This document shows positions 1 through 64,000 of a stretch of 64,000 nt of DNA, piece by piece (positions within the stretch are counted from its first letter, which is position 1; each line of letters opens with the position of its first letter). Source of the stretch: an uncultured bacterium (GTDB taxonomy: Bacteria > Edwardsbacteria > AC1 > EtOH8). The stretch lies in NCBI GenBank assembly GCA_937863685.1, contig CALMGM010000013.1, forward strand, positions 1 to 64,000, written 5' to 3'. The translations under genes and the position numbers were made by a program. The notes under the pieces are model-generated. The model ran no database searches and had not been told where the DNA came from. It was given only the letters and a program-made list of their open reading frames with translations.

Positions 1-146
1 CTAAAGCTTCCGCCTTCGCAATTGCTGCCGTCGGGCAGTTCGATCTCCACGATGGCGCCGTAGGACAGCCCCTTGGCGTTGTCCACGAACAGCAACGGCC
101 CGGAGATGTAGGAAATGCTCTGGTATTTCTTGGTGGTTAGATCCAT
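1..146 (-). CDS. atpB: V/A-type ATPase subunit B, N-terminus (cut by window edge)
   Basis: Only the first 48 codons are inside the window. The translation begins MDLTTKKYQSISYISGP and continues through GLSYGAIVEIELPDGS, which is the recognisable N-terminal beta-barrel of the non-catalytic B subunit of V/A-type ATPases. The ATG is at 144-146 with GAGG a few bases upstream. Subunit B forms the regulatory half of the A3B3 head in the cytoplasm. It lies downstream of atpA in the same direction but is separated from it by a DHH phosphoesterase and an A+T-rich membrane protein, whereas A and B are normally adjacent. The identification rests on this short segment plus context; both agree. Confidence 0.85.
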   Translation of the reverse strand, partial: MDLTTKKYQSISYISGPLLFVDNAKGLSYGAIVEIELPDGSNCEGGSF

Positions 147-184
147 GAATGCCTCGATGCTTTATAAATTAATATAAAATTTTA

Positions 185-910
185 TTACAGCTTAAAAGGT
201 TCAATTTTAATATCCATTCTTCCCGGATCTCTATCAGTAATAATTGTTATTTCAATATCACAAGGGGGAAAAGATGTTTGGTATTTTCTATAAGCTTTTG
301 TTGAATCTTTATTCGCGCCTTCCACATATGACATTGGTAATGTTATACCTTTAACAAATAAATTATTAATTTTTGCTCCATTTTTGGTTATACAACCAAC
401 AAAAAAATAAGGTATCAAATTTGTTCCCTCTGGTTTTAATAAATACACTGTTTCGTATTTATTGTCTTCTATACTTTTACGATAATTACTTACAAATTTA
501 AAAATTGTAATTTTAGTTCTTTTATCAATATATTCTATATCTTTATGTAATTTTTCTAACGCGATTGCTTCTCTTTCATTTGGAAACTTTCTAATTGCCA
601 AATCAACAAAAGGTTTTAATAATAAATTTAACGTGTCAATTCTATTTAGTAATTCTTTTTGAATTTGTTGATTATTATTTTCTTTAATTGCCGCATTTTT
701 GTTATTATAATACGTTTTACCAAAGTTTCCAAGCGCTGTTATTGATACACATATTAAAATAACAACTAAACAATTTATTTTAACCTTCTTGCTTTTTACA
801 TAATATGATTTATTGTCATAATAATTTTGAACAAAAGCTGCAATACCAGCAATTATAGCACTCGCAAATATTAAAACATTGCAACATGATTCAAAAAATG
901 TATAGCTCAT
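185..910 (-). CDS. A+T-rich two-TM membrane protein of unknown function
   Basis: A 241-residue protein I do not recognise. The N-terminus has two hydrophobic stretches (about residues 10-30 and 45-62), followed by a Lys/Asn-rich region with coiled-coil-like character (about 70-130) and a beta-rich C-terminal part. By eye the gene is only about a quarter to a third G+C, in sharp contrast with the G+C-rich genes on both sides, and it uses A/T-ending codons (AAT, AAA, ATA, TTT). It sits 24 bases after the DHH gene and just before atpB. Composition and position suggest recent acquisition into the ATPase operon. No upstream Shine-Dalgarno is obvious. Function unknown. Confidence 0.75.
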   Translation of the reverse strand: MSYTFFESCCNVLIFASAIIAGIAAFVQNYYDNKSYYVKSKKVKINCLVVILICVSITALGNFGKTYYNNKNAAIKENNNQQIQKELLNRIDTLNLLLKPFVDLAIRKFPNEREAIALEKLHKDIEYIDKRTKITIFKFVSNYRKSIEDNKYETVYLLKPEGTNLIPYFFVGCITKNGAKINNLFVKGITLPMSYVEGANKDSTKAYRKYQTSFPPCDIEITIITDRDPGRMDIKIEPFKL

Positions 911-934
911 TATCTATACCCTATCTTTGATCTT

Positions 935-1849
935 CTACCCGTCCTTACGCATCTGCTCCACCAGTTCCTTCAGCACCTCCTCGGCCTGCTCGGCCGGCAC
1001 CTGGCAGGTCCCAACCTTGTCATGCCCGCCGCCGCCGTACTTCAGCATCAGCGAGCCCACCTTGGTCTGGGAGGTCCGGTTGATAATGCTGTGGCCCACC
1101 GCGAACACCACGTTCTGCTTCTTGAGACCCCACATCACCCGGATGGATATGTTGATCTTGGGGAACATCCCGTATTCCACGAAGCGGTTGCCGCTGGGGA
1201 TCTCCTCCATCTGGCGCAGGTCCACCACCAGCACCTTGTCCTCCACCCTGGAGTGGCTCTTGATCATCTCCTTGTACATCCACTCCGACTCGTGGTAGCG
1301 CTTGACCCGCTCCCTGACGTCCGGCTGGTCCATGATCTGTTCGATGCTCATGGTCCGGCAGTACTCCATCAGGTCCTGCATCAGCTGGAGATTGCTGATC
1401 CGGTAGTCGCTGTAGCGGCCCAGGCCGGTGCGGGGATCCATCACCACCGCCAGCAGCAGCCAGCCCCGGGGCTCGGCCACTTCTTCGATGGTCAGGTCGC
1501 CGGAGTCGGCCTTGTCCACCGCGGTCATCATGTCGGTGAATCGGGGGAACTTGTCGGCCCCTCCGTAATGCTTGTAGATCACCCGGGCGCAGCTTTTCTC
1601 CGGGCTGGACCAGCCCTTGTAATCGGCCGGAAAGGCCTTGCGCTCCTGCTCGGACATGTGGTGGTCGAACCACATCCCGCAACCCTTGGCGTAGGGCACG
1701 TTGGCCAGCACATCGTTGGCCGAGACCTCGATCTTGCCGTCCTGGACGTCCTTGGGATGGGCGAACAGGAAACTGTCGATGATGCCGGCCTCTTTCAGCA
1801 GGACGCCGCAGATCAATCCGTCGAAATCGGAACGTGTTACCAGACGCAT
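935..1849 (-). CDS. DHH-family phosphoesterase
   Basis: A 304-residue protein with the DHH superfamily signature: an early DFDG motif (residues 8-11, metal binding), the DHH motif at about 62-64, and a C-terminal glycine-rich GGGGHDKVG stretch like the substrate-binding DHHA1 domain. Relatives are nanoRNases/pAp phosphatases (NrnA), cyclic-di-AMP phosphodiesterases or exopolyphosphatase-like proteins, acting in the cytoplasm with Mn2+. The ATG has AGGTGAATT upstream. It interrupts the A-B ATPase gene pair. The family is secure; the substrate (short oligoribonucleotide, pAp or polyphosphate) cannot be decided from sequence. Confidence 0.88.
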   Translation of the reverse strand: MRLVTRSDFDGLICGVLLKEAGIIDSFLFAHPKDVQDGKIEVSANDVLANVPYAKGCGMWFDHHMSEQERKAFPADYKGWSSPEKSCARVIYKHYGGADKFPRFTDMMTAVDKADSGDLTIEEVAEPRGWLLLAVVMDPRTGLGRYSDYRISNLQLMQDLMEYCRTMSIEQIMDQPDVRERVKRYHESEWMYKEMIKSHSRVEDKVLVVDLRQMEEIPSGNRFVEYGMFPKINISIRVMWGLKKQNVVFAVGHSIINRTSQTKVGSLMLKYGGGGHDKVGTCQVPAEQAEEVLKELVEQMRKDG

Positions 1850-1887
1850 AATTCACCTATATTTTTTTGGTTATTTTTGGATTACCC

Positions 1888-1992
1888 GACACGGCTCGCC
1901 GTGTCCCTACCGACCCCTCCCTCTTTCCCTCCCCCATTGGGAGAGGGAAAACATAAGCCTCTCTCCGAAACGGGGAGAGGTTGGAGAGGGGT
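1888..1992. repeat. Tandem palindromic repeats between atpA and the DHH gene
   Basis: Three hairpins follow the atpA stop: GACACGG-CTCG-CCGTGTC at 1888-1905; a CCCTC/GAGGG palindrome around 1923-1949; and CCTCTC...GAGAGG followed by GGAGAGGGG near 1962-1992. The CTCTCC/GGAGAG type recurs at several other intergenic sites in the window, so this is a dispersed repeat family rather than a dedicated terminator, although it may attenuate read-through. Confidence 0.7.
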
Positions 1993-3735
<1,743 letters not shown>

Positions 3736-3821
3736 AGATTCTCCTGAGGTTATATGAAGAAATATATTTTATCAACCAACTGCGCCGCTGGCGGCGTGTA
3801 CAAAGCAAAATAGGCTTTCCC

Positions 3822-4025
3822 TTACTCCGCCTGTGTTTCCAACTTTGCCAGCAGTTCTATCAAGCCAGCGGATTTGGCCGTGGCCTTTAAGTAATCCATG
3901 TCAAGGCCGTTGCGCTGCACCTCAAAAACCGCCAAAGCGCCCTGGAGTTGAACCGTTGTTTCGCCGCTCTGCCGGTGCCAATCGAGCTTCAGCTGTATTG
4001 TACCCTGAATAAAATATTTGCTGTT
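3822..4025 (-). pseudogene. Remnant of a nucleotidyltransferase-like (DUF6036/AbiEii-type) gene
   Basis: An open frame of about 67 codons with no start codon reads KLDWHRQSGETT, then ALAVFEVQRNGLDMDYLK and ends LIELLAKLETQAE. This matches, from memory, the C-terminal end of small toxin-like nucleotidyltransferases whose consensus runs K-x-W-Y-R...G-V-L-x-V-Q...LDxxYLRxWA...LLExxL. A TAG lies directly upstream in frame, so only the last portion survives. It fills most of the 325-base gap between atpA and the lipoprotein gene. It is probably the scar of an older insertion; the family assignment is moderate. Confidence 0.5.
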
Positions 4026-4060
4026 CTAACTTTAATTATTTCCCAATTAACATTGCTATG

Positions 4061-5161
4061 TTACATAGCAAGCCTGAAACCGAGACAATAACTGGCATTT
4101 ACTGGAGGAACAAAACGACGGGCCGTGCCATACTGATAAGAATACCTAAGGTCATACCACGAGCCGCCGCGCGATAAAAAATCACCGGTGGCAGGGCCAC
4201 AAGGATTGACTGTTGGGCTTATGCTATAATAAGCGCTTTGGTATAAATCGTTTACCCACTCTAACACGTTACCTGCCATGTCATAGGCACCGCATGGACT
4301 TATATCCAAGCTGAAGAATCCTACCGGTGAGCTATATACAAAAGTATCCGGGGATGCATTGTAACAACTATTACATTTCGCGGCATCCCATATATTGCCC
4401 CAGGGGTAGTACTGGGCATCGGTTCCACGGGCGGCTTTTTCCCATTCAGCCTCGGTTGGCAGGCGTCCCCCAGCCCATTGGCAGAATGCATAAGCTTCAT
4501 ATTTGCTTATACAAACCACCGGGTGATTGGGAAAAGCAGGCCCGGCGTTGTACTCCCCAGTTGACCAGTAACCAGGTTCCGTTATATTGTGGTCCTTACG
4601 CCATACCCACCCTTCAACGCTCCAATAGGTACTATCACTATAGCCCCCAGCATCTATAAATACATTATATTGACCGTTGGTAACTTCGTACTTGCCAATC
4701 TTATACGCATTGAGGGTTACCAAATGCTGCGGCAGTTCATCAGAATAGTATCCCGGGTCGCTGGTCGTGCTACCCATGAGAAAATCACCGGATGGCACAT
4801 CAATCATTTCCATGACAAATGCCATCAAGGCAATATTAGCTGTCACCGTCCGATCGACCACGACCGTTACAGAAGTTGATTTCTTGCCGTAATAATTTTT
4901 ATAAGCCGTGACCTTATAATTTCCGGGTGATAGGTTCGCTATTGTGTATTTGCCATTTGCATCGGTTGTCGTTGTGTTTGTTCCAGGGGAGATGGTAAGA
5001 AACACCCCAGGTAATGCAGCATTATTATCAGCATTTGTAATTAGACCGCTTATTGTTCCAGTATTAGTAGCAATTAACGGGTTATCCTTGCTGCACCCCG
5101 TCAAAACAAGGCAGACTGTCAAAATATAATATATCCCTCTTAATTTTGATTCTCTATCCAT
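4061..5161 (-). CDS. Lipoprotein with carboxypeptidase-regulatory and FGE-sulfatase (SUMF1-like) domains
   Basis: A 366-residue predicted lipoprotein (start MDRESKLRG, with GGAG seven bases before the ATG; lipobox VLTGC). After the cysteine comes a carboxypeptidase-regulatory-like beta-sandwich (about 30-110; TISGLITNADNNAALPGV, GKYTIANLSPGNYKV). Then follows a formylglycine-generating-enzyme/sulfatase-modifying domain: MIDVPSGDFLMGS, YEVTNGQYNVF, RLPTEAEWEKAARG, YPWG, DMAGNVLEWVND and a final CLGFRLA. Bacterial proteins of this type are often structural or C-type-lectin-like rather than true sulfatase activators. It lies in the lower-G+C insert between atpF and atpA. TTGCTATG/CATAGCAA forms a perfect palindrome over its stop codon (4053-4071). 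Confidence 0.88.
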   Translation of the reverse strand: MDRESKLRGIYYILTVCLVLTGCSKDNPLIATNTGTISGLITNADNNAALPGVFLTISPGTNTTTTDANGKYTIANLSPGNYKVTAYKNYYGKKSTSVTVVVDRTVTANIALMAFVMEMIDVPSGDFLMGSTTSDPGYYSDELPQHLVTLNAYKIGKYEVTNGQYNVFIDAGGYSDSTYWSVEGWVWRKDHNITEPGYWSTGEYNAGPAFPNHPVVCISKYEAYAFCQWAGGRLPTEAEWEKAARGTDAQYYPWGNIWDAAKCNSCYNASPDTFVYSSPVGFFSLDISPCGAYDMAGNVLEWVNDLYQSAYYSISPTVNPCGPATGDFLSRGGSWYDLRYSYQYGTARRFVPPVNASYCLGFRLAM

Positions 5162-5251
5162 TATAGTACTCCAAATATAATATTTCTGGAAGTCTATGAT
5201 AGAGCCTAAATCCTGGCGCAAATTGATTAAGACAGATGTATACACAGAATG

Positions 5252-5325
5252 TTCATTTCAGCTTGACGTAGAACCCGATGGCCTGTTTGACCAGCTTGGA
5301 AAGGCAGGTCTCGCCCGACTCCACC
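5252..5325 (-). pseudogene. Duplicated 3' end of atpF (remnant)
   Basis: These 74 bases match 68 of 74 bases of the genuine atpF 3' end at 8206-8279. In frame they read ESGETCLSKLVKQAIGF then YVKLK and stop, against ESGEAYLSKLVKQAIGF in the intact gene. Upstream the similarity decays and hits an in-frame stop within about 15 bases. The two copies are direct repeats that bracket the 918-residue secreted-protein gene, so they record how that segment entered the operon. Confidence 0.85.
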
Positions 5326-5349
5326 GCCCTTCACCCCCCAAGGAAATGA

Positions 5350-8106
5350 TCACTTAATGATAACTGCTTTTGTTTTCATCTGATTTTCACCAGATTCAAT
5401 ATGTATCAAATATACACCGGAAGAAACTTGATACCCCATCTCATTTTTACAATCCCATAATTCATCATGGTTGCCCCATGCAACTTCTTTATATTGGAAC
5501 GTTCTCACTTTTTGCCCAAGTATATTATAAATATAGATTTTTACTGGAGACCTTTCCAACAATGCATATCGAATCGTCAGAGATTCTCTTGATGGATTCG
5601 GGAAAACCTTGACGGCAAATAATCTTTCAATTTTTGGCCGGGGATCAACATCTAAATCCCATTGAACAATTTTCCCATAAATATCTGACCCTTTGTGACG
5701 TCTATTATCAGACCAAGCAAAAATAATATTATCCAAATTGCATGCAACACTGTTTGAAGAAGAGAATTGATGCCACCATCCACAGGAATCATCATTAACC
5801 ACCACATTCGTTCCGACAAGCTTGCCCCAACAATCTATTTTCTGAGACATGATTTCGGGATCCCCGTCGCTTTCCCTATAATCGACCCAGGTAATAATAC
5901 TTTTCCCCGTGGGATCCATCGCTATTGCCGGGAGCCAATTTGTGTCCTTACTAAAATCATCATTTATCTTTATATTTTGCCCCAGAGGCCCGTCAAAATC
6001 ATCATACAATTGGGCATAAATATCCATTCCGTTATTCCGATTGTCCATCCAGGTTACACCAAATGAACCGTCGGACGCCATTGCGATCGATGGCATAAAT
6101 GTGAAACCATTTTCATTATAGTCATTTGCCGTAATCCAGTCACTCAGTGGCTTCCCGGCGGCATCATATCGGCGCACAATAATGTCATAGTGATGATCAT
6201 TACAATACATGCATGCAATGCAAAATGAACCGTCAGCTGCCATAGAAACGGTGGGGTACATGCCATCAGAGATCGCAATGTTTATATCCGATAACATTGT
6301 GCCGGTACTGTTGAACAACCGATAATATACTTTGGCGCCCTGCCATACAGCAACAAAAACTCCTTTACCCGAAGATGCCACATCTGGCCGGCCTTGATCA
6401 GTAATATCAGAACCGTCATTGACTTTGATATTGTTGCCCTCTGCGGCACCATAACTGTTGAAAAGCTGGCAATAAATGTCACTTTTTCCATTCCGGTAGT
6501 CTTCCCATGCTATACAGATAGTGCCGTCATCCGACCAGGATGAGGCAGAATTGTATTGATTTTGTGTGGTGGTGTCATCATTAACTTTATAATTACTGGA
6601 AACCGTCGTGCCGTCATTATTATAAAACTGGCAGTAAATATCAGCATTCCCGTTTCGGCAGTCGTCCCAAGCTATACAATGGCCGCCTGCGGCAGAGATT
6701 GAAACACAGGGATATCCTTGGTTGCTGGTGCCGTCATCATCATTCAGCTTCTGGTTGGCTCCAATCGGCAAACCACAACCATCATACATTTGAGAGTAAA
6801 AATCCCAATCTCCGTTCCGTTTATCCCACCAGGCCATGCAAAATGATCCGTATTTATTCATTGATACAGCGGGATAACCAACGTTATATTGTGCCGCAGG
6901 TTCACTGACGATAAAGTTTGCCCCGCTGGGGATGCCAAGTGAGTCGAATAGTTGTGCATTGATATTATATGCGGTGTCATAACCTAGCCAAGTCACGCAA
7001 CAACGTCCATCGCCAGACATTGAAATGTCATGCTCATAGGTCGGCCCCCCATTATTTCCGACCTGGTTGATTTTCACGTTATTCCCTATCGAATTGCCAT
7101 CACTCCGGTATCTTTGCAGGTATATGTCCCCATGACTATTGCGAAGATCTCCCCAGGCAATGCAGAATTCGCCGGAATCCGAACTGGCAATGGTTGGATA
7201 TTCTTGATTGCTCGTGCCGGTATCGTCATTTACCTTAAAATTGCCCGAAAGTGGATTATCCAAAGAATCCATGATTTGCGCATAAACATCATTGTTTCCG
7301 TTTCTTTGATCCATCCATGTAATGAAAACATCGCCATTTGACGACACTGCTAAGTCGGGAGTTGTCTGAATACTGGTACAAGTATTATCATTCACCCTCT
7401 TATTCGCCCCCACGGGACAACCGTTGTGGTCATACCTTTGATAATAAATGTCAGCATTCCCGTTGCGCATATCTCCCCAAACGATGCAAATATCCCCCAT
7501 ATCCGATTGCGCTATTTGTGGGCAGAATTTTCCGGAAGAATCAATGTCGTCATTGATCTTAACATTCCCTCCCAAGGTTTTGCCGGTAGGATCATATCGC
7601 TGCATATAGATATCGTCATTTCCCGTGCGTTCATCACTCCAGACAATGATGAAAGCCCCCGTTGGGGATATCGTAATTGACGGATTTTGTTGATAGCTGA
7701 CGCCGGCATCATCATTGACCCGAAAGCTATTGCCCTTCTGACTGCCGTTTGCAAAATAGCATTGAGCATAAACATCGTATGTACGATCTTCTCTCTCCGT
7801 GCGAACAACAATAAAATCACCATTATCAGCTAATGCAATGTGAGGATCGAATTTATCAATATAACCACCGGTGCTATCAGCATTAATTAAAAAATCATTT
7901 TTTACAACACTTCCAATATTGCTAAAAGTGTTTCGCCCAATCCGATTCTGCAATATAGCACGATTATTTACCGGGGTATCAATCTTACAATTGCTGATAT
8001 CCGCAGAAAAAACTGTTGTAAATCCAATAGCTTTATTTTCTTGTCCTTGCGTTAATCCGGCAATTACAGCAATAATTAACAAACCGTAAATTATTTTAGC
8101 ATACAT
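5350..8106 (-). CDS. Secreted 14-repeat propeller-like protein with T9SS/FlgD-type C-terminal domain
   Basis: A 918-residue exported protein with a signal peptide (residues 1-21, IIYGLLIIAVIAGLTQG). From about 90 to 800 there are 14 repeats of roughly 50-55 residues built on G-x-[FIC]-x-[IV]-[TA]-W-x-D-x-R-N-G-x-x-D-I-Y-x-Q, each followed by a G...KVNDD segment; this looks like beta-propeller blades. The C-terminus (about 830-918) begins VFPNPSRESLTIRYALLE, contains VKIYIYNILGQKVRTF and ends SGVYLIHIESG...KAVIIK, the pattern of type IX secretion (type A) sorting domains. It is surface-exposed or released. Cysteines recur at blade strands (FCIAW). G+C is clearly lower than in the ATPase genes. 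It is inserted immediately downstream of atpF. Confidence 0.88.
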   Translation of the reverse strand: MYAKIIYGLLIIAVIAGLTQGQENKAIGFTTVFSADISNCKIDTPVNNRAILQNRIGRNTFSNIGSVVKNDFLINADSTGGYIDKFDPHIALADNGDFIVVRTEREDRTYDVYAQCYFANGSQKGNSFRVNDDAGVSYQQNPSITISPTGAFIIVWSDERTGNDDIYMQRYDPTGKTLGGNVKINDDIDSSGKFCPQIAQSDMGDICIVWGDMRNGNADIYYQRYDHNGCPVGANKRVNDNTCTSIQTTPDLAVSSNGDVFITWMDQRNGNNDVYAQIMDSLDNPLSGNFKVNDDTGTSNQEYPTIASSDSGEFCIAWGDLRNSHGDIYLQRYRSDGNSIGNNVKINQVGNNGGPTYEHDISMSGDGRCCVTWLGYDTAYNINAQLFDSLGIPSGANFIVSEPAAQYNVGYPAVSMNKYGSFCMAWWDKRNGDWDFYSQMYDGCGLPIGANQKLNDDDGTSNQGYPCVSISAAGGHCIAWDDCRNGNADIYCQFYNNDGTTVSSNYKVNDDTTTQNQYNSASSWSDDGTICIAWEDYRNGKSDIYCQLFNSYGAAEGNNIKVNDGSDITDQGRPDVASSGKGVFVAVWQGAKVYYRLFNSTGTMLSDINIAISDGMYPTVSMAADGSFCIACMYCNDHHYDIIVRRYDAAGKPLSDWITANDYNENGFTFMPSIAMASDGSFGVTWMDNRNNGMDIYAQLYDDFDGPLGQNIKINDDFSKDTNWLPAIAMDPTGKSIITWVDYRESDGDPEIMSQKIDCWGKLVGTNVVVNDDSCGWWHQFSSSNSVACNLDNIIFAWSDNRRHKGSDIYGKIVQWDLDVDPRPKIERLFAVKVFPNPSRESLTIRYALLERSPVKIYIYNILGQKVRTFQYKEVAWGNHDELWDCKNEMGYQVSSGVYLIHIESGENQMKTKAVIIK

Positions 8107-8206
8107 TATACTAATCTTTGCTTTAAAGGATGGCTTTTAAAAAACACAGCAGATTTAGGCCTTTATTAGCCTGATGTGGAAAAATCCCGCAGGTCTCACC
8201 CGTGCT

Positions 8207-8530
8207 TCATTTCAGCTTGACATAGAAACCGATGGCCTGTTTGACCAGCTTGGAAAGATAGGCCTCCCCCGACTCCACCACCCCGCCCTTAGGAACCGGG
8301 AACGGCAGGATCACCGGCAAAGCCCGGGTCTTGATCAGGCGGTTGATGTCATCCCCCAGGTCCCTGCCCAGGTCCTGGTTGACCGCTATCATGCCGTAGC
8401 TGTCGCTCTTCATCAGCTCCAGCACCTTGCTGCGCATCTCATGAATGTCGGCCACCTCGTGGGTCTCGATGCCCGCCATCCGGAATCCGGTGGCAGTGCC
8501 GGGGTCGGTTATCACGGCTAATCTTTCCAT
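8207..8530 (-). CDS. atpF: V/A-type ATPase subunit F
   Basis: A 107-residue protein starting MERLAVITDPGTATGFRMAG, the typical N-terminus of the small central-stalk F subunit, followed by SYGMIAVNQDLGRDLGDDI (the counterpart of ..GIILITE..IAE) and PVILPFPVPKG. Length is right for the family (about 100). It sits four bases after the preceding roadblock-like gene, with AAGGAAAG in that gene's tail as the likely ribosome site. A second, degenerate copy of its last 25 codons lies at 5252-5325. Subunit F lines the rotor axis with D and regulates ATP hydrolysis. Confidence 0.92.
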   Translation of the reverse strand: MERLAVITDPGTATGFRMAGIETHEVADIHEMRSKVLELMKSDSYGMIAVNQDLGRDLGDDINRLIKTRALPVILPFPVPKGGVVESGEAYLSKLVKQAIGFYVKLK

Positions 8531-8533
8531 ATT

Positions 8534-9082
8534 CTATTTGATTGCTTTCCTTATTTGTTCGGCCATCTCCTTGGCCTTGTCCGGCCCGGTGATCATCAGG
8601 GCCGCCTTCTCCAGCCCGGCGGCCAGTTTCTCCAGCTGGTCCGGCTGGGGGTTCTTCTCGTCCAGCCCGGCCTGCTTGATCTGGATCATCAGGGCGGTGT
8701 CGGCGAAGTCGGTCAGGTATTCGGTGGCTATCTTCCGCACCTTTGCCATCACATCCCCGGTCCCGGCGGCCGGGCCGTCGGTCGGTGAGGCCAGGGCTTT
8801 ATCTATGAAATTTATAGCCGCGGATATGTCCGGATTCTGGTCCAGTATCAGCCCGGCCTGCCCCTGGGAGGTTATCTTGGTGACAAAAGTTCCCTTCCCG
8901 GTGCTGACCCACAAGGTGTCCAGCGAAGACAGCCCGACGATATCGTATATCTGCCTGGCGAACTGGGCGCTCTCTACTATGCCCCCCTCGTCTCCGTGGT
9001 ATTGGCAAGCGCCTGATTTGTCTATTGCGAAAGCCGCCTTCTGGCCGGCCAGCTTGGTTTTTAAGGCTTCATTTAACGACAT
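8534..9082 (-). CDS. Roadblock/LC7-like cytoplasmic protein (182 aa) in the ATPase operon
   Basis: Start chosen at MSLNEALKTK because its ATG overlaps the TGA of the preceding gene (TGATG). No signal peptide or membrane segment. Residues about 15-95 follow a roadblock-like alternation: FAIDKSGACQYHGDEGG, then a helix (ESAQFARQIYDIVG), then strands TLWVSTGKGTFVTKIT and GQAGLILDQN, then a helix. The C-terminal half (about 105-182) is helical and Lys/Glu/Ala-rich, with FADTALMIQIKQAG and ITGPDKAKEMAEQIRK. I do not know a named family for it. It is translationally coupled to the next roadblock-like gene and to atpF. Confidence 0.75.
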   Translation of the reverse strand: MSLNEALKTKLAGQKAAFAIDKSGACQYHGDEGGIVESAQFARQIYDIVGLSSLDTLWVSTGKGTFVTKITSQGQAGLILDQNPDISAAINFIDKALASPTDGPAAGTGDVMAKVRKIATEYLTDFADTALMIQIKQAGLDEKNPQPDQLEKLAAGLEKAALMITGPDKAKEMAEQIRKAIK

Positions 9083-9384
9083 CACAACTTCCTCCTTACC
9101 TCGGCAGAGATGCTCTTCCAGTTGGCCTTGGCATCCAGCTCGCACAGGACGGTCTTATCGGAGGACATCACCATCAGCACCTGGCGGTCCTTCCCGCTGA
9201 CCGCCACTTCTTTGACCTCCCCCAGATTAAGATTGTTGGATATCACCGAGGCGGCGTTGAACCAGAACTGCTCTATCTCCGAGGCCTTTTCACCCAGTTT
9301 CCCCTTGGCCGAGCCGGACACCTGGCTGTCGTTGACGTAGACCGCATAGCCCAGCACCCCTTTGATGCCGGTTAGATCTTCCAT
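9082..9384 (-). CDS. Small roadblock/LC7-domain-like protein (100 aa)
   Basis: A 100-residue soluble protein whose pattern fits a single roadblock/LC7 domain: LTGIKGVLGYAVYVNDSQV (the GVxGaxVxxxDG strand), a central helix (ASEIEQFWFNAASVISNN), then EVKEVAVSGKDRQVLMVMS and KTVLCELDAKAN (the paired strands) and a C-terminal helix. AAGGAGGACGGTACG precedes the ATG. The gene overlaps the next one by one base. Roadblock proteins are dimeric scaffolds that usually partner small GTPases or membrane complexes. Here the neighbours are V-ATPase genes and multi-pass membrane proteins. Fold assignment is by pattern only. Confidence 0.72.
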   Translation of the reverse strand: MEDLTGIKGVLGYAVYVNDSQVSGSAKGKLGEKASEIEQFWFNAASVISNNLNLGEVKEVAVSGKDRQVLMVMSSDKTVLCELDAKANWKSISAEVRRKL

Positions 9385-9420
9385 CGTACCGTCCTCCTTA
9401 AAATTTGGTGATCCGGCGCG

Positions 9421-10032
9421 TCATTTCACCAGATGGAGCCATTCGTACACCAGGAAATGCAGGCGGCCGATCAGCAGCGAGATGCGGGCCATCACGGTGT
9501 ATCCGAACGAGGCCCCGAAGGCCACCATGATGAAGACCATTCCCAGTCGGGCCCCGTGTTTGACGACGCCCTTGTGGGCGATGGAAAAATAGAAATAGAT
9601 CAGGGTGGCGATCACCCCTATCACCATCAGGATGTTGTCGAAGTTGTTCAGCGGGACCAGTGTGCCCCGGATCTGCGGCAGAAGTATTCCCTGTATCTGC
9701 CCGGTTATGCCCAGGCCGGCGGCGATGCCCACCGTCAGGGCGATGGACCAGCGGGACAGCCAGGATATCTTGGGGACCCAGCGGGCCAGCATGATCAGGC
9801 CGAAGGCCGCCGGGACCAGCAGGATCCATTTTTCGGCGCCGTGCTCGGCCAGGAATTTTTCGTACAGCAGGGGCTTGACGTCGAAATACAGGGTGTAGAG
9901 GATGGCGTAGGCGGCCGACACCCCCACATAGAGGTGTTCGGCGAACTTGTAGAAAGGGTTGTCCTTGTAGAGGAATGAGAATATGGCCAGGGTCAGCCCG
10001 GCCGCTATCCAGGTCCCTATTATCTGCATCAT
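9421..10032 (-). CDS. Six-TM membrane protein, ATPase-associated module (203 aa)
   Basis: Start chosen at the ATG at 10030-10032, which overlaps the stop of the upstream gene (ATGATG over TGA); a longer in-frame extension exists but only reads through the other gene in another frame. The 203-residue protein begins MMQIIGTWIAAGLTLAIFSF and has about six hydrophobic spans (roughly 5-20, 30-48, 70-88, 95-112, 130-148, 160-185). It contains the short conserved-looking segments YKFAEHLYVGVSAAY and LARWVPKISWLSRW. I do not recognise a family name. It is translationally coupled to the 274-residue gene upstream, so the two products probably work in one membrane complex. Confidence 0.8.
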   Translation of the reverse strand: MMQIIGTWIAAGLTLAIFSFLYKDNPFYKFAEHLYVGVSAAYAILYTLYFDVKPLLYEKFLAEHGAEKWILLVPAAFGLIMLARWVPKISWLSRWSIALTVGIAAGLGITGQIQGILLPQIRGTLVPLNNFDNILMVIGVIATLIYFYFSIAHKGVVKHGARLGMVFIMVAFGASFGYTVMARISLLIGRLHFLVYEWLHLVK

Positions 10033-10853
10033 GACTGTTTCCTCCTTCTGATCACGAAATAGCCCAGATTGCCGATGATGATGAAACCCAGCAGCAGCAG
10101 GTGGGCATAGGACTGGGCCACCATCCCGGCGATGCCGGTCCCGGGGTGGCTGACCAGGGTCTCGTATTCGGCCGCGCCCTGCAGGCCGCCCACCAGGCCC
10201 CTGATCTGCCTGGCCTGCATGTAATGGAACATGTCCGGGGCGATGACCCCGGTGGCCCCGATTATGATGTTCAGCCCATAGCGGGCCCCGGCGAACTGGA
10301 TCCACTCGTCGCCGGCCTGCCCGGCCTCCAGGCCCACCAGCAGGTCGATGTCGTTGTAGTTGTGGATGCCCTGCATCAGGGGGATGCTGTCGACCGGGGT
10401 GCCCCGGTAATCGCTGGCGAAGAAATCCCGGATCTCCCGCCCCATACCCACCATCTGGGCCCGGTAGCCCGGGCGGTAGCCCAGATTGACGTAATCCACC
10501 CCGTACCGGGCCTTGAACAGGGGGGCGATCTCGTTGAGCCCGATCTCGCCGAACGGCAGGCCCAAAGCCCATTGTCCCAGCAGCACCACCTTGTGCTTTT
10601 TGGAAAAGGCGTGCCTCAGGGTGGCCAGCAGCATCGGCTGGATCTCGGGGGCCGAGGAGGCGTCGTAATCCACCGAAAAGAGGATCACCGAGCCCTCCGG
10701 CAGGCTCTCGATGGCCTGGTAGGCCGACCTCACCGGCTCGGAGAGGTTGATGGGCAGCACCAGTTTGAAAAGCAGCGGGATCAGCACCACCACGAACAGC
10801 AGCAGGTAGATGATCCGGCTGTCTATGTTGGCGATCTTATCGAAAACTTTCAT
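10029..10853 (-). CDS. Membrane-anchored protein with extracytoplasmic-type central domain (274 aa)
   Basis: An N-terminal membrane span (about 14-35) is followed by a soluble region of about 200 residues and a C-terminal span (about 248-266) ending in the basic tail FVIRRRKQS. The soluble part has alpha/beta character: VILFSVDYDASSAPEIQPM, HKVVLLGQWALGLPFGEIGL, a RYGVDYVNLGYRPGY segment and DLLVGLEAGQAGDEW. A GLNIIIGATGVIAPDMFHYM stretch precedes the last helix. I cannot name the family. GGAGACGATGCA precedes the ATG, and the stop overlaps the next start. Together with the 390-, 210- and 203-residue neighbours it forms a compact membrane module set inside the V-ATPase operon. Confidence 0.8.
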   Translation of the reverse strand: MKVFDKIANIDSRIIYLLLFVVVLIPLLFKLVLPINLSEPVRSAYQAIESLPEGSVILFSVDYDASSAPEIQPMLLATLRHAFSKKHKVVLLGQWALGLPFGEIGLNEIAPLFKARYGVDYVNLGYRPGYRAQMVGMGREIRDFFASDYRGTPVDSIPLMQGIHNYNDIDLLVGLEAGQAGDEWIQFAGARYGLNIIIGATGVIAPDMFHYMQARQIRGLVGGLQGAAEYETLVSHPGTGIAGMVAQSYAHLLLLGFIIIGNLGYFVIRRRKQS

Positions 10854-10876
10854 TGCATCGTCTCCTTAACACCTTA

Positions 10877-11509
10877 TTAAGTAAGGTAGGTTCTTTCCAG
10901 GCCCAGGATGACCCGGAGAGACATGGCGATGGTCCCCAGCGCCACGCCGATGAAGATGCCCCGCTTGGCCGCCATCTGGGGGACCTCCATTATCCATTCG
11001 GCGCCGGCCGGCAGCCAGTGGGATATCTGGGCCCCGATGGGAACCCGGCCCAGCATCACCAGAGCGGCGGTTATCAGAAGCAGGGTGGCCTCCAGGGTCC
11101 GGGCCCGGAAGGCCCGGTAGGCGGCCGAGGCGATGAAGAAGGCCAGCAGGGAGAACATGGTGGCCTGCAGTGGGATTATGAAGTAGGTGTAGACGTACAT
11201 GAAAGATGAGCCCAGGCTCAGCAGCGATTCGCTGGTGGCCCAGGTGTAGATGCCGGCGGCCATGGTCCCCAGAAAACCCAGGATCAGCACCAGGGCGAAA
11301 GGCCAGCCCGGGGATTTGCGGATTATCTTCTGGATGTTGCTGCGCAACAGGCTGTCCATCCCCAGCAGCAGGGTGAACCCCAGCACGATGGAATACCACA
11401 GCAGCAGCCTCTGCTGCATGGTCCCCAGCGGCTGGTGGGGTATGAAAAAGGTGACGATTATTATCAACCCGGTGATGAAGGTGATGGCCAAGGGTATTTC
11501 TTTTTTCAT
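10877..11509 (-). CDS. Multi-pass membrane protein, ATPase-associated module (210 aa)
   Basis: About six hydrophobic spans (near residues 7-25, 35-52, 70-90, 100-128, 138-155 and 182-200) make this an integral inner-membrane protein. Small conserved-looking features are IPHQPLGTMQQRLLLW after the first span and LLGMDSLLRSNIQK after the second. No catalytic motif is evident. AGAGGAGATGTAAA gives a strong ribosome site, and the gene is 22 bases after the DUF6754-like gene and 23 bases before the 274-residue gene, so it is clearly part of the same transcription unit. Function unknown; probably a subunit of the membrane complex encoded here. Confidence 0.8.
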   Translation of the reverse strand: MKKEIPLAITFITGLIIIVTFFIPHQPLGTMQQRLLLWYSIVLGFTLLLGMDSLLRSNIQKIIRKSPGWPFALVLILGFLGTMAAGIYTWATSESLLSLGSSFMYVYTYFIIPLQATMFSLLAFFIASAAYRAFRARTLEATLLLITAALVMLGRVPIGAQISHWLPAGAEWIMEVPQMAAKRGIFIGVALGTIAMSLRVILGLERTYLT

Positions 11510-11531
11510 TTTACATCTCCTCTGCCGGCTT

Positions 11532-12704
11532 CTATCCGGTCATGAACCAGCTTTTGATGGCCTGGAAGACGTTCATCATCCAGGGGTTTCCCGCATTGTT
11601 CAGGATATATCCCACCGTGCCCCAGACGGCCATCAGGGCGAACCCGATTATCAGGAAGGCCTTGACAAAATCCTCTCCCTTGAGGCTGCCCAGCAGCTGG
11701 GGATCCTTCTTGAGGTAGCAGGAGGCCGCCAGCATCTCCTCGCCGATCAGGGTGTAGTCGCAGGAGGCGATGAAGAACGGCAGCTGGGTGATGGCGGTGG
11801 TGCCGGCGATCTGGATGGCTCCGATGGAATGGCCGGTCTCGGACATCAGCAGGGCCTCGGCATAGAAGTAGCCCATGAAGAACACCGCCCCGGGCTTCTG
11901 TCGCAGCATCATCCCGTCCACCCCGGCGGCGTAGCCGAACTGGTCGGAGGTCAAAAAGCTGACGTTGCCCTCCTTGTACAGGTCGGGCCGGCCCGGCTCG
12001 GAATAGGCCTGCTGCACCGTTTCCTGGGCGGCGGCCATCACCAGCGGGTCCCAGTTGGGGACCAGCAGCTCGGTGCCGTGCTGGGCGCAGCGCACCGCCA
12101 CCTGGCGCAGGATGGCCAGGGCCGCCACCGTCACGATGTCCTTGATCTCGCCCAGCCCGAAGGAGAACATGATGGGCTTGCCCAGTTCGGTGGAGCGGCC
12201 CACCGCCTCGTCCACCGCATCCAGTCCCTGGATCTTGCGGATGAACAGCTCCTCGCCTTTCTTGGCCCGCTCTATATACCAGATGATCAGGAAGCACAGG
12301 ATCACTGTCAGGATCATCACGTTGGTCCGGCTGCTGTCGAACCACTGGGCGGTGGCCTCAGCCGGCCCGGCCGCTGCCGGGTCCGAGGTGTCGGGGCCGG
12401 CCACGGCCCTGACCCGGTAAAAATAGCTCCGGTGGCCCTCCACATTGTCACGGAAATCGGTCTTGCCGCCGATGACGAAGCCCACCTCGGCAAAAGGTCC
12501 GTTGGCATTGTCCGACCGCAGGATCTGGTAGCCCTGAAAAGCGGTGGCATCACCCTGGTCCTGGGGCGATCTTCCCCAGTTGACGGTGATGGAGCTCCCC
12601 TCGTCGTTGGGAGTATCCCCCGCCTTGACATCGGCTGGGGGGTCCAGGGCCCGGCCCGGGGCCGCCAACCAGACCAGCATCAGCGCCATGAATAATTTTT
12701 TCAT
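11532..12704 (-). CDS. FN3 plus DUF6754-like membrane protein (390 aa)
   Basis: The protein has a signal peptide (1-19, ending APGRA), then a fibronectin type III domain (about 20-115: VKAGDTPNDEGSSITVNW, GYQILRSDN, SYFYRVRAV), then a membrane span (about 128-146, MILTVILCFLIIWYIERA). A cytoplasmic or membrane-embedded domain of about 200 residues follows (ELFIRKIQGLDAVDEAVGRS, GKPIMFSFGLGEIKD, VPNWDPLVM, AGVDGMMLRQKPGA), and a final span lies near 350-370. The large domain resembles what is catalogued as DUF6754; I am fairly but not fully sure of that number. It follows atpC by 46 bases and opens the six-gene module. Biochemical role unknown; the FN3 domain suggests an extracytoplasmic docking face. 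Confidence 0.78.
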   Translation of the reverse strand: MKKLFMALMLVWLAAPGRALDPPADVKAGDTPNDEGSSITVNWGRSPQDQGDATAFQGYQILRSDNANGPFAEVGFVIGGKTDFRDNVEGHRSYFYRVRAVAGPDTSDPAAAGPAEATAQWFDSSRTNVMILTVILCFLIIWYIERAKKGEELFIRKIQGLDAVDEAVGRSTELGKPIMFSFGLGEIKDIVTVAALAILRQVAVRCAQHGTELLVPNWDPLVMAAAQETVQQAYSEPGRPDLYKEGNVSFLTSDQFGYAAGVDGMMLRQKPGAVFFMGYFYAEALLMSETGHSIGAIQIAGTTAITQLPFFIASCDYTLIGEEMLAASCYLKKDPQLLGSLKGEDFVKAFLIIGFALMAVWGTVGYILNNAGNPWMMNVFQAIKSWFMTG

Positions 12705-12750
12705 AGGACACCTACCTCTGTTTTCCGTTTTATATTTTGTCCGGGGACAC

Positions 12751-13788
12751 CTAGACCATCAGCAACTGATGCCGGATGTCCTCGGCGGGAAGCCCGTAGT
12801 GTTTAGCCCTGGCGATCAGCCTTAAATTCACCACCTCAAAATATTTCTGCCATAAAAAGCCCACCGCCACCTCGATCCCCAGGGGATCGCCCTTATAGGA
12901 CTGCGCTTTCCTCTGCCAGTCATCCCGGTCCAGCTCCTCCTCGCCTCCGCCCTCACGGCCTCCGGGGACCAGCATCCGGTGCAGGAAGGTCCCCTTGACC
13001 GAGCGCAGGGCATTCTTGGATTCCCGGGGGTCCAGCAGGGCAGTGTATTTTTCCAGGGTCAGCAGCCGGCCGCCCGGCAGATAGTACTTGACCGCCTCCG
13101 GCAGGCCGGCCTTCTCCCGGGCCATCAGGCGGCGGAGGGATTTGGCGTTCAGCAGGTCGATCTCGCGGCGCAGCAGGTCGCGGACCAGGCCCCGGTTGCG
13201 GTCCCAGCCGGCCAGGTCCTTAAGGGACTGATAGTAGTAGAACTTGTCCAGAACCAGTTCCAGATCGGCCAGATTGTGGTCTTTTTGGTATTCCGGCATG
13301 GCCCTGGTCAGGGGCACCGCCAGGTCGTCCCCCCAGGTGGCCAGGGTGTCGGAAAGCTCCCGCAGGTCGGTCTTGCGGGTCAGCTCGGCCAGTTTCACCT
13401 TGTTCAGGCTGCCGGCCGGCATCACCGCCCGGAGGATCTCCTCGGCCTCCCAGCGGTTATGGATCCCCCGGATCACCGCCTTGACATTCTCCAGGTCCCA
13501 TCTCCGGAGCAGGATCCCGATCAGCTTGTTGGGCCGGCCGTCGGATACCTTCTGCATCAGCCGGGCCGAGGCGTTGAAATTGGCCGACAGGGCCTCCTCG
13601 GCGGCCGCCAGACCGGAGTACCTGGTCTGGGCCTCCTGCCATTCCCGGGAATAGGGGCTGGAGGCCAGCCACTTGGAAAAGGCCTCGAAGCCCGGCAGGC
13701 TCAGCAGTTCCTCGAAAGCCCCCGGTTTAAGCAGCCGGCTGTGCTGCCCTTTTAGCCTGGCATTGATGTAGCCGAAATCGCTGGGCAT
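12751..13788 (-). CDS. atpC: V/A-type ATPase subunit C
   Basis: A 345-residue all-helical protein of the size of archaeal/bacterial C (AC39-type) subunits. The N-terminus DFGYINARLKGQHSRLLK matches the usual Y-x-x-ARV-x-x...LL start, LIGILLRRWDLENVKAVIRG matches the characteristic R-x-x-ElxNLkxilRg segment, and a second copy of that logic appears near IEVAVGFLWQKYFEVVNLRLIARAKHYGL. C is the socket that joins the central stalk (D/F) to the K ring. It is separated by three bases from atpE. Confidence 0.93.
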   Translation of the reverse strand: MPSDFGYINARLKGQHSRLLKPGAFEELLSLPGFEAFSKWLASSPYSREWQEAQTRYSGLAAAEEALSANFNASARLMQKVSDGRPNKLIGILLRRWDLENVKAVIRGIHNRWEAEEILRAVMPAGSLNKVKLAELTRKTDLRELSDTLATWGDDLAVPLTRAMPEYQKDHNLADLELVLDKFYYYQSLKDLAGWDRNRGLVRDLLRREIDLLNAKSLRRLMAREKAGLPEAVKYYLPGGRLLTLEKYTALLDPRESKNALRSVKGTFLHRMLVPGGREGGGEEELDRDDWQRKAQSYKGDPLGIEVAVGFLWQKYFEVVNLRLIARAKHYGLPAEDIRHQLLMV

Positions 13789-13791
13789 TTG

Positions 13792-14364
13792 CTATCCCCA
13801 CAATATTTCTGAAATGCGGGCCACCAGGAAGGGCCGGGCCCTGTCCAGCCGGTCGGAAAAACGGTTGAGGATCGAGCTGCTGCCGGTCTTGTCGGTGAGG
13901 ATGATCCCCTCGCTGACCCGGGGATCCGGCCGCACCTCGGACTTCAGCTTGGTCTCTTTGGCCAGCTCCTGCACCGTTTTCAGGTCGCCCTGGCTGGCCA
14001 GCACCACGGTCTCGCCGGGCAGGTCTGCCAGAGCCTCCTGCAGCAGGCTCTTCAGGGCCTGGCGGTATCTTTGAGGCGGGGTCTTTTTTATGTCTTGGTA
14101 GGCCGTCTCAAAGATCCGGTCAATCGTCCGGCTTTTGGCTTCCAACAGAATGGCCATGGCCTGAAGATTGGCTGCGCTGTGGGCCTTGGCCATTTCGGTC
14201 CTCTCCAGGGCCTGCTGTCCGGCATCGGCATTGCGCTCCAGCTCGGCGGCCTGAGCCCTGGCCTGCTGCACTATTTCTGCGGCATCCTTTTGCGAAGCCT
14301 GCAGTATCCTCTGACGCTCGGCCTCGGCCTCCCGCTCGATGACTTTTATAAGTTCCGAATCCAT
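13792..14364 (-). CDS. atpE: V/A-type ATPase subunit E (peripheral stalk)
   Basis: A 190-residue protein with a long N-terminal coiled coil (about 5-100: IEREAEAERQRILQAS, ELERNADAGQQALERTEMAK) and a globular C-terminal domain containing RYRQALKSLLQEAL, LASQGDLKTV, VSEGIILTDKTGS and RFSDRLDRARPFLVARI. This is the standard layout of subunit E, which pairs with H/G in the peripheral stalk and caps the A3B3 head. It lies 120 bases after atpK, an interval that contains a strong hairpin. Confidence 0.9.
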   Translation of the reverse strand: MDSELIKVIEREAEAERQRILQASQKDAAEIVQQARAQAAELERNADAGQQALERTEMAKAHSAANLQAMAILLEAKSRTIDRIFETAYQDIKKTPPQRYRQALKSLLQEALADLPGETVVLASQGDLKTVQELAKETKLKSEVRPDPRVSEGIILTDKTGSSSILNRFSDRLDRARPFLVARISEILWG

Positions 14365-14431
14365 GTTTGTGATGATATATTATGATTTTAATTGCGTTTA
14401 ATGCTTATTGATCCCGGTAAAGCCAACCTGC

Positions 14432-14467
14432 GGCGGGCATCCCCATGTATCATGGACGACGCCCGCC
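14432..14467 (-). promoter_or_regulatory. Intercistronic hairpin between atpK and atpE
   Basis: GGCGGGCGTC pairs with GATGCCCGCC (one G-U pair), and inside it CCATG-ATA-CATGG forms a second stem. It lies 17 bases after the atpK stop and is not followed by a T-run, so it is not a classical terminator. A stabiliser or processing site that lets the ring subunit K be made in excess over E would fit the position; that role is inference. Confidence 0.55.
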
Positions 14468-14484
14468 TTGAAAGATCTTGTTCC

Positions 14485-14832
14485 TTACTTCATGCCGACT
14501 ATCATGATGGCGATCACGAATCCCAGGATGATGATGGTCTCGGGCAGGGCCTCCAGCACGATCATCAAGCCGCCCACCTCGGGCTTCTCGGCCATGGCGC
14601 CGGCCGCGGCCGCGCCGATCTTGCTCTGGGCCCAGGCGGTGGCGAAGGCGGCAAAGCCTATGGCCAATGCGGCCCCCAGCGCCTTCCAGATCACGATGTC
14701 CTTGGAGGACTGGGCGGGCTGCGGGGCGGTCTCGGTGGCAGGGGCCGCCGTGCCGTGGTCCTGGGCCAGGGCCAGGGTGGCGATCGGCATCAGTACCAGG
14801 GTCAACAGGGCGATAGCCAGAAATTTCTTCAT
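14485..14832 (-). CDS. atpK: V/A-type ATPase ring proteolipid subunit K
   Basis: A 115-residue proteolipid. The C-terminal half is the classic hairpin: IWKALGAALAIGFAAFATAW, a polar loop (AEKPEVGG), then LEALPETIIILGFVIAIMI with the ion-carrying glutamate at residue 98 in ALPE. Ahead of it is a hydrophobic signal-like helix (1-23, ending ALAQ) and a Pro/Ala/Thr linker (24-43), so the precursor may be processed or may carry a third helix. AGGAGGTGACTAA before the ATG is the strongest ribosome site in the operon, as expected for a high-copy ring subunit. It abuts atpI. Confidence 0.95.
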   Translation of the reverse strand: MKKFLAIALLTLVLMPIATLALAQDHGTAAPATETAPQPAQSSKDIVIWKALGAALAIGFAAFATAWAQSKIGAAAAGAMAEKPEVGGLMIVLEALPETIIILGFVIAIMIVGMK

Positions 14833-16728
14833 TTAGTCACCTCCTAATGTTTTTAATGGTTTGTATTTTTTTCCGGAATAATCGTGGTACTTGAACTTGG
14901 TGAAGAACTCCACCACCTGGAGACGGAAGGGTTGCATGATGGGGCTGATCAGCCCCAGGGCGAAGAACAACGGGTGCACGATCAGGGCCGCCACCAGAAA
15001 TCCGGGCAGGCCGCCGATGGTCCGGCCTATCAGGTTGGCGGCGTAGGCCAGGTAGGCGGCCGACAGCCCGATGGCGAACAGACGGGCGTAGGACAGGATG
15101 TTGCCCACCGCTCCGAAGATCTCGATGGGGCCGGCCACCCCGGTCAGGATCCCCAGGGTCACCGCGCTGATCCCGGTCAGGACTATGGAGGGCCACATCA
15201 GGGAGGCTGGCAGGATACTGACCATCATGGTGAAGAATATGCCGAATACGCCCAGCACCCCCAGGGCGAAGGCCGCCGGCTCCAGGATATGGTGCAGGTT
15301 GCGCTGCTTGATGCCGGTGTAGAGCATGATGCCGAAGCCCACGTACACCTGGACCGCCCCGATCATCACCGCTATTTTGAAAAGGGTCATGATGGATTCG
15401 CTGCTCATGCGGTTGAGCTGCTCCGACATCGGCCTGATCCAGTGCATGTGCTCCCCCAGGTCGCCGAACAGCTCGCCGTAGACTGCGCCGAAGATGATGG
15501 TCCAGACAGCGCAGAAGGCGAAGATGGTAGTCAGGGTACTGACCAATTGGTTGTCTCTGAGCTTAAGACGCAACAGGATCGCCGCTGTCAGCATCACCGC
15601 TCCGTAGCCGATGTCTCCCACGATGAAGCCGAAGAACAGCGGAAAGAAAAAGGCGATGAACGGGGTGGGATCCACCGTGCCGTACTGGGGCGGGTTGAAG
15701 ATGGAAAGCAGCAATTCGAAGGGCTGGATCATTTTGCGGTTCTTCAGGATCACCGGGACGTTGGGGGCGTCGTGGTGGTCTATCTCCAGGAGCCGGACCG
15801 TCACCCGGTCGCCGAATCTTTTATGGAGCATTCCCTCCAGGGCCGGGAGGTCGGCGGACGGCAGGTATCCCTGGAGGTAGAATGTGAACCGCCCCTCCGG
15901 CAGTTCCTCCTTGGCCTGCAGCCGGGCCAGTTCATCCCCCACCATCAGACGGTAGGCCGCAAACAGCGGTCCCTCCTGGCTGGATATGTCCGCGATCCGG
16001 CTGCCGATCTCGGAGATCATGGCCGGCAGCCGGCGGCTTTTTTCCTTAAGCCGGACCACCGCCTCCCCCATGGGCAGCGAGGCCACCGCCGAGGGAAGCT
16101 TCAGTTCGTTGACCCCGGCCTTGGTGAAGAATCCCCGCACCCTCTCCTCGTCGTCGACATGGAAGGCGGTCAGCACCGCCAGCTTCTTCTCGTCCAGCTG
16201 GTGGCTGTAGAACTCCACCCGGCCTTCGGTCAGCTTTTTCAGCTCCTTGCGCAGGGCCTCCAGGGCCGAGGCTTCGGAGGTCCGGGACAGAAAGCCGAAG
16301 GCCTTGATCCGGCGGCTGGACTCCAGTTTTGACATCAGCGGGGACAGGGCCTCCAAGGCCGCCCGGTAATTATCGATCAGGGACAGCTCGTCGACCAGGT
16401 CCAGCTTCTGCTTGACCAGCTGGTTGATCTCGATCCGCTGGATCACCAGATCGGCCAGCAGCTTGTCCCAGTCGTCGGGGGCGGAGGCTTTGACGGAGGG
16501 ACGGCCGTGAAACTCCAGGGCCGACAGCAGGCCGTCCAGCTCCTGCTGCAGCCTTTCCATGGCATGCTTCAGCTCGGCCTCACCGCTGTCCAGCACGGCA
16601 TGATGGACGGTCCCCTGGGGTTTGACCGGAGTGATGTGCAGCCGGCCCATTTTATGGAGCGAGCGTATCACCTCGGCGCTTATTATCTTGGGGCCCACTA
16701 TCAGCACCCGGCTCATGGCAACGATCAT
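14833..16728 (-). CDS. atpI: V/A-type ATPase subunit I (a-subunit)
   Basis: A full-length 631-residue I subunit. The N-terminal cytoplasmic half (about 1-320) is a coiled coil with two small domains and binds the peripheral stalks. The C-terminal half carries about eight membrane spans, beginning near PFIAFFFPLFFGFIVGDIGYG, a hallmark of the family. Further landmarks are GAVYGELFGDLG and LSYARLFAIGLSAAYLA, the latter including the conserved arginine of the ion half-channel. The start directly abuts the stop of the H/G gene. It forms the stator half-channel in the inner membrane. Confidence 0.96.
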   Translation of the reverse strand: MIVAMSRVLIVGPKIISAEVIRSLHKMGRLHITPVKPQGTVHHAVLDSGEAELKHAMERLQQELDGLLSALEFHGRPSVKASAPDDWDKLLADLVIQRIEINQLVKQKLDLVDELSLIDNYRAALEALSPLMSKLESSRRIKAFGFLSRTSEASALEALRKELKKLTEGRVEFYSHQLDEKKLAVLTAFHVDDEERVRGFFTKAGVNELKLPSAVASLPMGEAVVRLKEKSRRLPAMISEIGSRIADISSQEGPLFAAYRLMVGDELARLQAKEELPEGRFTFYLQGYLPSADLPALEGMLHKRFGDRVTVRLLEIDHHDAPNVPVILKNRKMIQPFELLLSIFNPPQYGTVDPTPFIAFFFPLFFGFIVGDIGYGAVMLTAAILLRLKLRDNQLVSTLTTIFAFCAVWTIIFGAVYGELFGDLGEHMHWIRPMSEQLNRMSSESIMTLFKIAVMIGAVQVYVGFGIMLYTGIKQRNLHHILEPAAFALGVLGVFGIFFTMMVSILPASLMWPSIVLTGISAVTLGILTGVAGPIEIFGAVGNILSYARLFAIGLSAAYLAYAANLIGRTIGGLPGFLVAALIVHPLFFALGLISPIMQPFRLQVVEFFTKFKYHDYSGKKYKPLKTLGGD

Positions 16729-17082
16729 CTATCGGCTCTCCGGATAGACCTGTTGAATGATCGCGGCCACGGCCCGGTCCTGATTGTCCCCGGCCTGCTT
16801 CTCCAGCCGGCCAGCCTGGACCACGGCTTCTTTCTTTCTCTGTTCGATAAGCTGCAGGGCTTTTTGGGCGATCTCTTTTTTGCCGTTCAGGTCCCGGGCC
16901 TCGAGGCGGGAACGGGCCTCGCTTAATATAGCGGAAGCCTCGGCTTTGGCCTTCTCGATCACCCGATTGGCCTCCGCTTTGGCTTCTTCCGTTATCTTCT
17001 GGAGGTCCTGCTCCCTCTGTGCCAGGCTGCTTATTATCCGTTGTGCCTGATCCTGCTGTTCTTTGTGCTTTTCAGACGACAC
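16729..17082 (-). CDS. V/A-type ATPase subunit H/G (peripheral stalk coiled coil)
   Basis: A 117-residue, almost entirely coiled-coil protein: ISSLAQREQDLQKITEEAKAE, NRVIEKAKAEASAILSEARS, KKEIAQKALQLIEQRK. The repeated A-K-A-E-A pattern and the size match subunit H (AhaH/G), which twists around subunit E in the peripheral stalk. The start is a GTG preceded by GGAGCAGATA. It is flanked by a roadblock protein upstream and atpI immediately downstream. Confidence 0.85.
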   Translation of the reverse strand: MSSEKHKEQQDQAQRIISSLAQREQDLQKITEEAKAEANRVIEKAKAEASAILSEARSRLEARDLNGKKEIAQKALQLIEQRKKEAVVQAGRLEKQAGDNQDRAVAAIIQQVYPESR

Positions 17083-17096
17083 TATCTGCTCCAGTT

Positions 17097-17465
17097 TTAA
17101 TATAAAAGGTTTTTAAATTCTTCCGCGGCCTTTCTCATCTGCAGCCGGGCCATGCCCAGGTTCCCGGAGCCTTGCTGCAGGATTGCGCTCAGGTAGAAAT
17201 CCGTACCCACCAGTTTTATCAGGATTATCAGTTTCTCGGTGGCCACCGTCTGCTCGGCAAGGCTGCCCATCTCCAGATTCTCGGCTGCCCGCCTGGCGGC
17301 CGAAAGCATGGTGGCAAACTCGGCATCGGCCAGGGTGGGGTCCAGTTCCAGCCCGGCCTGGTAAAATGATATCCCGATGCCGTCGGTCCCGGTAAGGCTG
17401 GCGCACAGGGCCCCCGGGATATTGTCCGCCATCTCCTTGAGCCTTGGTTCATAACCCTGGTTCAT
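17097..17465 (-). CDS. Roadblock/LC7-domain protein heading the ATPase core
   Basis: A 122-residue soluble protein with a clear roadblock/LC7 arrangement: LKEMADNIPGALCASLTGTDG (helix then the GAxxaslxgxDG strand), a long central helix (AEFATMLSAARRAAENLEMG), then the strand pair SLAEQTVATEKLIILIKLVG and DFYLSAILQQGSGN, and a final helix ARLQMRKAAEEFK. GGGAGCAGACG precedes the ATG. It is 14 bases upstream of the H/G subunit and is therefore co-transcribed with the ATPase. It is the most convincing of three roadblock-like proteins in the operon. Confidence 0.82.
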   Translation of the reverse strand: MNQGYEPRLKEMADNIPGALCASLTGTDGIGISFYQAGLELDPTLADAEFATMLSAARRAAENLEMGSLAEQTVATEKLIILIKLVGTDFYLSAILQQGSGNLGMARLQMRKAAEEFKNLLY

Positions 17466-17512
17466 CGTCTGCTCCCTTAATTATTAAAATTGGACCGGAC
17501 AGCGGTCCGGTC

Positions 17513-18169
17513 CTATTTTTTGAACAGCTTGCCGAACAGGCCCTTCTTGGTCTCCTTTTCGACAATGGCGTAGCGCTGTCTGGCTTGGCTGTTGTTGGGG
17601 TCCCACTTGAGGGCTTCCTTGAACTGTTCTTTGGCCTTCTCGGCCATGCCGGCCAGCTGGTAGATGATGCCCAGGCTCAGATAATGCTCGGCGTTGTACA
17701 TCTCCATCTGAATGGCCTTGTCGCAGTACATCTTGGCCTCCTCCAGCGGTCCGCCGGCCTTGATCACGGCTATACCCAGCCGGTCGTAGTAGATGGCCTT
17801 TTTGGGATTGAGCTTGGCGGCTGCCCGGAAATACTCCACTGCCCGTTTGAATTCGTTGGACTTATAGGCCTCCACTCCGTGGCGGTAGGCCATATCCGCC
17901 TGGTTGTCCTGGACCGAATGGGCCTGGACCCCGGCCGCCTTTTCGGCCAGCTGCTTGTTGTACTGGGTCCGGCGGTTCTTGTCGATCAGGGTGTGATAAG
18001 CCTCATTGATGTCCTGAAAGACGGAATTGGCCAGCCCGTCCTTCGATTCGGCCGGGTTCTTGTCGGGATGATGTTGCATGGCCAGCTTGCGGTAGGCCTG
18101 CTTGATCTCAGCCTCGCTGGACAGCCGGTCCACCCCCAAAATGGAATAATAATCCTTCAGTTGGGTCAT
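17513..18169 (-). CDS. J-domain protein with TPR repeats
   Basis: A 218-residue cytoplasmic co-chaperone-like protein. Residues 5-70 are a J domain (DYYSILGVDRLSSEAEIKQA) with the HPD motif intact at 34-36, so it can in principle stimulate a DnaK ATPase. Residues about 92-200 contain three TPR units (ADMAYRHGVEAYKSNEFKRA, AIYYDRLGIAVIKAGG, AEHYLSLGIIYQLAGM). The zinc and C-terminal domains of true DnaJ are absent. The start overlaps the stop of the upstream TPR gene by four bases, and it precedes the V-ATPase genes in the same direction, so it may assist assembly of that complex (inference). Confidence 0.92.
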   Translation of the reverse strand: MTQLKDYYSILGVDRLSSEAEIKQAYRKLAMQHHPDKNPAESKDGLANSVFQDINEAYHTLIDKNRRTQYNKQLAEKAAGVQAHSVQDNQADMAYRHGVEAYKSNEFKRAVEYFRAAAKLNPKKAIYYDRLGIAVIKAGGPLEEAKMYCDKAIQMEMYNAEHYLSLGIIYQLAGMAEKAKEQFKEALKWDPNNSQARQRYAIVEKETKKGLFGKLFKK

Positions 18170-19128
18170 TTTTTGCTTCTTCCTGATTTACGGGGAGGTG
18201 TCTTTTCGGAAAGTCTTTCCATGGCCTCGGCCGCCAGGATATTTTTCGGTTCCAGGGAGACCGCCTTTTTGCAGGCAGTCAGCGCCTGGCTTTTCCGGTC
18301 CAGCCTCTCGTTCACTATGGACAGGTTAAGCCAGGCCCGGGTAAAATGCGGGGCCAGCTTTACCGCTTGTTTTAGCAATCTGGCGGCTTTGCTCCACTCC
18401 CCGGTATGGGTGTAACACACCCCCAGCAGGTTGTAGATATCGGCATAGCCGGGTTTCAGCTTCTTGGCCTGCAGAAAATACTTGACCGCCTCCTGGCAGC
18501 TGTTGTCCCGCAATGCATCCTGGCCCAAGGCACACAGTGTCTCGGCCCGGTCGGGCGATGTTTTAAAGGCCAGGTTGAAGTCTTTTATGGCCTTGGCCAG
18601 GTCTCCCTTATTGACCTCCGCCAGGGCTTTGTCGTACAGCTCCTGTTTGTAAAAGTTTGTCTTGGCTGACAATCCGATGAAAAGTTTCACGGCTTTTTCT
18701 GGCAGGTTCTGCTCTGCAGCCAGGTAAGCCTGGGAAAGAAGGGCTTCGATATAGTTGGGGTTGATCTCCAATGCTTTCTTGAAGAAATTTTCGGCCTGCT
18801 GGTATTCATGCCTTCCGGCATAGATGCGCCCCAGTGACAGGTGGAGGTCGGCGTACCTGGGAGCCAGCTTGATGGCCTCCCGGTATTCCTCGATGGCCGC
18901 CGTGGCGTTGCCTTGTTTCCAGTACAGTTTGGCCATGGCCACCCGGGCCTCGATAAGGTAGAAGGTGACCACATCGCTGCATTTGTGCCCCACCGTCTCG
19001 TCGTGCTGCCGGATCATCTCCAACGACTCGATGGTCTGGTGGTAATTGCCTTCGTTGAAAGATTTCAGAGCCAGTTTGAGGAACTGGTTCAGGCAATGCT
19101 GATCCAAGATCTCCCTGACAAAAGCCAT
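18166..19128 (-). CDS. Tetratricopeptide-repeat protein
   Basis: A 320-residue soluble protein composed of about eight TPR units, for example AKLYWKQGNATAAIEEYREA, YADLHLSLGRIYAGRHEYQQ, ADIYNLLGVCYTHTGEWSKA and TRAWLNLSIVNERLDRKSQA, with a basic tail. No enzymatic domain is visible. AGGTGAGAT precedes the ATG. It is the first gene of the transcription unit that continues through the J-protein into the V-ATPase genes, with the four-base overlap arguing for coupled translation. Probably a scaffold. Confidence 0.88.
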   Translation of the reverse strand: MAFVREILDQHCLNQFLKLALKSFNEGNYHQTIESLEMIRQHDETVGHKCSDVVTFYLIEARVAMAKLYWKQGNATAAIEEYREAIKLAPRYADLHLSLGRIYAGRHEYQQAENFFKKALEINPNYIEALLSQAYLAAEQNLPEKAVKLFIGLSAKTNFYKQELYDKALAEVNKGDLAKAIKDFNLAFKTSPDRAETLCALGQDALRDNSCQEAVKYFLQAKKLKPGYADIYNLLGVCYTHTGEWSKAARLLKQAVKLAPHFTRAWLNLSIVNERLDRKSQALTACKKAVSLEPKNILAAEAMERLSEKTPPRKSGRSKK

Positions 19129-19194
19129 ATCTCACCTGCCTTGCTGGTTATAAAACCTTGGGGTTAAGGGGAAGGAAAAATCGGAGGCTGTTTC

Positions 19195-19279
19195 TGGTGC
19201 CGGGAGGGGGAGTCGAACCCCCACAGCTTGCGCCATACGCACCTCAAACGTACGTGTCTGCCAGTTCCACCATCCCGGC
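19195..19279 (-). tRNA. tRNA-Leu (anticodon GAG)
   Basis: The minus strand reads GCCGGGA (acceptor), a D-arm GTGGAACTGGCAGACAC, an anticodon stem TACGT/GCGTA with loop TTGAGGT giving anticodon GAG, a long class II variable arm, a T-arm GGGGGTTCGACTCCCCC, then TCCCGGC, discriminator A and an encoded CCA at 19195-19197. The size of 85 bases and long variable arm are right for tRNA-Leu. Confidence 0.95.
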
Positions 19280-19339
19280 GATCATTGATGATAAGACAAT
19301 AAACCGATTGCAGTTCCGCTTTTATCGGCAAGGGTAATT

Positions 19340-20869
19340 TTAATCTAAATCCACCCATCTGTCAACAGAAAATTCCCGGGTGATGTCCCGGCCGCCGGCC
19401 AGATCGGTTATTTTGAACTGGGAGACGTTGTCCAGTGTCTCCCGCTTCAGCCGGATATCGGCCCGGTAGCGCTTTTTGATATCATCGGCCAGCTTCCGTC
19501 CCTGCCGCTCCAGGTAATCTATGAACAGGGGGTGGGCCGCTATCTCCAGCCGGCGGTTGCGGATGTTGCGATCGGCCTGCAGGAACCAGCGCTCCAGGCG
19601 GGCGGCCATGGTCTCGGGCGACAGTACCCGTCCGGTGCCCTGACAGGTGGGACAGCTATGGGAGAAGGCCTGCCACAGGCTGGGCCGTACCCGCTTGCGG
19701 CTCATCTCCACCAGCCCCAGCGGGGAGATCTCATAGACCTTGGGTTTGGAACGGTCGTCCTTGAGGGCCTCCTTCAGCTCGGCCAGCACCTTGCGGCGGT
19801 TGGCCTCCCGGTCCATGTCGATGAAATCTATCACGATGATGCCCCCGATGTCCCGCAGCCTCAGCTGCCGGGCTATCTCCCGGGCCGCCTCGATGTTGAC
19901 CCGGGTGATGGTGCCCTCGGCGTCCCGCTTGCCGGTGTACCGCCCGGAATTGACGTCCACGGTCACCAGGGCCTCGGTCTGCTCGATCACGATCCGGCCC
20001 CCGCTCTTCAGCCACACCTTCTGCTGCAGGGCCTTCTCGATCTGGGATTCGATGTCGTAGGCCTCGAACAGAGGGATGTCCTCCCGGTACAGCAGCAGGC
20101 GCTTCTTCAGGGCGGGGTCCAGGTTCTTGACGTATTCGGCGATCTGGTCGTGGGTCCGCTTGTCGTCCACCACCAGGCTGCCGATCTCCATGGCGGCCAG
20201 CTCCCTCAGGAAGCTGATGACCATGGGGGGCTCGGAATACACCCGGGACGATATCTTGGCCTTGCGGTAATCCCGCTTGACCTGCTGCCAGGTCTTCAGC
20301 AGTATCTTGAGGTCCCGCCCGAAGCCCTTTTCATCCTCGCCCTCGGCGGCGGTGCGGATCACCAGCCCGTAGCCCTGGGGCAGGTGCTTTAGAAATTCCT
20401 CCTTCAGCCGGCGCCGTTCGGCCCGGTCCTCCACCCGGCGGGAGACCCCCACCCGCTCCTCGTTGGGCACCAGTACGCAGAAGCGTCCGGCAAATGAGAC
20501 GTGGGAGGTCAGCCGGGGGCCCTTGCCGCCGATGGGCTCCTTGGACACCTGGACCATCACCTCCTGTCCGTTCTTCAGGACGTCCTCTATCTTCCGGGCG
20601 GGTTTGGCCCTGGAGCGGTCGTCCGGCTCCAGATCGCCGGGATCGAAGGCGGTGTCGGAAAAGGCCAAAAACCCGCTCTTGCCGAAGCCGATGTCCACGA
20701 AGGCCGCCTGCAGACCCGGCAGGACCTTCTCCACCCGGCCCTTGTAGATGTCCCCCACCATCCGCTGTTCGGCGCTGCGTTCCAGCCACAGTTCCACCAG
20801 ACGGCCCTCCTCCAAAAGGGCGATCCTGGTCTCGTGGGAGGTGGTATTGATAATGATATCCGTTGCCAT
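19340..20869 (-). CDS. rng: Ribonuclease E/G family endoribonuclease
   Basis: A 509-residue protein, the length of RNase G rather than full RNase E. It starts [20 protein letters not shown], followed by an S1 domain (about 37-130, [20 protein letters not shown]). Then come the RNase H-like/5'-sensor region and the DNase I-like catalytic part ([17 protein letters not shown] and [17 protein letters not shown], containing the catalytic aspartates), and a CPTCQGTG zinc-link motif near 405 that joins the dimer. The long scaffold tail of RNase E is absent. It cleaves single-stranded A/U-rich RNA in rRNA processing and mRNA decay. GGAAGAG precedes the ATG. Confidence 0.95.
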
Positions 20870-20937
20870 GATACTCTTCCATTCCTTATGATTTGATATC
20901 GGCCGTATCCGATGGTATCTGAAATCAGCCGATGTTT

Positions 20938-21693
20938 TTATTTTTGGGTTTTCATTTCCTTCAAGAGCAGGTCTATCCCCTTCAGGGTCAGCAGCACATC
21001 AGCCCGGCATCCCCTGAACTCCGGGGCAAATAAGGGACCCAGCCCTCCGGTGAAAACCACCCGGGGATTGTGCTTGGCCTCCCGGGATATCCGGCCGATC
21101 AGTTCTTTGATCATCCCCACGGTCCCCCAGTAAAGGCCCGATTCGATGCACTCCCGGGTATCGCCTCCCAGTGATCGGGGCCTTTTTTTCAGTTTGATCA
21201 GGGGAAGGGCGGCGGTATGCTCTTTGAGCGTCCTGGCCATGGTGCCCGGGCCGGGGGCGATGGCCCCGCCCAGGAACCGCCCCCTGGCATCGACCGCATC
21301 CCAGGTGACGGCGGTCCCGATGTCCACCACCAGGGCCGGGCCGCCGTATAGATGATAGGCCGCATAGGCGTTGATCAGCCGATCGATCCCCAGTTTCCGG
21401 GGCTTGCGGTACCGGATAATTTTGCTGTCGAAGCTGCGAGAAGCGATCGCCACCAGCGGCATGCCCGGCAGCCCCCGGAAGACTTTTTTGACCAGGGCCG
21501 CGAGGGGCGGGGAGACCGAGATCAGGCCGGCCCGATCTATGGGATGCCGGATGATGAATTTTCCAAGGAAGATCCGGATCTTTTTTTCGCTGATGTCCCG
21601 CCCGTAATAAAGGACCCCACCGGCCGCAGGCCGGCCGTTTCGGAAGACCGCCGCCCGGATCTTGCTGTTGCCTATGTCCAGGCACAGGTTCAT
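20938..21693 (-). CDS. coaX: Type III pantothenate kinase
   Basis: Start chosen at MNLCLDIGNSKIRAAVF because its ATG overlaps the birA stop (ATGA); 251 residues. The ASKHA-fold motifs of CoaX are present: DIGNSKIR (phosphate 1), GIDRLINAYAAY, DIGTAVTWDAVD (phosphate 2) and GGAIAPGPGTMARTLKEHTA. It phosphorylates pantothenate as the first step of CoA synthesis. The birA-coaX pair is a common arrangement. The same genome window also encodes panB, panC and panD, so the route to pantothenate and its first activation are both covered. Confidence 0.95.
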   Translation of the reverse strand: MNLCLDIGNSKIRAAVFRNGRPAAGGVLYYGRDISEKKIRIFLGKFIIRHPIDRAGLISVSPPLAALVKKVFRGLPGMPLVAIASRSFDSKIIRYRKPRKLGIDRLINAYAAYHLYGGPALVVDIGTAVTWDAVDARGRFLGGAIAPGPGTMARTLKEHTAALPLIKLKKRPRSLGGDTRECIESGLYWGTVGMIKELIGRISREAKHNPRVVFTGGLGPLFAPEFRGCRADVLLTLKGIDLLLKEMKTQK

Positions 21694-22484
21694 GGCTCCA
21701 TCTCCATGACGGTGCCGGAACTGCATTTTACGGTCCGCCCCTGGTCGTCTGCCAGCAGCAGGCCGCCGTCGCTGTCGAACCCGCTTACTACCCCCCTTAA
21801 TCTGATGCCCAGCCCGTCCTGGACCGAGGCCCGTTTGCCCTTGAGGAAGAACCTTGCCGAGAGCCTCTCGGTAAAAGCCTTCAAGCCCTGCTCCCGGAAA
21901 ATCCGGTAATCAGTCTCTAACCCGTACAACAGCCCCATCAGCAGGTCCTCCCGGGAGCAGACCTTTCCGGTCTCCAGCCGGAGCGAGGAGGCGGTATCGC
22001 ACAAATCCAGCGGTACCAGCTCGTTGTTGACGTTCAGGCCGATCCCGATGACCGCGTTATCTATCAGTCCGCCGTGGGACTGCATCTCGGTAAGCATGCC
22101 TCCCACTTTGCGATTATTGCAGTACAGGTCGTTGGGCCATTTCACAGCCATCGGGGCTTTGGCGATGCCTTCGATGGCCTCCGCCGCCGAACAGCCCAGG
22201 GCCAGGGTCATCCCTGACAGTTTGATGGATGGCAGCGCCGGCTTCAGCAGCAGGGAGAGATACAGCCCCGGTCCCGGCGGCGAATACCAGCTGTTGCCCT
22301 GCCGGCCCCGCCCGGCCGTCTGTTGTTCGGCGACCACCACTATACCCTGCCGGGCGGCCGAACCCCTGGACAGCTCAGCCAGATGGCTGCTGGTGGAATC
22401 AAGCTGCTCGAAATAGAGCAGCTCCCGCCCGAATTCCCGGGTCCTCAGGTTCTTCTTTATATATTCGATATCCAGCGGCTTCAT
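21690..22484 (-). CDS. birA: Biotin--[acetyl-CoA-carboxylase] ligase (monofunctional)
   Basis: A 264-residue biotin protein ligase. Motifs: LDSTSSHLAELSRG, QTAGRGRQGNSWYSPPG (the GRGRxG biotinyl-AMP loop), LYLSLLLKP, VKWPNDLYCN (KWPND, lysine for biotin transfer), GGMLTEMQS and GIGLNVN. The N-terminal helix-turn-helix of E. coli BirA is missing, so it should not repress transcription itself. A short C-terminal SH3-like domain is present (GIRLRGVVSGFDSDGGLLL). It overlaps coaX by four bases. Confidence 0.95.
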   Translation of the reverse strand: MKPLDIEYIKKNLRTREFGRELLYFEQLDSTSSHLAELSRGSAARQGIVVVAEQQTAGRGRQGNSWYSPPGPGLYLSLLLKPALPSIKLSGMTLALGCSAAEAIEGIAKAPMAVKWPNDLYCNNRKVGGMLTEMQSHGGLIDNAVIGIGLNVNNELVPLDLCDTASSLRLETGKVCSREDLLMGLLYGLETDYRIFREQGLKAFTERLSARFFLKGKRASVQDGLGIRLRGVVSGFDSDGGLLLADDQGRTVKCSSGTVMEMEP

Positions 22485-22542
22485 AGCTTTCCCGTCATTT
22501 TCAACTGATACTAATGATACATCAAACAGATGATTTTAGCAA

Positions 22543-22574
22543 TAAAAAACCCTCTCCAGATTCATTTGGAGAGG
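22543..22574 (-). terminator. Rho-independent terminator after the pilT-like gene
   Basis: On the minus strand CCTCTCCA-AATGAATC-TGGAGAGG is followed by GTTTTTTATT. It lies 36 bases past the pilT-like stop. The stem belongs to the same CTCTCC/GGAGAG palindrome family found elsewhere in the window, here used as a terminator. Confidence 0.75.
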
Positions 22575-22609
22575 ATTAAGGATGAGGTCGATCCGACAAT
22601 GCGGGGTCC

Positions 22610-24094
22610 CTATTTCACCTCGTCGATGAACGAGGTGTCGAAACCGTCCCGCTTCAGCTGGTTAAGCAAATCGATCTTGTCCATTGATTTTATGTAGGCG
22701 TCCTTGGGCTCCACCAGCTTCTTTTTGACGAAATCCATCAGCGATTCGTTCAACATCACCATCCCCATCTTGCGGTTGGTCTGGATGATGGACGGCAGCT
22801 GGTAGGTCTTGCCCTCCCGGATCAGGTTGGACACCGCCGGGATCCCCAGCAGCACCTCCATGGCGGCCACCCGCCCGCCCCCGATCTTCTTGCACAGGGT
22901 CTGGGCCACCACCCCCTTCAGGGATTCTGACAGCATCACCCGGATCTGCTCCTGGCGGTCGGGCGGGAACTGCTCTATCACCCGGTCCACCGTGCTGGCG
23001 GCGGTGGAGGTGTGCAGGGTGCCGAACACCAGGTGTCCGGTCTCGGCGGTCTCGATGGCGATGGAGATGGTCTCCAGATCGCGCATCTCTCCCACCAGCA
23101 CAATGTCCGGATCCTCCCGCAGGGCCGCCCGCAGAGCGTTCTTGAAGGACTCGGTGTGGCTGCCGATCTCCCGCTGGTTGACCAGGCATTTCTTGTTCTC
23201 GTGGACGAACTCTATGGGATCCTCCAGGGTGATTATATGGTCGCTCCGGGTGCGGTTTATCAGGTCCACCAGGGCGCATAGGGTGGTTGATTTACCCGAG
23301 CCGGTTGGCCCGGTCACCAGCACCAGCCCCTTGGAGAGGTAGCACAGGTTCTGGATGGCATGGGAAAGATTAAGGTCCTCCACTGTCACGGTCTTGGAAG
23401 GGATCACCCGCAGCACCCCTCCCATCCCCCGACGGTCGGAAAAATAATTGACCCGGAACCTGGCCAGCCCGGGGATCTCGTAGGCAAAATCGGTGTCGTT
23501 GTGTTCTTCGTACTGCTGGCGGTATCGGGCCCCGGCTATTTCCAGCAGGATCCTCCGGGTGTCGGCTGGGGACGACACCGGATATTCCTGCAGTTTTCTG
23601 ATCTCGCCGTCGATCCTTACGCAGGGCTTCTCCCCGGCCGACAGATGCAGGTCCGAGCCCTTGCGCTCCACCAGCAGATGCAGCAATTTGTCAATCTCGG
23701 CAGGCTTATACGATCCGGGAATAGCTGTGGCAGGGGATGCCGGCGGGGCGCCGGCATCCGGGACAGCCGGCGTTTCTTGGCGGGCTTCCGCGGCACCGGC
23801 CGGCAGGAACACCGCCTTGATGCTGTGGCCCTGCATGCTGACCGTACCGTGATATTCTCCCATCGGGCCTTTATAGGTGAATTCCACCGATGGCTGGTCC
23901 ATCAGCTTCTCCCTCTCGGCCGGGGACATGATCTCCGATAGCAGCCCCATCACCTCCTGGTTGGTGAACTTTTGTTTGGAGACGGTTTGAATGCCGGACG
24001 GGGTTTTGAACTGCGGCTCCGATTCGCTGGCCAGGTAAAACTCGCTGGCCCGGTAATCGTTCATTGCCTTGAAAAATACATCTATCTTTGCCAT
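22610..24094 (-). CDS. PilT-type twitching ATPase with duplicated N-terminal domain
   Basis: A 494-residue secretion-type ATPase. The C-terminal 350 residues are a standard PilT: DKLLHLLVERKGSDLHLSAG (N2 domain), Walker A GPTGSGKS, an Asp box (ITLEDPIEFVHE), Walker B (DPDIVLVGEMRD) and the His box (TGHLVFGTLHT). Ahead of these, residues 1-100 (DVFFKAMNDYRASEFYLASE, LMDQPSVEFTYKGPMGEYHG) look like a second, degenerate copy of the PilT N-terminal PAS-like domain, joined by a Pro/Ala linker (about 105-145). PilT retracts type IV pili at the inner membrane; no other pilus gene is in the window. It follows a small partner gene by two bases and ends at a terminator. Confidence 0.93.
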   Translation of the reverse strand: MAKIDVFFKAMNDYRASEFYLASESEPQFKTPSGIQTVSKQKFTNQEVMGLLSEIMSPAEREKLMDQPSVEFTYKGPMGEYHGTVSMQGHSIKAVFLPAGAAEARQETPAVPDAGAPPASPATAIPGSYKPAEIDKLLHLLVERKGSDLHLSAGEKPCVRIDGEIRKLQEYPVSSPADTRRILLEIAGARYRQQYEEHNDTDFAYEIPGLARFRVNYFSDRRGMGGVLRVIPSKTVTVEDLNLSHAIQNLCYLSKGLVLVTGPTGSGKSTTLCALVDLINRTRSDHIITLEDPIEFVHENKKCLVNQREIGSHTESFKNALRAALREDPDIVLVGEMRDLETISIAIETAETGHLVFGTLHTSTAASTVDRVIEQFPPDRQEQIRVMLSESLKGVVAQTLCKKIGGGRVAAMEVLLGIPAVSNLIREGKTYQLPSIIQTNRKMGMVMLNESLMDFVKKKLVEPKDAYIKSMDKIDLLNQLKRDGFDTSFIDEVK

Positions 24095-24096
24095 TT

Positions 24097-24567
24097 TTAT
24101 CTCCCTGGTATTACGAAGCTGATGTGTCTGCGGTTGACTATATGGGCGATGTGATCGGTGACCAGCAAAAAGAATCTCTCGCTCTGGTTCAAAAAATCTA
24201 TGGCCCGGGATTTCTCCGGCGGCAGGTCTATATAGGCCTTTCCGCTCAGCTTGAAGTTGTCGTTGAACACCACCGTCATCGGCTCCTCCTTGATGCCCAT
24301 GGCCTCCCGGTCCAGATCGTCTGCCTCCACCTCCAGGGCCACCGATACTTCCATGATCCTGGCCTTGTTGATCACGTTGATGGAGGGGGCGGTGGCCACC
24401 TTGAGCACGAAGAATTCCTCGGGCTCGTTCATGAAATCCAGCACCGTTTCCTGGCCGATATGGTTCTTGGCCATCAGGCTCAGGAACAGGTCGCCCTTGA
24501 TCACCTGCTGATCACGGCATCGCATGGTGACCGACACCATCCTTTTCTCTACTGCCAGATGCTGCAT
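24097..24567 (-). CDS. Tandem-domain protein linked to the PilT-like ATPase (156 aa)
   Basis: Start chosen at MQHLAVEKR, since GGGGGAG lies eight bases upstream and a longer frame only re-reads the ferritin-like gene. The protein consists of two similar halves: MVSVTMRCRDQQVIKGDLF, TVLDFMNEPEEFFVL and INVINKARIMEVSV in the first; MTVVFNDNFKLSGKAYID, RAIDFLNQSERFFLL and HIVNRRHISFVIP in the second. The unit V-x-F-x-x-x-x-x-x-G...DFLN...FF-L...V-N-x-x-x-I resembles DUF6812-type domains (assignment uncertain). No signal or membrane segment. The two-base gap to the PilT-like gene suggests a shared function. Confidence 0.78.
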   Translation of the reverse strand: MQHLAVEKRMVSVTMRCRDQQVIKGDLFLSLMAKNHIGQETVLDFMNEPEEFFVLKVATAPSINVINKARIMEVSVALEVEADDLDREAMGIKEEPMTVVFNDNFKLSGKAYIDLPPEKSRAIDFLNQSERFFLLVTDHIAHIVNRRHISFVIPGR

Positions 24568-24587
24568 TATATCTCCCCCGTTTGCAT

Positions 24588-25121
24588 TTATGAGTTCATC
24601 CAGTTCCAGGTGTTGCTCTCGGAACGCTCCAGCCAGTCCCCGCTGTTGGTCAGGTAGGCATAGACGTTGGACAGTGCCTCGTAGTGCTTGGTCTCCTCCT
24701 CCAGCATCCGCTTGAAGAATTCCTTCTCCGGGCCGTCCACCGCGGCATTCACGAATTTCTGGTACATCTTGTAGCTGTACCATTCCATGTCCATGGCCAC
24801 CTTCATGCCCGAGATGTTGTCCAGCTTTTCCTTGGATCGGGTGTGATTGATCCTGGCGAAGACCTTTTTCATCTCGGCCTCCAGATAGCCGATCTTCTTC
24901 CCCCGGGGCTCGGGCCAGCTTTGCCCCTGGGTGATGGCCGAATAGATCTCGTTTATCCGGCCGATATGCTCCACCTCCTGCATGGCCAGCTGGTCGAATA
25001 GCCGCTTGGCCAGTATGTTGCCGGTCTTTTCGGACATCTTGAGGTAGAAAGCGCTGCCTTTATGCTCCAGCTTAAGTGCCGCCCGCAGAGCTTTGGGCAT
25101 GGCCTTTTTGGATATTTTCAT
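24588..25121 (-). CDS. Ferritin-like (rubrerythrin-type) di-iron protein
   Basis: Start MKISKKAMPK chosen for the upstream AAGGA; 177 residues. It is a four-helix bundle with the expected metal ligands: KLEHKGSAFYLKMSE (E in helix 1), MQEVEHIGRINEIY (ExxH), MKVAMDMEWYSYKMY (E, Y) and MLEEETKHYEALSNVY (ExxH). The C-terminal rubredoxin domain of classical rubrerythrin is absent. The likely role is iron-dependent peroxide or oxygen handling in the cytoplasm. It is in the same direction and close to the molybdopterin lipoprotein gene upstream (13 bases). Confidence 0.88.
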   Translation of the reverse strand: MKISKKAMPKALRAALKLEHKGSAFYLKMSEKTGNILAKRLFDQLAMQEVEHIGRINEIYSAITQGQSWPEPRGKKIGYLEAEMKKVFARINHTRSKEKLDNISGMKVAMDMEWYSYKMYQKFVNAAVDGPEKEFFKRMLEEETKHYEALSNVYAYLTNSGDWLERSESNTWNWMNS

Positions 25122-25134
25122 CTTTATTTCCTTT

Positions 25135-25800
25135 TCAATAATCCGCATTGTTATCGTAGCCCCGGCTCTCCCAAAAACCCCGGTAGGTGGAATCGGCCGA
25201 AACCTCTATCCGCTGCAGCCACTTCACCCACTTGTAGCCCAGCTTGTCCTCGGCTATCAGCTGGAAGGGAAATCCCGACCGGGCGCTTAAAGTTCGGTTG
25301 TTTATCTTATAGGCCAGCAGGATCTTTTTGCCCACCACTGATCTCAGCGGCAGGGAGGAGCTGTAGCCGTCGGCGGCATGGAATACCAGAGTGTTGGCCT
25401 CCGGTTTGACAGCGGCCGCCTTCAGCAGGTCCTCCACCAGCACCCCCTCGAAAAGGCCCTGGGCGCTCCACCCCTCCACGCAGTGCAGGGTCAGCAGTTT
25501 CTGATACCGGGCCATCCCCAGCACCTGGCGGTAGCTCAATTCCTGTCTGGCCGATACTAGACCGTCTATCACCAAACGGTATCTTGCGGTATCCACCTGC
25601 TGCGGCCCCTGAATGGAATTGTCCCGCAGCTTCTCGAAATCGGTCAGCCGCTGGCCCCGGTACTTTTGTATCACCACCGGTCCCAAATCCTGAACCGGCT
25701 GCAGGCCCTGGTGGCCGTTGTCGTCGGCCGACGACCAGCACCCGGAGACGGCCAGCGCCGCCACACCCAGCAGGATGATCACGGAAGATCGGATATTCAT
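25135..25800 (-). CDS. Molybdopterin-binding oxidoreductase lipoprotein (sulfite oxidase/MsrP fold)
   Basis: Start MNIRSSVIILLG has GGGGAGGCTGT upstream; 221 residues. The lipobox is AVSGC, so it should be an anchored periplasmic protein. The SUOX fold shows as YRLVIDGLVSARQELSYRQV, then LLTLHCVEGWSAQGLFEGV with the molybdenum-ligand cysteine, VFHAADGYSSSLPLRSV, LLAYKINNRTLSARSGFPFQ (usual: LAYxxNGxxLxxxHGFPxR) and GYKWVKWLQRIEV. There is no C-terminal dimerisation domain. The moaA/moaC/mogA genes of this window would supply its cofactor. Substrate unknown; methionine-sulfoxide reductase-like activity is one option. Confidence 0.88.
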   Translation of the reverse strand: MNIRSSVIILLGVAALAVSGCWSSADDNGHQGLQPVQDLGPVVIQKYRGQRLTDFEKLRDNSIQGPQQVDTARYRLVIDGLVSARQELSYRQVLGMARYQKLLTLHCVEGWSAQGLFEGVLVEDLLKAAAVKPEANTLVFHAADGYSSSLPLRSVVGKKILLAYKINNRTLSARSGFPFQLIAEDKLGYKWVKWLQRIEVSADSTYRGFWESRGYDNNADY

Positions 25801-25870
25801 ACAGCCTCCCCGGCTATGATACAATAATCGCCCGCTATAGTCAATCGATAATCCTGCCCGGGGCACATAG

Positions 25871-26497
25871 CTATATCGACGATCCCAGGTTCTCGATCTT
25901 CATCAGCAGTTCGGATTGTCCCTCGGAGGTGTTGACATCAACCACCGTGAACAGGGGGTCTATCTTGTTGACCGCCTGCAGCGAGGCGGCAAAACTGCCC
26001 AGCTGGTAGTAGCACTCGGCCAGCAGCAGGTTCAGCTCCCGGTGGTCCATCACTTGGTCGGCCGACAGCAGGTATTTGTGGGAGAATCTCCATAGACTGT
26101 CGGAGGCCAGCACCAGGCTGTCGTTCCGGACGGCCGCCGGGCAGCTGTCAAGCGAGGCGTAGACGAATGACAGGCCTGCTCTCATCTCGTTGTTGGCCGC
26201 CTGCCGAACCAGGCCGCTGTTGAAGGTGGCCAGGGCTTCGTTCTTATAACCCAAAATGCCCTGACACCAGCCAATGCCGTTATAGGCGTCAACCAGCGAG
26301 GGATCCTTGGCCTTGGCCTGCTGGAAATTGCTCAGGGCGGCGGAAAAACTTCCGGCGTTAAAATATGTCCAGCCCTGGGACAGCAGCTGAGCGGCCGTCA
26401 GCTCTGGCTCCGGAGCGGTGGTCTCCTTGCTGCATCCCAGGACCGCGGCCGCCAGCACCGCCAGGGAATATATCAGGATCTTCTTTTTCATCTTCAT
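25871..26497 (-). CDS. TPR-containing lipoprotein
   Basis: A 208-residue protein with a lipoprotein signal (lipobox AVLGC at about residues 18-22) and TPR-like helices: AAQLLSQGWTYFNAGSFSAA, LVDAYNGIGWCQGILGYKNE and NLLLAECYYQLGSFAASLQA. No enzyme motif. It lies four bases after the M6 protease gene, with which it is almost certainly co-transcribed, and 70 bases before the molybdopterin lipoprotein. Probably a periplasmic scaffold. Confidence 0.85.
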   Translation of the reverse strand: MKMKKKILIYSLAVLAAAVLGCSKETTAPEPELTAAQLLSQGWTYFNAGSFSAALSNFQQAKAKDPSLVDAYNGIGWCQGILGYKNEALATFNSGLVRQAANNEMRAGLSFVYASLDSCPAAVRNDSLVLASDSLWRFSHKYLLSADQVMDHRELNLLLAECYYQLGSFAASLQAVNKIDPLFTVVDVNTSEGQSELLMKIENLGSSI

Positions 26498-26501
26498 CTC
26501 C

Positions 26502-28952
26502 TTATTTCACCAGTACCATCCGGCCGGTTTGAACGGAGGAAGCGCCGCTTACTCTGTAATAATATATGCCCGGGGCCGCCTGTTGGCCATTGCCGTCCCG
26601 TCCGTCCCAGCTGAAATCATACTGTCCGGCCGGCCGGTATCCCCGGAAGATCTGACTAACTTTTTGCCCCAGGATGTTGTAGATCGAGATGCTGATGACC
26701 CCTTCCGGCCTCACCTGGTAGCTGACCCTGACCGATGAGCGGAAGGGATTGGGCCAGGCAGCAGGGTCTGCCGCATCGTTGATCTCCGCCAGGGCCGGAT
26801 TGCCTGCATCCCAGCACAGGGCGTAGATCCCCAGGGTATTTATGGTTGAAATGACCTTATGGCCTTTTTTATCGATCTGGCCCGGCAGATATTCCCAGCC
26901 GCCGTCCTTTGATCGATAGACGCCCAAATGAAATACGTCCCTCTGGCCAAGAGAAGCGGGTTCATAGGATAATTCCAGGACTGCCGGTTTCAGCAGGGGC
27001 ATCCCGTCCGGCCCGATCTGAACGGGTTTCATTATGACGGTACCGGCAGGATTGCTTGCCTGGGGTTCGAATATTGCCAGAAACATGTCCCGGGCCAATG
27101 CCCCGGCCGGAATGTCCAAAGTTATGGCAGAGGATTTTGCACTGACGATGTTGCCTGTTTTTTTGGCCGACACCACCTCAAAATACCGGTCTCCGCTGCG
27201 CCAGTTTCCGGCGGAATCCACCGCCGCCAGGTGCAGATGGTGCTGGCCTTCGATCTTCAGTTCATATTCGCTGGTATAGGTCCAATCGGATATCTTGGCA
27301 AAGGTCAGGGTCTCCGCCTGGGCCGAGACCGTCATCAGGGCGGTATCCAGGGCCGGGGCCGACGGCATCAGGCTGCCGGACACCGCCGCCAGCGACAGAT
27401 ACTGGGTGAAGGCCGGGTTCTGCATGATCCCGATGTTGAAATCGGAGCCGCCCCCGGGAATGACGTACATATTGCAGCTGACGGCCGCCGCCGCCGCCGA
27501 GATGCCCATCACTGCGATCCCGGAACGGGTGGTGTTATTGTTCAGGTAGGATATGGGATAGGCTGTCCCCATGCTGTCGAAGCCAGACTGGGTGGCCGAA
27601 CTCCAGAGGTCCACGGCCTCGCCGTAATTCCCCCCGATCCATAGTTCGGAGCTGTAGCCCAGGGCCCCGATGTCGGTCTCCTCCAGGGCCACTCCGTAGG
27701 GGCGGTTACGCGAGGTGCCGTTGCTGGTGTTGACGTTCACCTGGTTGTATGCAAAATATGAACCGCTGGTGTAGACGCTGTCGATATGGTAGATCCCCAG
27801 GCCCTGGGATACCAGGTTGGCGTCCCAGGCCACTCCGCTGAACGGTCCGGCGGCTGTTCTCCAGCGGTTCTCCACCATCCAGAACTGCATGGTCCCCTCG
27901 TTGCCCAGCTGAGCCAGTTGGTAGGAGCTGTTGCTGGCCGTGGCCAGCGTGCTGTTGACAATGTATGGTCCGTTGGCTTTGACCATCACCGGCGCCAGCC
28001 ATCCCAGAAACCTCTTGGACCATGCATCCAGCGATACCGGGGTGGCGCTGCTGTTGTAATCGCCCCCCCAGGAGCCGGCCGCCATCAGGGAAAAAAGGCC
28101 CAGGCCGTCGCCGGAGATGCTGAAACCGCCGGTGTCATAAAGGTCCGGCAGCCCCAGGGCATGGCCGAATTCGTGGCAGAAAACCCCGCAGCCGATCATC
28201 TCGGTGGTCCCGCCGATCCCGTCGGCGTAATTGGTCCGTTCCGGCATGATGATGTATTTGTCTATCTTCAGGTATTGCCCGGCATGCCCCGGCCAGGGAT
28301 CCTTGGTGATAAAAGCGGTGCCTCCGGTATATCCGGTCAGCTGAAAGCTGTGCGACCATATCTGGTCCGGGCTGCCGGTCTCCTCCCCTCCCTTGCCGGC
28401 ATGAATCACCCACAAAACATCCACATAGCCGTCATTGTTCTGGTCGTAGCCGGCGCCCGAGAAATCCACAAAGGAGTCGGCCCGGGCCAGCACCTTTTTA
28501 ATGAACTCGTAGGTGTTGGCAGTGGTCCCGTCATTCATGCCGTTGTTCCCCCCGCCATAATAGGACACCGTATTGTTGCTGGTGCGCCAGGCATCGACCA
28601 AGCCCGAACAGCTCATGGCGTTGTAGGACATATCCCGGTAATAGTTGTTGACCGATTTTATCCCGCTGCCGGTACTGAACAGCATGGCCTGAAATTCACC
28701 CTGGGTGTTGATGTTGGCCAGGTCGGTGAAATATCCCATCACCACCGGATAACTGCGACTGCCGCTTATCTTGGCCGCGGCGTCCTTGGTTCGCAGCTGC
28801 TGGATCAGGCCGTCCCGGGGGCTGTCCAGCCCCTTGAGCCGCAGAGCCGCCAGCGAAGCCGGTTCGCTCACCCCGGGGCGCGGGGGCATGGCCCCGGCCG
28901 GAATCGCCATCATGGCCCCCAGGGCCATGCAGAGCAAAATTTTAATTCGCAT
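26502..28952 (-). CDS. M6-family secreted metalloprotease with T9SS/FlgD-type C-terminal domain
   Basis: Start MRIKILLCM chosen for the GGGAGG seven bases upstream; 816 residues. It has a signal peptide (1-21), a propeptide-like region, then an immune-inhibitor-A/M6 catalytic domain with VLWVIHAGKG and the zinc motif HEFGHALGLPDLYD (HExxHxxxxxD). A beta-rich region follows (about 530-720, with a ZU5-like ITLDIPAGAL segment), then a C-terminal sorting domain: AAWPNPFRSSVRVSYQV, SISIYNILGQKV, FSWDGRDGNGQQAAPGIYYY and RMVLVK. It is likely exported across the outer membrane to degrade extracellular protein. Confidence 0.93.
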   Translation of the reverse strand: MRIKILLCMALGAMMAIPAGAMPPRPGVSEPASLAALRLKGLDSPRDGLIQQLRTKDAAAKISGSRSYPVVMGYFTDLANINTQGEFQAMLFSTGSGIKSVNNYYRDMSYNAMSCSGLVDAWRTSNNTVSYYGGGNNGMNDGTTANTYEFIKKVLARADSFVDFSGAGYDQNNDGYVDVLWVIHAGKGGEETGSPDQIWSHSFQLTGYTGGTAFITKDPWPGHAGQYLKIDKYIIMPERTNYADGIGGTTEMIGCGVFCHEFGHALGLPDLYDTGGFSISGDGLGLFSLMAAGSWGGDYNSSATPVSLDAWSKRFLGWLAPVMVKANGPYIVNSTLATASNSSYQLAQLGNEGTMQFWMVENRWRTAAGPFSGVAWDANLVSQGLGIYHIDSVYTSGSYFAYNQVNVNTSNGTSRNRPYGVALEETDIGALGYSSELWIGGNYGEAVDLWSSATQSGFDSMGTAYPISYLNNNTTRSGIAVMGISAAAAAVSCNMYVIPGGGSDFNIGIMQNPAFTQYLSLAAVSGSLMPSAPALDTALMTVSAQAETLTFAKISDWTYTSEYELKIEGQHHLHLAAVDSAGNWRSGDRYFEVVSAKKTGNIVSAKSSAITLDIPAGALARDMFLAIFEPQASNPAGTVIMKPVQIGPDGMPLLKPAVLELSYEPASLGQRDVFHLGVYRSKDGGWEYLPGQIDKKGHKVISTINTLGIYALCWDAGNPALAEINDAADPAAWPNPFRSSVRVSYQVRPEGVISISIYNILGQKVSQIFRGYRPAGQYDFSWDGRDGNGQQAAPGIYYYRVSGASSVQTGRMVLVK

Positions 28953-29379
28953 CTTTACCCTCCCGATCAAAAATTTCCTCGGCCTTCTCCACCCGGAGAA
29001 TGGTCTTCCCGTCCTGGTCCTCCATCCGCCCTGTCAGTAGCATTCTTCGGCCCAGGAAATCGGACATCACCCTGGGTCTCTGCGGCCGGTTGGGGCCCGG
29101 CCGGGGCGGGGGCACCTCCAGGGGAGCCCAGGCGGCCACCGCTATCTCCCCACCATCATATCCGGCCAGGACCAGTCTCAGGTCGGTGAAGTAATTGCCG
29201 CCGGCATTTTTCAGGATCCCCGCCGTTTGAACGGTCCGGCCCGAATATTTTTTCGGCTGTTTGGCTATCTGCTCCACCGTCAGGACGACCGGGGCCCCGC
29301 TCGGAGCGGCGCCGCGGTGACAGCAGGAGGCCATGGTCAGGGTGCAAAGGATCAGCCCCAGTTTGATGGTCTTGTGCAT
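28942..29379 (-). CDS. Small lipoprotein with OB-fold-like region
   Basis: A 145-residue protein with a lipobox (LTMASC) at about residues 12-18. The mature part reads VEQIAKQPKKYSGRTVQTAG, ILKNAGGNYFTDLRLVLAGY, RRMLLTGRMEDQDGKTILRV, the strand pattern of OB-fold nucleic-acid/cofactor-binding-like or periplasmic DUF4131-type domains. No catalytic motif. GAGGTGATG precedes the chosen ATG (three starts are stacked). Its 3' end overlaps the protease gene start by 11 bases, so they are translationally coupled. Confidence 0.75.
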   Translation of the reverse strand: MHKTIKLGLILCTLTMASCCHRGAAPSGAPVVLTVEQIAKQPKKYSGRTVQTAGILKNAGGNYFTDLRLVLAGYDGGEIAVAAWAPLEVPPPRPGPNRPQRPRVMSDFLGRRMLLTGRMEDQDGKTILRVEKAEEIFDREGKDAN

Positions 29380-29415
29380 CATCACCTCATTACCAGAATA
29401 TTATGATTAAACAGA

Positions 29416-29446
29416 GGAACGAGGCTGGAAGTTCCAACCTCGTTCC
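29416..29446 (-). terminator. Hairpin, probable terminator after the cyclic-nucleotide-binding gene
   Basis: GGAACGAGG and CCTCGTTCC form a 9-bp stem extended inside by TGGAA/TTCCA, starting 11 bases past the stop at 29458. On the minus strand it is followed by TCTGTTTAATC, a weak T-rich tail, so termination is plausible rather than certain. Confidence 0.5.
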
Positions 29447-29457
29447 GTCAGGATCGG

Positions 29458-29937
29458 TTAAAATGCCTTGGCGATGGCGAAGATATTCTTCAGCTTGTCG
29501 TTGGTGTCCCTCAGGCGCGAGGACAGGGTTTTGATGAACACCGACATCAGCTTGTAGGACATCTCCTTGTCCTCGGCCATCAGCTTCTTGAAATCCCGTT
29601 TGTAGATGGCCAGCAGCTTGACCTCGCCCTCGTGGGCGATGGCCGCCGCCGAGCGGGGAAAGTCGTCTATCAGGGCCATCTCCCCGAAATAATCACCCGG
29701 CCGCAATATCTTCAGGGCCTCCTCTCCCACCCCGGGCACCATGGTGGATATCCGGACCTGGCCCTGATCGACTATGTAAAAGGCGTCTCCGATCTCGCCC
29801 TCTTGAAAAACGGCTGATTCCTTTTCGTAGGCCTTCTCGTAAGCCAGATTCAGGATCTTCTCCAGCTCCGGCTGGGTCAGATCATTGAACAAATATACTT
29901 TCTTCAGCAGTTCGGAATTCTTATTGGAAGCTCCCAT
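29458..29937 (-). CDS. Cyclic-nucleotide-binding-domain protein (159 aa)
   Basis: A single CNB domain: LLKKVYLFNDLTQPELEKIL, FQEGEIGDAFYIVDQGQVRI, then the phosphate-binding cassette GDYFGEMALIDDFPRSAAAI, then a C-terminal helix (FKKLMAEDKEMSYKLMSVFI). No DNA-binding helix-turn-helix follows, so it is a ligand-binding or protein-interaction module rather than a CRP-type regulator. The cassette keeps the glutamate and arginine (GEMA...PRSA) used to bind cAMP/cGMP. A second, homologous protein is encoded at 36182-36691. Confidence 0.92.
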   Translation of the reverse strand: MGASNKNSELLKKVYLFNDLTQPELEKILNLAYEKAYEKESAVFQEGEIGDAFYIVDQGQVRISTMVPGVGEEALKILRPGDYFGEMALIDDFPRSAAAIAHEGEVKLLAIYKRDFKKLMAEDKEMSYKLMSVFIKTLSSRLRDTNDKLKNIFAIAKAF

Positions 29938-29966
29938 GGCGCCGCCTTCCCGCCCGTCAGGGCAAA

Positions 29967-30155
29967 TCAGTCCACATTCTGGATACCCAGGGCCCTGTCG
30001 ACCTCGTCATTGGAAACATAGCCAAGCTCGACCAGGCATTCCCCCAGCCGCTTGGCGGAGTTGTCCATCTGGTTCCTTCTGGCCTCATTGATCTGCTCCA
30101 GCGAGACATAGCCCAAGGAGACCATTATTTCGCCGATCATCTTCTTGTTGACCAT
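29967..30155 (-). CDS. Small GspE N-terminal-like (MshEN-type) protein
   Basis: A 62-residue protein: KKMIGEIMVSLGYVSLEQIN, RRNQMDNSAKRLGECLVELG, YVSNDEVDRALGIQ. The pair LGEiLvelGyvs..ql..al is the signature of the N-terminal domain of type II secretion/pilus ATPases (GspE/PilB/MshE), some of which bind cyclic-di-GMP. Here it stands alone. GGGAATATAA precedes the ATG. It lies 29 bases before the cyclic-nucleotide-binding gene. Confidence 0.82.
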   Translation of the reverse strand: MVNKKMIGEIMVSLGYVSLEQINEARRNQMDNSAKRLGECLVELGYVSNDEVDRALGIQNVD

Positions 30156-30202
30156 TTATATTCCCTATGTTGCCGATGGTCCTGCTACGGTTATTAAGCC
30201 GT

Positions 30203-31351
30203 CTATCTGGTGGGGACCTGTTTGATGAGCCTGATCTTCTCCCCGACCTGGATGTCCTCCACATTGGAATTGGTAATGACCGCCGCCGCAGTGTTGTTCC
30301 TAACTGACAGTACCTGCAGTTGGCCAATTATCAGCTCGGGTAGTAAATTCTTTCCTCCCCGGTCGGGGTCGTTGGCCTTGGTTCCGGCACGGAACATCTC
30401 GAAAACATCGCCGGGCATGATCCCATTGGCCAGGCCCTTGTCGATATAGACCACCTTATACTCGGTAGCCGAAGTATTGGCTTGTTTTAAAGCCACGATG
30501 CAGCCCTCATTGGATTTTTCCACCGGCAGCGGTTTCACGTCCTTGGGAACCACGATCTCGACATAAGGCCGGAAGGCCTCCTTGCGGGATATGGGTTCGT
30601 ATGTTTTCAACAGCACTGCCCGTGAGGTCTTCTCCTCAACGTCTTTGATCTCCAGAATGCCCACGATGTTGATTATCCTGCCCAAGTTTTTCTTGTTCAC
30701 GGGATGCTTGACTTTCTGGCCCGTCCGGTACAGGGCGTATTTATCACCTGGCTTGATACCGTCACGGGAGCCCAGATTGACATATGCCGGATCGTTCGAC
30801 ATCAACCCTTCGATGTCCTTGCGGTCGCTGCCGATGATGTGGCCGCCGGGTTTGTCCATCTCATCGCTGATGAAACCGGCTTCAAAAGCCATCAGTTCCG
30901 ACACCACCGGAGTCGGTTTTTTAACATATCCTATGGCTTGGGTTTTCCTCACCGTGACCGCGGGTTTCTCCTCCACCGGCTCCGGTTCATAGACCACCTC
31001 TTCGACCGGGGCTTCTGCCTGGGGAGCGGCCTCGGCCGGCGCCTCGGCCTGAGCTTCAGTTTGGGCGGCGGCGGTGTCGGGGGCGGCCACTTGCTCCGAA
31101 AGGGTCTGCGGAGGGATCATCAGTTCCTGGCCGGGGTAGATCCAGTGGGGATCGGCAATGCTCTGCTTGTTGGCCTCCCAGATCAGGGGCCAGGAGAAGG
31201 AATTCTGGAAATACCTCCCTGCCAGATCCCACAGGGTCTCTCCCTCCACCACTTTATGAACCACGTTGCCCTCCTGGGCGGATATGATCCCGGCGCCTAA
31301 AAGAAATCCGGCCACAATTATCAAAGCCAACCAAGACCTGTTCTTAAACAT
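30203..31351 (-). CDS. LysM-domain envelope protein (382 aa)
   Basis: It begins with a signal peptide (about 1-25, LIIVAGFLLGAGIISAQE), then a LysM domain (about 28-85): HKVVEGETLWDLAGRYFQ, WEANKQSIADPHWIYPGQ, LMIPP, which binds peptidoglycan glycans. A low-complexity Ala/Glu/Pro/Gln linker follows (about 90-140), then a C-terminal region of repeated beta units (PAYVNLGSRDGIKPGDKYAL, VYIDKGLANGIMPGDVFEMF) like those of proteins that sit on the outer-membrane side of the cell wall. AAAAGGAGCGGAGC precedes the ATG. It is the first gene of a run leading to the GspE-N-like and CNB genes. Confidence 0.88.
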   Translation of the reverse strand: MFKNRSWLALIIVAGFLLGAGIISAQEGNVVHKVVEGETLWDLAGRYFQNSFSWPLIWEANKQSIADPHWIYPGQELMIPPQTLSEQVAAPDTAAAQTEAQAEAPAEAAPQAEAPVEEVVYEPEPVEEKPAVTVRKTQAIGYVKKPTPVVSELMAFEAGFISDEMDKPGGHIIGSDRKDIEGLMSNDPAYVNLGSRDGIKPGDKYALYRTGQKVKHPVNKKNLGRIINIVGILEIKDVEEKTSRAVLLKTYEPISRKEAFRPYVEIVVPKDVKPLPVEKSNEGCIVALKQANTSATEYKVVYIDKGLANGIMPGDVFEMFRAGTKANDPDRGGKNLLPELIIGQLQVLSVRNNTAAAVITNSNVEDIQVGEKIRLIKQVPTR

Positions 31352-31374
31352 GCTCCGCTCCTTTTACAAAAAGT

Positions 31375-31659
31375 TTATTTTCTTTCATTCTGGGATGTTG
31401 CCCGGACGTACTTCATGCGCAGGTCGTACAGCAAGTCGTCCAGCAGCGTGGATTCCTCCGAGGTAAGATTTCCGGTGGTTTTTTTCTGCAGCACCCCCAG
31501 GGTGTCTATATTGTGTTTGGCCAGCTCCAAGTTCAGTGCCGTCTTCTGTTCTATGGGGTCCGGCACCAATCCCAGGTTGACCATGGCCGAGGTGGCCAGC
31601 ATATAAAAAAGCGATTCGATGCTGGCCGGCGGCAGGGGCTGTTTAATTTCATCGGGCAT
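31375..31659 (-). CDS. DUF1844-domain protein
   Basis: A 94-residue protein: IESLFYMLATSAMVNLGLVP, then PDPIEQKTALNLELAKHNID, TLGVLQKKTTGNLTSEE and TLLDDLLYDLRMKYV. These match DUF1844 (SlyX-like small bacterial proteins with the conserved LA..a..I.....L..KT.GNLt..E pattern). Function is not established for the family. It is transcribed away from alr. Confidence 0.88.
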   Translation of the reverse strand: MPDEIKQPLPPASIESLFYMLATSAMVNLGLVPDPIEQKTALNLELAKHNIDTLGVLQKKTTGNLTSEESTLLDDLLYDLRMKYVRATSQNERK

Positions 31660-31733
31660 AATGCTTTACCTTTATACTATCTGATACTTTTACCATACTT
31701 TCAGCTAAAAAGCAATATTTTTTTTTAAAAAAC

Positions 31734-31763
31734 TTGCATCGCCGGCACGATTAGTAGTAGAAT
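31734..31763 (+). promoter_or_regulatory. Probable sigma-70 promoter of alr-mazG
   Basis: TTGCAT at 31734-31739 and TAGAAT at 31758-31763, spaced by 18 bases, in an A+T-rich divergent interval. The predicted transcript start near 31770 leaves a short leader before the alr ATG. Confidence 0.55.
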
Positions 31764-31796
31764 AACATAACTTTGACAAACTTAATGAAGATATTT

Positions 31797-32939
31797 ATGG
31801 ATAAAAACATCAACTGGGTCGAGATCGACCGGCGGGCCCTGGCCGGCAATGTCCGCTCTTTCCGGCGCTTGTTGGACCCGCAGGCCAGATTCATGCCGGT
31901 GATAAAATCCAACGCTTACGGGCACGGCCTGCCGGAGGTTGCGTCGCTGCTGGCCGGGTCCAAGCAGGTGGACTGGCTGGGTCTGAACTCCCTGGATGAA
32001 GCGGTGGCTCTTCGGAAGCTGGGCATCAGGAAACCGCTGTTATTATTGGGATACGTGCCCCTGGGCCGGCTGGCCGAAGCGGCACGGAACGATATCCGGC
32101 TGACGGTATACAATCGGGAGACCGTCCAGGCCCTGGCCAAAATAAAAACCAAGAAAAAGATCCTCCTCCATATCAAACTGGAGACCGGCACCAATCGCCA
32201 GGGGATTGGTCTGGATGAAGCCATAAACCTGGCCGGCCTGGTAAAAGAACACCCCCATCTTTTTCTGGAAGGATACTCCACCCACTTTGCCAACATCGAG
32301 GATACCACCGATCGCAGTTACCCGGATGGCCAAAAGGAGAATTACCGGAATATGATCGCCCGGCTGGAAAAGCTGGGACACTCCGCTCCGGTGAATCATG
32401 TGGCCTGTACCGCCGCCGCATTGATATTCCCCGACACCCATAAGAACCTGGCCCGGATCGGAATCGGCCTTTACGGATTGTGGCCCTCCCGGGAGACCAT
32501 GCTGGCTGTCCGGGACCGCGATCCCGGGTTCAGCCTTGCGCCGGTGCTGGCTTGGAAGACCCGGGTGGCCCAGATCAAGACCGTCCCTTCCGGCTCGTTC
32601 ATCGGCTACGGCTGCACCTACCGCACCACCCGGAAGACCAGGCTGGCGGTCCTGCCGGTGGGTTATTACGACGGATACGACCGCCGGCTCTCCAACACCG
32701 CCCACGTGCTGATCAAGGGAAAACGGGCCCCCATCAGGGGGCGGGTGTGCATGAACCTCTGCCTGGCGGACATCACCGACATCCCGGGGGTTAAGCTGGA
32801 GGACGAGGCGGTGCTGCTGGGCAGGCAGGACAAAGAGCATATCAGCGCCGAACAGCTGGCCTCATGGATCGGCACCATCAATTATGAAGTGGTCACCCGG
32901 ATCAATCCCCTGCTGCCCAGGGTCATCGTCAACAAATAA
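31797..32939 (+). CDS. alr: Alanine racemase
   Basis: Start MDKNINWVEIDRRALAGN (380 residues); upstream in-frame ATG/TTG codons give an unlikely extension. The PLP lysine is in VIKSNAYGHG (about residue 40) and the partner tyrosine in GYGCTYRTT (about 270). Other landmarks are LHIKLETGTNRQGIG, STHFANIED, HVACTAAAL, RIGIGLYGLWP and RGRVCMNL. It interconverts L- and D-alanine for peptidoglycan. It is one of the few plus-strand genes, driven by its own promoter, and is followed nine bases later by mazG. Confidence 0.97.
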   Translation: MDKNINWVEIDRRALAGNVRSFRRLLDPQARFMPVIKSNAYGHGLPEVASLLAGSKQVDWLGLNSLDEAVALRKLGIRKPLLLLGYVPLGRLAEAARNDIRLTVYNRETVQALAKIKTKKKILLHIKLETGTNRQGIGLDEAINLAGLVKEHPHLFLEGYSTHFANIEDTTDRSYPDGQKENYRNMIARLEKLGHSAPVNHVACTAAALIFPDTHKNLARIGIGLYGLWPSRETMLAVRDRDPGFSLAPVLAWKTRVAQIKTVPSGSFIGYGCTYRTTRKTRLAVLPVGYYDGYDRRLSNTAHVLIKGKRAPIRGRVCMNLCLADITDIPGVKLEDEAVLLGRQDKEHISAEQLASWIGTINYEVVTRINPLLPRVIVNK

Positions 32940-32948
32940 GGGCATTAA

Positions 32949-33803
32949 ATGAAAACCAATAAGTGCAAGACCAAGAAAATTGAACCTTCGGAAAAGAACA
33001 ATCGTTTTGAGGATCTCGTCTCCCTGTTCGCTCGGTTGCGGGCCCCGGGCGGTTGTCCCTGGGACCGGGCCCAGGATCACCGTTCCCTCAAGCCGTATAT
33101 CATCGAGGAGGCCTACGAAGTGGTGGAAGCCATCGAGGAACGGGACCCGAAGAAACTGAAGGAAGAGCTGGGAGACCTGCTGGGCCAGGTGATCTTCAAC
33201 GCCCAGATAGCCAAAGAGGACGGCTTGTTCGACATAGAGGAAGTGATCTCCGGACAGATGGAAAAGATGACCCGCCGCCATCCCCATATCTTCGGCCGGA
33301 CCAAGGTCAAGGATGCCGCCGAGGTTCTGCTCAACTGGGAGCAGATAAAATACCGGGAGAAGAAAAAGGAACGCCCCTCGGCCCTGGACGGCGTGCCCAA
33401 ACACCTGCCGGCCCTGCTCAAGGCCCATCGGATACAGGACAAGGCCGCCCGGCTGGGCTTCGATTGGGAGCACATCGACGGAGCCTTCGCCAAGCTGGAG
33501 GAGGAACTGCAGGAATTCTCCAAGGCCTACGCCGGTGGAAAGAAGAAGGAGATCACCGATGAATTGGGAGATATTCTTTTCACCCTGGTGAACCTCTCCC
33601 GCTTTCTTAATGTGGATCCCGAAGGGGCCCTGCGCGGCACCATAGATAAATTCACCTCCCGTTTCCAGCATATCGAAAAGTCCCTGAAAAAATCCAAGAA
33701 GTCCTTCAAGGACGCATCGCTGGACGAGATGGAAGCCCTCTGGCAACAATCGAAAAAAAAGAATCGGACCAAGAAATCAGGCAAAAATACCCGGACAAGA
33801 TGA
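32949..33803 (+). CDS. mazG: Nucleoside triphosphate pyrophosphohydrolase MazG
   Basis: A 284-residue protein with two MazG domains. The first has LFARLRAPGGCPWDRAQDH, SLKPYIIEEAYEVVEAIEE and KKLKEELGDLLGQVIF (the EExxE...ExxD metal site). The second has RIQDKAARLGFDWEHIDGAF, KLEEELQEFSKAY and EITDELGDILFTLVNLSR. It hydrolyses (d)NTPs to NMP and pyrophosphate, a house-cleaning role. The tail is very Lys-rich. A strong terminator follows 20 bases later. Confidence 0.96.
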   Translation: MKTNKCKTKKIEPSEKNNRFEDLVSLFARLRAPGGCPWDRAQDHRSLKPYIIEEAYEVVEAIEERDPKKLKEELGDLLGQVIFNAQIAKEDGLFDIEEVISGQMEKMTRRHPHIFGRTKVKDAAEVLLNWEQIKYREKKKERPSALDGVPKHLPALLKAHRIQDKAARLGFDWEHIDGAFAKLEEELQEFSKAYAGGKKKEITDELGDILFTLVNLSRFLNVDPEGALRGTIDKFTSRFQHIEKSLKKSKKSFKDASLDEMEALWQQSKKKNRTKKSGKNTRTR

Positions 33804-33823
33804 TTTTTGTCAATTATGCTGCA

Positions 33824-33854
33824 GGAGGCGATCCACCGATCGCCTCCTTTCTTT
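33824..33854 (+). terminator. Terminator of alr-mazG
   Basis: A perfect 10-bp stem GGAGGCGATC / GATCGCCTCC with loop CACC is followed by TTTCTTT, 20 bases past the mazG stop. Confidence 0.9.
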
Positions 33855-33883
33855 GATCCGCATCACCTGTTTTCAGGCAAAAC

Positions 33884-33914
33884 AAAAAGACCCGCATTTC
33901 TGCGGGCCTTTTTT
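33884..33914. terminator. Bidirectional terminator, mainly for the ompA-like gene
   Basis: CCCGCA-TTTC-TGCGGG is flanked by an A-run on the left and a T-run on the right, so it works for both strands. It lies 22 bases past the minus-strand ompA-like stop. Confidence 0.88.
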
Positions 33915-33936
33915 ATTTGGTCGGAAATAGTGTCGG

Positions 33937-35730
33937 TTATTCGACCACGTTGATCTCGATGCGACGATTCTCAGCTCTGCCGGCTCTGGTCTTGTTGGTA
34001 GCGATCGGCATGCTTGAACCGTAACCCTTGGCGGTCATCTGGCTCTTGACGTTCTGGGTGACCAGCCAGGCCACCACTGCATCGGCCCGTTCCTGGGACA
34101 GCTTGAGGTTCTTGGCCTTGGAACCGATGGCGTCGGTGTGTCCGCCGATCTCGACCTTCAGGTCCGGATTGTCTAACAGCACCTTCAGCAGGGGCTGCAG
34201 GGCGGTCTCGATCTCAGGAGTCACGATGGCTTTGCCAGTGGCAAAGTTGATGTTGCTGAAGGAGAATTTCTCTTTCTTCTTCACCATTCCGGTGTTCTGG
34301 GCGACCGGCTTGCCGTCCTTGGCCACTACGTTGAAGTTGGCATTGTTGTAGCCCTCGGCAACGGCGGTGACTGCGTAGGTGCCGGGCTCCAGCTTGGCAA
34401 TGTAGTTGCCGTTGGCATCGGCGGTGGCGGTGACGGTGGCCTTCTGGCTCTTGAAGGTCAGCACGGCGGGAACCGGGGTGCCGCTCTTGTAGTCGATGAT
34501 GGTGCCGGTGATCTCGCTGGGCGGAATGGGCTTGAGCTCCAGGGTGAAGTCCTGCATGGCAGGAACCTTCTTGTTCTTCTTGACCAGCATGATGGAGGCC
34601 TGCTTGGCGATGTAGCCCTTGGCATCGGCCTTGATCTCCACCGGGGCTTTGTCGATCAGCACGCCGCTCAGGGTGTAGGCGCCGGTGGCCGGGTCGGTGT
34701 TGGCGGTGATGCCGCCGGCCATGACCACGGCAGCCAGGCCCTTGCCGGCCTTGTCGGTGACCTTGCCGGAGATGATGCCGGTGGCCGGAACCTTGGGACC
34801 AAGGTTGCACTTGGTGTAGGCCAGGCCCATGAATACCTGCCAGTCCAACTGACGGGTCATGGTCGGATCCAGGATGGTGGAGTCGTCGGTCTGCATGTTC
34901 ATCTCGCCGCCCAGGTCCATCTTGATGGAACCGAAGTCAAAGCGCAGTCCGCCGGTGACCCATAAGGGGTTGTTCATGATGCCGCGGCTGATGCTGTCAA
35001 ACCCGGTATCGGTAACCTGCAGGTATTTGCTGGTATCTATCCCGGCCTTGCCGGTGACTTCCAGGAACGGGGTCACCATGCCGGCATTATAGGACATTCC
35101 CAAACCGAACGGGATCCCGATATTCGGGTAGATCCTGTTGATGCCATCACCGGGATCATACTTGTCCAGGTTCATGGCCATGCCCAGGTTGAGGTGGGCC
35201 TTGAATTTGTCGGCGGTATAGCCGGGTATCAGGGTGAAGTGAATATTGCCCGTCGGGGTGTATCCATCAGCCTTTACCCAAGCGTCATCGACCCAGGCAT
35301 AGAACAGGCTGAATTTCTTGCTCCAGCGGTAGTCGTATCCCAGGTAGGCGCCCATGTTGAAGCCTTCTCCCCGCAGGAAGGTGGCCTTCAGCCCGATCCT
35401 GGTGTCCTTGGAGCCGTTTCTCCATCCGGAGGTGTCCGGGGTGGTCATGGACCACTGCTTGAAAGTGTAGGTCGGGGCGATCGACAGCTCCAGCATGTCG
35501 TTGAAGGCAAAGTTGCCCATGGGAACCACATCGATGTTCATCCAGGAATTGTTAGTGTCATAATCGCCCATGGACAGGAACCCGCGAAAACCGATCCCGA
35601 AGCTCATTGGGCCGCAGTTATCGGGAGCGATGGTCCTGACCAGTCCGTTGCTTCCGTACATGGAGGGGGTTGCCATAGCCAGACCGGCTACCATCATCAG
35701 AACCGCGAATACCGATACAATTCGCTTCAT
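33937..35730 (-). CDS. OmpA-family outer-membrane protein with carboxypeptidase-regulatory repeats
   Basis: Start MKRIVSVFAVLMMVAG is set by AGGAGG nine bases upstream; 597 residues. It has a signal peptide (1-21), then a beta-barrel-like region (about 25-310) with alternating strands and many aromatic girdle residues. Two carboxypeptidase-regulatory-like domains follow (GIISGKVTDKAGKGLAAVV; EITGTIIDYKSGTPVPAVL). The OmpA peptidoglycan-binding domain is at the C-terminus (about 480-597: FATGKAIVTPEIETALQPLL, IGGHTDAIGSKAKN, LSQERADAVVAWLV, GRAENRRIEI). It probably links the outer membrane to the cell wall. It is a monocistronic gene with two tandem promoters, a long leader and a strong terminator, suggesting high expression. 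Confidence 0.92.
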   Translation of the reverse strand: MKRIVSVFAVLMMVAGLAMATPSMYGSNGLVRTIAPDNCGPMSFGIGFRGFLSMGDYDTNNSWMNIDVVPMGNFAFNDMLELSIAPTYTFKQWSMTTPDTSGWRNGSKDTRIGLKATFLRGEGFNMGAYLGYDYRWSKKFSLFYAWVDDAWVKADGYTPTGNIHFTLIPGYTADKFKAHLNLGMAMNLDKYDPGDGINRIYPNIGIPFGLGMSYNAGMVTPFLEVTGKAGIDTSKYLQVTDTGFDSISRGIMNNPLWVTGGLRFDFGSIKMDLGGEMNMQTDDSTILDPTMTRQLDWQVFMGLAYTKCNLGPKVPATGIISGKVTDKAGKGLAAVVMAGGITANTDPATGAYTLSGVLIDKAPVEIKADAKGYIAKQASIMLVKKNKKVPAMQDFTLELKPIPPSEITGTIIDYKSGTPVPAVLTFKSQKATVTATADANGNYIAKLEPGTYAVTAVAEGYNNANFNVVAKDGKPVAQNTGMVKKKEKFSFSNINFATGKAIVTPEIETALQPLLKVLLDNPDLKVEIGGHTDAIGSKAKNLKLSQERADAVVAWLVTQNVKSQMTAKGYGSSMPIATNKTRAGRAENRRIEINVVE

Positions 35731-35784
35731 TTTGTTTGACCTCCTAATTGTGTTGGTTATTTTGATTATCTTCTTTGGTATCCC

Positions 35785-35807
35785 CGGCACCACAATATGT
35801 AGTGCCG
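35785..35807 (-). promoter_or_regulatory. Leader hairpin of the ompA-like mRNA
   Basis: CGGCACTACA-TAT-TGTGGTGCCG on the minus strand is a 10-bp stem with one G-U pair, about 55 bases upstream of the ATG. There is no T-run, so it is a structured leader element, perhaps for mRNA stability. The 354-base interval 35731-36084 otherwise holds the two promoters and A+T-rich sequence, with no gene seen. Confidence 0.5.
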
Positions 35808-35863
35808 TTTGCTTGAATAAAACTACTAAATAATGAAGCAATAAAAACCCTTACAGAGATAAG

Positions 35864-35893
35864 AGTATAAATTCTTCACCTCCTTAAAGTCAA
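35864..35893 (-). promoter_or_regulatory. Promoter P2 of the ompA-like gene
   Basis: Minus-strand TTGACT (35888-35893) and TATACT (35864-35869) with 18 bases between. It would give a leader of about 125 bases. Confidence 0.6.
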
Positions 35894-35935
35894 AATATAT
35901 TTAAATTATTTCCATCAAGCTTTAATTCAAATCTA

Positions 35936-35965
35936 ATGATAGCAATTTCTTAAGCCTTTTGTCAA
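35936..35965 (-). promoter_or_regulatory. Promoter P1 of the ompA-like gene
   Basis: Minus-strand TTGACA (35960-35965) is a perfect -35 and TATCAT (35936-35941) a good -10, 18 bases apart. It would give a leader of about 200 bases. The strongest sigma-70-like promoter in the window. Confidence 0.72.
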
Positions 35966-36084
35966 GTGCTTTTTATTTTTTTTTATCTCTGAAACCCAAC
36001 GATTCCATCTGAAATCATCCGGACCAAATGACCGGTCAAAATAAAGTATTGGCTCAGCTCAAGGTGGCGACACGGGATAAAAAA

Positions 36085-36159
36085 TGGCGTCCCCAACGGG
36101 ATTCGAACCCGTGCCGCCACCTTGAAAGAGTGGTGACCTAACCGCTAGTCGATGGGGAC
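36085..36159 (-). tRNA. tRNA-Glu (anticodon TTC)
   Basis: Minus strand: acceptor GTCCCCA/TGGGGAC, D-arm, anticodon stem CCACT/GGTGG with loop CTTTCAA (anticodon TTC), T-arm CGGGTTCGAATCCCG, discriminator G and encoded CCA. 75 bases. Confidence 0.96.
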
Positions 36160-36181
36160 ACCATTAAAAATGGATAAAATT

Positions 36182-36691
36182 TTATTTCACGTGGCTGTGA
36201 ATGTACAGCCGGCGGAACTGTTCGTTGTCCACGATCGCCCGGTTGATCAGGAAATAGGTCTCCAGGTTCTCGTTGGTGGACTGGATGCGGTCACACAGTA
36301 TCTCGGATATGGCCAACAGCATCCGGGCGGAAAGCTGGGGCTCCTTCATCAGCAGCCTCTGGAATTCCTCTTTGGACAGGGCATAGACCTCGCTGTCTAT
36401 GACGGCGGTGGCAGTGGCGGTCCGGGGCTTGTCGGTGATCAGGGCCATCTCCCCGAAGAAGGAGCTCTCCCCCAGTTCGGCCAGCACCAGCTTGGAATCG
36501 TTTCGCTTGATGCTGATCTCCACTTCTCCGCTGGTGATCAGATACATCTCGTTGCCGACGGTTCCCTCCTGGAATATAGCCGTGTCCTTGGCGACCTTCC
36601 GCCTTTCCAGTTTGCTCTCCAGCGATTCCAGCTCGGCGGGCGAGAGGTATTTGAAGAGGACTACTTTTTTCAAAACATCCTGAGGCGCCAT
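36182..36691 (-). CDS. Cyclic-nucleotide-binding-domain protein (169 aa)
   Basis: One CNB domain: LKKVVLFKYLSPAELESLES, IFQEGTVGNEMYLITSGEVE, then the cassette GESSFFGEMALITDKPRTAT, then helices through LMKEPQLSARMLLAISEIL. No helix-turn-helix follows. It is similar in layout to the protein at 29458-29937 and starts with the same kind of LLKKVVLF motif, so the two are paralogues. GGAGGTGTAAA precedes the ATG. It stands alone between two tRNA genes. Confidence 0.92.
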   Translation of the reverse strand: MAPQDVLKKVVLFKYLSPAELESLESKLERRKVAKDTAIFQEGTVGNEMYLITSGEVEISIKRNDSKLVLAELGESSFFGEMALITDKPRTATATAVIDSEVYALSKEEFQRLLMKEPQLSARMLLAISEILCDRIQSTNENLETYFLINRAIVDNEQFRRLYIHSHVK

Positions 36692-36727
36692 TTTACACCT
36701 CCATATAGAGATTATTAACGATCAAAG

Positions 36728-36803
36728 TGGTGAGCCAGATGGGAATCGAACCCATGACTCCCGCCTTAAAAGGGCGGTGCTCTGCCGGCTGAGCTACTGG
36801 CTC
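36728..36803 (-). tRNA. tRNA-Lys (anticodon TTT)
   Basis: Minus strand: acceptor GAGCCAG/CTGGCTC, D-arm GCTCAGCCGGCAGAGC, anticodon stem CCGCC/GGCGG with loop CTTTTAA (anticodon TTT), T-arm ATGGGTTCGATTCCCAT, discriminator A and encoded CCA. 76 bases. Confidence 0.96.
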
Positions 36804-36888
36804 CCGGAGCAAAACATCATGCTTTTAACAGAATTTGTTAATTTTACAATAAAAAACTCATCAGGTCAAGCAAATTCAATCTAAAACA

Positions 36889-38160
36889 TTAACACCTGAA
36901 AATGGTTGCTTCGCGGTCCGGCCCCACCGACACGATGGAAATTCTGACCCCGGCGAGCTTTTCGATGGTCTGCAAGTATTTCTTGGCATTGGCCGGCAGC
37001 TGGCTGTAACTGCGAATGCCTCCGGTGGGTTTATCCCACCCGGGCAGGGTGATGTATTTAACCCGGCAGCGTGACAGTTCCTCGGTGGTCCAGGGATAAT
37101 CCCCGCCCTTGGTCCCGTAGGAGACGGCTATCTTGATCTGCTTGATCCCGTCCAGCACATCCAATTTGGTCACCGCCAGCTGATCCGCCCCGTTCACCTG
37201 CACCGCCCGTTTGACCATCACCGCATCGAACCACCCGCAGCGCCTGGGGCGTCCGGTGGTCCGGCCGAACTCATCCCCGGCCTTCCGTCTGATGAAATCG
37301 GCCATGGCCGGAGCGAACTCGGCCGGGAACGGCCCGTTGCCCACCCGGGTGGTGTAGGCCTTGGCCACCAGAAGGACGCTGCCGATCCCGGACGGGCCGA
37401 TGCCCAGCCCGGTGCAGGTCCCGCCGGAGATGGTGGATGACGAGGTGACGAAGGGATAAGTGCCGAAATCGATGTCCAGGAAGGTGCCCTGAGCCCCTTC
37501 GAACAGCACCTTCTTGCCTGCCGCGATCAATTGGTTCAGCAGCAGGGAGACGTCAGCCGTATAGGACTTGAGCAGGGCGGGATACTTGCGGTATTCCTTG
37601 ATGATGGCGTCATAGGATGCCGGAGAACTTTTGTAATAATTTTTGAGCAGGAAATTCTTTTCCTTGAGGCTCTCCTTAAGTTTTTGGGCGAAGACATCGA
37701 ACTGCCAGAGGTCCCCCAGCCTGATGCCCAGCCGGCCCACCTTGTCGATGTAGCTGGGCCCGATGCCGCGGCCGGTGGTGCCGATGGCCCCGGCGCCCTG
37801 CGATTCCCGGGCCTTATCCAGCATCTTATGGTAGGGCATGGTCAGGTTGCACAGCGGACTGATCTTCAGCCGGCCCTCGATCCTGATGCCCTGCGACCTC
37901 ACCTGGGCGATCTCCTCCATCAGGCTCTGCGGGTCCAGCACCACCCCGTTCCCGATGAAGCACAGCTTCTTGGGATGAACGATGCCCGACGGCAGCAGAT
38001 GCAACACGAATTCCCTCCCCCCCGCCTTGACGGTGTGTCCGGCGTTGGCCCCGCCCTGAAATCTGGCCACCGCATCGGCCTGACGGGCCAGCAGATCGAC
38101 GATCTTGCCCTTGCCCTCGTCTCCCCATTGGGCTCCGATGACCACGGTGTTCTTCTTCAT
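36889..38160 (-). CDS. purA: Adenylosuccinate synthase
   Basis: Start MKKNTVVIGAQWGDEGKG follows AAAGGAACATATA; 423 residues, the usual length. Motifs: GDEGKGKIVD (P-loop with catalytic Asp), GGANAGHTV (catalytic His), GTTGRGIGPSYIDKVGR, GAQGTFLDIDFGTYPFVTSS, TTRVGNGPFPAE, RPRRCGWFD and TKLDVLDG. It makes adenylosuccinate from IMP, aspartate and GTP. A dispersed repeat lies between its start and clpX. Confidence 0.98.
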   Translation of the reverse strand: MKKNTVVIGAQWGDEGKGKIVDLLARQADAVARFQGGANAGHTVKAGGREFVLHLLPSGIVHPKKLCFIGNGVVLDPQSLMEEIAQVRSQGIRIEGRLKISPLCNLTMPYHKMLDKARESQGAGAIGTTGRGIGPSYIDKVGRLGIRLGDLWQFDVFAQKLKESLKEKNFLLKNYYKSSPASYDAIIKEYRKYPALLKSYTADVSLLLNQLIAAGKKVLFEGAQGTFLDIDFGTYPFVTSSSTISGGTCTGLGIGPSGIGSVLLVAKAYTTRVGNGPFPAEFAPAMADFIRRKAGDEFGRTTGRPRRCGWFDAVMVKRAVQVNGADQLAVTKLDVLDGIKQIKIAVSYGTKGGDYPWTTEELSRCRVKYITLPGWDKPTGGIRSYSQLPANAKKYLQTIEKLAGVRISIVSVGPDREATIFRC

Positions 38161-38251
38161 TATATGTTCCTTTGTATGATGTTTCAAAAGCGCTTCAGAT
38201 CCGCCAGCAAATCGGACAGGATTAACATGATTCAATGGTGGTACCAAGATC

Positions 38252-38338
38252 GTCATTCCTGCGCTTCATTGCATTCAATGAGGGCTGCGGCAGGAATCCA
38301 GAAAAAATACTGGATTCCGGGTCAAGCCCGGAATGACA
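38252..38338. repeat. Dispersed repeat, GTCATTCC/GGAATGAC family
   Basis: The segment begins GTCATTCCTGCG, contains GGAATCCAG and its complement CTGGATTCC in the middle, and ends CCCGGAATGAC, so its ends are inverted. A shorter copy is at 45531-45557. It occupies most of the 225-base purA-clpX gap. Confidence 0.75.
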
Positions 38339-38385
38339 ATTAAAGCAGCAGGGCTGTGTCGCACCAAATCAGCAATAAACAATGA

Positions 38386-39636
38386 TCAGGCGGCCGCCTC
38401 CTGCTCGTCCTTCATGATGAAACGCGGCTGCTGGCGGCCCACCACCACCTCCCGCCCGATGATGCACTTGACGATATTCTTGTTTGAGGGCAGCTGGTAC
38501 ATGATGTCCAGCATGGTCTCCTCCAGTACCGCCCGCAGGCCCCGGGCCCCGGTGTTGCGCTTTAAGGCCTCCTCGGACACCGCCTCCAAGGCCTCGGGCA
38601 GGAACTCCAGTTCCACCCCTTCCAGGCTGAAGTATGTCTGGTACTGCTTGACCAGCGCGTTCTTGGGCTTGGTGAGGATCTCGATCATGGCGTTCTTGTC
38701 CAGGTCGTTCAGGGTGCAGATCACCGGCAGGCGGCCGATCAGTTCCGGGATCAGCCCGAACTTCAGCAGGTCGTCCGGCTGGACCTTGGCCAGCACCTCT
38801 CCGATGGGGACCTTGCCCTTCTCTCTCAGCTCCGCCCCGAAACCCAGGCTTTTGGTGCCGATCCGGGAACTTATGATCTTCTCCAGCCCGTCGAAAGTTC
38901 CGCCGCAAACGAACAGGATGTTCTTGGTATTCACCGGAACCAGCGGTTGTTCGGGATGTTTTCTCCCGCCCTGGGGCGGCACGTGGGCCAGGGTGCCTTC
39001 CAGGATCTTCAGCAGGGCCTGCTGGACCCCCTCGCCGGAGACGTCGCGGGTGATGGACGGTCCTTCGGACTTGCGGGTGATCTTGTCGATCTCGTCAATG
39101 TAGACGATGCCGATCTCGGTCTTCTTCAGGTCGTAATTGGCCGACTGTAGCAGCCGCACCAGAATATTCTCCACATCCTCGCCCACGTATCCTGCCTCGG
39201 TAAGAGTGGTGGCGTCGGCGATGGCGAACGGCACTTTCAGCAGACGGGCCATGGTCTGGGCCAGCATGGTCTTTCCGGTACCGGTGGGCCCAATCACCAG
39301 GATATTGCTCTTGTCCAACTCCACCTCGGGGTTGGTGCCGGCGCACAGTATCCTCTTGTAGTGATTGTAGACCGCCACCGCCAGGGCCTTCTTGGCCCGG
39401 TCCTGCCCGATGACATACTCGTCCAGCACCGCCTTAATCTCCACCGGAATGGGCAGTTCCTCCTTGGTGAGGAAGCCGTTGATCTTCTTCTCCTTGTTCA
39501 GGATGTCGTTGCAGATGATGGCGCAGTCCCCGCAGATGGCGGCCTCGCGGCCGTCTATCAGGTGCGCCACCTCGCTGGAGGCCCGTCCGCAGAAGGAACA
39601 GCGGTTATGCTGGGAAGTGCTCTTGTCCATAGCCAT
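38386..39636 (-). CDS. clpX: ATP-dependent Clp protease ATP-binding subunit ClpX
   Basis: Start [11 protein letters not shown] follows GAGGTGAACCC; 416 residues. The N-terminal zinc-binding domain has CSFCGR...CGDC. The AAA+ core has Walker A GPTGTGKT, Walker [11 protein letters not shown], a pore loop (GYVGEDVEN), sensor 1 and the arginine-finger region [12 protein letters not shown]. It unfolds substrates for ClpP, which is not in this window. It follows mogA/moaB's direction but lies downstream of that gene's neighbour by 29 bases. Confidence 0.98.
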
Positions 39637-39665
39637 GGGTTCACCTCGCAATTATATTCCAGTTT

Positions 39666-40184
39666 TTATTTCTTGCTATTTGATTGATTGCCGCATTCCC
39701 CGCCTTCGCCCCGTAGTATTTCGATTGCGTGCGGCAGGACCGGCAAGATGGCCGCCAGGTTCTCCCTGACCGCCTTGACGCTGCCGGGCAGGTTGATGAT
39801 CAACGTTCGGCCCCGGATGCCGGCCGCCGCCCGGGAGATCATGGCCATCGGGTTCTTGTCCAGGCTGGCCGCCCGCATGGCCTCGGGGATGCCCGGCACC
39901 GGGCGGTCGATCACCTCCAGAGTGGCCTCGGGAGTGACGTCGCGGGGCGAAAAGCCGGTGCCCCCGGTGGTCAGCACCAGATCGCAGCAAGTCTTGTCGG
40001 CGTAGTGCATCAGCCTTTCGGCTATCAACATCCGCTCGTCGGGAATGATCTCGGTGGCCACGATCTCAGCAGCGAGGGATGACAGCATTTCCTTTATGGC
40101 CGGGCCGGAAAGATCCTCCCGCAATCCCGCCGCACCTTTGTCACTTACCGTTAGGGTAACAACTTTAATTTTTAAATTTTGCAT
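39666..40184 (-). CDS. Molybdenum cofactor biosynthesis protein MogA/MoaB
   Basis: Start taken at MQNLKIKVVTLTVSDKG (172 residues). MogA/MoaB motifs: TLTVSDKGAAGLREDLSGP, VLTTGGTGFSPRDVTPEAT (TTGGTG, the MPT-binding loop), PGIPEAMRAASL, AAAGIRGRTLIINLPGS and PHAIEILRG. It adenylylates molybdopterin before metal insertion. It directly follows the MOSC gene (one base between). Choice between MogA and MoaB is not possible from sequence by eye. Confidence 0.92.
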   Translation of the reverse strand: MQNLKIKVVTLTVSDKGAAGLREDLSGPAIKEMLSSLAAEIVATEIIPDERMLIAERLMHYADKTCCDLVLTTGGTGFSPRDVTPEATLEVIDRPVPGIPEAMRAASLDKNPMAMISRAAAGIRGRTLIINLPGSVKAVRENLAAILPVLPHAIEILRGEGGECGNQSNSKK

Positions 40185-40185
40185 T

Positions 40186-40620
40186 TCAAATTTCAAAATT
40201 GATCTGGTCGCCTGTTTTTATCTCCCCGCTCCTTATCACCTTGGCAAACACGCCTTCCCGGGGCATCACGCAGTCGCCCACCTGCTGTTTTATGGCGCAG
40301 CCGTTGTGGCACTCCTTGCCGATCTGGGTTATCTCCAAAATTGCATCCGCCCCGATCTTCAGTTGCTGGCCTATCTTCAGGTTTTTCAAATCAATGCCCT
40401 CGATGGTCAGGTTCTCGGCGAAATCCCCGGGGTGCAGTTCGACTCCCTTGCCCCTCATCTTGTCCACGCTCTCCACTGCCAGCAGGCTGACCTGCCGGTG
40501 CCAGTCCCCGGCATGGGCATCGCCCACTATCCCGTGGTTAATTTTCAGAACGGCGAAATCAATCTGATGTTTCTTCTGCCCTTTTTGGGTACTGATATTT
40601 ATGGAAATTATTCTGCCCAT
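40186..40620 (-). CDS. MOSC-domain protein
   Basis: A 144-residue single MOSC domain: NHGIVGDAHAGDWHRQVSLL, VELHPGDFAENLTIEGIDLK, LKIGADAILEITQIGKECHN and a conserved cysteine at CVMPREGVFAKVI. MOSC domains bind or transfer sulfur to molybdenum cofactors. Such stand-alone MOSC proteins are often found between moaC and mogA, exactly as here. Confidence 0.93.
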   Translation of the reverse strand: MGRIISINISTQKGQKKHQIDFAVLKINHGIVGDAHAGDWHRQVSLLAVESVDKMRGKGVELHPGDFAENLTIEGIDLKNLKIGQQLKIGADAILEITQIGKECHNGCAIKQQVGDCVMPREGVFAKVIRSGEIKTGDQINFEI

Positions 40621-40636
40621 TATTTTAAATTTGATT

Positions 40637-40677
40637 CCCCTCTCCGCATCGGGGAGGGATCAAGGGAGGGGTTCCCC
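40637..40677. repeat. CTCTCC/GGGAGG palindromic repeat
   Basis: CCCTCTCC-GCATC-GGGGAGGG followed by AAGGGAGGGG, in the gap between the MOSC gene and moaC. Same family as the elements at 1888-1992, 22551-22574, 44459-44493 and 46662-46760. Confidence 0.7.
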
Positions 40678-40689
40678 AGAGGGGACTTA

Positions 40690-41193
40690 TTACCTCTTCC
40701 AATCCCCCGACTTGCCGCCCCGCTTCTCCAGCAGTTTGATATCCGAGATCACCATCCCCTTGTCGGCCGCCTTGGCCATATCGTAGATGGTCAGACAGGC
40801 CACCGCCGCCGCGGTCAGGGCCTCCATCTCCACCCCGGTGCGGTCGGTGCATTTTACGGTGGCGGTTATCTCAATCGCCGAAGATCTTCTATTGGCCTTA
40901 AGACCGACCTCAACCTGGGTCAGCCCCAGCGGGTGGCACAGAGGGATCAGCTCGTGGGTTCGCTTGGCCGCCTGAATTCCGGCGATCCTGGCCGTTGCCA
41001 GCACATCGCCCTTGGCAATTTTGTTTTTTATGATCAGATCGAGAGTGGACGCTTTCATCTCCACCCGGCCGCAGGCCACGGCCATCCTCTGGGTCTTTTC
41101 TTTTTTGGTGACATCCACCATCCGGGCCTGCCCCTTAGAGCCGACATGAGACAATTTGACAATATTTTTAATTTTTAATTTTTCATTTTTCAT
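40690..41193 (-). CDS. moaC: Cyclic pyranopterin monophosphate synthase MoaC
   Basis: A 167-residue Moa[54 protein letters not shown] (catalytic HPL), [33 protein letters not shown] and [10 protein letters not shown]. It converts the MoaA product to cyclic pyranopterin monophosphate. Three stacked ATGs lie near the start; the one used keeps frame. It starts seven bases after the moaA stop. Confidence 0.97.
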
Positions 41194-41199
41194 TTTTCA

Positions 41200-42174
41200 T
41201 CACCCCCCCACCTCGGCCATATGGCGGGTATTGTCGGAATATCCCTGGTCCATCTTATGGGCCTTTGGTTTCAGCCGCATGGCCTCGTAGAACACCCGGC
41301 GTAGTTCGTTGCCGGCGTGTCCGGCCCGGACCGGAACCTTGATGTTGACCTCATATTTCGAGGCCAGGCAGGGCTTCAGGAAGCCATCCGCCGTCAGGCG
41401 CAGACGGTTACAGCTGCGGCAGAAGGAATGCGACAGGGGGGAAATAAAACCCAGGGTGGCCGGGCTGCCGACTATCTGATATTCCTCGGTGATCGAGTTT
41501 TTCAAAGGGGGCAAGGACACTATGGTAGTGGTGGTTGATATCCGCTCTATCAGCTCCTTTGAAATCAGCTGCTTTCCCTTCTCCCAAAACTTATTACCCA
41601 CCGGCATGAATTCGATGAACCGGAGCTGTATCGGTTTGTCCATCGCATACTTGATGAAATCCTCCACCTCGTCGTCATTATAGCCGGCTATTGCCACCAC
41701 GTTCAGCTTGACCTGTTCAAACCCCGCCGTTAGGGCCTTTTCGAACCCCTCCTTGGCCTGCTGCCAATGATCGCTGCCGGTCATCTGGTGGAAACGCTCT
41801 GGCCTTAGCGTGTCCAGACTGACGTTGACCCGCTTGATGCCGGCCTCCTTCAGTTCCGAGGCCATGGGCCCCAGTAAAATGCCGTTGGTGGTCAGGGCCA
41901 GGTCCTTGAGGCCCTCGATGGCCGCCAGTTTTTTCACCAGCGCGGGAAAACCCTTCCGCAACAGGGGTTCGCCGCCGGTCAGCCGGACCTTGTTGATGCC
42001 CAACTCCACCCCGGCCCTGACGATGGTCTCGATCTCCTCAAAGCTCAACAGGTCCTCGTGCTTCTTCAACGATACGCCATCCTGGGGAATGCAGTAGCGG
42101 CAACGCAGGTTGCAGCGGTCGGTGACCGATACCCGGAGGTAGTTTACTTTTCTGCCGAATTGGTCTGATAGCAT
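41200..42174 (-). CDS. moaA: GTP 3',8-cyclase MoaA
   Basis: Start MLSDQFGRKVNYLRVSVTD chosen as the family N-terminus (324 residues); ribosome site weak. Radical SAM cluster CNLRCRYC, plus VRLTGGEPLLRKGF, LALTTNGILL, RVNVSLDTLRPERFHQMTG, LRFIEFMPVGN, and the second iron-sulfur cluster cysteines in HSFCRSCNRLRLTADGFLKPCL. It performs the first step of molybdenum/tungsten cofactor synthesis. Confidence 0.97.
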   Translation of the reverse strand: MLSDQFGRKVNYLRVSVTDRCNLRCRYCIPQDGVSLKKHEDLLSFEEIETIVRAGVELGINKVRLTGGEPLLRKGFPALVKKLAAIEGLKDLALTTNGILLGPMASELKEAGIKRVNVSLDTLRPERFHQMTGSDHWQQAKEGFEKALTAGFEQVKLNVVAIAGYNDDEVEDFIKYAMDKPIQLRFIEFMPVGNKFWEKGKQLISKELIERISTTTTIVSLPPLKNSITEEYQIVGSPATLGFISPLSHSFCRSCNRLRLTADGFLKPCLASKYEVNIKVPVRAGHAGNELRRVFYEAMRLKPKAHKMDQGYSDNTRHMAEVGG

Positions 42175-42200
42175 CTGTCTTAAAAAATTCCTGAAGGTAT

Positions 42201-43364
42201 TTATTGGTTGAAACTGATCTTGAGACTGACGATCTCCGGGCTGTTCCCGGTCCGCACCGGCGGACCCCAGGTGCCGGCCCCGCTGGAGACGTAGTAATGG
42301 GTGCTTCCTTTCTTCAGATATCCCCAGCTTTTTTTGTAGACCCGGTTGGTGATGAAATTCAGCGGCCACAGCTGGCCGTGATGGGTGTGGCCCGATAACT
42401 GTAGGTCTACATTATTAGACGAGGCATCTTGCAGGTCGAAGGGCTGATGGTCCAGCAGGATCACCAATAATTTCTGGTCGATGCCAGACAGGATCTCTTT
42501 GAGCGGCTTTCTGGGGCTTCCGTCGAACCTGGCTCCACTGCGGTCCTTCCTTCCTGCCACCCATAGAGCATCGGCGATCAGGACCTTATCGTCCAGCAGC
42601 ATTTTGATGCCGTGAGCCTCCAGGTAATCGACCGCTTTTTTAACCCCGCCGATATATTCGTGGTTTCCGGTGATGCCGATCACCCCGTAGCGGGCTTTTA
42701 TTTCCTTGAGCTTCTTGCCCATGTCCCCGCGTATCACCGGACCGATATCCTCGTCCACGATGTCGCCGGCCAAAATGACCAGGTCGGGATCGGTGGCGTT
42801 GATCTTGTCCACCAGCCTACCCAGCCGCCCGTTGCCGATAATGGTGCCCAGATGGATGTCCGAAGCCATGGTGATGTTCAGCTGCTTTAACTGTCCGGCA
42901 CTTTTCGGTATGTCCAGTTCCAGCTTTTTGACCCGGACATTGCAAGCGTTGAAGAATCCGGCCCCGGTGATGATCAATATAAGGCCAGTAATTGCTATGA
43001 ATGTCCATAATTTCCCAGCGGCACTGGCCGTCAAAAACTGGAGTGTCCTCAGCTTGAACAGGGTTGCCGCCAAAACCAGAATATCGGACAGCACTGAGGC
43101 CAGAAAGCCGTACAGCATCACCGCCAGCCAGAACGAGCCTATCCACACCAAAGCTTCGGTAAAAACGCTGCTGCCGGCCCTCTCCAAAAACCGCCCGGCT
43201 ATGAACGACAGGGCAAAGGCTATAAAGACGATCGCATAGGCCAGCCGCCATTCCCGGCGGACGCCGTCCAACGACTGCCATCCCTTGGAAAAGATGTAGA
43301 GATTGACCAGGGCGTAGATCAGAATGGCCAGGGAGATGAAAATGAATATCATGAAAGAACGCAT
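42201..43364 (-). CDS. Membrane-anchored metallophosphoesterase
   Basis: A 387-residue protein with about four N-terminal membrane spans (roughly 5-22, 42-60, 72-110 and 122-140) and a C-terminal calcineurin-like domain: MASDIHLGTIIG (DxH), LVILAGDIVDEDIGP (GDxxD), GVIGITGNHEYIGG (GNHE), LLDHQPFDL and LQLSGHTHHGQLWP (GHTH). All metal-binding motifs are intact. This YkuE-like architecture is common; substrates are unknown (UDP-diacylglucosamine or phosphodiesters are possibilities). It sits between thiS and moaA. Confidence 0.93.
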   Translation of the reverse strand: MRSFMIFIFISLAILIYALVNLYIFSKGWQSLDGVRREWRLAYAIVFIAFALSFIAGRFLERAGSSVFTEALVWIGSFWLAVMLYGFLASVLSDILVLAATLFKLRTLQFLTASAAGKLWTFIAITGLILIITGAGFFNACNVRVKKLELDIPKSAGQLKQLNITMASDIHLGTIIGNGRLGRLVDKINATDPDLVILAGDIVDEDIGPVIRGDMGKKLKEIKARYGVIGITGNHEYIGGVKKAVDYLEAHGIKMLLDDKVLIADALWVAGRKDRSGARFDGSPRKPLKEILSGIDQKLLVILLDHQPFDLQDASSNNVDLQLSGHTHHGQLWPLNFITNRVYKKSWGYLKKGSTHYYVSSGAGTWGPPVRTGNSPEIVSLKISFNQ

Positions 43365-43371
43365 AGCAAGA

Positions 43372-43569
43372 TCAGCCGCCGGTTATCAGATGGATGGCCT
43401 GGACGTCGTCGCCGTCATTGATGGCTGTTTTATCGTAATCCTCGCCGGGAGCGTATTTGTCGTTGACCCTGACGATGATGGCGTGGAATATATAATTCTT
43501 CTCTTTTAACAGCTGAGCCACTGTCAGCCCCGGATGCCAGGGATGGTCCTGCCCGTTTACCTTCAGCAT
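43372..43569 (-). CDS. thiS: ThiS-like sulfur carrier protein
   Basis: A 65-residue beta-grasp protein ending in the diagnostic GG: MLKVNGQDHPWHPGLTVAQL, RVNDKYAPGEDYDKT and AINDGDDVQAIHLITGG. The start codon lies inside the end of the thiF-like gene (7-base overlap), and the product would be adenylylated at its C-terminal glycine by that enzyme. Neighbouring moa genes raise the possibility that it serves as a MoaD-type donor as well as, or instead of, thiamine synthesis. Confidence 0.9.
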   Translation of the reverse strand: MLKVNGQDHPWHPGLTVAQLLKEKNYIFHAIIVRVNDKYAPGEDYDKTAINDGDDVQAIHLITGG

Positions 43570-44435
43570 CTTTCCCCTTTGGCCTTGTTCATGTTCAATG
43601 TGCTTTGTTTGTCCTGTTCGATAAAAGACCTGATCCTGGGATCCGGCCCCAGCAGGATCTCCAGCACCTGGTTGGCCTCCATGCAGGCAGCCATGCCCAC
43701 CCGGGGCGCCATCAGGCCCATGCCCGGACCGGCCTCGCTGATCTCGTCCCCGCAGATGTATATCCGGCCGACCTGACGGGTCTTTAAAAGATTGTTGTCG
43801 CCCCAACCGGCCATGCCGTTGCCGATCACCAGCGGCTTGTCCGGCATTTGTTTCTGGACCGCCTCGGCCAGCATCAGCTTCTGATCGGCCAGATCGAAGG
43901 CCTCCACTATGACATCGGCCGCGTTGAACAGCTGGGACACATTGGCCGGGGTGATGCGCACCTGGTGGCATTCCACCTCGGCAAAGGGATTGGCCTTGAG
44001 GATGATCTCTTTTAGAGCCTCCACCTTCGGCTGGCCGATGTGTTCCACAAAATATTGCTGTCGGTTCAGGTTCGACGGCTCCACCACGTCGAAGTCGGCG
44101 ATGATCAGTTTGCCGATTCCCGCCCTGGCCAGGGCCACGGCGGCGGTGGATCCCAGCCCGCCGCACCCGGCGATGCCCACCGTGGCGCTCTTCAATCTCT
44201 CGTGGACGCCGGGAGTATGCCGGGCCATCAGGAGATGCTCCAGTTCCTCGCGTTTGGGCATCTCACCCTTTTTGATCAGCACCAGCCGGTCGCCGTCCTC
44301 CAGCTTGACGTCCTGGCCACAGGGAAAGCCGTTACGGATGAACAGATCGGCGTTGTTCTTATAAAGCCGGGCGGCATCGGACACCATCGAACCGGTGGCT
44401 ATTTCCTGAGGCTTTTCATTGACGAGGATCTTCAT
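43563..44435 (-). CDS. thiF: ThiF-like adenylyltransferase with fused N-terminal ThiS-like domain
   Basis: Start MKILVNEKPQEIATG follows GGGAAGTG; 290 residues. Residues 1-62 are a degenerate ThiS-like beta-grasp domain (no GG end), followed by the E1-type fold: VGIAGCGGLGSTAAVALARA (nucleotide loop), LIIADFDVVEPSNLNRQQYF, HIGQPKVEALKEIILKANP, VIVEAFDLADQKLML and VIGNGMAGWGDNN. The layout matches the ThiF 'family 2' of Clostridia/Thermotogae-type genomes. It activates the adjacent ThiS with ATP. Confidence 0.92.
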   Translation of the reverse strand: MKILVNEKPQEIATGSMVSDAARLYKNNADLFIRNGFPCGQDVKLEDGDRLVLIKKGEMPKREELEHLLMARHTPGVHERLKSATVGIAGCGGLGSTAAVALARAGIGKLIIADFDVVEPSNLNRQQYFVEHIGQPKVEALKEIILKANPFAEVECHQVRITPANVSQLFNAADVIVEAFDLADQKLMLAEAVQKQMPDKPLVIGNGMAGWGDNNLLKTRQVGRIYICGDEISEAGPGMGLMAPRVGMAACMEANQVLEILLGPDPRIRSFIEQDKQSTLNMNKAKGERC

Positions 44436-44458
44436 ATATATCACTTCCCAATAATTAT

Positions 44459-44493
44459 CCTCTCTCCTTTCGGGGGAGAGGTTGGAGAGGGGT
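44459..44493. repeat. CTCTCC/GGAGAG palindromic repeat downstream of purM
   Basis: CTCTCC-TTTCGGG-GGAGAG followed by GTTGGAGAGGGG. It fills the short purM-thiF gap and could act as an attenuator. Confidence 0.7.
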
Positions 44494-45518
44494 CAAACCA
44501 ATTTTACCTTCTTATTCCCCTTTACCACCCGGCCGACCACATACGGTTTTAACGTTTTAAACCTTTTCAATATTTTTAACGTTTCGTCTGCATCCCGCTC
44601 GGCCACTATCAAAATAAATCCGATCCCCATGTTGAACGTCCGGTACATGTCATCTAATGGAACATTGCCTTTCTTCTGCAAAAGGTCGAATATCGGCAGG
44701 ACCGGCCAAGATCCGAGAGATATCTCCACCCCGCATTTCTCCGGCAGTACCCGGGGAATGTTGTCCAAAAACCCGCCGCCGGTGATGTGGGCCATGCCCT
44801 TTATCAGGCCCTTGTCCATCAGCGGAGAGACCGGCCCCAGAAAGGAGGGATGGACCTTGAGCAGAGCCTCTCCCACGTTGGATTTTATTTCCGGGAGATA
44901 GGTGTTGGTCTGGTATCTGCATTTTTCAAAGAGGATCTTCCGGGCCAGCGAATAGCCGTTGGTCTGCAGGCCGTTGGTGGACAGACCTATCACCACGTCG
45001 CCGGGCTTGATGCTCCTCCCGGTGATCAGCCTCTTCCTCTCCACCGCGCCGACGATGAACCCCGCCAGATCGTAATCGCCGATGGCATACATGCCCGGCA
45101 TCTCGGCGGTCTCCCCGCCGATCAGCGAACAGCCGTTCTCCTTGCAGGCCTTGGCAAAGCCCTTTACCACCTGCTCCAGGATCCTGGGATCCAGTCGGCC
45201 GAAGGCCGCATAATCCATGAAGAATAGCGGCCTGGCCCCCTGCACCAGGATATCGTTGACGCAATGATTGACCAGGTCCTGGCCCACCGTGTCGTGCTTG
45301 TTGGCCATCAGGGCCACTTTCAGCTTGGTGCCCACTCCGTCGCAGGAGGAGACCAGCACCGGTTCCTTGTAGCCCTTCAGCGAGCCGTCGAACAGGGCCC
45401 CGAACCCGCCGATGTCGGTCAGCACGTTCTTGGTGAAGGTGGAGCGGACCAGTTTTTTTATTCTTTGGACCGATTCGGTCCCGGCGTCAATGTTGACACC
45501 CGCATCTTTATAGCGCAT
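44493..45518 (-). CDS. purM: Phosphoribosylformylglycinamidine cyclo-ligase
   Basis: A 341-residue PurM: YKDAGVNIDAGTESVQRIKK, GGFGALFDGSLKGYKEPVLV, SSCDGVGTKLKVA, HDTVGQDLVNHCVNDILVQG, LIGGETAEMPGMY and HITGGGFLDNIPRVLP. It closes the imidazole ring to form AIR in purine synthesis. AAGGAAACA precedes the ATG. purA lies in the same window but is not adjacent. Confidence 0.98.
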   Translation of the reverse strand: MRYKDAGVNIDAGTESVQRIKKLVRSTFTKNVLTDIGGFGALFDGSLKGYKEPVLVSSCDGVGTKLKVALMANKHDTVGQDLVNHCVNDILVQGARPLFFMDYAAFGRLDPRILEQVVKGFAKACKENGCSLIGGETAEMPGMYAIGDYDLAGFIVGAVERKRLITGRSIKPGDVVIGLSTNGLQTNGYSLARKILFEKCRYQTNTYLPEIKSNVGEALLKVHPSFLGPVSPLMDKGLIKGMAHITGGGFLDNIPRVLPEKCGVEISLGSWPVLPIFDLLQKKGNVPLDDMYRTFNMGIGFILIVAERDADETLKILKRFKTLKPYVVGRVVKGNKKVKLV

Positions 45519-45530
45519 TGTTTCCTTCTT

Positions 45531-45557
45531 GTCATTCCCGAGAAATCGGGAATCCAG
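45531..45557. repeat. Short GTCATTCCCGA/TCGGGAATCCAG repeat
   Basis: GTCATTCCCGA-GAAA-TCGGGAATCCAG, related to the longer element at 38252-38338, lying between purM and the methyltransferase stop. Confidence 0.65.
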
Positions 45558-46241
45558 TTATTTTTTCGCCAACAGGCTCAGATTATCCTCTGTATCCTTG
45601 CTTGCCTGTATCTCTTGCTTTATGATCTTGAATCCGATCCCTTCAATTTCCATCAAAATATCTTCCGATCTGCCTATATATCTACGGGCCACTCCGTCCC
45701 AAACCATGCATCTTGTTTCGGCATCGAACATCTTGATAACTTCCGGCTCCTTCGGCTCGCCGCACATGGTGCTTACGTAGAACATCCCGCCCGGTTTCAA
45801 CACGCGAAACGTTTCCTTGAGGACCTTGGCTCTGTCGTCTCCTATTATGCAGTGCAGACAATGCCCGTCGACCACAATGTCAAAAGTCCCGTTTTCCCAC
45901 CTTCCCATATTCGTAACGTCACCGACCTCAAAGTTGGCTTTTAGCCTTGCGTTGGATGCTTTCTCTTTGGCCCATTCTATTGCGGTTGCTGAGATGTCTA
46001 TTCCACTGACCTGGTACCCTCTTTCGGCGAACAATAACGAAACATCACCGGCCCCGCTGCCGATTTCCAGCACCTTGCCCGATCTGGGAAAATCCGGGGA
46101 CCCCATCAGGCCCACTATCTCCCGACGCCAGTCCTGCCAGGTCTGTTCATCGTTCCAGCCTGCTGCCCCCGATTCTTTTCTGCGCCGGTAAAGTGCATCA
46201 TGGCCCGGATAATCGGTTTTGAATTTGATTTTTGACCTCAC
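45558..46241 (-). CDS. Class I SAM-dependent methyltransferase
   Basis: A 227-residue Rossmann methyltransferase: KVLEIGSGAGDVSLLFAERG (motif I), VSGIDISATAIEWAKEKASN (motif II), FEVGDVTNMG, FDIVVDGHCLHCIIGD (motif IV) and VLKETFRVLKPGGMFYVSTM. The start is a GTG that lies inside a dispersed repeat (GGGGTGAGGTC) shared with the end of the upstream DUF559 gene, so the repeat has supplied the initiation region. The substrate is unknown (small-molecule type). Confidence 0.9.
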   Translation of the reverse strand: MRSKIKFKTDYPGHDALYRRRKESGAAGWNDEQTWQDWRREIVGLMGSPDFPRSGKVLEIGSGAGDVSLLFAERGYQVSGIDISATAIEWAKEKASNARLKANFEVGDVTNMGRWENGTFDIVVDGHCLHCIIGDDRAKVLKETFRVLKPGGMFYVSTMCGEPKEPEVIKMFDAETRCMVWDGVARRYIGRSEDILMEIEGIGFKIIKQEIQASKDTEDNLSLLAKK

Positions 46242-46648
46242 CCCTGCCCCTCTCCAGGTAAACCTGGCGAGGGGTTTCTAATCTCAGCAATACGGTTAAC
46301 AACAACATCGAAATTGTTTATCACAACTTCATTGGGAAATCTTATTACTTGAATATCGTTGCGGCTGATGATCCGATCCCGCAATTGATCATAATTCTTT
46401 TGGCCCTCATGTACACCACCGTCTATTTCGACAATCAACTTCAATTCACTGCAATAAAAATCCGCAATAAAACCGTCGATGATCTGTTGCCTGCGAAATT
46501 TTAACCCATGCATTTTCCGATTCCTGACGCCGTTCCAAAAAGCTCTTTCGGCTAATGTCATTTGGCGGCGCATTTTCTTGGCTAATTCAAGCTTTGAGTT
46601 CTTTATTCGCCGTCCGGTGCTGACGCCTATGGTTTGTATATTTCCCAT
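46238..46648 (-). CDS. DUF559-domain endonuclease-like protein
   Basis: A 136-residue protein of the DUF559/very-short-patch-repair-like nuclease fold: KKMRRQMTLAERAFWNGVRN, LKFRRQQIIDGFIADFYCSE, LKLIVEIDGGVHEGQKNYDQ (catalytic D...ExD pattern) and VIRFPNEVVINN. The last dozen residues (GLPGEGQG) are encoded by the palindromic repeat at 46240-46276, and another repeat array lies just upstream of the start at 46662-46760. GGAGGAGAAAAGCG precedes the ATG. Confidence 0.92.
   Translation of the reverse strand: MGNIQTIGVSTGRRIKNSKLELAKKMRRQMTLAERAFWNGVRNRKMHGLKFRRQQIIDGFIADFYCSELKLIVEIDGGVHEGQKNYDQLRDRIISRNDIQVIRFPNEVVINNFDVVVNRIAEIRNPSPGLPGEGQG
46240..46276. repeat. CCCCTCTCC/GGCGAGGGG palindromic repeat at the DUF559 3' end
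   Basis: CCCCTC-TCCAGGT-AAACCTGGC-GAGGGG forms a hairpin with an inner CCAGGT/ACCTGG stem. It encodes the C-terminus of the DUF559 protein and adjoins the GTG start of the methyltransferase. Confidence 0.75.
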
Positions 46649-46661
46649 CGCTTTTCTCCTC

Positions 46662-46760
46662 CCTCTCCAAATTCATTTGGAGAGGGTCGGGGTGAGGTCA
46701 AACCCAAAACCGCAGGGTCGGGGTGAGGTCAACCCAAAACCGAAAGTGAGGTGAGGTCCG
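46662..46760. repeat. Palindrome plus tandem GGTCGGGGTGAGGTC repeats
   Basis: A perfect 10-bp palindrome CCTCTCCAAA-TTCA-TTTGGAGAGG at 46662-46685 is followed by GGTCGGGGTGAGGTCAAACCCAAAACCGCA given twice with small changes, and a third degenerate unit GTGAGGTGAGGTCC. It fills the 128-base gap between argS and the DUF559 gene. Confidence 0.8.
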
Positions 46761-46776
46761 CTATACTAGGGATGGG

Positions 46777-48423
46777 TCACATCTTCTCCGGGGCGCTGAC
46801 CCCCAGCAAACTCAGCCCATTGGCAAAAACTATCCTCGCGGCGTCGCACAGGTCCAGCCGGGCCTGGGTCAGGCCGGCATCATCGGTCACCACCCGGTGC
46901 TGGTGATAGAAAGTATGGAAGACTCCGGCCAGATCCTGCAGATAGGTCGGCAGGCGGTGCGGCTCCCGGGCCAGGGCCGCCCCCAGCACCACCTCGGGAA
47001 ACTCCAGCAGGGCCTTGATCAAATTGATCTCCTCCTTCTCTTTGAGAAGGCTCAGATCGCTCTTGGTCCGGGTGATGCCTTTCTCCCGGGCATGGTCGAT
47101 GATGCTGCAGATCCGGGCGTGGGCGTACTGGACGTAGAACACCGGGTTCTCGTCGGAGTGCTTGCGGGCCAGGTCCAGGTCGAAGTCGAACTGGCTCTCG
47201 CTGCGCCGCATCAGGAAGAAATACCGCATCACGTCCGGCCCCACCTCGTCCCGCAGTTCGTCCAGGGTGACTATCACCCCGCTGCGCTTGGAGAACTTGA
47301 CCTCCCGGCCCTCCTCGATCAGGCGGACCATCTGCATCAGGACGAACTCCAGCGAATCGGGATCGTGCCCCAGGGCTTTGGCCGCTCCCTTCATGCGGGG
47401 GACGTCCCCGTGATGGTCGGCCCCCCAGACGTAGATCAGCCTTTTAAAGCCCCGGCCGAACTTGTTGAGCATGTAGGCGATGTCGGCCGCGAAATAAGTA
47501 TGCTCGCCGCTGGACTTGATCACCACCCGGTCCTTCTCGTCCCCGAACTCGCTGGCCTTGAAGAATTGCGCTCCGTCCTGTTCGTAGAGATATCCCTTTT
47601 TATTCAGTTCTTCCAATGATCTTTTAATGGCCCCTGATCCCACCAGGTCGGTCTCGGAGAACCATTCATCGAACTCCACCTTCAGGTCTTTTAATGACAG
47701 TTTCAGGCTCTCCAGCATTCCTTCCCGCGAGACCCTGGTGACCTCGGACAGCAGTTCGTCGGGCGGAAGGGCTTTTAGTCGTTCACCCTGTTCGGAATCC
47801 AGCTGGACGGCAAAATCCTTTAGATATTCGCCCTGGTAGCCGCCCTCGGGAAATTCAAAGGGCCGGCCCCATATTTCGTTCAAACGGGCCAGCACCGAGC
47901 GGCCCAGCTTGTCTATCTGGTTGCCGGCATCGTTGATGTAATACTCCCGGTGGACCTGGTAGCCCACGCACTGTAGAAGCCGGGCGATGGCATCGCCCAC
48001 GAAGGCCCCCCGCCCGTGGCCCACGTGCAGCGGCCCGGTGGGGTTGACCGAGACGAACTCCACCTGGACCTTCTCCCCTTTGCCGTGATCACAGCAGCCG
48101 AAGGAATTCTTCTTGTCCAGCAGGGTCACCAGCTCGCTGTACAGCCAGCCCGAGGCCAGCTTGAAATTCATGAAGCCCGGCCCGGCCACCTCCATCTGGG
48201 ATACCAGCTCGGGATCCAGCTTCAGGGAGGCCGTGATCCTGTCGGCCAGTTTCCGGGGATTCTCCTTCAGGCTCTTGGACAGGTTCAGTGCGATATTGGT
48301 GGACCAGTCGCCATGTCCATCCTGCTTTGGCTTCTCCAGCCCGATCTCAGCCAGCGGGATATTAACCCCCAGAATCTGTTCGATGGTTTGGGATATGTTT
48401 TTACGCAGGTAGTCTTTTATCAT
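46777..48423 (-). CDS. argS: Arginyl-tRNA synthetase
   Basis: Start MIKDYLRKNISQTIEQILG chosen as the family N-terminus; 548 residues. N-terminal Add1-type domain, then NPTGPLHVGHGRGAFVGDAI (HIGH-equivalent HVGH), GNQIDKLGRSVLARL, YVWGADHHGDVPRMKGAAKA and VKFSKRSGVIVTL (KMSKS-like). The C-terminal DALR anticodon-binding domain contains FYVQYAHARICSIIDHARE. It charges tRNA-Arg. GIY-YIG and repeat elements lie upstream. Confidence 0.98.
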   Translation of the reverse strand: MIKDYLRKNISQTIEQILGVNIPLAEIGLEKPKQDGHGDWSTNIALNLSKSLKENPRKLADRITASLKLDPELVSQMEVAGPGFMNFKLASGWLYSELVTLLDKKNSFGCCDHGKGEKVQVEFVSVNPTGPLHVGHGRGAFVGDAIARLLQCVGYQVHREYYINDAGNQIDKLGRSVLARLNEIWGRPFEFPEGGYQGEYLKDFAVQLDSEQGERLKALPPDELLSEVTRVSREGMLESLKLSLKDLKVEFDEWFSETDLVGSGAIKRSLEELNKKGYLYEQDGAQFFKASEFGDEKDRVVIKSSGEHTYFAADIAYMLNKFGRGFKRLIYVWGADHHGDVPRMKGAAKALGHDPDSLEFVLMQMVRLIEEGREVKFSKRSGVIVTLDELRDEVGPDVMRYFFLMRRSESQFDFDLDLARKHSDENPVFYVQYAHARICSIIDHAREKGITRTKSDLSLLKEKEEINLIKALLEFPEVVLGAALAREPHRLPTYLQDLAGVFHTFYHQHRVVTDDAGLTQARLDLCDAARIVFANGLSLLGVSAPEKM

Positions 48424-48438
48424 ATTTTCATTCTTTAC

Positions 48439-48529
48439 GTCATTGCGAAACGATATCTTTGCCCGACCTGTGAAGCAATCCATTCTGTCATTGCGAGATT
48501 ACACTATTGCTTGACAAACGAAGCAATCT
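48439..48529. repeat. Two GTCATTGCGA...GAAGCAATC repeats
   Basis: Two direct units (48439-48481 and 48487-48529), each beginning GTCATTGCGA and ending GAAGCAATC. An inverted unit lies on the other side of the GIY-YIG gene at 48839-48882, and a facing pair lies at 50986-51081. Confidence 0.82.
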
Positions 48530-48540
48530 AAATAAAATCC

Positions 48541-48831
48541 TTATAAAGTTTCGAAGAGATCCCGCCAATCAGGATTACTATTCTTAATTAACCTTATCTT
48601 ATTTGCTCGGGAACCAGCCTTCAGCTGCTTTTCCCTGGTGATAGCATACCTCGGTTCATCAAACGCTTCAAAATAAACCAGTAAAAAGACTTTATATTTT
48701 TTCGCAAAGCCAGGGACCGCTCCGGTTCTGTGCTCGGCCACCCTGCGCTTTAGATCGTTTGTGACCCCGACATATAACGTCCCGTTTTTCTGGCAGGCCA
48801 GAATGTATACAATATATTTTTTGCCAAACAT
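48541..48831 (-). CDS. GIY-YIG nuclease-domain protein
   Basis: A 96-residue single-domain GIY-YIG protein: KYIVYILACQKNGTLYVGVT (the Y-x-Y-I-L...LYVGVT core), NDLKRRVAEHRTGAVPGFAK (catalytic Arg), KYKVFLLVYFEAFDEPRYAI and TREKQLKAGSRANKIRLI. It belongs to the YhbQ/UPF0213-like group. It is bracketed by inverted copies of the GTCATTGCGA repeat with 11 bases to the left copy and 7 to the right. Its A+T-rich coding differs from the neighbouring argS and rsfS. Confidence 0.92.
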   Translation of the reverse strand: MFGKKYIVYILACQKNGTLYVGVTNDLKRRVAEHRTGAVPGFAKKYKVFLLVYFEAFDEPRYAITREKQLKAGSRANKIRLIKNSNPDWRDLFETL

Positions 48832-48838
48832 GGTGATT

Positions 48839-48882
48839 GGATTGCTTCGTTAGTACATCAAAGAACCCAGACTCGCAATGAC
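48839..48882. repeat. Inverted GATTGCTTCG...CTCGCAATGAC repeat
   Basis: One unit in the opposite orientation to the pair at 48439-48529, directly upstream of the GIY-YIG start. Confidence 0.8.
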
Positions 48883-48893
48883 TGCAGGAAAAG

Positions 48894-49418
48894 CTAATCC
48901 TTTACTTCTTCCCTGGGCGCGTCGCCCCACAGGGCTTCCAGATTGTAATAATCGCGCACCCGGGGCTGCATGATATGCACCACCACGTCCACGTAATCCA
49001 TCAGCAGCCAGGAGGCGGTCTTCTCGCCCTCGATGTGCAGGGTTTTGACGCCCTTGGGCTGCAGGCCCTCCTCGATGGCCCGGCGGATGGCCCGGATCTG
49101 GATGTCGGTGGCGCCGGAGGCGATCACGAAAAAGTCGGTGGCGGTAGAAAGCCCCCTGACGTCCAGCACCGTCACATCGAAAGCCTTCTTGTTGAGGGTC
49201 AAATGGGCGATCTCCCTGGCCAGCTGCTGTCCCGGGCTGACCACCTGGGCCTTGGCCGTAGCCTTTGTTTTGGGCGCCGCCGGTCTCTTCCGGGCCAGGC
49301 TCTTGGCCTTGGCGGTGCCGGGTTTGATCCTGGATCTTGCTGCGGGCTTCTTCTTCAAGACATCAGAAGCTGATGCCGAGGAAGCCTTTTTTCTTTTCTT
49401 TAAGATGATCTTGGCCAA
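48894..49418 (-). CDS. rsfS: Ribosome silencing factor RsfS with basic N-terminal extension
   Basis: The RsfS core is residues about 62-170: GQQLAREIAHLTLNKKAFDV, LDVRGLSTATDFFVIASGAT, DIQIRAIRRAIEEGL, ASWLLMDYVDVVVHIM and YYNLEALWGDA. It binds L14 (uL14) of the 50S subunit and blocks subunit joining. The first 60 residues are a Lys/Ala/Pro/Thr-rich low-complexity extension not typical of RsfS. The start is a TTG with GGAGGTCAC upstream, inside the end of the preceding gene (56-base overlap), so the true start could be further in. Confidence 0.92.
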   Translation of the reverse strand: MAKIILKKRKKASSASASDVLKKKPAARSRIKPGTAKAKSLARKRPAAPKTKATAKAQVVSPGQQLAREIAHLTLNKKAFDVTVLDVRGLSTATDFFVIASGATDIQIRAIRRAIEEGLQPKGVKTLHIEGEKTASWLLMDYVDVVVHIMQPRVRDYYNLEALWGDAPREEVKD

Positions 49419-49833
49419 TTATTACTGTGACCTCCAATAATGATGTTGGTTCTATTTGTGGTATTATATTCTTGCATCTGAGTTCTCTGGCCACCAGGAT
49501 GGCGTTGCTCTGGCCGTCGTCGGCCCGGTCCACTACCACCGTCTCCGGAAAGCTGTCGTTCTCGGCATTGGCGATGTCCACCACGTCGAAGCCGCTTTTA
49601 CGCAATTGCAGAGCCACTTCCTGTCCCAGACCGCTCTTCTTGGTCCCGTTGAGCACCTCGATCCGAATCTCAGCCTTCCGTTTTTTTAGATAGGCCTCAT
49701 GGTTCTGGCGCCAGCGCATATACACCGAGCCGCCGATGACCGCCAGGACGATGACCAGAAATACCACCGCCAGCGGCAGGTATTTATTACGGCCGGTCTT
49801 AGCCGGACGGTTTTTCAAATCAACCGGAGACAT
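49363..49833 (-). CDS. LytR C-terminal-domain-like membrane protein
   Basis: A 156-residue protein with one membrane span (about 20-40, LPLAVVFLVIVLAVIGGSVY), a short basic linker and an extracytoplasmic domain: IRIEVLNGTKKSGLGQEVAL, LRKSGFDVVDIANAENDSF, VVVDRADDGQSNAILVAREL and VTVIIGQD. This is the LytR_C domain (VxVLNGtgxxGlA..v...L...GF.V). Such proteins often sit beside rsfS. Its stop lies 56 bases inside rsfS. Confidence 0.88.
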   Translation of the reverse strand: MSPVDLKNRPAKTGRNKYLPLAVVFLVIVLAVIGGSVYMRWRQNHEAYLKKRKAEIRIEVLNGTKKSGLGQEVALQLRKSGFDVVDIANAENDSFPETVVVDRADDGQSNAILVARELRCKNIIPQIEPTSLLEVTVIIGQDHLKEKKKGFLGISF

Positions 49834-49852
49834 TTATAACCTTTACTTCCTT

Positions 49853-50593
49853 TTAAACATTTGTTCCAAGATATTTCTCGCACTCGGCCAGCTCCTCGGG
49901 AGTATTGATCCCCAGCACCTCCCGGCTGTTCTCGACGATCTGAGCCGCTATCTTCTTCCCCTGCTGTTTGAATATCCCGATCACGTCGGTCAGGTAGTAT
50001 TCGCCCTGCTTGTTGTTGGGCGTCAATTCGTCCAGGGCTTTCACCAATTTCTGATTATCAAAGGCGTAGATGGCCGGGTTTATCTCCTTTACGGCCAGTT
50101 CCTCGGATGAAGCGTCCTTGGCTTCGACGATCTTTGCTACTGCGCCGTTTTGATCGCGAATAATGCGGCCATAAGAAGCCGGCTGTTCGATGATTGTAGT
50201 CAGCATGGTGCAGGCGTTCTCTTCATCATGATGTTTCTTCAGCAAAATCTTTATGGTCTCAGGCCTGATCAGCGGCACATCGCCGTAAAGCACCAGCAGT
50301 TCTCCGGTAAAATTTTCGATGATGGGCAGGGCCTGCATCACCGCATGGCCGGTGCCCTTCTGGGGCTGCTGCATCACGAATTCCACCCCCAGCCCGGACA
50401 GTGAGGCTTTTACTGTTTCGGCCTGATGGCCGACCACCACAATGGTTTTTGTGATCCCGGCCTTCTGGGCCGAGCGGACCACGTGTTCCACCAAGGGCTT
50501 TCCGCACAAGGGATGCAGGACCTTGGCCAGGTCGGACTTCATGCGGGTGCCCTGGCCCGCCGCCAGGATCAGGCAGATGCTGCAGCAGCTCAT
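49853..50593 (-). CDS. GlmU-type sugar-phosphate uridylyltransferase domain, stand-alone
   Basis: A 246-residue nucleotidyltransferase: [20 protein letters not shown] (GxGTRM signature), [37 protein letters not shown] (QPxxxGTGxA), [14 protein letters not shown] and [20 protein letters not shown], ending in [13 protein letters not shown]. These match the N-terminal half of GlmU, but the left-handed beta-helix acetyltransferase half is missing. It may use GlcNAc-1-P or another sugar phosphate. It overlaps panD by four bases. Confidence 0.92.
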
Positions 50594-50952
50594 AGCTTGG
50601 TCTTTTTGGCGATCCGGTTCTTGTCGTCCACGCAGACGATCTTCGGCTGGTGCTTTTTGGCCTCGGCGTCCTCCTTGTAGCAGGACGAGATGATGATGAT
50701 CTTGTCGCCGGGCAGGCCCAACCGGGCCGCCGCCCCGTTGAGGGTGATGGTGCCGGACCTGCGCGGGGCCTTGATGACGTAGGTTTCGAAGCGGTTACCG
50801 TTGTTGATGTTCACCACCTGCACGATCTCGTTGGGCAGTATGTCGGCGGCTTCCATCAGGGCCTGGTCAACGGCGATGGAGCCGGAGTAATGCAGATTGG
50901 CTCCGGTCAGCGTGGCCCGGTGGATCTTGGATTTACAGAGGATACGGAACAT
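50590..50952 (-). CDS. panD: Aspartate 1-decarboxylase
   Basis: A 120-residue PanD proenzyme. The self-cleavage site Gly24-Ser25 is intact ([10 protein letters not shown]), giving the pyruvoyl group. Other landmarks are [56 protein letters not shown] and ISSCY. It makes beta-alanine for pantothenate. AAGGATAAC precedes the ATG. Confidence 0.97.
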
Positions 50953-50985
50953 GTTATCCTTTTATTCATTTATAATTTACCATTG

Positions 50986-51081
50986 GTCATTGCGAACCGA
51001 CTTCTATCATACTGATGAAGCAATCCCCTATTGCCTAGATTGCTTCGTCTGCCTTGCCTTGAAGTTTTCTCGCAATGACAG
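50986..51081. repeat. Facing pair of GTCATTGCGA repeats between panD and panC
   Basis: GTCATTGCGAA...GAAGCAATCC (50986-51026) faces GATTGCTTCG...CTCGCAATGAC (51038-51081), so the two units form one large inverted repeat of about 40-base arms. Confidence 0.82.
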
Positions 51082-51099
51082 AATAAATTCACCCCATCA

Positions 51100-51945
51100 T
51101 CATGCACCTATGATATTGTCTATCAACCTTGCGCTTGGAAAATTCATAGCTAATGCTATCAAAGTGTTTTTCTTAACCTGCTTCACAGGCTTCAAAGCCT
51201 CATTATCCACAATCTCAATATAATCTATCTCTCCCAGCGGAGCATCGCGATATAACAATTTCGCCATTTCACGTTTCACGCTATCCGCTTCCCGCTTTCC
51301 GCTTTTTACCATACTTACCGCCAATTGTAGAGCCCTATAAAGCGCCGGCGCCTCCGCCCTTTCCTCCAATGTCAAATACGCATTGCGCGAGCTCATGGCC
51401 AGGCCGTCCCGCTCCCGCACTATCGGCGCGCCGATGATCTTGATGGGCAGGTCCAGATCCTTGGTCATCTGTCTGATCACCGCCAGCTGCTGGGCGTCCT
51501 TCTGCCCGAAGACCGCCGCGTCTGGCTGGACGATGTTGAGCAATTTGCTGACCACCGTGGCCACGCCCCGGAAGTGCCCGGGCCGCGAGGCCCCGCATAA
51601 CCCTTGGGTCAACCCTTCGACATTAATAAATGTGGAAAAACCTTTGGAATAGACTTCTTTGACATTTGGGGAAAAGATCAGGTCGGCCCCGGCGGACTGG
51701 CAGAGCGCCGCATCCTTCTTCAGGTTCCTGGGATATTTCTTGTAATCCTCCTTGGGGCCGAACTGGGTGGGGTTAACAAAAATGGAAACCACCACGAAGT
51801 CGGAATGCTTCTTCGCCAGCCGTATCAAGGACAAATGCCCCTGGTGCAAGGCCCCCATGGTGGGCACAAAGCCGATCCGCTTGCCCCGCTTCTTCTGCAA
51901 AGCAATGATCTGTCTGACTTGTTTTATGGTTTCAACTATTTGCAT
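51100..51945 (-). CDS. panC: Pantothenate synthetase
   Basis: Start MQIVETIKQVRQIIALQ; 281 residues. Motifs: VPTMGALHQGHLSLIRLAKK (HxGH), VVSIFVNPTQFGPKEDYKKY, RPGHFRGVATVVSKLLNIV, DAAVFGQKDAQQLAVIRQM and VRERDGLAMSSRNAYLT (KMSKS-like). It joins pantoate and beta-alanine. The 5' end is separated from panB by a short TTTGTG-type repeat. Confidence 0.98.
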   Translation of the reverse strand: MQIVETIKQVRQIIALQKKRGKRIGFVPTMGALHQGHLSLIRLAKKHSDFVVVSIFVNPTQFGPKEDYKKYPRNLKKDAALCQSAGADLIFSPNVKEVYSKGFSTFINVEGLTQGLCGASRPGHFRGVATVVSKLLNIVQPDAAVFGQKDAQQLAVIRQMTKDLDLPIKIIGAPIVRERDGLAMSSRNAYLTLEERAEAPALYRALQLAVSMVKSGKREADSVKREMAKLLYRDAPLGEIDYIEIVDNEALKPVKQVKKNTLIALAMNFPSARLIDNIIGA

Positions 51946-51997
51946 TCGCAACTGTACTGAATACTGTGTAGTGAATACAGGCTACAATTTATTAAAC

Positions 51998-52022
51998 CCT
52001 TTGTGTCTTTGTGCCTTTGTGG
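51998..52022. repeat. CTTTGTGTCTTTGTG-type dispersed repeat
   Basis: The plus strand reads CCTTTGTGTCTTTGTGCC then TTTGTGG. The inverted relative GCCACAAAGACACAAA is at 57799-57880. It sits between panC and panB. Confidence 0.6.
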
Positions 52023-52041
52023 TAATAGCTTTCGGTAAGGA

Positions 52042-52854
52042 TCATTCCTCCGAGAAACTCTCCTCCATGTTCGGGAAACTCTTCCCCTTCACATCCCCGA
52101 TGTACCCCTTGAACGCCTGCCTCATGTCCTTGGCAATGTGGGCATACTGCCTCACGAACTTGGGCACGAAATCCTCGAACCGGCCGTCCATGTCGTCCAC
52201 TACCAGGATCTGCCCGTCGCAATGCGGGCCGGCTCCTATGCCGATGGTGGGAATGCTCAGTTCCTGGCTGACCTTCTGGGCCACCTGGTGCGGGATCTTC
52301 TCCAGCACGATGGCAAAACAACCGGCATTCTCCAGGGCCTTGGCTGCGGCCATCAACCGGTCGGACGATTCCTTATCCTTGGCCTGCAGCTGGTAGCCTC
52401 CGAACTTGTGGATGGACTGGGGAGTCAGCCCCAGATGGCCCATCACCGGGATGCCGCGTTCCACCAGATTCTTGACGATGGGGGCCGCCACCCGGCCGCC
52501 TTCGATCTTGACCGCCTCGGCCCCGGATTCCTTGAGAAACCGGCCGGCATTCTGGGCGGCATCGGCTATCGAGGTCTGGTAGGAAAGGAACGGCATATCA
52601 GCCACCACCATGGCCCGTTTGACCCCCCGCTTGACCGCGGCAGTATGGTATAGCATGTTGTCCATGGTTATCGGCAAAGTGTTCTCGTATCCGGCAAATA
52701 CCATTGCTGCCGAATCGCCCACCAGTATCAGGTCTATCCCGGCCTCGTCCACCATCCTGGCCGTCAGATAATCATAGGCAGTGAGACAGGCGATCTTTTC
52801 GCCCTTCTTTTTCATCTTGAGCAGGGTCCGGGTGGTGACTTTCTCGGTATTCAT
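52042..52854 (-). CDS. panB: 3-methyl-2-oxobutanoate hydroxymethyltransferase
   Basis: Start MNTEKVTTRTLLKMKKKG after TAAGGTGG; 270 residues. Motifs: KIACLTAYDYLTARMVDEAG, DLILVGDSAAMVFAGYENT (metal Asp), LPFLSYQTSIADAAQNAGRF, AVKIEGG, MGHLGLTPQSIHKFGGYQ, LEKIPHQVAQKV and GIGAGPHCDGQILVVDD. It uses methylene-THF to make ketopantoate. Together with panC and panD it completes the pantothenate branch except ketopantoate reductase, which is not in the window. Confidence 0.98.
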   Translation of the reverse strand: MNTEKVTTRTLLKMKKKGEKIACLTAYDYLTARMVDEAGIDLILVGDSAAMVFAGYENTLPITMDNMLYHTAAVKRGVKRAMVVADMPFLSYQTSIADAAQNAGRFLKESGAEAVKIEGGRVAAPIVKNLVERGIPVMGHLGLTPQSIHKFGGYQLQAKDKESSDRLMAAAKALENAGCFAIVLEKIPHQVAQKVSQELSIPTIGIGAGPHCDGQILVVDDMDGRFEDFVPKFVRQYAHIAKDMRQAFKGYIGDVKGKSFPNMEESFSEE

Positions 52855-52942
52855 CTCTTTTACCACCTTAAATATTATTTCGTTTCTGATTCCGACCTAA
52901 ATACAAATCTGTCATTCAATTACGAAACTAAAATCCCTTGCA

Positions 52943-52971
52943 AGAATACACTAAAACCAGATAAAAATCAA
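52943..52971 (-). promoter_or_regulatory. Probable promoter of the pan operon
   Basis: Minus-strand TTGATT (52966-52971) and TATTCT (52943-52948), 17 bases apart, with a leader of about 80 bases before panB. Confidence 0.5.
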
Positions 52972-53024
52972 GCAAAAAAGCCCCGGATATTGAGCCCTTG
53001 GGATTTGTCGATCTTCGTTTTTTC

Positions 53025-53052
53025 TTGACTTTAAAATATAAGATGGTATCAT
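53025..53052 (+). promoter_or_regulatory. Probable promoter of the orphan-HAD gene pair
   Basis: TTGACT (53025-53030) and TATCAT (53047-53052), 16 bases apart. The expected transcript start (about 53058-53061) coincides with the ATG of the next gene, so the mRNA may be leaderless or nearly so. Confidence 0.6.
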
Positions 53053-53060
53053 TAAACCTT

Positions 53061-54932
53061 ATGAAATTATCGCAGATTTTTCCCTATCTGGAACACCTTT
53101 CCCTGACCCCCAGGCAGATCGCCGGGTTCAACCGGATGATCACCCGCGGCACTTCCTATGCCGCCAGGCTGACCCCCCAGGAAAGGGCCATTCTGATACG
53201 CCTGCTGCGCGAGGAGGATGTGCTGCCCGGAATGTCCCATGTGATAACCGAGAAGGTGACCGTGGACAAAGCCCAGGACAGCCTGCCTTCGTTGTTGTTC
53301 GGAGTGCTGGCCCCCGATTGGGCCGGGCTGGCTGACGCCTGCCTGGGAACGGTGCACGAGGCCGGGTTGAACATTGCCTACACTCATGGTTTCATCCTGA
53401 GGAGGAACCGGGAGAAGCTGGGGGTGGTGTTGATGGAGGTGGAATTGTCGCCTCACCTGACCCAGAAGGCCCTGGATATCGCCCGGGCCAAAATCCAGGA
53501 AAGGCTCGGCATCATCGCCGCCGAGGACGCCGCCAAGAGGACCCTGCAGCGGCAGGAGGCCCGAAAGCTGTACGCTTTTACCACGGTCACCGACCTGCTG
53601 AGGGGCAAGCTGCCCCCGGATGATCTCAAGGATATCATGGGCGACAGCGGCGAGGCCCTCAAGTTCTTCATGTCCCGCCATGAATCATACATCAACCAGC
53701 GCACCCTGGAATCGGTGGCCGATCAGATCCTGAGCAACTATGTTATGAAGAAGAAGATCCGGGCCGGGCAGTCCCTGCTGGAAATCGCTTTGCAACAGGT
53801 TCATTACAACAGCAAGACCCTGACCGGAGTGACGGTGATCACTCAGGAACCGAGCATCACCTTCGAGCGCTTGATGAGGCTGATAAACGATCTCGTCCCG
53901 CAGAATCACCGTTATGACGACTACGCTTACTTTACCGCCGACAAGCTGTCGGTATTTCACGTGGAACTCACCGACCGGAAAGACCGGCCGATAGGCCGGG
54001 AGTTATTGGTCAAATTGGAGGATGGCGTCCGGGAGATACCGGCCCAAAAAGAGACCCTGGGGCCCACCCCCGGAGTGGAGCTCATCCGGCGGAAGATCGT
54101 GCCGCTGATGATAGATGAAGAAAAGGATATCCGAATCCCCCAGGGCTATATCCATCCCCATGCCCCGGATCATTTCAAGGTCATAATCGTGGCCTCCGGC
54201 GGCGACCAGGGGTTCGGCCTGGAAGTGGTGGGAGCCCTGACCTCTGTGCCGGGATTCTCGGCCGCCATGCCGGACAAGCCAAACATCATGACCCACATCC
54301 AGAACGGCAATGAATATCTCCAGGAGATATCCATCATCGACATCTGGATCGACCGCCGGATCCTGTTCGGGGTGAAGCGGGAGAACTGGAACGACGAGGA
54401 GATCTACAACCGGATCGAGCAGGCCATCAAGACCATCCCCGGGTTCGGGCCCAAGCTCCGGGTATTCGACCGCACCAGCCGGGCCCTGCGCCAGATGCGC
54501 CTGAAGGCGGTATCCGAGCTGGCCGAAAAACTGGACATACCGGGGGACCAGATCAAAGCCCTCTTCTACAGCATCGGCGACCGCTGCCTGCTCAACCCGG
54601 AGGTCACCAACGACTCCATCTTCGACCAGATCAAGCTGGAGTACCAGGCCCATAACCAGCTCCTATCCGGACGGGCCATTTCGCTGGTCTTCCGGGAGAT
54701 GAAACTCACCGAGAACGATCCCAGCTTCACGGCTTTGGCCGTGGCGGTCAGGTACAGCCAGGACCGGCTGAAAGGGATCTTCGAAGCAGCCAAGAAATTC
54801 CAGGTGAACACCGTCTGCCGGACCGATTTTGAAGACATCACCCTGCTGCTTTTCAACCTTACCTCCGGCTCCGCCCCCCTGAAGCCGGCCGAGGTCAAGG
54901 CATTGACCTCTGTTCTGGAGGGACTGGCCTAG
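53061..54932 (+). CDS. 623-residue cytoplasmic protein of unknown function with ACT-like regions
   Basis: Start MKLSQIFPYLEHLSLTPRQ chosen because the -10 box lies only eight bases upstream, so longer frames would not be transcribed. No signal or membrane segment. Residues about 70-150 (SLLFGVLAPDWAGLADACLG, EAGLNIAYTHGFILR) look like an ACT domain (xPDxxGLxaxxxxxlxxxGxNI). A second such stretch is around 400-470 (VVGALTSVPGFSAAMPD, SIIDIWIDRRILFGV). The rest is helical with charged surface. I do not recognise the family. It is followed one base later by a HAD phosphatase. Confidence 0.8.
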   Translation: MKLSQIFPYLEHLSLTPRQIAGFNRMITRGTSYAARLTPQERAILIRLLREEDVLPGMSHVITEKVTVDKAQDSLPSLLFGVLAPDWAGLADACLGTVHEAGLNIAYTHGFILRRNREKLGVVLMEVELSPHLTQKALDIARAKIQERLGIIAAEDAAKRTLQRQEARKLYAFTTVTDLLRGKLPPDDLKDIMGDSGEALKFFMSRHESYINQRTLESVADQILSNYVMKKKIRAGQSLLEIALQQVHYNSKTLTGVTVITQEPSITFERLMRLINDLVPQNHRYDDYAYFTADKLSVFHVELTDRKDRPIGRELLVKLEDGVREIPAQKETLGPTPGVELIRRKIVPLMIDEEKDIRIPQGYIHPHAPDHFKVIIVASGGDQGFGLEVVGALTSVPGFSAAMPDKPNIMTHIQNGNEYLQEISIIDIWIDRRILFGVKRENWNDEEIYNRIEQAIKTIPGFGPKLRVFDRTSRALRQMRLKAVSELAEKLDIPGDQIKALFYSIGDRCLLNPEVTNDSIFDQIKLEYQAHNQLLSGRAISLVFREMKLTENDPSFTALAVAVRYSQDRLKGIFEAAKKFQVNTVCRTDFEDITLLLFNLTSGSAPLKPAEVKALTSVLEGLA

Positions 54933-54933
54933 C

Positions 54934-55659
54934 ATGGACAGATTCGTCACCTTTGACCTGTGGGAGACACTGATCGCCGATTCGCCGGAACTGGACGGTA
55001 GCCGGACCGAATACCGGGTGAAGAACACCCATTCTTTGCTGGCCCGCAGGCATCCCGGGATCGATATCAAAGACATATACCGGGCCCACGAAAAAATCTG
55101 GCAGGAATGTTCGGCTTTATGGACGAATGCCCGGGATATCAGTTTCCCCGGGCAGGTTCGGCTTTTTATCGGATCGATGGGGGACGACTTACTGACTTCC
55201 CTGGATCAAAACGAGATCCAGACGATTTCAGAGATATATTCCGGGGCGGTCCTGGAATTCCGGCCCCGACTGATCGCCGGTGCCCGGGAGGCCCTGGAGC
55301 GGCTGGCATCCCGGGGATATCGGATGGGGTTGATCTGCAACACCGGAAGAACCCCGGGGATCACCCTTAGGGAACTTCTGAAAGACTACGCCATCCTGAG
55401 TTTTTTTGACAGCACCCTGTTCTCCGACGAGACCATCATCCGCAAGCCCGATACCGCTATTTTTGAAACGGCCCTCCGGGAGCTGGGGGCCGATCGGAGG
55501 CGGACGGTGCATGTGGGGGACAGCTGGGAGAATGACGTTCGGGGGGCGCAGGCGGCCGGGATCGGGGCGGTTTGGGTCTCCCCCCAAGGTCAGGGACCGG
55601 TTGACTGCCCGGTCATTAAAAGCGTCGCCGAACTGCCGGAGATTTTGGATAGGATATGA
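54934..55659 (+). CDS. HAD-superfamily hydrolase
   Basis: A 241-residue HAD protein: FVTFDLWETLIADSP (motif I, nucleophile Asp8; the usual second Asp is a Trp, as in the DLW group), GLICNTGRTPGITLRELL (motif II), RKPDTAIFETALRELG (motif III Lys) and HVGDSWENDVRGAQAAGI (motif IV GDxxxND). The helical cap lies between about 20 and 95. It is probably a small-molecule phosphatase or dehalogenase-like enzyme. The ATG begins one base after the orphan gene's stop, so the two are a translation-coupled pair; a bidirectional terminator follows. Confidence 0.93.
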   Translation: MDRFVTFDLWETLIADSPELDGSRTEYRVKNTHSLLARRHPGIDIKDIYRAHEKIWQECSALWTNARDISFPGQVRLFIGSMGDDLLTSLDQNEIQTISEIYSGAVLEFRPRLIAGAREALERLASRGYRMGLICNTGRTPGITLRELLKDYAILSFFDSTLFSDETIIRKPDTAIFETALRELGADRRRTVHVGDSWENDVRGAQAAGIGAVWVSPQGQGPVDCPVIKSVAELPEILDRI

Positions 55660-55670
55660 ATGGCTAAAAT

Positions 55671-55702
55671 TAAAAGCCCGGTCCTTTTGGGACCGGGCTT
55701 TT
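55671..55702. terminator. Bidirectional terminator
   Basis: A 13-bp stem AAAAGCCCGGTCC / GGACCGGGCTTTT with loop TTTTG between the convergent HAD and DUF1858 genes. Confidence 0.92.
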
Positions 55703-55713
55703 AGAATTCCGGA

Positions 55714-55929
55714 TCATTTTTTTGCCGCCTCTAGCGGCAGTGCCTGGTTGAGTTTTACCATCAGCCCGTCAACGTCTATGCCGTGGGCCGTCGCCCCCTG
55801 CTCCACGGTCTCGCGATAGGCCACGTTGCATCCGATGCAGAAGAGACCGTGCTCGAAAAATACCTTTATACTCTGGGGATATTTATTGACCACATCCATG
55901 ATGGTCATATCCTTGGTGATCTTATCCAT
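55714..55929 (-). CDS. DUF1858 redox-disulfide-type small protein
   Basis: A 71-residue protein: DKITKDMTIMDVVNKYPQSI, KVFFEHGLFCIGCNVAYRET, VEQGATAHGIDVDGLMVKLN. This is the DUF1858 pattern (hybrid-cluster-protein-associated disulfide domain) with its CxxC (CIGC, about 31-34). It is thought to be a redox or metal-binding helix bundle. The next gene upstream encodes another Cys-rich small protein. Confidence 0.92.
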   Translation of the reverse strand: MDKITKDMTIMDVVNKYPQSIKVFFEHGLFCIGCNVAYRETVEQGATAHGIDVDGLMVKLNQALPLEAAKK

Positions 55930-56010
55930 ATTTTCCTCATCTGCGGTTAAAACTCAAGGTTCGAATGTTATACCAAATTACATCAATTGTCAAGTGTTAA
56001 TTGGAATGAA

Positions 56011-56043
56011 AAAGCGACAGCCGCAGTCCGGCTGTCGCTTTTG
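56011..56043 (-). terminator. Terminator of the 36-residue gene
   Basis: AAAGCGACAGCC / GGCTGTCGCTTT with a 7-base loop, followed on the minus strand by TTTTTCATT, 12 bases past the stop. Confidence 0.88.
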
Positions 56044-56054
56044 TAACACTGTTC

Positions 56055-56165
56055 CTACTGCTTTTTCATGGGCTGACCGCAGCACTCCTTGGGCAGGCTG
56101 GATGTCTGGCCGCATTTTTCGCATTTATAGGTCAGCTTGCTTCCGCAACCGCAGGAATTACACAT
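56055..56165 (-). CDS. 36-residue cysteine-rich zinc-ribbon-like protein
   Basis: A short frame with a good ribosome site (AAAGGAGAAAGAA) and its own terminator reads MCNSCGCGSKLTYKCEKCGQ and then TSSLPKECCGQPMKKQ. Seven cysteines are arranged as CxxCxC...CxxC...CC, the pattern of a rubredoxin/zinc-ribbon-like metal knuckle with the C-C-G-x-P-M end seen in desulforedoxin-type and other small metal proteins. Function unknown. The next downstream gene is DUF1858, also cysteine-paired. Confidence 0.85.
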   Translation of the reverse strand: MCNSCGCGSKLTYKCEKCGQTSSLPKECCGQPMKKQ

Positions 56166-56307
56166 TTCTTTCTCCTTTGCTTTATATTTTGTTTTATCTA
56201 TTTAATCAGGCAATTCTATTATCACTCCAAAATACCGGTTTGTCAAGCCCTGTAGTCTTTCATTTTATCGATTCTCCTGAGAGACACCCACGATAAAGGC
56301 ATCCCTG

Positions 56308-57780
56308 TCAGGCCACCACCCTGATCCTCCCCGGCTGACCGGCCTCCGGCCCCACCAGTATCGCCCCCAAACGCTTCATGGTTTCCAGGTATTCCACCGC
56401 CTCGTGGGTGATGCGCTCCCCGGGAACGATCACCGGGATCCCCGGCGGGTAAACGGTGAAGAATTCGGTGGATATCTCGCCCACCGCCTCTCTCAGTTTG
56501 ACCATCTTGTAAGTGGCGAAAAAGGCCTCGCGCGGTGTCAGCGACATGGCCGGATAATTGGACGGGAATTGGATGTTTAATTTCTTCAGCCGGGCGTTGG
56601 GCTGGCAGGAGCCGGCCAGGGCTTTCAGGGCTGATAAGAGCTTATCGGCCTCGGCCTGCCCGTCGGCCAGCGTGAAGATGAAGGCCACGTGGTCCCAGTC
56701 GGCCATCTCTGCCTGGATGCCGTATTTTTCGTTGAGGATCTGACTGGCCTGGTAGCCGGTAAGCCCCAGCTTGTCCACGAACACGATCAGCTTAGATGGA
56801 TCCAGCTTGAACGGCTTGACATCTTCGGGATTCAGGCAGTACAAGCCTTTGACGGAATTGATGGAATTCCGCAACTTGATCGCGATCTTGATGGATTTAT
56901 CCAGCAGCTGTCGGCCGTGCAATGCCATCTGTCTCCGGGCCAGGTCCAGCGAGGCCATCAACAGATAGGACGGGCTGGTGCTCTGGGTCAGCAATAAGAC
57001 CTCCTCCAGGTCACGGATGTCGATGTTAGGACCCTTGACGTGCAGCATGGAGGCCTGGGTCAGGCCGGAGATCAGCTTGTGAGTGCTCTCCACGCAGATG
57101 TCGGCCCCGGCCTCCATGGCCGAGGTGGGCAGGCTGGGGTGGAACAGAAAATGCGGGCCGTGGGCCTGATCCACCATTACCACCCTGTCGTTGAGATGGG
57201 CTGTTTTCACGATCTTCTCCAGGTCGCAACAGATGCCGTGATAGGTGGGGGAGGAGACGAACACCGCCCGGGCCCCAGGGTTATTGTCAAGGGCCTTCTC
57301 CACCGCTTCAGGGGAGACATTCAGGATCAGCCCCCATTCCCGATTGATCTCGGGATGAATATAGACCGGCAGGGCCCCGGACATGATCAGCCCGGATATC
57401 ACCGACTTGTGGGTGTGCCGGGGAACGATGATCCTGTCGCCGGGGAACAGCACGCCCATCAGCATGGACAGGTTGCCGCCGGTCGAGCCGTTGACCAGAA
57501 AATAGCTGCGATCGGCCCGGTAGGCCTTGGCAGCCAGGGCCTGGGCTGCTTTGAGCACCCCGGTGGGGTGGAACAGACAGTCGGTCTCCGGCAGAACGGT
57601 CAGATCCATCCTGAAGATGTTATCGCCGACCAGCCGGCGCCAGGCAGGGTCTATGCCCTTGCCCTGCTTGTGGCCGGGGGTGTGAAAGGCCGTCTTGGGC
57701 TGCTTCACATAGTCGGCCAGGGCCTCGAACAGCGGGGCCCGGCTCTGGGGAGAACGGTTGGGAGATGTGCGATGTTTCAT
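56308..57780 (-). CDS. Orn/Lys/Arg decarboxylase family protein (PLP)
   Basis: A 490-residue fold-type I PLP enzyme: FHTPGHKQGKG, YFLVNGSTGGNLSMLMGVLF, IIVPRHTHKSVISGLIMSG, VMVDQAHGPHF (Asp204 to the PLP nitrogen) and ESTHKLISGLTQ with the PLP lysine at 235, then the C-terminal domain ending VYPPGIPVIVPGE. It lacks the N-terminal wing of the large inducible E. coli enzymes, like the biosynthetic SpeA/Cad-type enzymes of Bacillus. Adjacency to speE argues for a role in polyamine synthesis, most likely arginine (or lysine/ornithine) decarboxylation. Confidence 0.93.
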   Translation of the reverse strand: MKHRTSPNRSPQSRAPLFEALADYVKQPKTAFHTPGHKQGKGIDPAWRRLVGDNIFRMDLTVLPETDCLFHPTGVLKAAQALAAKAYRADRSYFLVNGSTGGNLSMLMGVLFPGDRIIVPRHTHKSVISGLIMSGALPVYIHPEINREWGLILNVSPEAVEKALDNNPGARAVFVSSPTYHGICCDLEKIVKTAHLNDRVVMVDQAHGPHFLFHPSLPTSAMEAGADICVESTHKLISGLTQASMLHVKGPNIDIRDLEEVLLLTQSTSPSYLLMASLDLARRQMALHGRQLLDKSIKIAIKLRNSINSVKGLYCLNPEDVKPFKLDPSKLIVFVDKLGLTGYQASQILNEKYGIQAEMADWDHVAFIFTLADGQAEADKLLSALKALAGSCQPNARLKKLNIQFPSNYPAMSLTPREAFFATYKMVKLREAVGEISTEFFTVYPPGIPVIVPGERITHEAVEYLETMKRLGAILVGPEAGQPGRIRVVA

Positions 57781-57798
57781 GTTTTTAGTTTTTTATTT

Positions 57799-57880
57799 TG
57801 CCACAAAGACACAAAATAACTATTCACAATTTACGATTCACGATTTGGCTTGGTGCCTTAGTGTTCTTGTGGCTAAAAAT
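57799..57880. repeat. GCCACAAAGACACAAA...TTCTTGTGGC dispersed repeat
   Basis: TTGCCACAAAGACACAAA at the left and GTGTTCTTGTGGC at the right are imperfect inverted ends. It fills the gap between the decarboxylase and speE. Related sequence lies at 51998-52022. Confidence 0.65.
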
Positions 57881-57913
57881 TTATGATCTTTTCGTGTTTT
57901 TAGCGGGCAGGGT

Positions 57914-58825
57914 TCACGCAAACTTGGCGGTCAGCAGGTTCTTGTCCGTTATCACTCTTTTCTGTTTGTCGAAATCCTTGCGTAGAAATTTCGGCAAGGC
58001 GAACATGCTTAAATGGGTGATGCCGTCATAGTACTCCAGCTTTTTAAACCCCCGCTTTTTAATCAGGGTATCGATCTGAACCGGAGAATAGACCAAGGGG
58101 TCGGCGCCTTTGGAGCCCAGAATGAATCCCCAGGGCAGGCCGAAGGAGGGAATTACCACTTGATAAATCCTGGTGACCGGAAAGGCGCTGGAAATGGTGC
58201 GGGCTATGGAGGTCAGCATCTGGGTGTCGCCGCTGCGGGTGGTGCCGGCCTGCAGGGTTATCAGGCCCTGCGGGGAAAGCCGCCGGTTCAGCAATTGATA
58301 GAACTCCCGGGTGTAAAGCTTGAACGAAGGCCCGCCTTCAATGGGCTCGGTCAGATCGATGATTATCACATCGAATGTCTCCCTGGTTTTCTCCAAGTAA
58401 GCCCGGGCATCCATGTAAAACACCTTGGAGCGACGATCCTTGAAAGCCCCACCGGCCCATTGCGGCAACTCCCTCTTACAGAACTCCACCAACTCCTTAT
58501 CGATATCCACCATCGTCACCTGCTTGACCGATTTGTGCTTCAGGATATCGCGCAGGGTCTCGCCCTCGCCGCCGCCCACGATCATCACCTTCCGGGGATC
58601 GGGATGAAGCAGCAGCGGGGGATGCACCAGGGCCTCATGATAGATGAAGGAATCCCGCTCCGAACTCTGCATCCTTTCGTCCAGGAACAGGCAGCGGCCG
58701 TAATTATGGGTATCCACGATGTCTATTTTCTGGTATTTGGTCTGGGTGCTGACCACTGTCTTTTTAACACCGTGCAGATGGATCTCGTCTATCCAGTGTT
58801 CCAGGTAATAATTGCTGACAGGCAT
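57914..58825 (-). CDS. speE: Polyamine aminopropyltransferase (spermidine synthase)
   Basis: A 303-residue SpeE: TQTKYQKIDIVDTHNYGRCL, FLDERMQSSERDSFIYHEAL, VMIVGGGEGETLRDILKHKS (GGGxGxxxR), VTMVDIDKELVEFCKRELPQ (decarboxylated SAM binding), DVIIIDLTEPIEGG and LTPQGL-like RRLSPQGLITLQAG. It transfers the aminopropyl group to putrescine or another amine. GGAGGAAGAA precedes the ATG, and a strong promoter lies about 50 bases upstream; the decarboxylase follows in the same direction. Confidence 0.95.
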   Translation of the reverse strand: MPVSNYYLEHWIDEIHLHGVKKTVVSTQTKYQKIDIVDTHNYGRCLFLDERMQSSERDSFIYHEALVHPPLLLHPDPRKVMIVGGGEGETLRDILKHKSVKQVTMVDIDKELVEFCKRELPQWAGGAFKDRRSKVFYMDARAYLEKTRETFDVIIIDLTEPIEGGPSFKLYTREFYQLLNRRLSPQGLITLQAGTTRSGDTQMLTSIARTISSAFPVTRIYQVVIPSFGLPWGFILGSKGADPLVYSPVQIDTLIKKRGFKKLEYYDGITHLSMFALPKFLRKDFDKQKRVITDKNLLTAKFA

Positions 58826-58872
58826 TTCTTCCTCCGTTTTGTAGTCTGATTAAGGGGATGTTTAACTTAAGC

Positions 58873-58902
58873 ATTATACAATATATTCCCATATCTATTC
58901 AA
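58873..58902 (-). promoter_or_regulatory. Promoter of speE and the decarboxylase
   Basis: Minus-strand TTGAAT (58897-58902) and a perfect TATAAT (58873-58878), 18 bases apart; leader of about 40 bases. Confidence 0.68.
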
Positions 58903-58971
58903 TCCATAAAAACATATGGATGAAAAAAGCGGCCCCTGGGTGGCGGGGTCGCAATTGAGAAGATCTATCGC

Positions 58972-61641
58972 TTAGAACATGTCTATGAATTTTTCAACCA
59001 AAAATGAATCGAACTGGGTTCCGGCAAATTTTTCCAGCTCGGTCACAGCTTCCTCATGACTCATAGCCTTGCTATGCGGCCGGTCTCTGGTCATGGCCTC
59101 ATAGGCTTCGGTGATGGCCAGCATCCGGCATTCCAGGGGAATATCCCCGCCGGACAAACCCAGGGGATATCCCTGCCCGTTCCACCATTCATGGTGTTTC
59201 AGGATCAGGTCGGCCACCGGGATCAGGTCCGGGGAAAACAGGGCCACGTGATAACCTATCTCGCAATGCCTTTTCATTTCGGCCAGCTCCAGAGGTTCCA
59301 GCGATTTTGATTTCAACAGTATCTTATCCGATATCCCGATCTTGCCGACATCGGAGAAACGGGCCAGCAGCTTCAGCTCTTTGATGTCGATCTCCGACAG
59401 CCCCATGGTCATGGCAAAATGGGTTATCAGATTCTCCAGCCGGGCCACCTTTCCTTCGGAGATAACGCCCCGGGTCTTGAGGGCCTTGATGAAGTTCTGT
59501 ATCAGCAGATCATGGTTGTCCAGCTTCTGCCGGTACATTATATTATCGGCCTCCTTGAAAAGGTCGGCCACGCTCACCGCATCATTACTGCGCTGGGTAT
59601 GGCCGATCGAGAGGCTCAAGGGAAGTTCGGGATTTTCGGCGTTGTAGGTGTGGATGGTATGTTTTATCCGGTGGCAGATGGAATCCAGATCGGCCGGACT
59701 GATCTCGGGCAGAAGTACGGCAAATTCATCGCCCCCCAGCCTGGCCACCAGGTCGCCCTTGCGGCAGGCATCGCGAATGATGCCGGAGACCGCCATCAGC
59801 AGGCCGTCCCCGGTCTTGTGGCCCATGATATCGTTGACCAGTTTCAGGCCGTCCACGTCGCACATGATCAGGCCCACCGAGTCTACCCGTTCCAGATCCA
59901 GCCGGCGCATCTCCTCCTCAAAGAAAGCCCGGTTATAGAGCCCGGTCAGTGGATCGTGCAGGCTGATATATTTGAGCTGATCCTCGGCCTTGCGCCGCTG
60001 CAGAGCGACCGACGCCTGGTTGGAGAAGGTTTCTATCAGACTGGGGTCAAAAGACTGGGCAGGGCTGAGCGCAATAATGGCGATATTGCCGAACAGCACA
60101 TCGCTGTGGCACAATCCTATGGTGAAGATGTTCTTTATGGACAGCAGGGATTCGATCTTGCTGCAGACCTTTTTGGATATTTTCTTAAAGGTAAGATCAT
60201 AGAGATCTATCGGGGCATCGACCACCTCGCCGGAGAGATAAGCCACCTTTGCTTCCTGGCTGATCTTGAAATCCATGCCTATCGGGTCTGCTTTGATAAG
60301 TTTCAAAATGGCATGGTAGTGCTCCTCTATCCCCAGGATATATTTTACCCGAAGCATATCCGATGATTCATTATAGGAGCTGGCAATCACTATGGCGTTC
60401 CCGGTTATCGATTTTATCTTCTCGGCGATATATTTGAAAAGATCCTGATCGGCAGGCATCCTGACAAAATCCATGGCCGTTTTGGACAGGAAATCCAGAT
60501 CGCCGGAGTATTTGCGCTGTTTTTCTTCCGCCCTCTTGCGGTCGGTGATCTTCCTCACGATGGCGATCACCTGGGAAGCCTGCAGGGGCAGCAGCCGGGC
60601 TTCATAGAAGTTCTCATCCTCGCCTTTGGTCAGTGAATATTCCGTGACCGTGAGCAAGCCATTTTTTCTTACCTCAAAAAGGGCCTGTTCGATGGTTCCG
60701 GAGGCAGGTTCCGGCAGAATGTCCCGGATCTTCTTCCCCAGGAATTTTTCGGGGGGAACCAGCAACTCTGAAAGCTGGCTGGTGTTGTAGTCCAGAATGG
60801 TGCCCTCATTGTCCAGCAGGAAGAACATATCGGGCAGGGCTTCAAATACCGCCTTAAGCTCCTGATGGGCCTTGCTGAGGCCCTCCTCGGCTGTTTTTCT
60901 GTCGGTTATATCCCTGGCGTTTATCACGATCCCGGATACATCTGGATCATTCAGCATATTGTTGGCAATAGCCTCGAAAAATCGCCAGCTCCCGTTCTTG
61001 TGCCTGGCCCTCACTTCGAAGGGCGGGGAAACACCGGGTGTCTTTTTCCTTTGCTCCAGGATGCTTCTGATGCCGGGGACATCGTCGGGATGGATGAAGT
61101 CCCTTCCCCCTTTGCCCAGATATTCCTCAGGCTTGTAGCCCAGAATATTATCGATGGAGGGTGAGCCATACTCAAAGACCCCCTGGCCGTCGACCACCAG
61201 TATGATATCCGAGCCGTTCTCGATCAGAAAACGAAAATGCTTTTCCTTGTCCTTCAGTTTGGAGACATTTCTATGCCTTTCTAGGGCTATCTCTATTGCC
61301 GCGATCAGCTCCCGTTCCTCGAAGGGCTTGATCAGATAGCCGTATGGTTCGGATTTTTTGACCCTGGCCAGGGTGTCGGGATCGGCATAGGCCGTCAGGT
61401 AGATCACCGGGATATTAAAAAGGGCATGGATCTTGTCAGCGGCCGAAATGCCGTCCATGCCCCCTTTTAAAACTATATCCATCAATACCAGATCCGGCTC
61501 GGTGTCATGGGCCTTTTCAATGGCCTCTTCGCCGGAGGCTACTGTGGCCAGCACCCGATATCCCAGCCTTTTCAGCCGTTTTTCGATGTCGGAGGCTACT
61601 ATCCGTTCATCCTCCACCACCAGTATTTGAGAATTCGGCAT
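58972..61641 (-). CDS. REC-PAS-PAS-GAF-GGDEF protein with degenerate HD-GYP domain
   Basis: An 889-residue signalling protein. REC (1-120: LVVEDERIVASDIEKRLKRL, LVLMDIVLKGGMDG, PYGYLIKPFEERE); PAS (about 138-255); PAS (about 262-375); GAF (about 385-545); GGDEF (about 560-720) with an intact ARLGGDEFAVLLPE site and the inhibitory RxxD (RKGD) five residues ahead; then an HD-GYP-like domain (738-889). In the latter HHE (816-818) and GYP (824-826) are kept, but the HD pair is SD (763-764) and the later metal aspartate site reads TEAYEAM. It probably makes cyclic-di-GMP and no longer degrades it. It may be phosphorylated by the adjacent histidine kinase. Confidence 0.93.
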   Translation of the reverse strand: MPNSQILVVEDERIVASDIEKRLKRLGYRVLATVASGEEAIEKAHDTEPDLVLMDIVLKGGMDGISAADKIHALFNIPVIYLTAYADPDTLARVKKSEPYGYLIKPFEERELIAAIEIALERHRNVSKLKDKEKHFRFLIENGSDIILVVDGQGVFEYGSPSIDNILGYKPEEYLGKGGRDFIHPDDVPGIRSILEQRKKTPGVSPPFEVRARHKNGSWRFFEAIANNMLNDPDVSGIVINARDITDRKTAEEGLSKAHQELKAVFEALPDMFFLLDNEGTILDYNTSQLSELLVPPEKFLGKKIRDILPEPASGTIEQALFEVRKNGLLTVTEYSLTKGEDENFYEARLLPLQASQVIAIVRKITDRKRAEEKQRKYSGDLDFLSKTAMDFVRMPADQDLFKYIAEKIKSITGNAIVIASSYNESSDMLRVKYILGIEEHYHAILKLIKADPIGMDFKISQEAKVAYLSGEVVDAPIDLYDLTFKKISKKVCSKIESLLSIKNIFTIGLCHSDVLFGNIAIIALSPAQSFDPSLIETFSNQASVALQRRKAEDQLKYISLHDPLTGLYNRAFFEEEMRRLDLERVDSVGLIMCDVDGLKLVNDIMGHKTGDGLLMAVSGIIRDACRKGDLVARLGGDEFAVLLPEISPADLDSICHRIKHTIHTYNAENPELPLSLSIGHTQRSNDAVSVADLFKEADNIMYRQKLDNHDLLIQNFIKALKTRGVISEGKVARLENLITHFAMTMGLSEIDIKELKLLARFSDVGKIGISDKILLKSKSLEPLELAEMKRHCEIGYHVALFSPDLIPVADLILKHHEWWNGQGYPLGLSGGDIPLECRMLAITEAYEAMTRDRPHSKAMSHEEAVTELEKFAGTQFDSFLVEKFIDMF

Positions 61642-61871
61642 GATCGTTGTCCTATTGAAGAGGTATTTTTATTCGCTGGATATAATATTTTATACCGGTA
61701 TTGCCTATCTTTATAACATGATCCTTTAAACCTGATGATAAAATTTAATTATTATCTTGTTAAACCCTTCTTGGTTAAAAGGTTAAACTTAAAACAATGA
61801 TCGATCTATATCACTTAATTATTCTCAACCTTATTAATATTGCATTTTTAATACCAAGGCCGGTGATATCT

Positions 61872-62270
61872 TCATTTATGGCCATTGTTTTGGAATATTG
61901 CTTTGACCCGCTTCACCAGATCCGGCGGGGAAAAAGGTTTGCAGATATACTCTATGGCATTCTCCTTGATGGCGGCCATGCGGTCGCCGGGATCTGTTTT
62001 AGCCGTCAGCATGGCAATGGGGATGGTGGCCGAAAAATCCATGACCTTCAGGATCTTGATCAGCTCCATGCCGTCCAGCTCCGGCATCATGATATCCAGC
62101 AATATCAGGTCCGGCTTGGTATGGTACAGCATCTGCAGGGCTTCATGCCCCGAAAGAGCCGTTATCACCGTATAACCGGCCTCCTCCAGGACCATTTTAA
62201 CCAGTCCCAATATATCCTCCTCGTCATCCACCGCTAAAATGACCGACTTGCCGGAAGCATCCGGAGACAT
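61872..62270 (-). CDS. Single-domain response regulator
   Basis: A 132-residue receiver domain without an output domain: VILAVDDEEDILGLVKMVLE (acidic pair), PDLILLDIMMPELDGMELIK (phospho-Asp), IPIAMLTAKTDPGDRMAAIK (Thr) and EYICKPFSPPDLVKRVKAIF (Lys). GGGGGAGGAG precedes the ATG. It lies 18 bases after the histidine kinase and is probably its direct partner or a relay. The 230-base interval 61642-61871 below it is A+T-rich; I see no gene there. Confidence 0.95.
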   Translation of the reverse strand: MSPDASGKSVILAVDDEEDILGLVKMVLEEAGYTVITALSGHEALQMLYHTKPDLILLDIMMPELDGMELIKILKVMDFSATIPIAMLTAKTDPGDRMAAIKENAIEYICKPFSPPDLVKRVKAIFQNNGHK

Positions 62271-62288
62271 CTCCTCCCCCTTCTTATA

Positions 62289-63788
62289 TTATTCCAATGG
62301 CAGATTGAAAACGAATTGGCTTCCCTGGCCCGGGAGGCTGCTGACCTCTATGGCGCTGTGATGGGCATCCAGGATCGATTTGACTATGGCCAGACCCAGC
62401 CCCACCCCCCCGTATTTTCTGGTCGAAGAGCCGTCCAGTTGGTGGAACCTCTCAAATATTCTGGGCACCGATTCCTGGGGTATCCCGACTCCGCTGTCCG
62501 ACACCTCGATCCTGACCATCCCCGCCCCGTCAGCCTGGGCCTTAAGTTTTATATGACCCCGGGGGGTGAATTTCAGGGCGTTCATGACCAGGTTGTCGAT
62601 CACCTGCAGGATCCGGTCCCGGTCGCCGATGACATTAAGCTTTTCGGGGGCTTCGATGACGATCTCCAGTTTCTTCTTGTCCAGCTCCGCCTGATAATTG
62701 GCGGCCGTCTCGTCCAAAAGCGCCCGGATATCAAAAGGATGCTGCTCCACCGTAAAATGCCCTGATTCTATGGTGATAAAATCGAGCAGGTCCTTTATCT
62801 GTCTGGTCAGCCGCTTGATGTTCCTTCTCATCACTTCGATACCCTTGCGCTGGGTCTCGGTCAGGGGCCCCAACTTTTCCATGGCCAGATAATCAGCATA
62901 ACCCGAAATGGTGGTCAGGGGGGTCTTGAGTTCATGCGAAACATTGGCTATAAAATTGCTCTTCAGCCGGTCCAACTCCATTAATTCGGCGTTGGCCTGG
63001 GACAGCCGGTCGTATGATTCGGACAGGGCCTCCAGGTTGTATTTAAGCTGTTTGGCCATGATGTTGAAATTATCGGCCAGGGAGCCGATCTCATCATCGG
63101 TTTTGACATTCACTTCTTTATCGAGCTTTCCGGCCCCGATATCCCGGGCGGCGATGGTGAGCTGGCTTATGGGATCGGTGATGCTTCGGGCCATGAAATA
63201 AGCCATGACACTTCCCAGCAGGACGAACAATAATCCGGTTATCAAAACCTGGCTCAAACTGCTTTGGATCAGATATCCCAGGGCCGCGAAAGAGCCAACG
63301 AATCTTACCGATAATCTGTGTCGCCCCCATTCTTCGATATAGGGCATGACCACCGAAATGGCTTCCCTGTTATCGGCGGTGTTGATTATTTTATAACTCA
63401 GATCCAGCCTTTTCACCCTCTCCATAAGGCCGGGTTCGTAAAATTCCGGTTTCCTGTGGGTGGATGAATATTCAATATCCATTTGACGGGAATCGAATTT
63501 AACTTCGCCGTTGACGTCAATTATCTGGATTTCGGTGATATTGCCGTTCATCCTCAGAAAATTGGCCAGAATGCCCCTGAATTTGAAATAACCGGAGGTA
63601 TAATAAATATAATAGCTCTGACAGATGGGGGCCACGGTCAGCTGGGCAAAGGCAATGACCCCGTCCTGTATCTCGTTTTTCAGCTGCTCCCGCCTGGTCA
63701 GCACTGAAACCAGCGAATACACTGTGATAATTATTATCACCAGCAGGCTGGCGGCAATGGCCAGTTTTATTTTAAGGCTTTTAAACAT
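62289..63788 (-). CDS. Membrane sensor histidine kinase
   Basis: A 499-residue kinase: a membrane span (about 9-31), a periplasmic sensor region of about 140 residues (CQSYYIYYTSGYFKFRGILA, IQIIDVNGEVKFDSRQMDIE), a second span (about 175-200), HAMP (ARSITDPISQLTIAARDIGA), HisKA (NFIANVSHELKTPLTTISGY, phospho-His in SHELKTP) and HATPase (VIDNLVMNALKFTP, VSDSGVGIP, GVGLGLAIVKSIL). All boxes H, N, G1 and G2 are intact. It is preceded 30 bases upstream by a substrate-binding-protein gene and followed by the receiver gene. Confidence 0.96.
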   Translation of the reverse strand: MFKSLKIKLAIAASLLVIIIITVYSLVSVLTRREQLKNEIQDGVIAFAQLTVAPICQSYYIYYTSGYFKFRGILANFLRMNGNITEIQIIDVNGEVKFDSRQMDIEYSSTHRKPEFYEPGLMERVKRLDLSYKIINTADNREAISVVMPYIEEWGRHRLSVRFVGSFAALGYLIQSSLSQVLITGLLFVLLGSVMAYFMARSITDPISQLTIAARDIGAGKLDKEVNVKTDDEIGSLADNFNIMAKQLKYNLEALSESYDRLSQANAELMELDRLKSNFIANVSHELKTPLTTISGYADYLAMEKLGPLTETQRKGIEVMRRNIKRLTRQIKDLLDFITIESGHFTVEQHPFDIRALLDETAANYQAELDKKKLEIVIEAPEKLNVIGDRDRILQVIDNLVMNALKFTPRGHIKLKAQADGAGMVRIEVSDSGVGIPQESVPRIFERFHQLDGSSTRKYGGVGLGLAIVKSILDAHHSAIEVSSLPGQGSQFVFNLPLE

Positions 63789-63818
63789 TATATATCCTGA
63801 TGCCGATAGGCGATCGCC

Positions 63819-64000
63819 TTATAATTTATAATATATTTCGTACACTTTGATCCTTCCGTCCTGACGGGGCAGGAAAACGATGTTTCGGTCCAGACCATAT
63901 ATCCGGTTCCTGGCAAAGATGGGAATAAAGGGATAGTCCGACATGGCCAGTTCCATGGCCTGTTTTAAAAACTCTATCCTCTCTTTGTTGTCCAGCACTT
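63819..64000 (-). CDS. Extracellular solute-binding protein, family 5, C-terminus (cut by window edge)
   Basis: Sixty codons are visible before the right edge. The translation runs VLDNKERIEFLKQAMELAMS, DYPFIPIFARNRIYGLDRNI, VFLPRQDGRIKVYEIYYKL and stops. This matches the end of oligopeptide/nickel-type binding proteins (DxPxIPLF...YGL...PRxDGxIxvyE). Such periplasmic proteins deliver ligands to ABC transporters or sensor kinases. It lies 30 bases upstream of the histidine kinase in the same direction. The assignment rests on this short tail. Confidence 0.7.
   Translation of the reverse strand, partial: VLDNKERIEFLKQAMELAMSDYPFIPIFARNRIYGLDRNIVFLPRQDGRIKVYEIYYKL

Follow-up and report, generated by a model that had tools for sequence, protein, structure and literature searches.

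The membrane half of a c28-MutL-c20-A-B-C-D system recurs as a paralogous copy within a V/A-ATPase operon of Edwardsbacteria

We find that four adjacent membrane-protein genes (A-D), located between atpC and atpF in a V/A-ATPase operon of an uncultured member of the Edwardsbacteria, are paralogues of the genes that make up the membrane half of a seven-gene system with the order c28-MutL-c20-A-B-C-D, an identification to which we assign a probability of about 0.9. The genes lie in a 64,000-nucleotide stretch of DNA, referred to here as the window. A sequence-only reading of the same DNA had taken all six genes at this site as one module, perhaps an ion-motive or envelope machine that uses or regulates the ATPase. 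A six-gene complex centred on the pump is not supported; what emerges instead is a four-gene unit, mostly ATPase-free outside the family of the window genome, with a MutL-like protein and c20 as its partners.

Six genes, all on the minus strand, occupy the atpC-atpF interval in the order A-B-C-D-E-F:

12751..13788, minus strand: atpC, V/A-ATPase subunit C (AC39), upstream flank (PF01992, E = 2.9e-56)
11532..12704, minus strand: gene A, signal peptide, FN3 domain, TM, DUF6754 Rossmann-like domain and TM (PF20539)
10877..11509, minus strand: gene B, polytopic (about 6-TM) with an AAYRAFRAR motif (alignment, hydropathy, adjacency to A)
10029..10853, minus strand: gene C, Rossmann-like alpha/beta domain between two TMs (AF2 model)
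9421..10032, minus strand: gene D, polytopic, about 6-TM (alignment, hydropathy)
9082..9384, minus strand: gene E, small roadblock-like protein (weak Robl_LC7 match, alignment)
8534..9082, minus strand: gene F, putative roadblock-like N-terminus and C-terminal helical domain (homology to the F of the MutL locus)
8207..8530, minus strand: atpF, V/A-ATPase subunit F, downstream flank (PF01990, E = 3.9e-17)

The block is present and its spacing is operonic, as the sequence-only reading had described: the atpC/A, A/B and B/C gaps are 46, 22 and 23 nt, the two overlapping stop/start junctions are an ATGA shared by C and D and a TGATG shared by E and F, and the D/E and F/atpF gaps are 36 and 3 nt. 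Its further claim that the block is native rather than inserted also holds, with a G+C of 57-63% in the six block genes vs 58-66% in the flanking atp genes; the block is, moreover, co-inherited and kept at the ATPase throughout the family. Its premise that atpF normally follows atpC directly holds as well, since the two are contiguous where other bacteria encode a V/A-ATPase (L149, L151, L152 and L154). Conservation across genomes places the block far beyond chance. The host operon of the window copy is of the Thermus type, and A-F are not subunits of this ATPase, being absent from the V/A-ATPase operons of other bacteria. The closest named record to gene A (L031, Candidatus Edwardsbacteria) is 89% identical. 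That the V/A-ATPase is the sole rotary ATPase of this genome, as the absence of an F-type subunit a suggested, was rejected upon finding a second, divergent V-type cluster at G000:C3.

The conserved unit is the four genes A-D, and not six. In iterated profile searches, about 40 loci of the first round keep the order A-B-C-D strictly; they come from Edwardsbacteria, Zixibacteria, WOR-3, Latescibacterota and further families, and a second, independent set of families shows this order again. Most of these loci are without any V/A-ATPase, and the window set is adjacent in the same order as in dozens of others. Of the four A-D sets in the window genome, one is the window copy, two stand in tandem, and the fourth belongs to the MutL locus, where the order is c28-MutL-c20-A-B-C-D, c28 being a small protein and c20 a cytoplasmic one. 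The same seven-gene order recurs in unrelated families, occasionally rearranged to ABCD-c28-MutL-c20. The c20 and long MutL of the window genome map to G000:C5:399406-402423, and seven carrier genomes encode proteins, about 860-1030 aa long, in which MutL and c20 are fused. A reading as a defence system was rejected, as PADLOC gives no anti-phage defence match at an E-value of 0.01.

The partners are coupled across genomes. A survey of 290 genomes with a completeness of 90% or more, most of the 61 genomes of a first survey among them, finds DUF6754 (the family of gene A) in 85, a fraction drawn from a sample of relatives and not a prevalence estimate for all bacteria. c20 is present in 82 of the 85 DUF6754-positive genomes vs 1 of the 205 negative ones, that one being a marginal match, and the carriers without c20 are G068, G086 and G211; the Fisher p of 1.5e-67 ignores relatedness, so it only illustrates the strength of the coupling. 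Single-sequence searches of the 61 genomes find c20 in 21/22 DUF6754 carriers and 0/39 others, and the MutL family likewise occurs in 21/22 carriers, with strong matches in just two of the 39 non-carriers, where the GlmL-like proteins are shorter (455-503 aa vs about 610). One carrier (G016) has no MutL match, and another (G039) has a partial MutL with a divergent c20 adjoining. Most genomes hold one MutL and one c20 vs one to seven A-D sets, and the system is absent from 14 well-known control genomes. On whether the six genes co-occur and stay linked, a check that the sequence-only reading had proposed, the outcome is divided: A-D are strictly linked in many phyla, whereas E and F are restricted to one family.

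Gene A, as anticipated, encodes an FN3 plus DUF6754 membrane protein, and is a full member of PF20539, matched over residues 118-361 with an E-value of 7e-108 (360 bits vs a cut-off of 27). Its N-terminus is an FN3 domain, and FN3 domains are its only matches both in PDB profile searches and in a Foldseek search of the AF2 model (pLDDT 90); across loci the whole protein ranges from about 258 to 943 aa and its extracytoplasmic part is variable. The soluble domain flanked by single spans that had been assigned to the third gene is likewise recovered in C, modelled (pLDDT 93.7, pTM 0.87) as a Rossmann-like domain flanked by two TMs, for which Foldseek returns generic Rossmann folds only, at low TM-scores. 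Positive-inside counts over the alignments predict a cytoplasmic location for the A domain and an extracytoplasmic one for the C domain. The secondary-structure elements of the two domains run in matching order in the AF2 models; profile comparison, full length and trimmed, finds no significant homology between A and C. B and D, read earlier as six-TM proteins, are indeed both polytopic with about six TMs by hydropathy; their mutual homology is not significant, and neither has database relatives, nor a PDB relative in profile searches. B adjoins A in nearly all sampled loci and carries a conserved AAYRAFRAR motif (alignment of 34 homologues), and E32, Q120 and R183 are invariant in the alignment of D. 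R183 of D is a conserved polar residue inside a hydrophobic stretch, as are H251 and N262 of C, and these three would fit an intramembrane interface or path.

The MutL-like protein, about 610 aa, matches the PF13941 MutL/GlmL family (glutamate mutase accessory protein) over its whole length, and its invariant ASKHA phosphate and adenosine motifs support ATP binding. It differs from GlmL in its greater length, in being encoded with membrane proteins and sometimes fused to c20, and in its score, 226.6 bits vs the NCBIfam equivalog cut-off of 475. c20 contains a barrel-sandwich domain with weak matches to RnfC_N (E = 3e-4, 21.2 bits vs 25.6) and Biotin_lipoyl, and a C-terminal stretch with weak similarity to KOW proteins; no cysteine occurs among its invariant or near-invariant columns, and its hairpin, judged by eye, is without a carrier lysine. 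PDB profile searches with C, c20 and MutL return no credible relative.

Within the family of the window, A-D fill the atpC-atpF slot in nine of nine genomes with the slot on one contig, which span four genera; in a tenth the contig ends at atpC, and this genome was left out of the count. The sequence-only reading had staked itself on the block lying next to V-ATPase genes in related genomes, and this is so inside the family but not beyond it, where A-D were never found in an ATPase operon. Outside the family, 10 of 12 DUF6754 carriers are without the V/A-ATPase C subunit (AC39), the carrier whose ATPase locus is intact (L149) has atpC and atpF contiguous, and DUF6754 shows no association with the V/A-ATPase (2/12 vs 10/39, p = 0.7). 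A-D do not, then, occur wherever a V/A-ATPase occurs and only there, given these ten carriers and the other operons without A-D. Trees of A, B, C and D, singly and concatenated, agree (support 99-100) that the slot is occupied by two paralogous sets: those at the ATPase in g1-g3 group in a single clade (99-100%), sister to non-ATPase sets of WOR-3/Latescibacterota, and the g4 ATPase-embedded sets fall in the MutL-locus clade (100%) in every gene tree, the g4 MutL loci being without A-D. The gene trees also reveal that A-D sets do not exchange members. The tree topologies indicate that two paralogous lineages came to fill the slot by relocation or replacement, which argues against a single accident and not by itself for physical interaction; with two different sets filling one slot, the ATPase link, which is lineage-specific, looks selected.

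Two alternatives bear directly on this link. The block may be a passenger, that is, a membrane module of general use that settled in a strongly expressed operon and has no physical tie to the ATPase; this is the best of the alternatives, although we think it unlikely, with the unrelated contexts of other A-D sets (the MutL locus, flavin oxidoreductase genes, tandem arrays) in its favour and with the stable hold on the slot, across four genera and by two set lineages, being more than a single accident predicts. Slightly less probable again is a dedicated V/A-ATPase accessory or regulator in this phylum, in which A-D would bind Vo and the roadblock proteins would regulate assembly or coupling. 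Such a role draws on the exact slot in all nine testable family genomes, its occupation by two different paralogous sets, the translational coupling, and the further roadblock-like gene heading the operon (17097-17465), but sits poorly with the ten of twelve outside carriers of A-D that have no V/A-ATPase, with the contiguous atpC-atpF of carrier L149, and with the g4 ATPase copies, from which E and F are missing.

For the paralogous A-D copy of the c28-MutL-c20-A-B-C-D system, we propose that A-D form one membrane complex with B and D as its membrane core, where A would have its Rossmann-like domain at the cytoplasmic side and a variable domain, such as FN3, outside, and C would place its Rossmann-like domain outside; the AF2 models of A and C are single-chain, and the complex is a proposal. 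Most likely, a single cytoplasmic MutL-like ATPase together with c20 energises several interchangeable A-D modules, such that ATP hydrolysis would drive the A-D machine and the variable parts of A and C would set the substrate. The ratio of one MutL/c20 pair to many A-D sets, taken with the variable exterior of A, suggests interchangeable modules of different specificity. ECF transporters combine one shared energising unit with interchangeable membrane modules, and by analogy with them interchangeable A-D modules would point to an ATP-driven transporter or translocator, a mechanism that we put forward tentatively. The likeness, a single ATPase/adaptor pair in a genome that has several membrane sets, is analogy only: the ATPase is ASKHA and not ABC, A-D, c20 and MutL have no ABC-type ATPase, EcfT or S-component match in Pfam or NCBIfam, and no transporter fold was found for any part of the system. 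A role in assembly or maturation would also agree with a single MutL for several sets. The ATPase-embedded set would be a specialised module co-expressed with the pump, and we infer that MutL and c20, neither of which adjoins that copy, act on it as well. Identity and mechanism taken together are the best explanation available, at what we judge to be even odds. We think it unlikely that this represents an undescribed class of membrane machine, with an ASKHA-fold (MutL-like) ATPase, neither ABC nor rotary, as its power source, paired Rossmann-like domains on opposite faces, two polytopic proteins, and interchangeable sets of which one is coupled to the rotary V/A-ATPase in Edwardsbacteria.

A redox-linked or ion-translocating membrane device is improbable: the RnfC_N match of c20 (E = 3e-4) and a tandem A-D locus that in two genera has Pyr_redox_2, Fer4 and DAO genes on its flanks would suit one, yet conserved cysteines are missing from c20, A-D show no apparent cofactor motif, and the oxidoreductase neighbourhood is not general. 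c20 likewise falls short of RnfC of the Rnf complex, sharing a weak barrel match alone and having no conserved Fe-S ligand cysteines. Least probable of all is that the system serves glycine cleavage, lipoate metabolism or B12-mutase reactivation with a secondary membrane part, as the GlmL kinship of MutL, the neighbouring gcvPB (upstream) and lplA (downstream) of several families and the weak lipoyl-like barrel-sandwich match of c20 might imply, given a MutL score of 226 bits, far under the 475 required of a GlmL equivalog, a c20 hairpin that is, by eye, without the carrier lysine, and extra A-D sets away from gcvPB and lplA.

None of the known systems considered matches in its defining features, and the seven-gene system is apparently new in the sense of undescribed. 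The openly accessible papers searched contain no mention of DUF6754, PF20539 or PF13941 systems, and in the literature searched neither a linkage of PF20539 to B, C, D, c20 and MutL nor, in keeping with the sequence-only reading, any complex of such composition is described. With its DUF6754 marker in 85/290 genomes, the system marks a considerable gap in the knowledge of bacterial membranes; the phyletic coupling of its members, which is nearly perfect, offers defined partner proteins to purify or co-fold, and the ATPase-operon copy a handle on whether the machine acts on, or is driven by, the rotary ATPase.

The remaining genes, E and F, had been taken for two small roadblock-like proteins; the likeness is weak for E and only putative for F. 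Robl_LC7 matches window E with an E-value of 0.029 (14.6 bits) and the longer paralogue that this genome carries at its MutL locus with 7e-4 (19.7 bits), both below the curated cut-off of 23 bits; these scores make up the likeness to Roadblock/LC7 (MglB-like) proteins, and no partner small GTPase is seen in the block. F has no Robl_LC7 match, but its C-terminal helical domain is conserved and it is homologous to the F of the MutL locus. The pair is restricted to the Edwardsbacteria family of the window, where E and F follow A-D in the g1-g3 ATPase loci, occur in longer forms at the MutL locus across the family, and are lacking from the ATPase loci of the single genus g4. An additional roadblock-like gene is seen at 17097-17465, at the head of the ATPase operon.

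Three regions of the ATPase operon in the window are considered here:

935-1849, a gene for a DHHA1-domain (DHH phosphoesterase-like) protein, placed between atpA, which it follows directly, and atpB/atpD
4061-8106, a gene for a secreted BNR/Por_Secre_tail protein and a gene for an FGE-sulfatase/CarboxypepD_reg protein, between atpF and atpA
17097-17465, a further weakly roadblock-like gene (Robl_LC7, E 0.0013), the first gene of the operon in this Edwardsbacteria family

The two genes at 4061-8106 seem to have been inserted recently into the operon, given their low G+C (42-45% vs about 61%) and an atpF-atpA distance of only about 150 bp in a further genome, G002 (L047). We find that the order atpA, DHHA1-domain gene, atpB/atpD is common to the family (also L044, L047 and L054). 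The window genome also has a divergent V-type ATPase cluster (L159, G000:C3:30000-49999) with matches to subunits A, B and I and with D close by; AC39, the C subunit, was not found in this cluster, and a search of the genome for F-type subunit a returned none.

The seven-gene operon runs from the small protein c28 through the MutL-like ASKHA ATPase (MutL) and the barrel-sandwich protein c20 to the membrane set A-D. Its close neighbours in several families are gcvPB, for the glycine cleavage P-protein, on the upstream side and lplA on the downstream side (L041, L112, L126, L128, L130, L134; L127, L131). Just upstream of c28, about ten loci (L139:14346-14876 and nine others) carry a gene for a small membrane-domain protein that has no Pfam match and may be an eighth component of the system. 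L105-L111 encode fusions of MutL with c20, about 860-1030 aa long, in genomes that have separate MutL and c20 genes too, and the fusion genes do not adjoin A-D. A tandem A-D pair (L040, G000:C2, 7454-17382) has Pyr_redox_2 and ferredoxin genes on one side and a DAO-type FAD oxidoreductase on the other, a placement kept in two genera.
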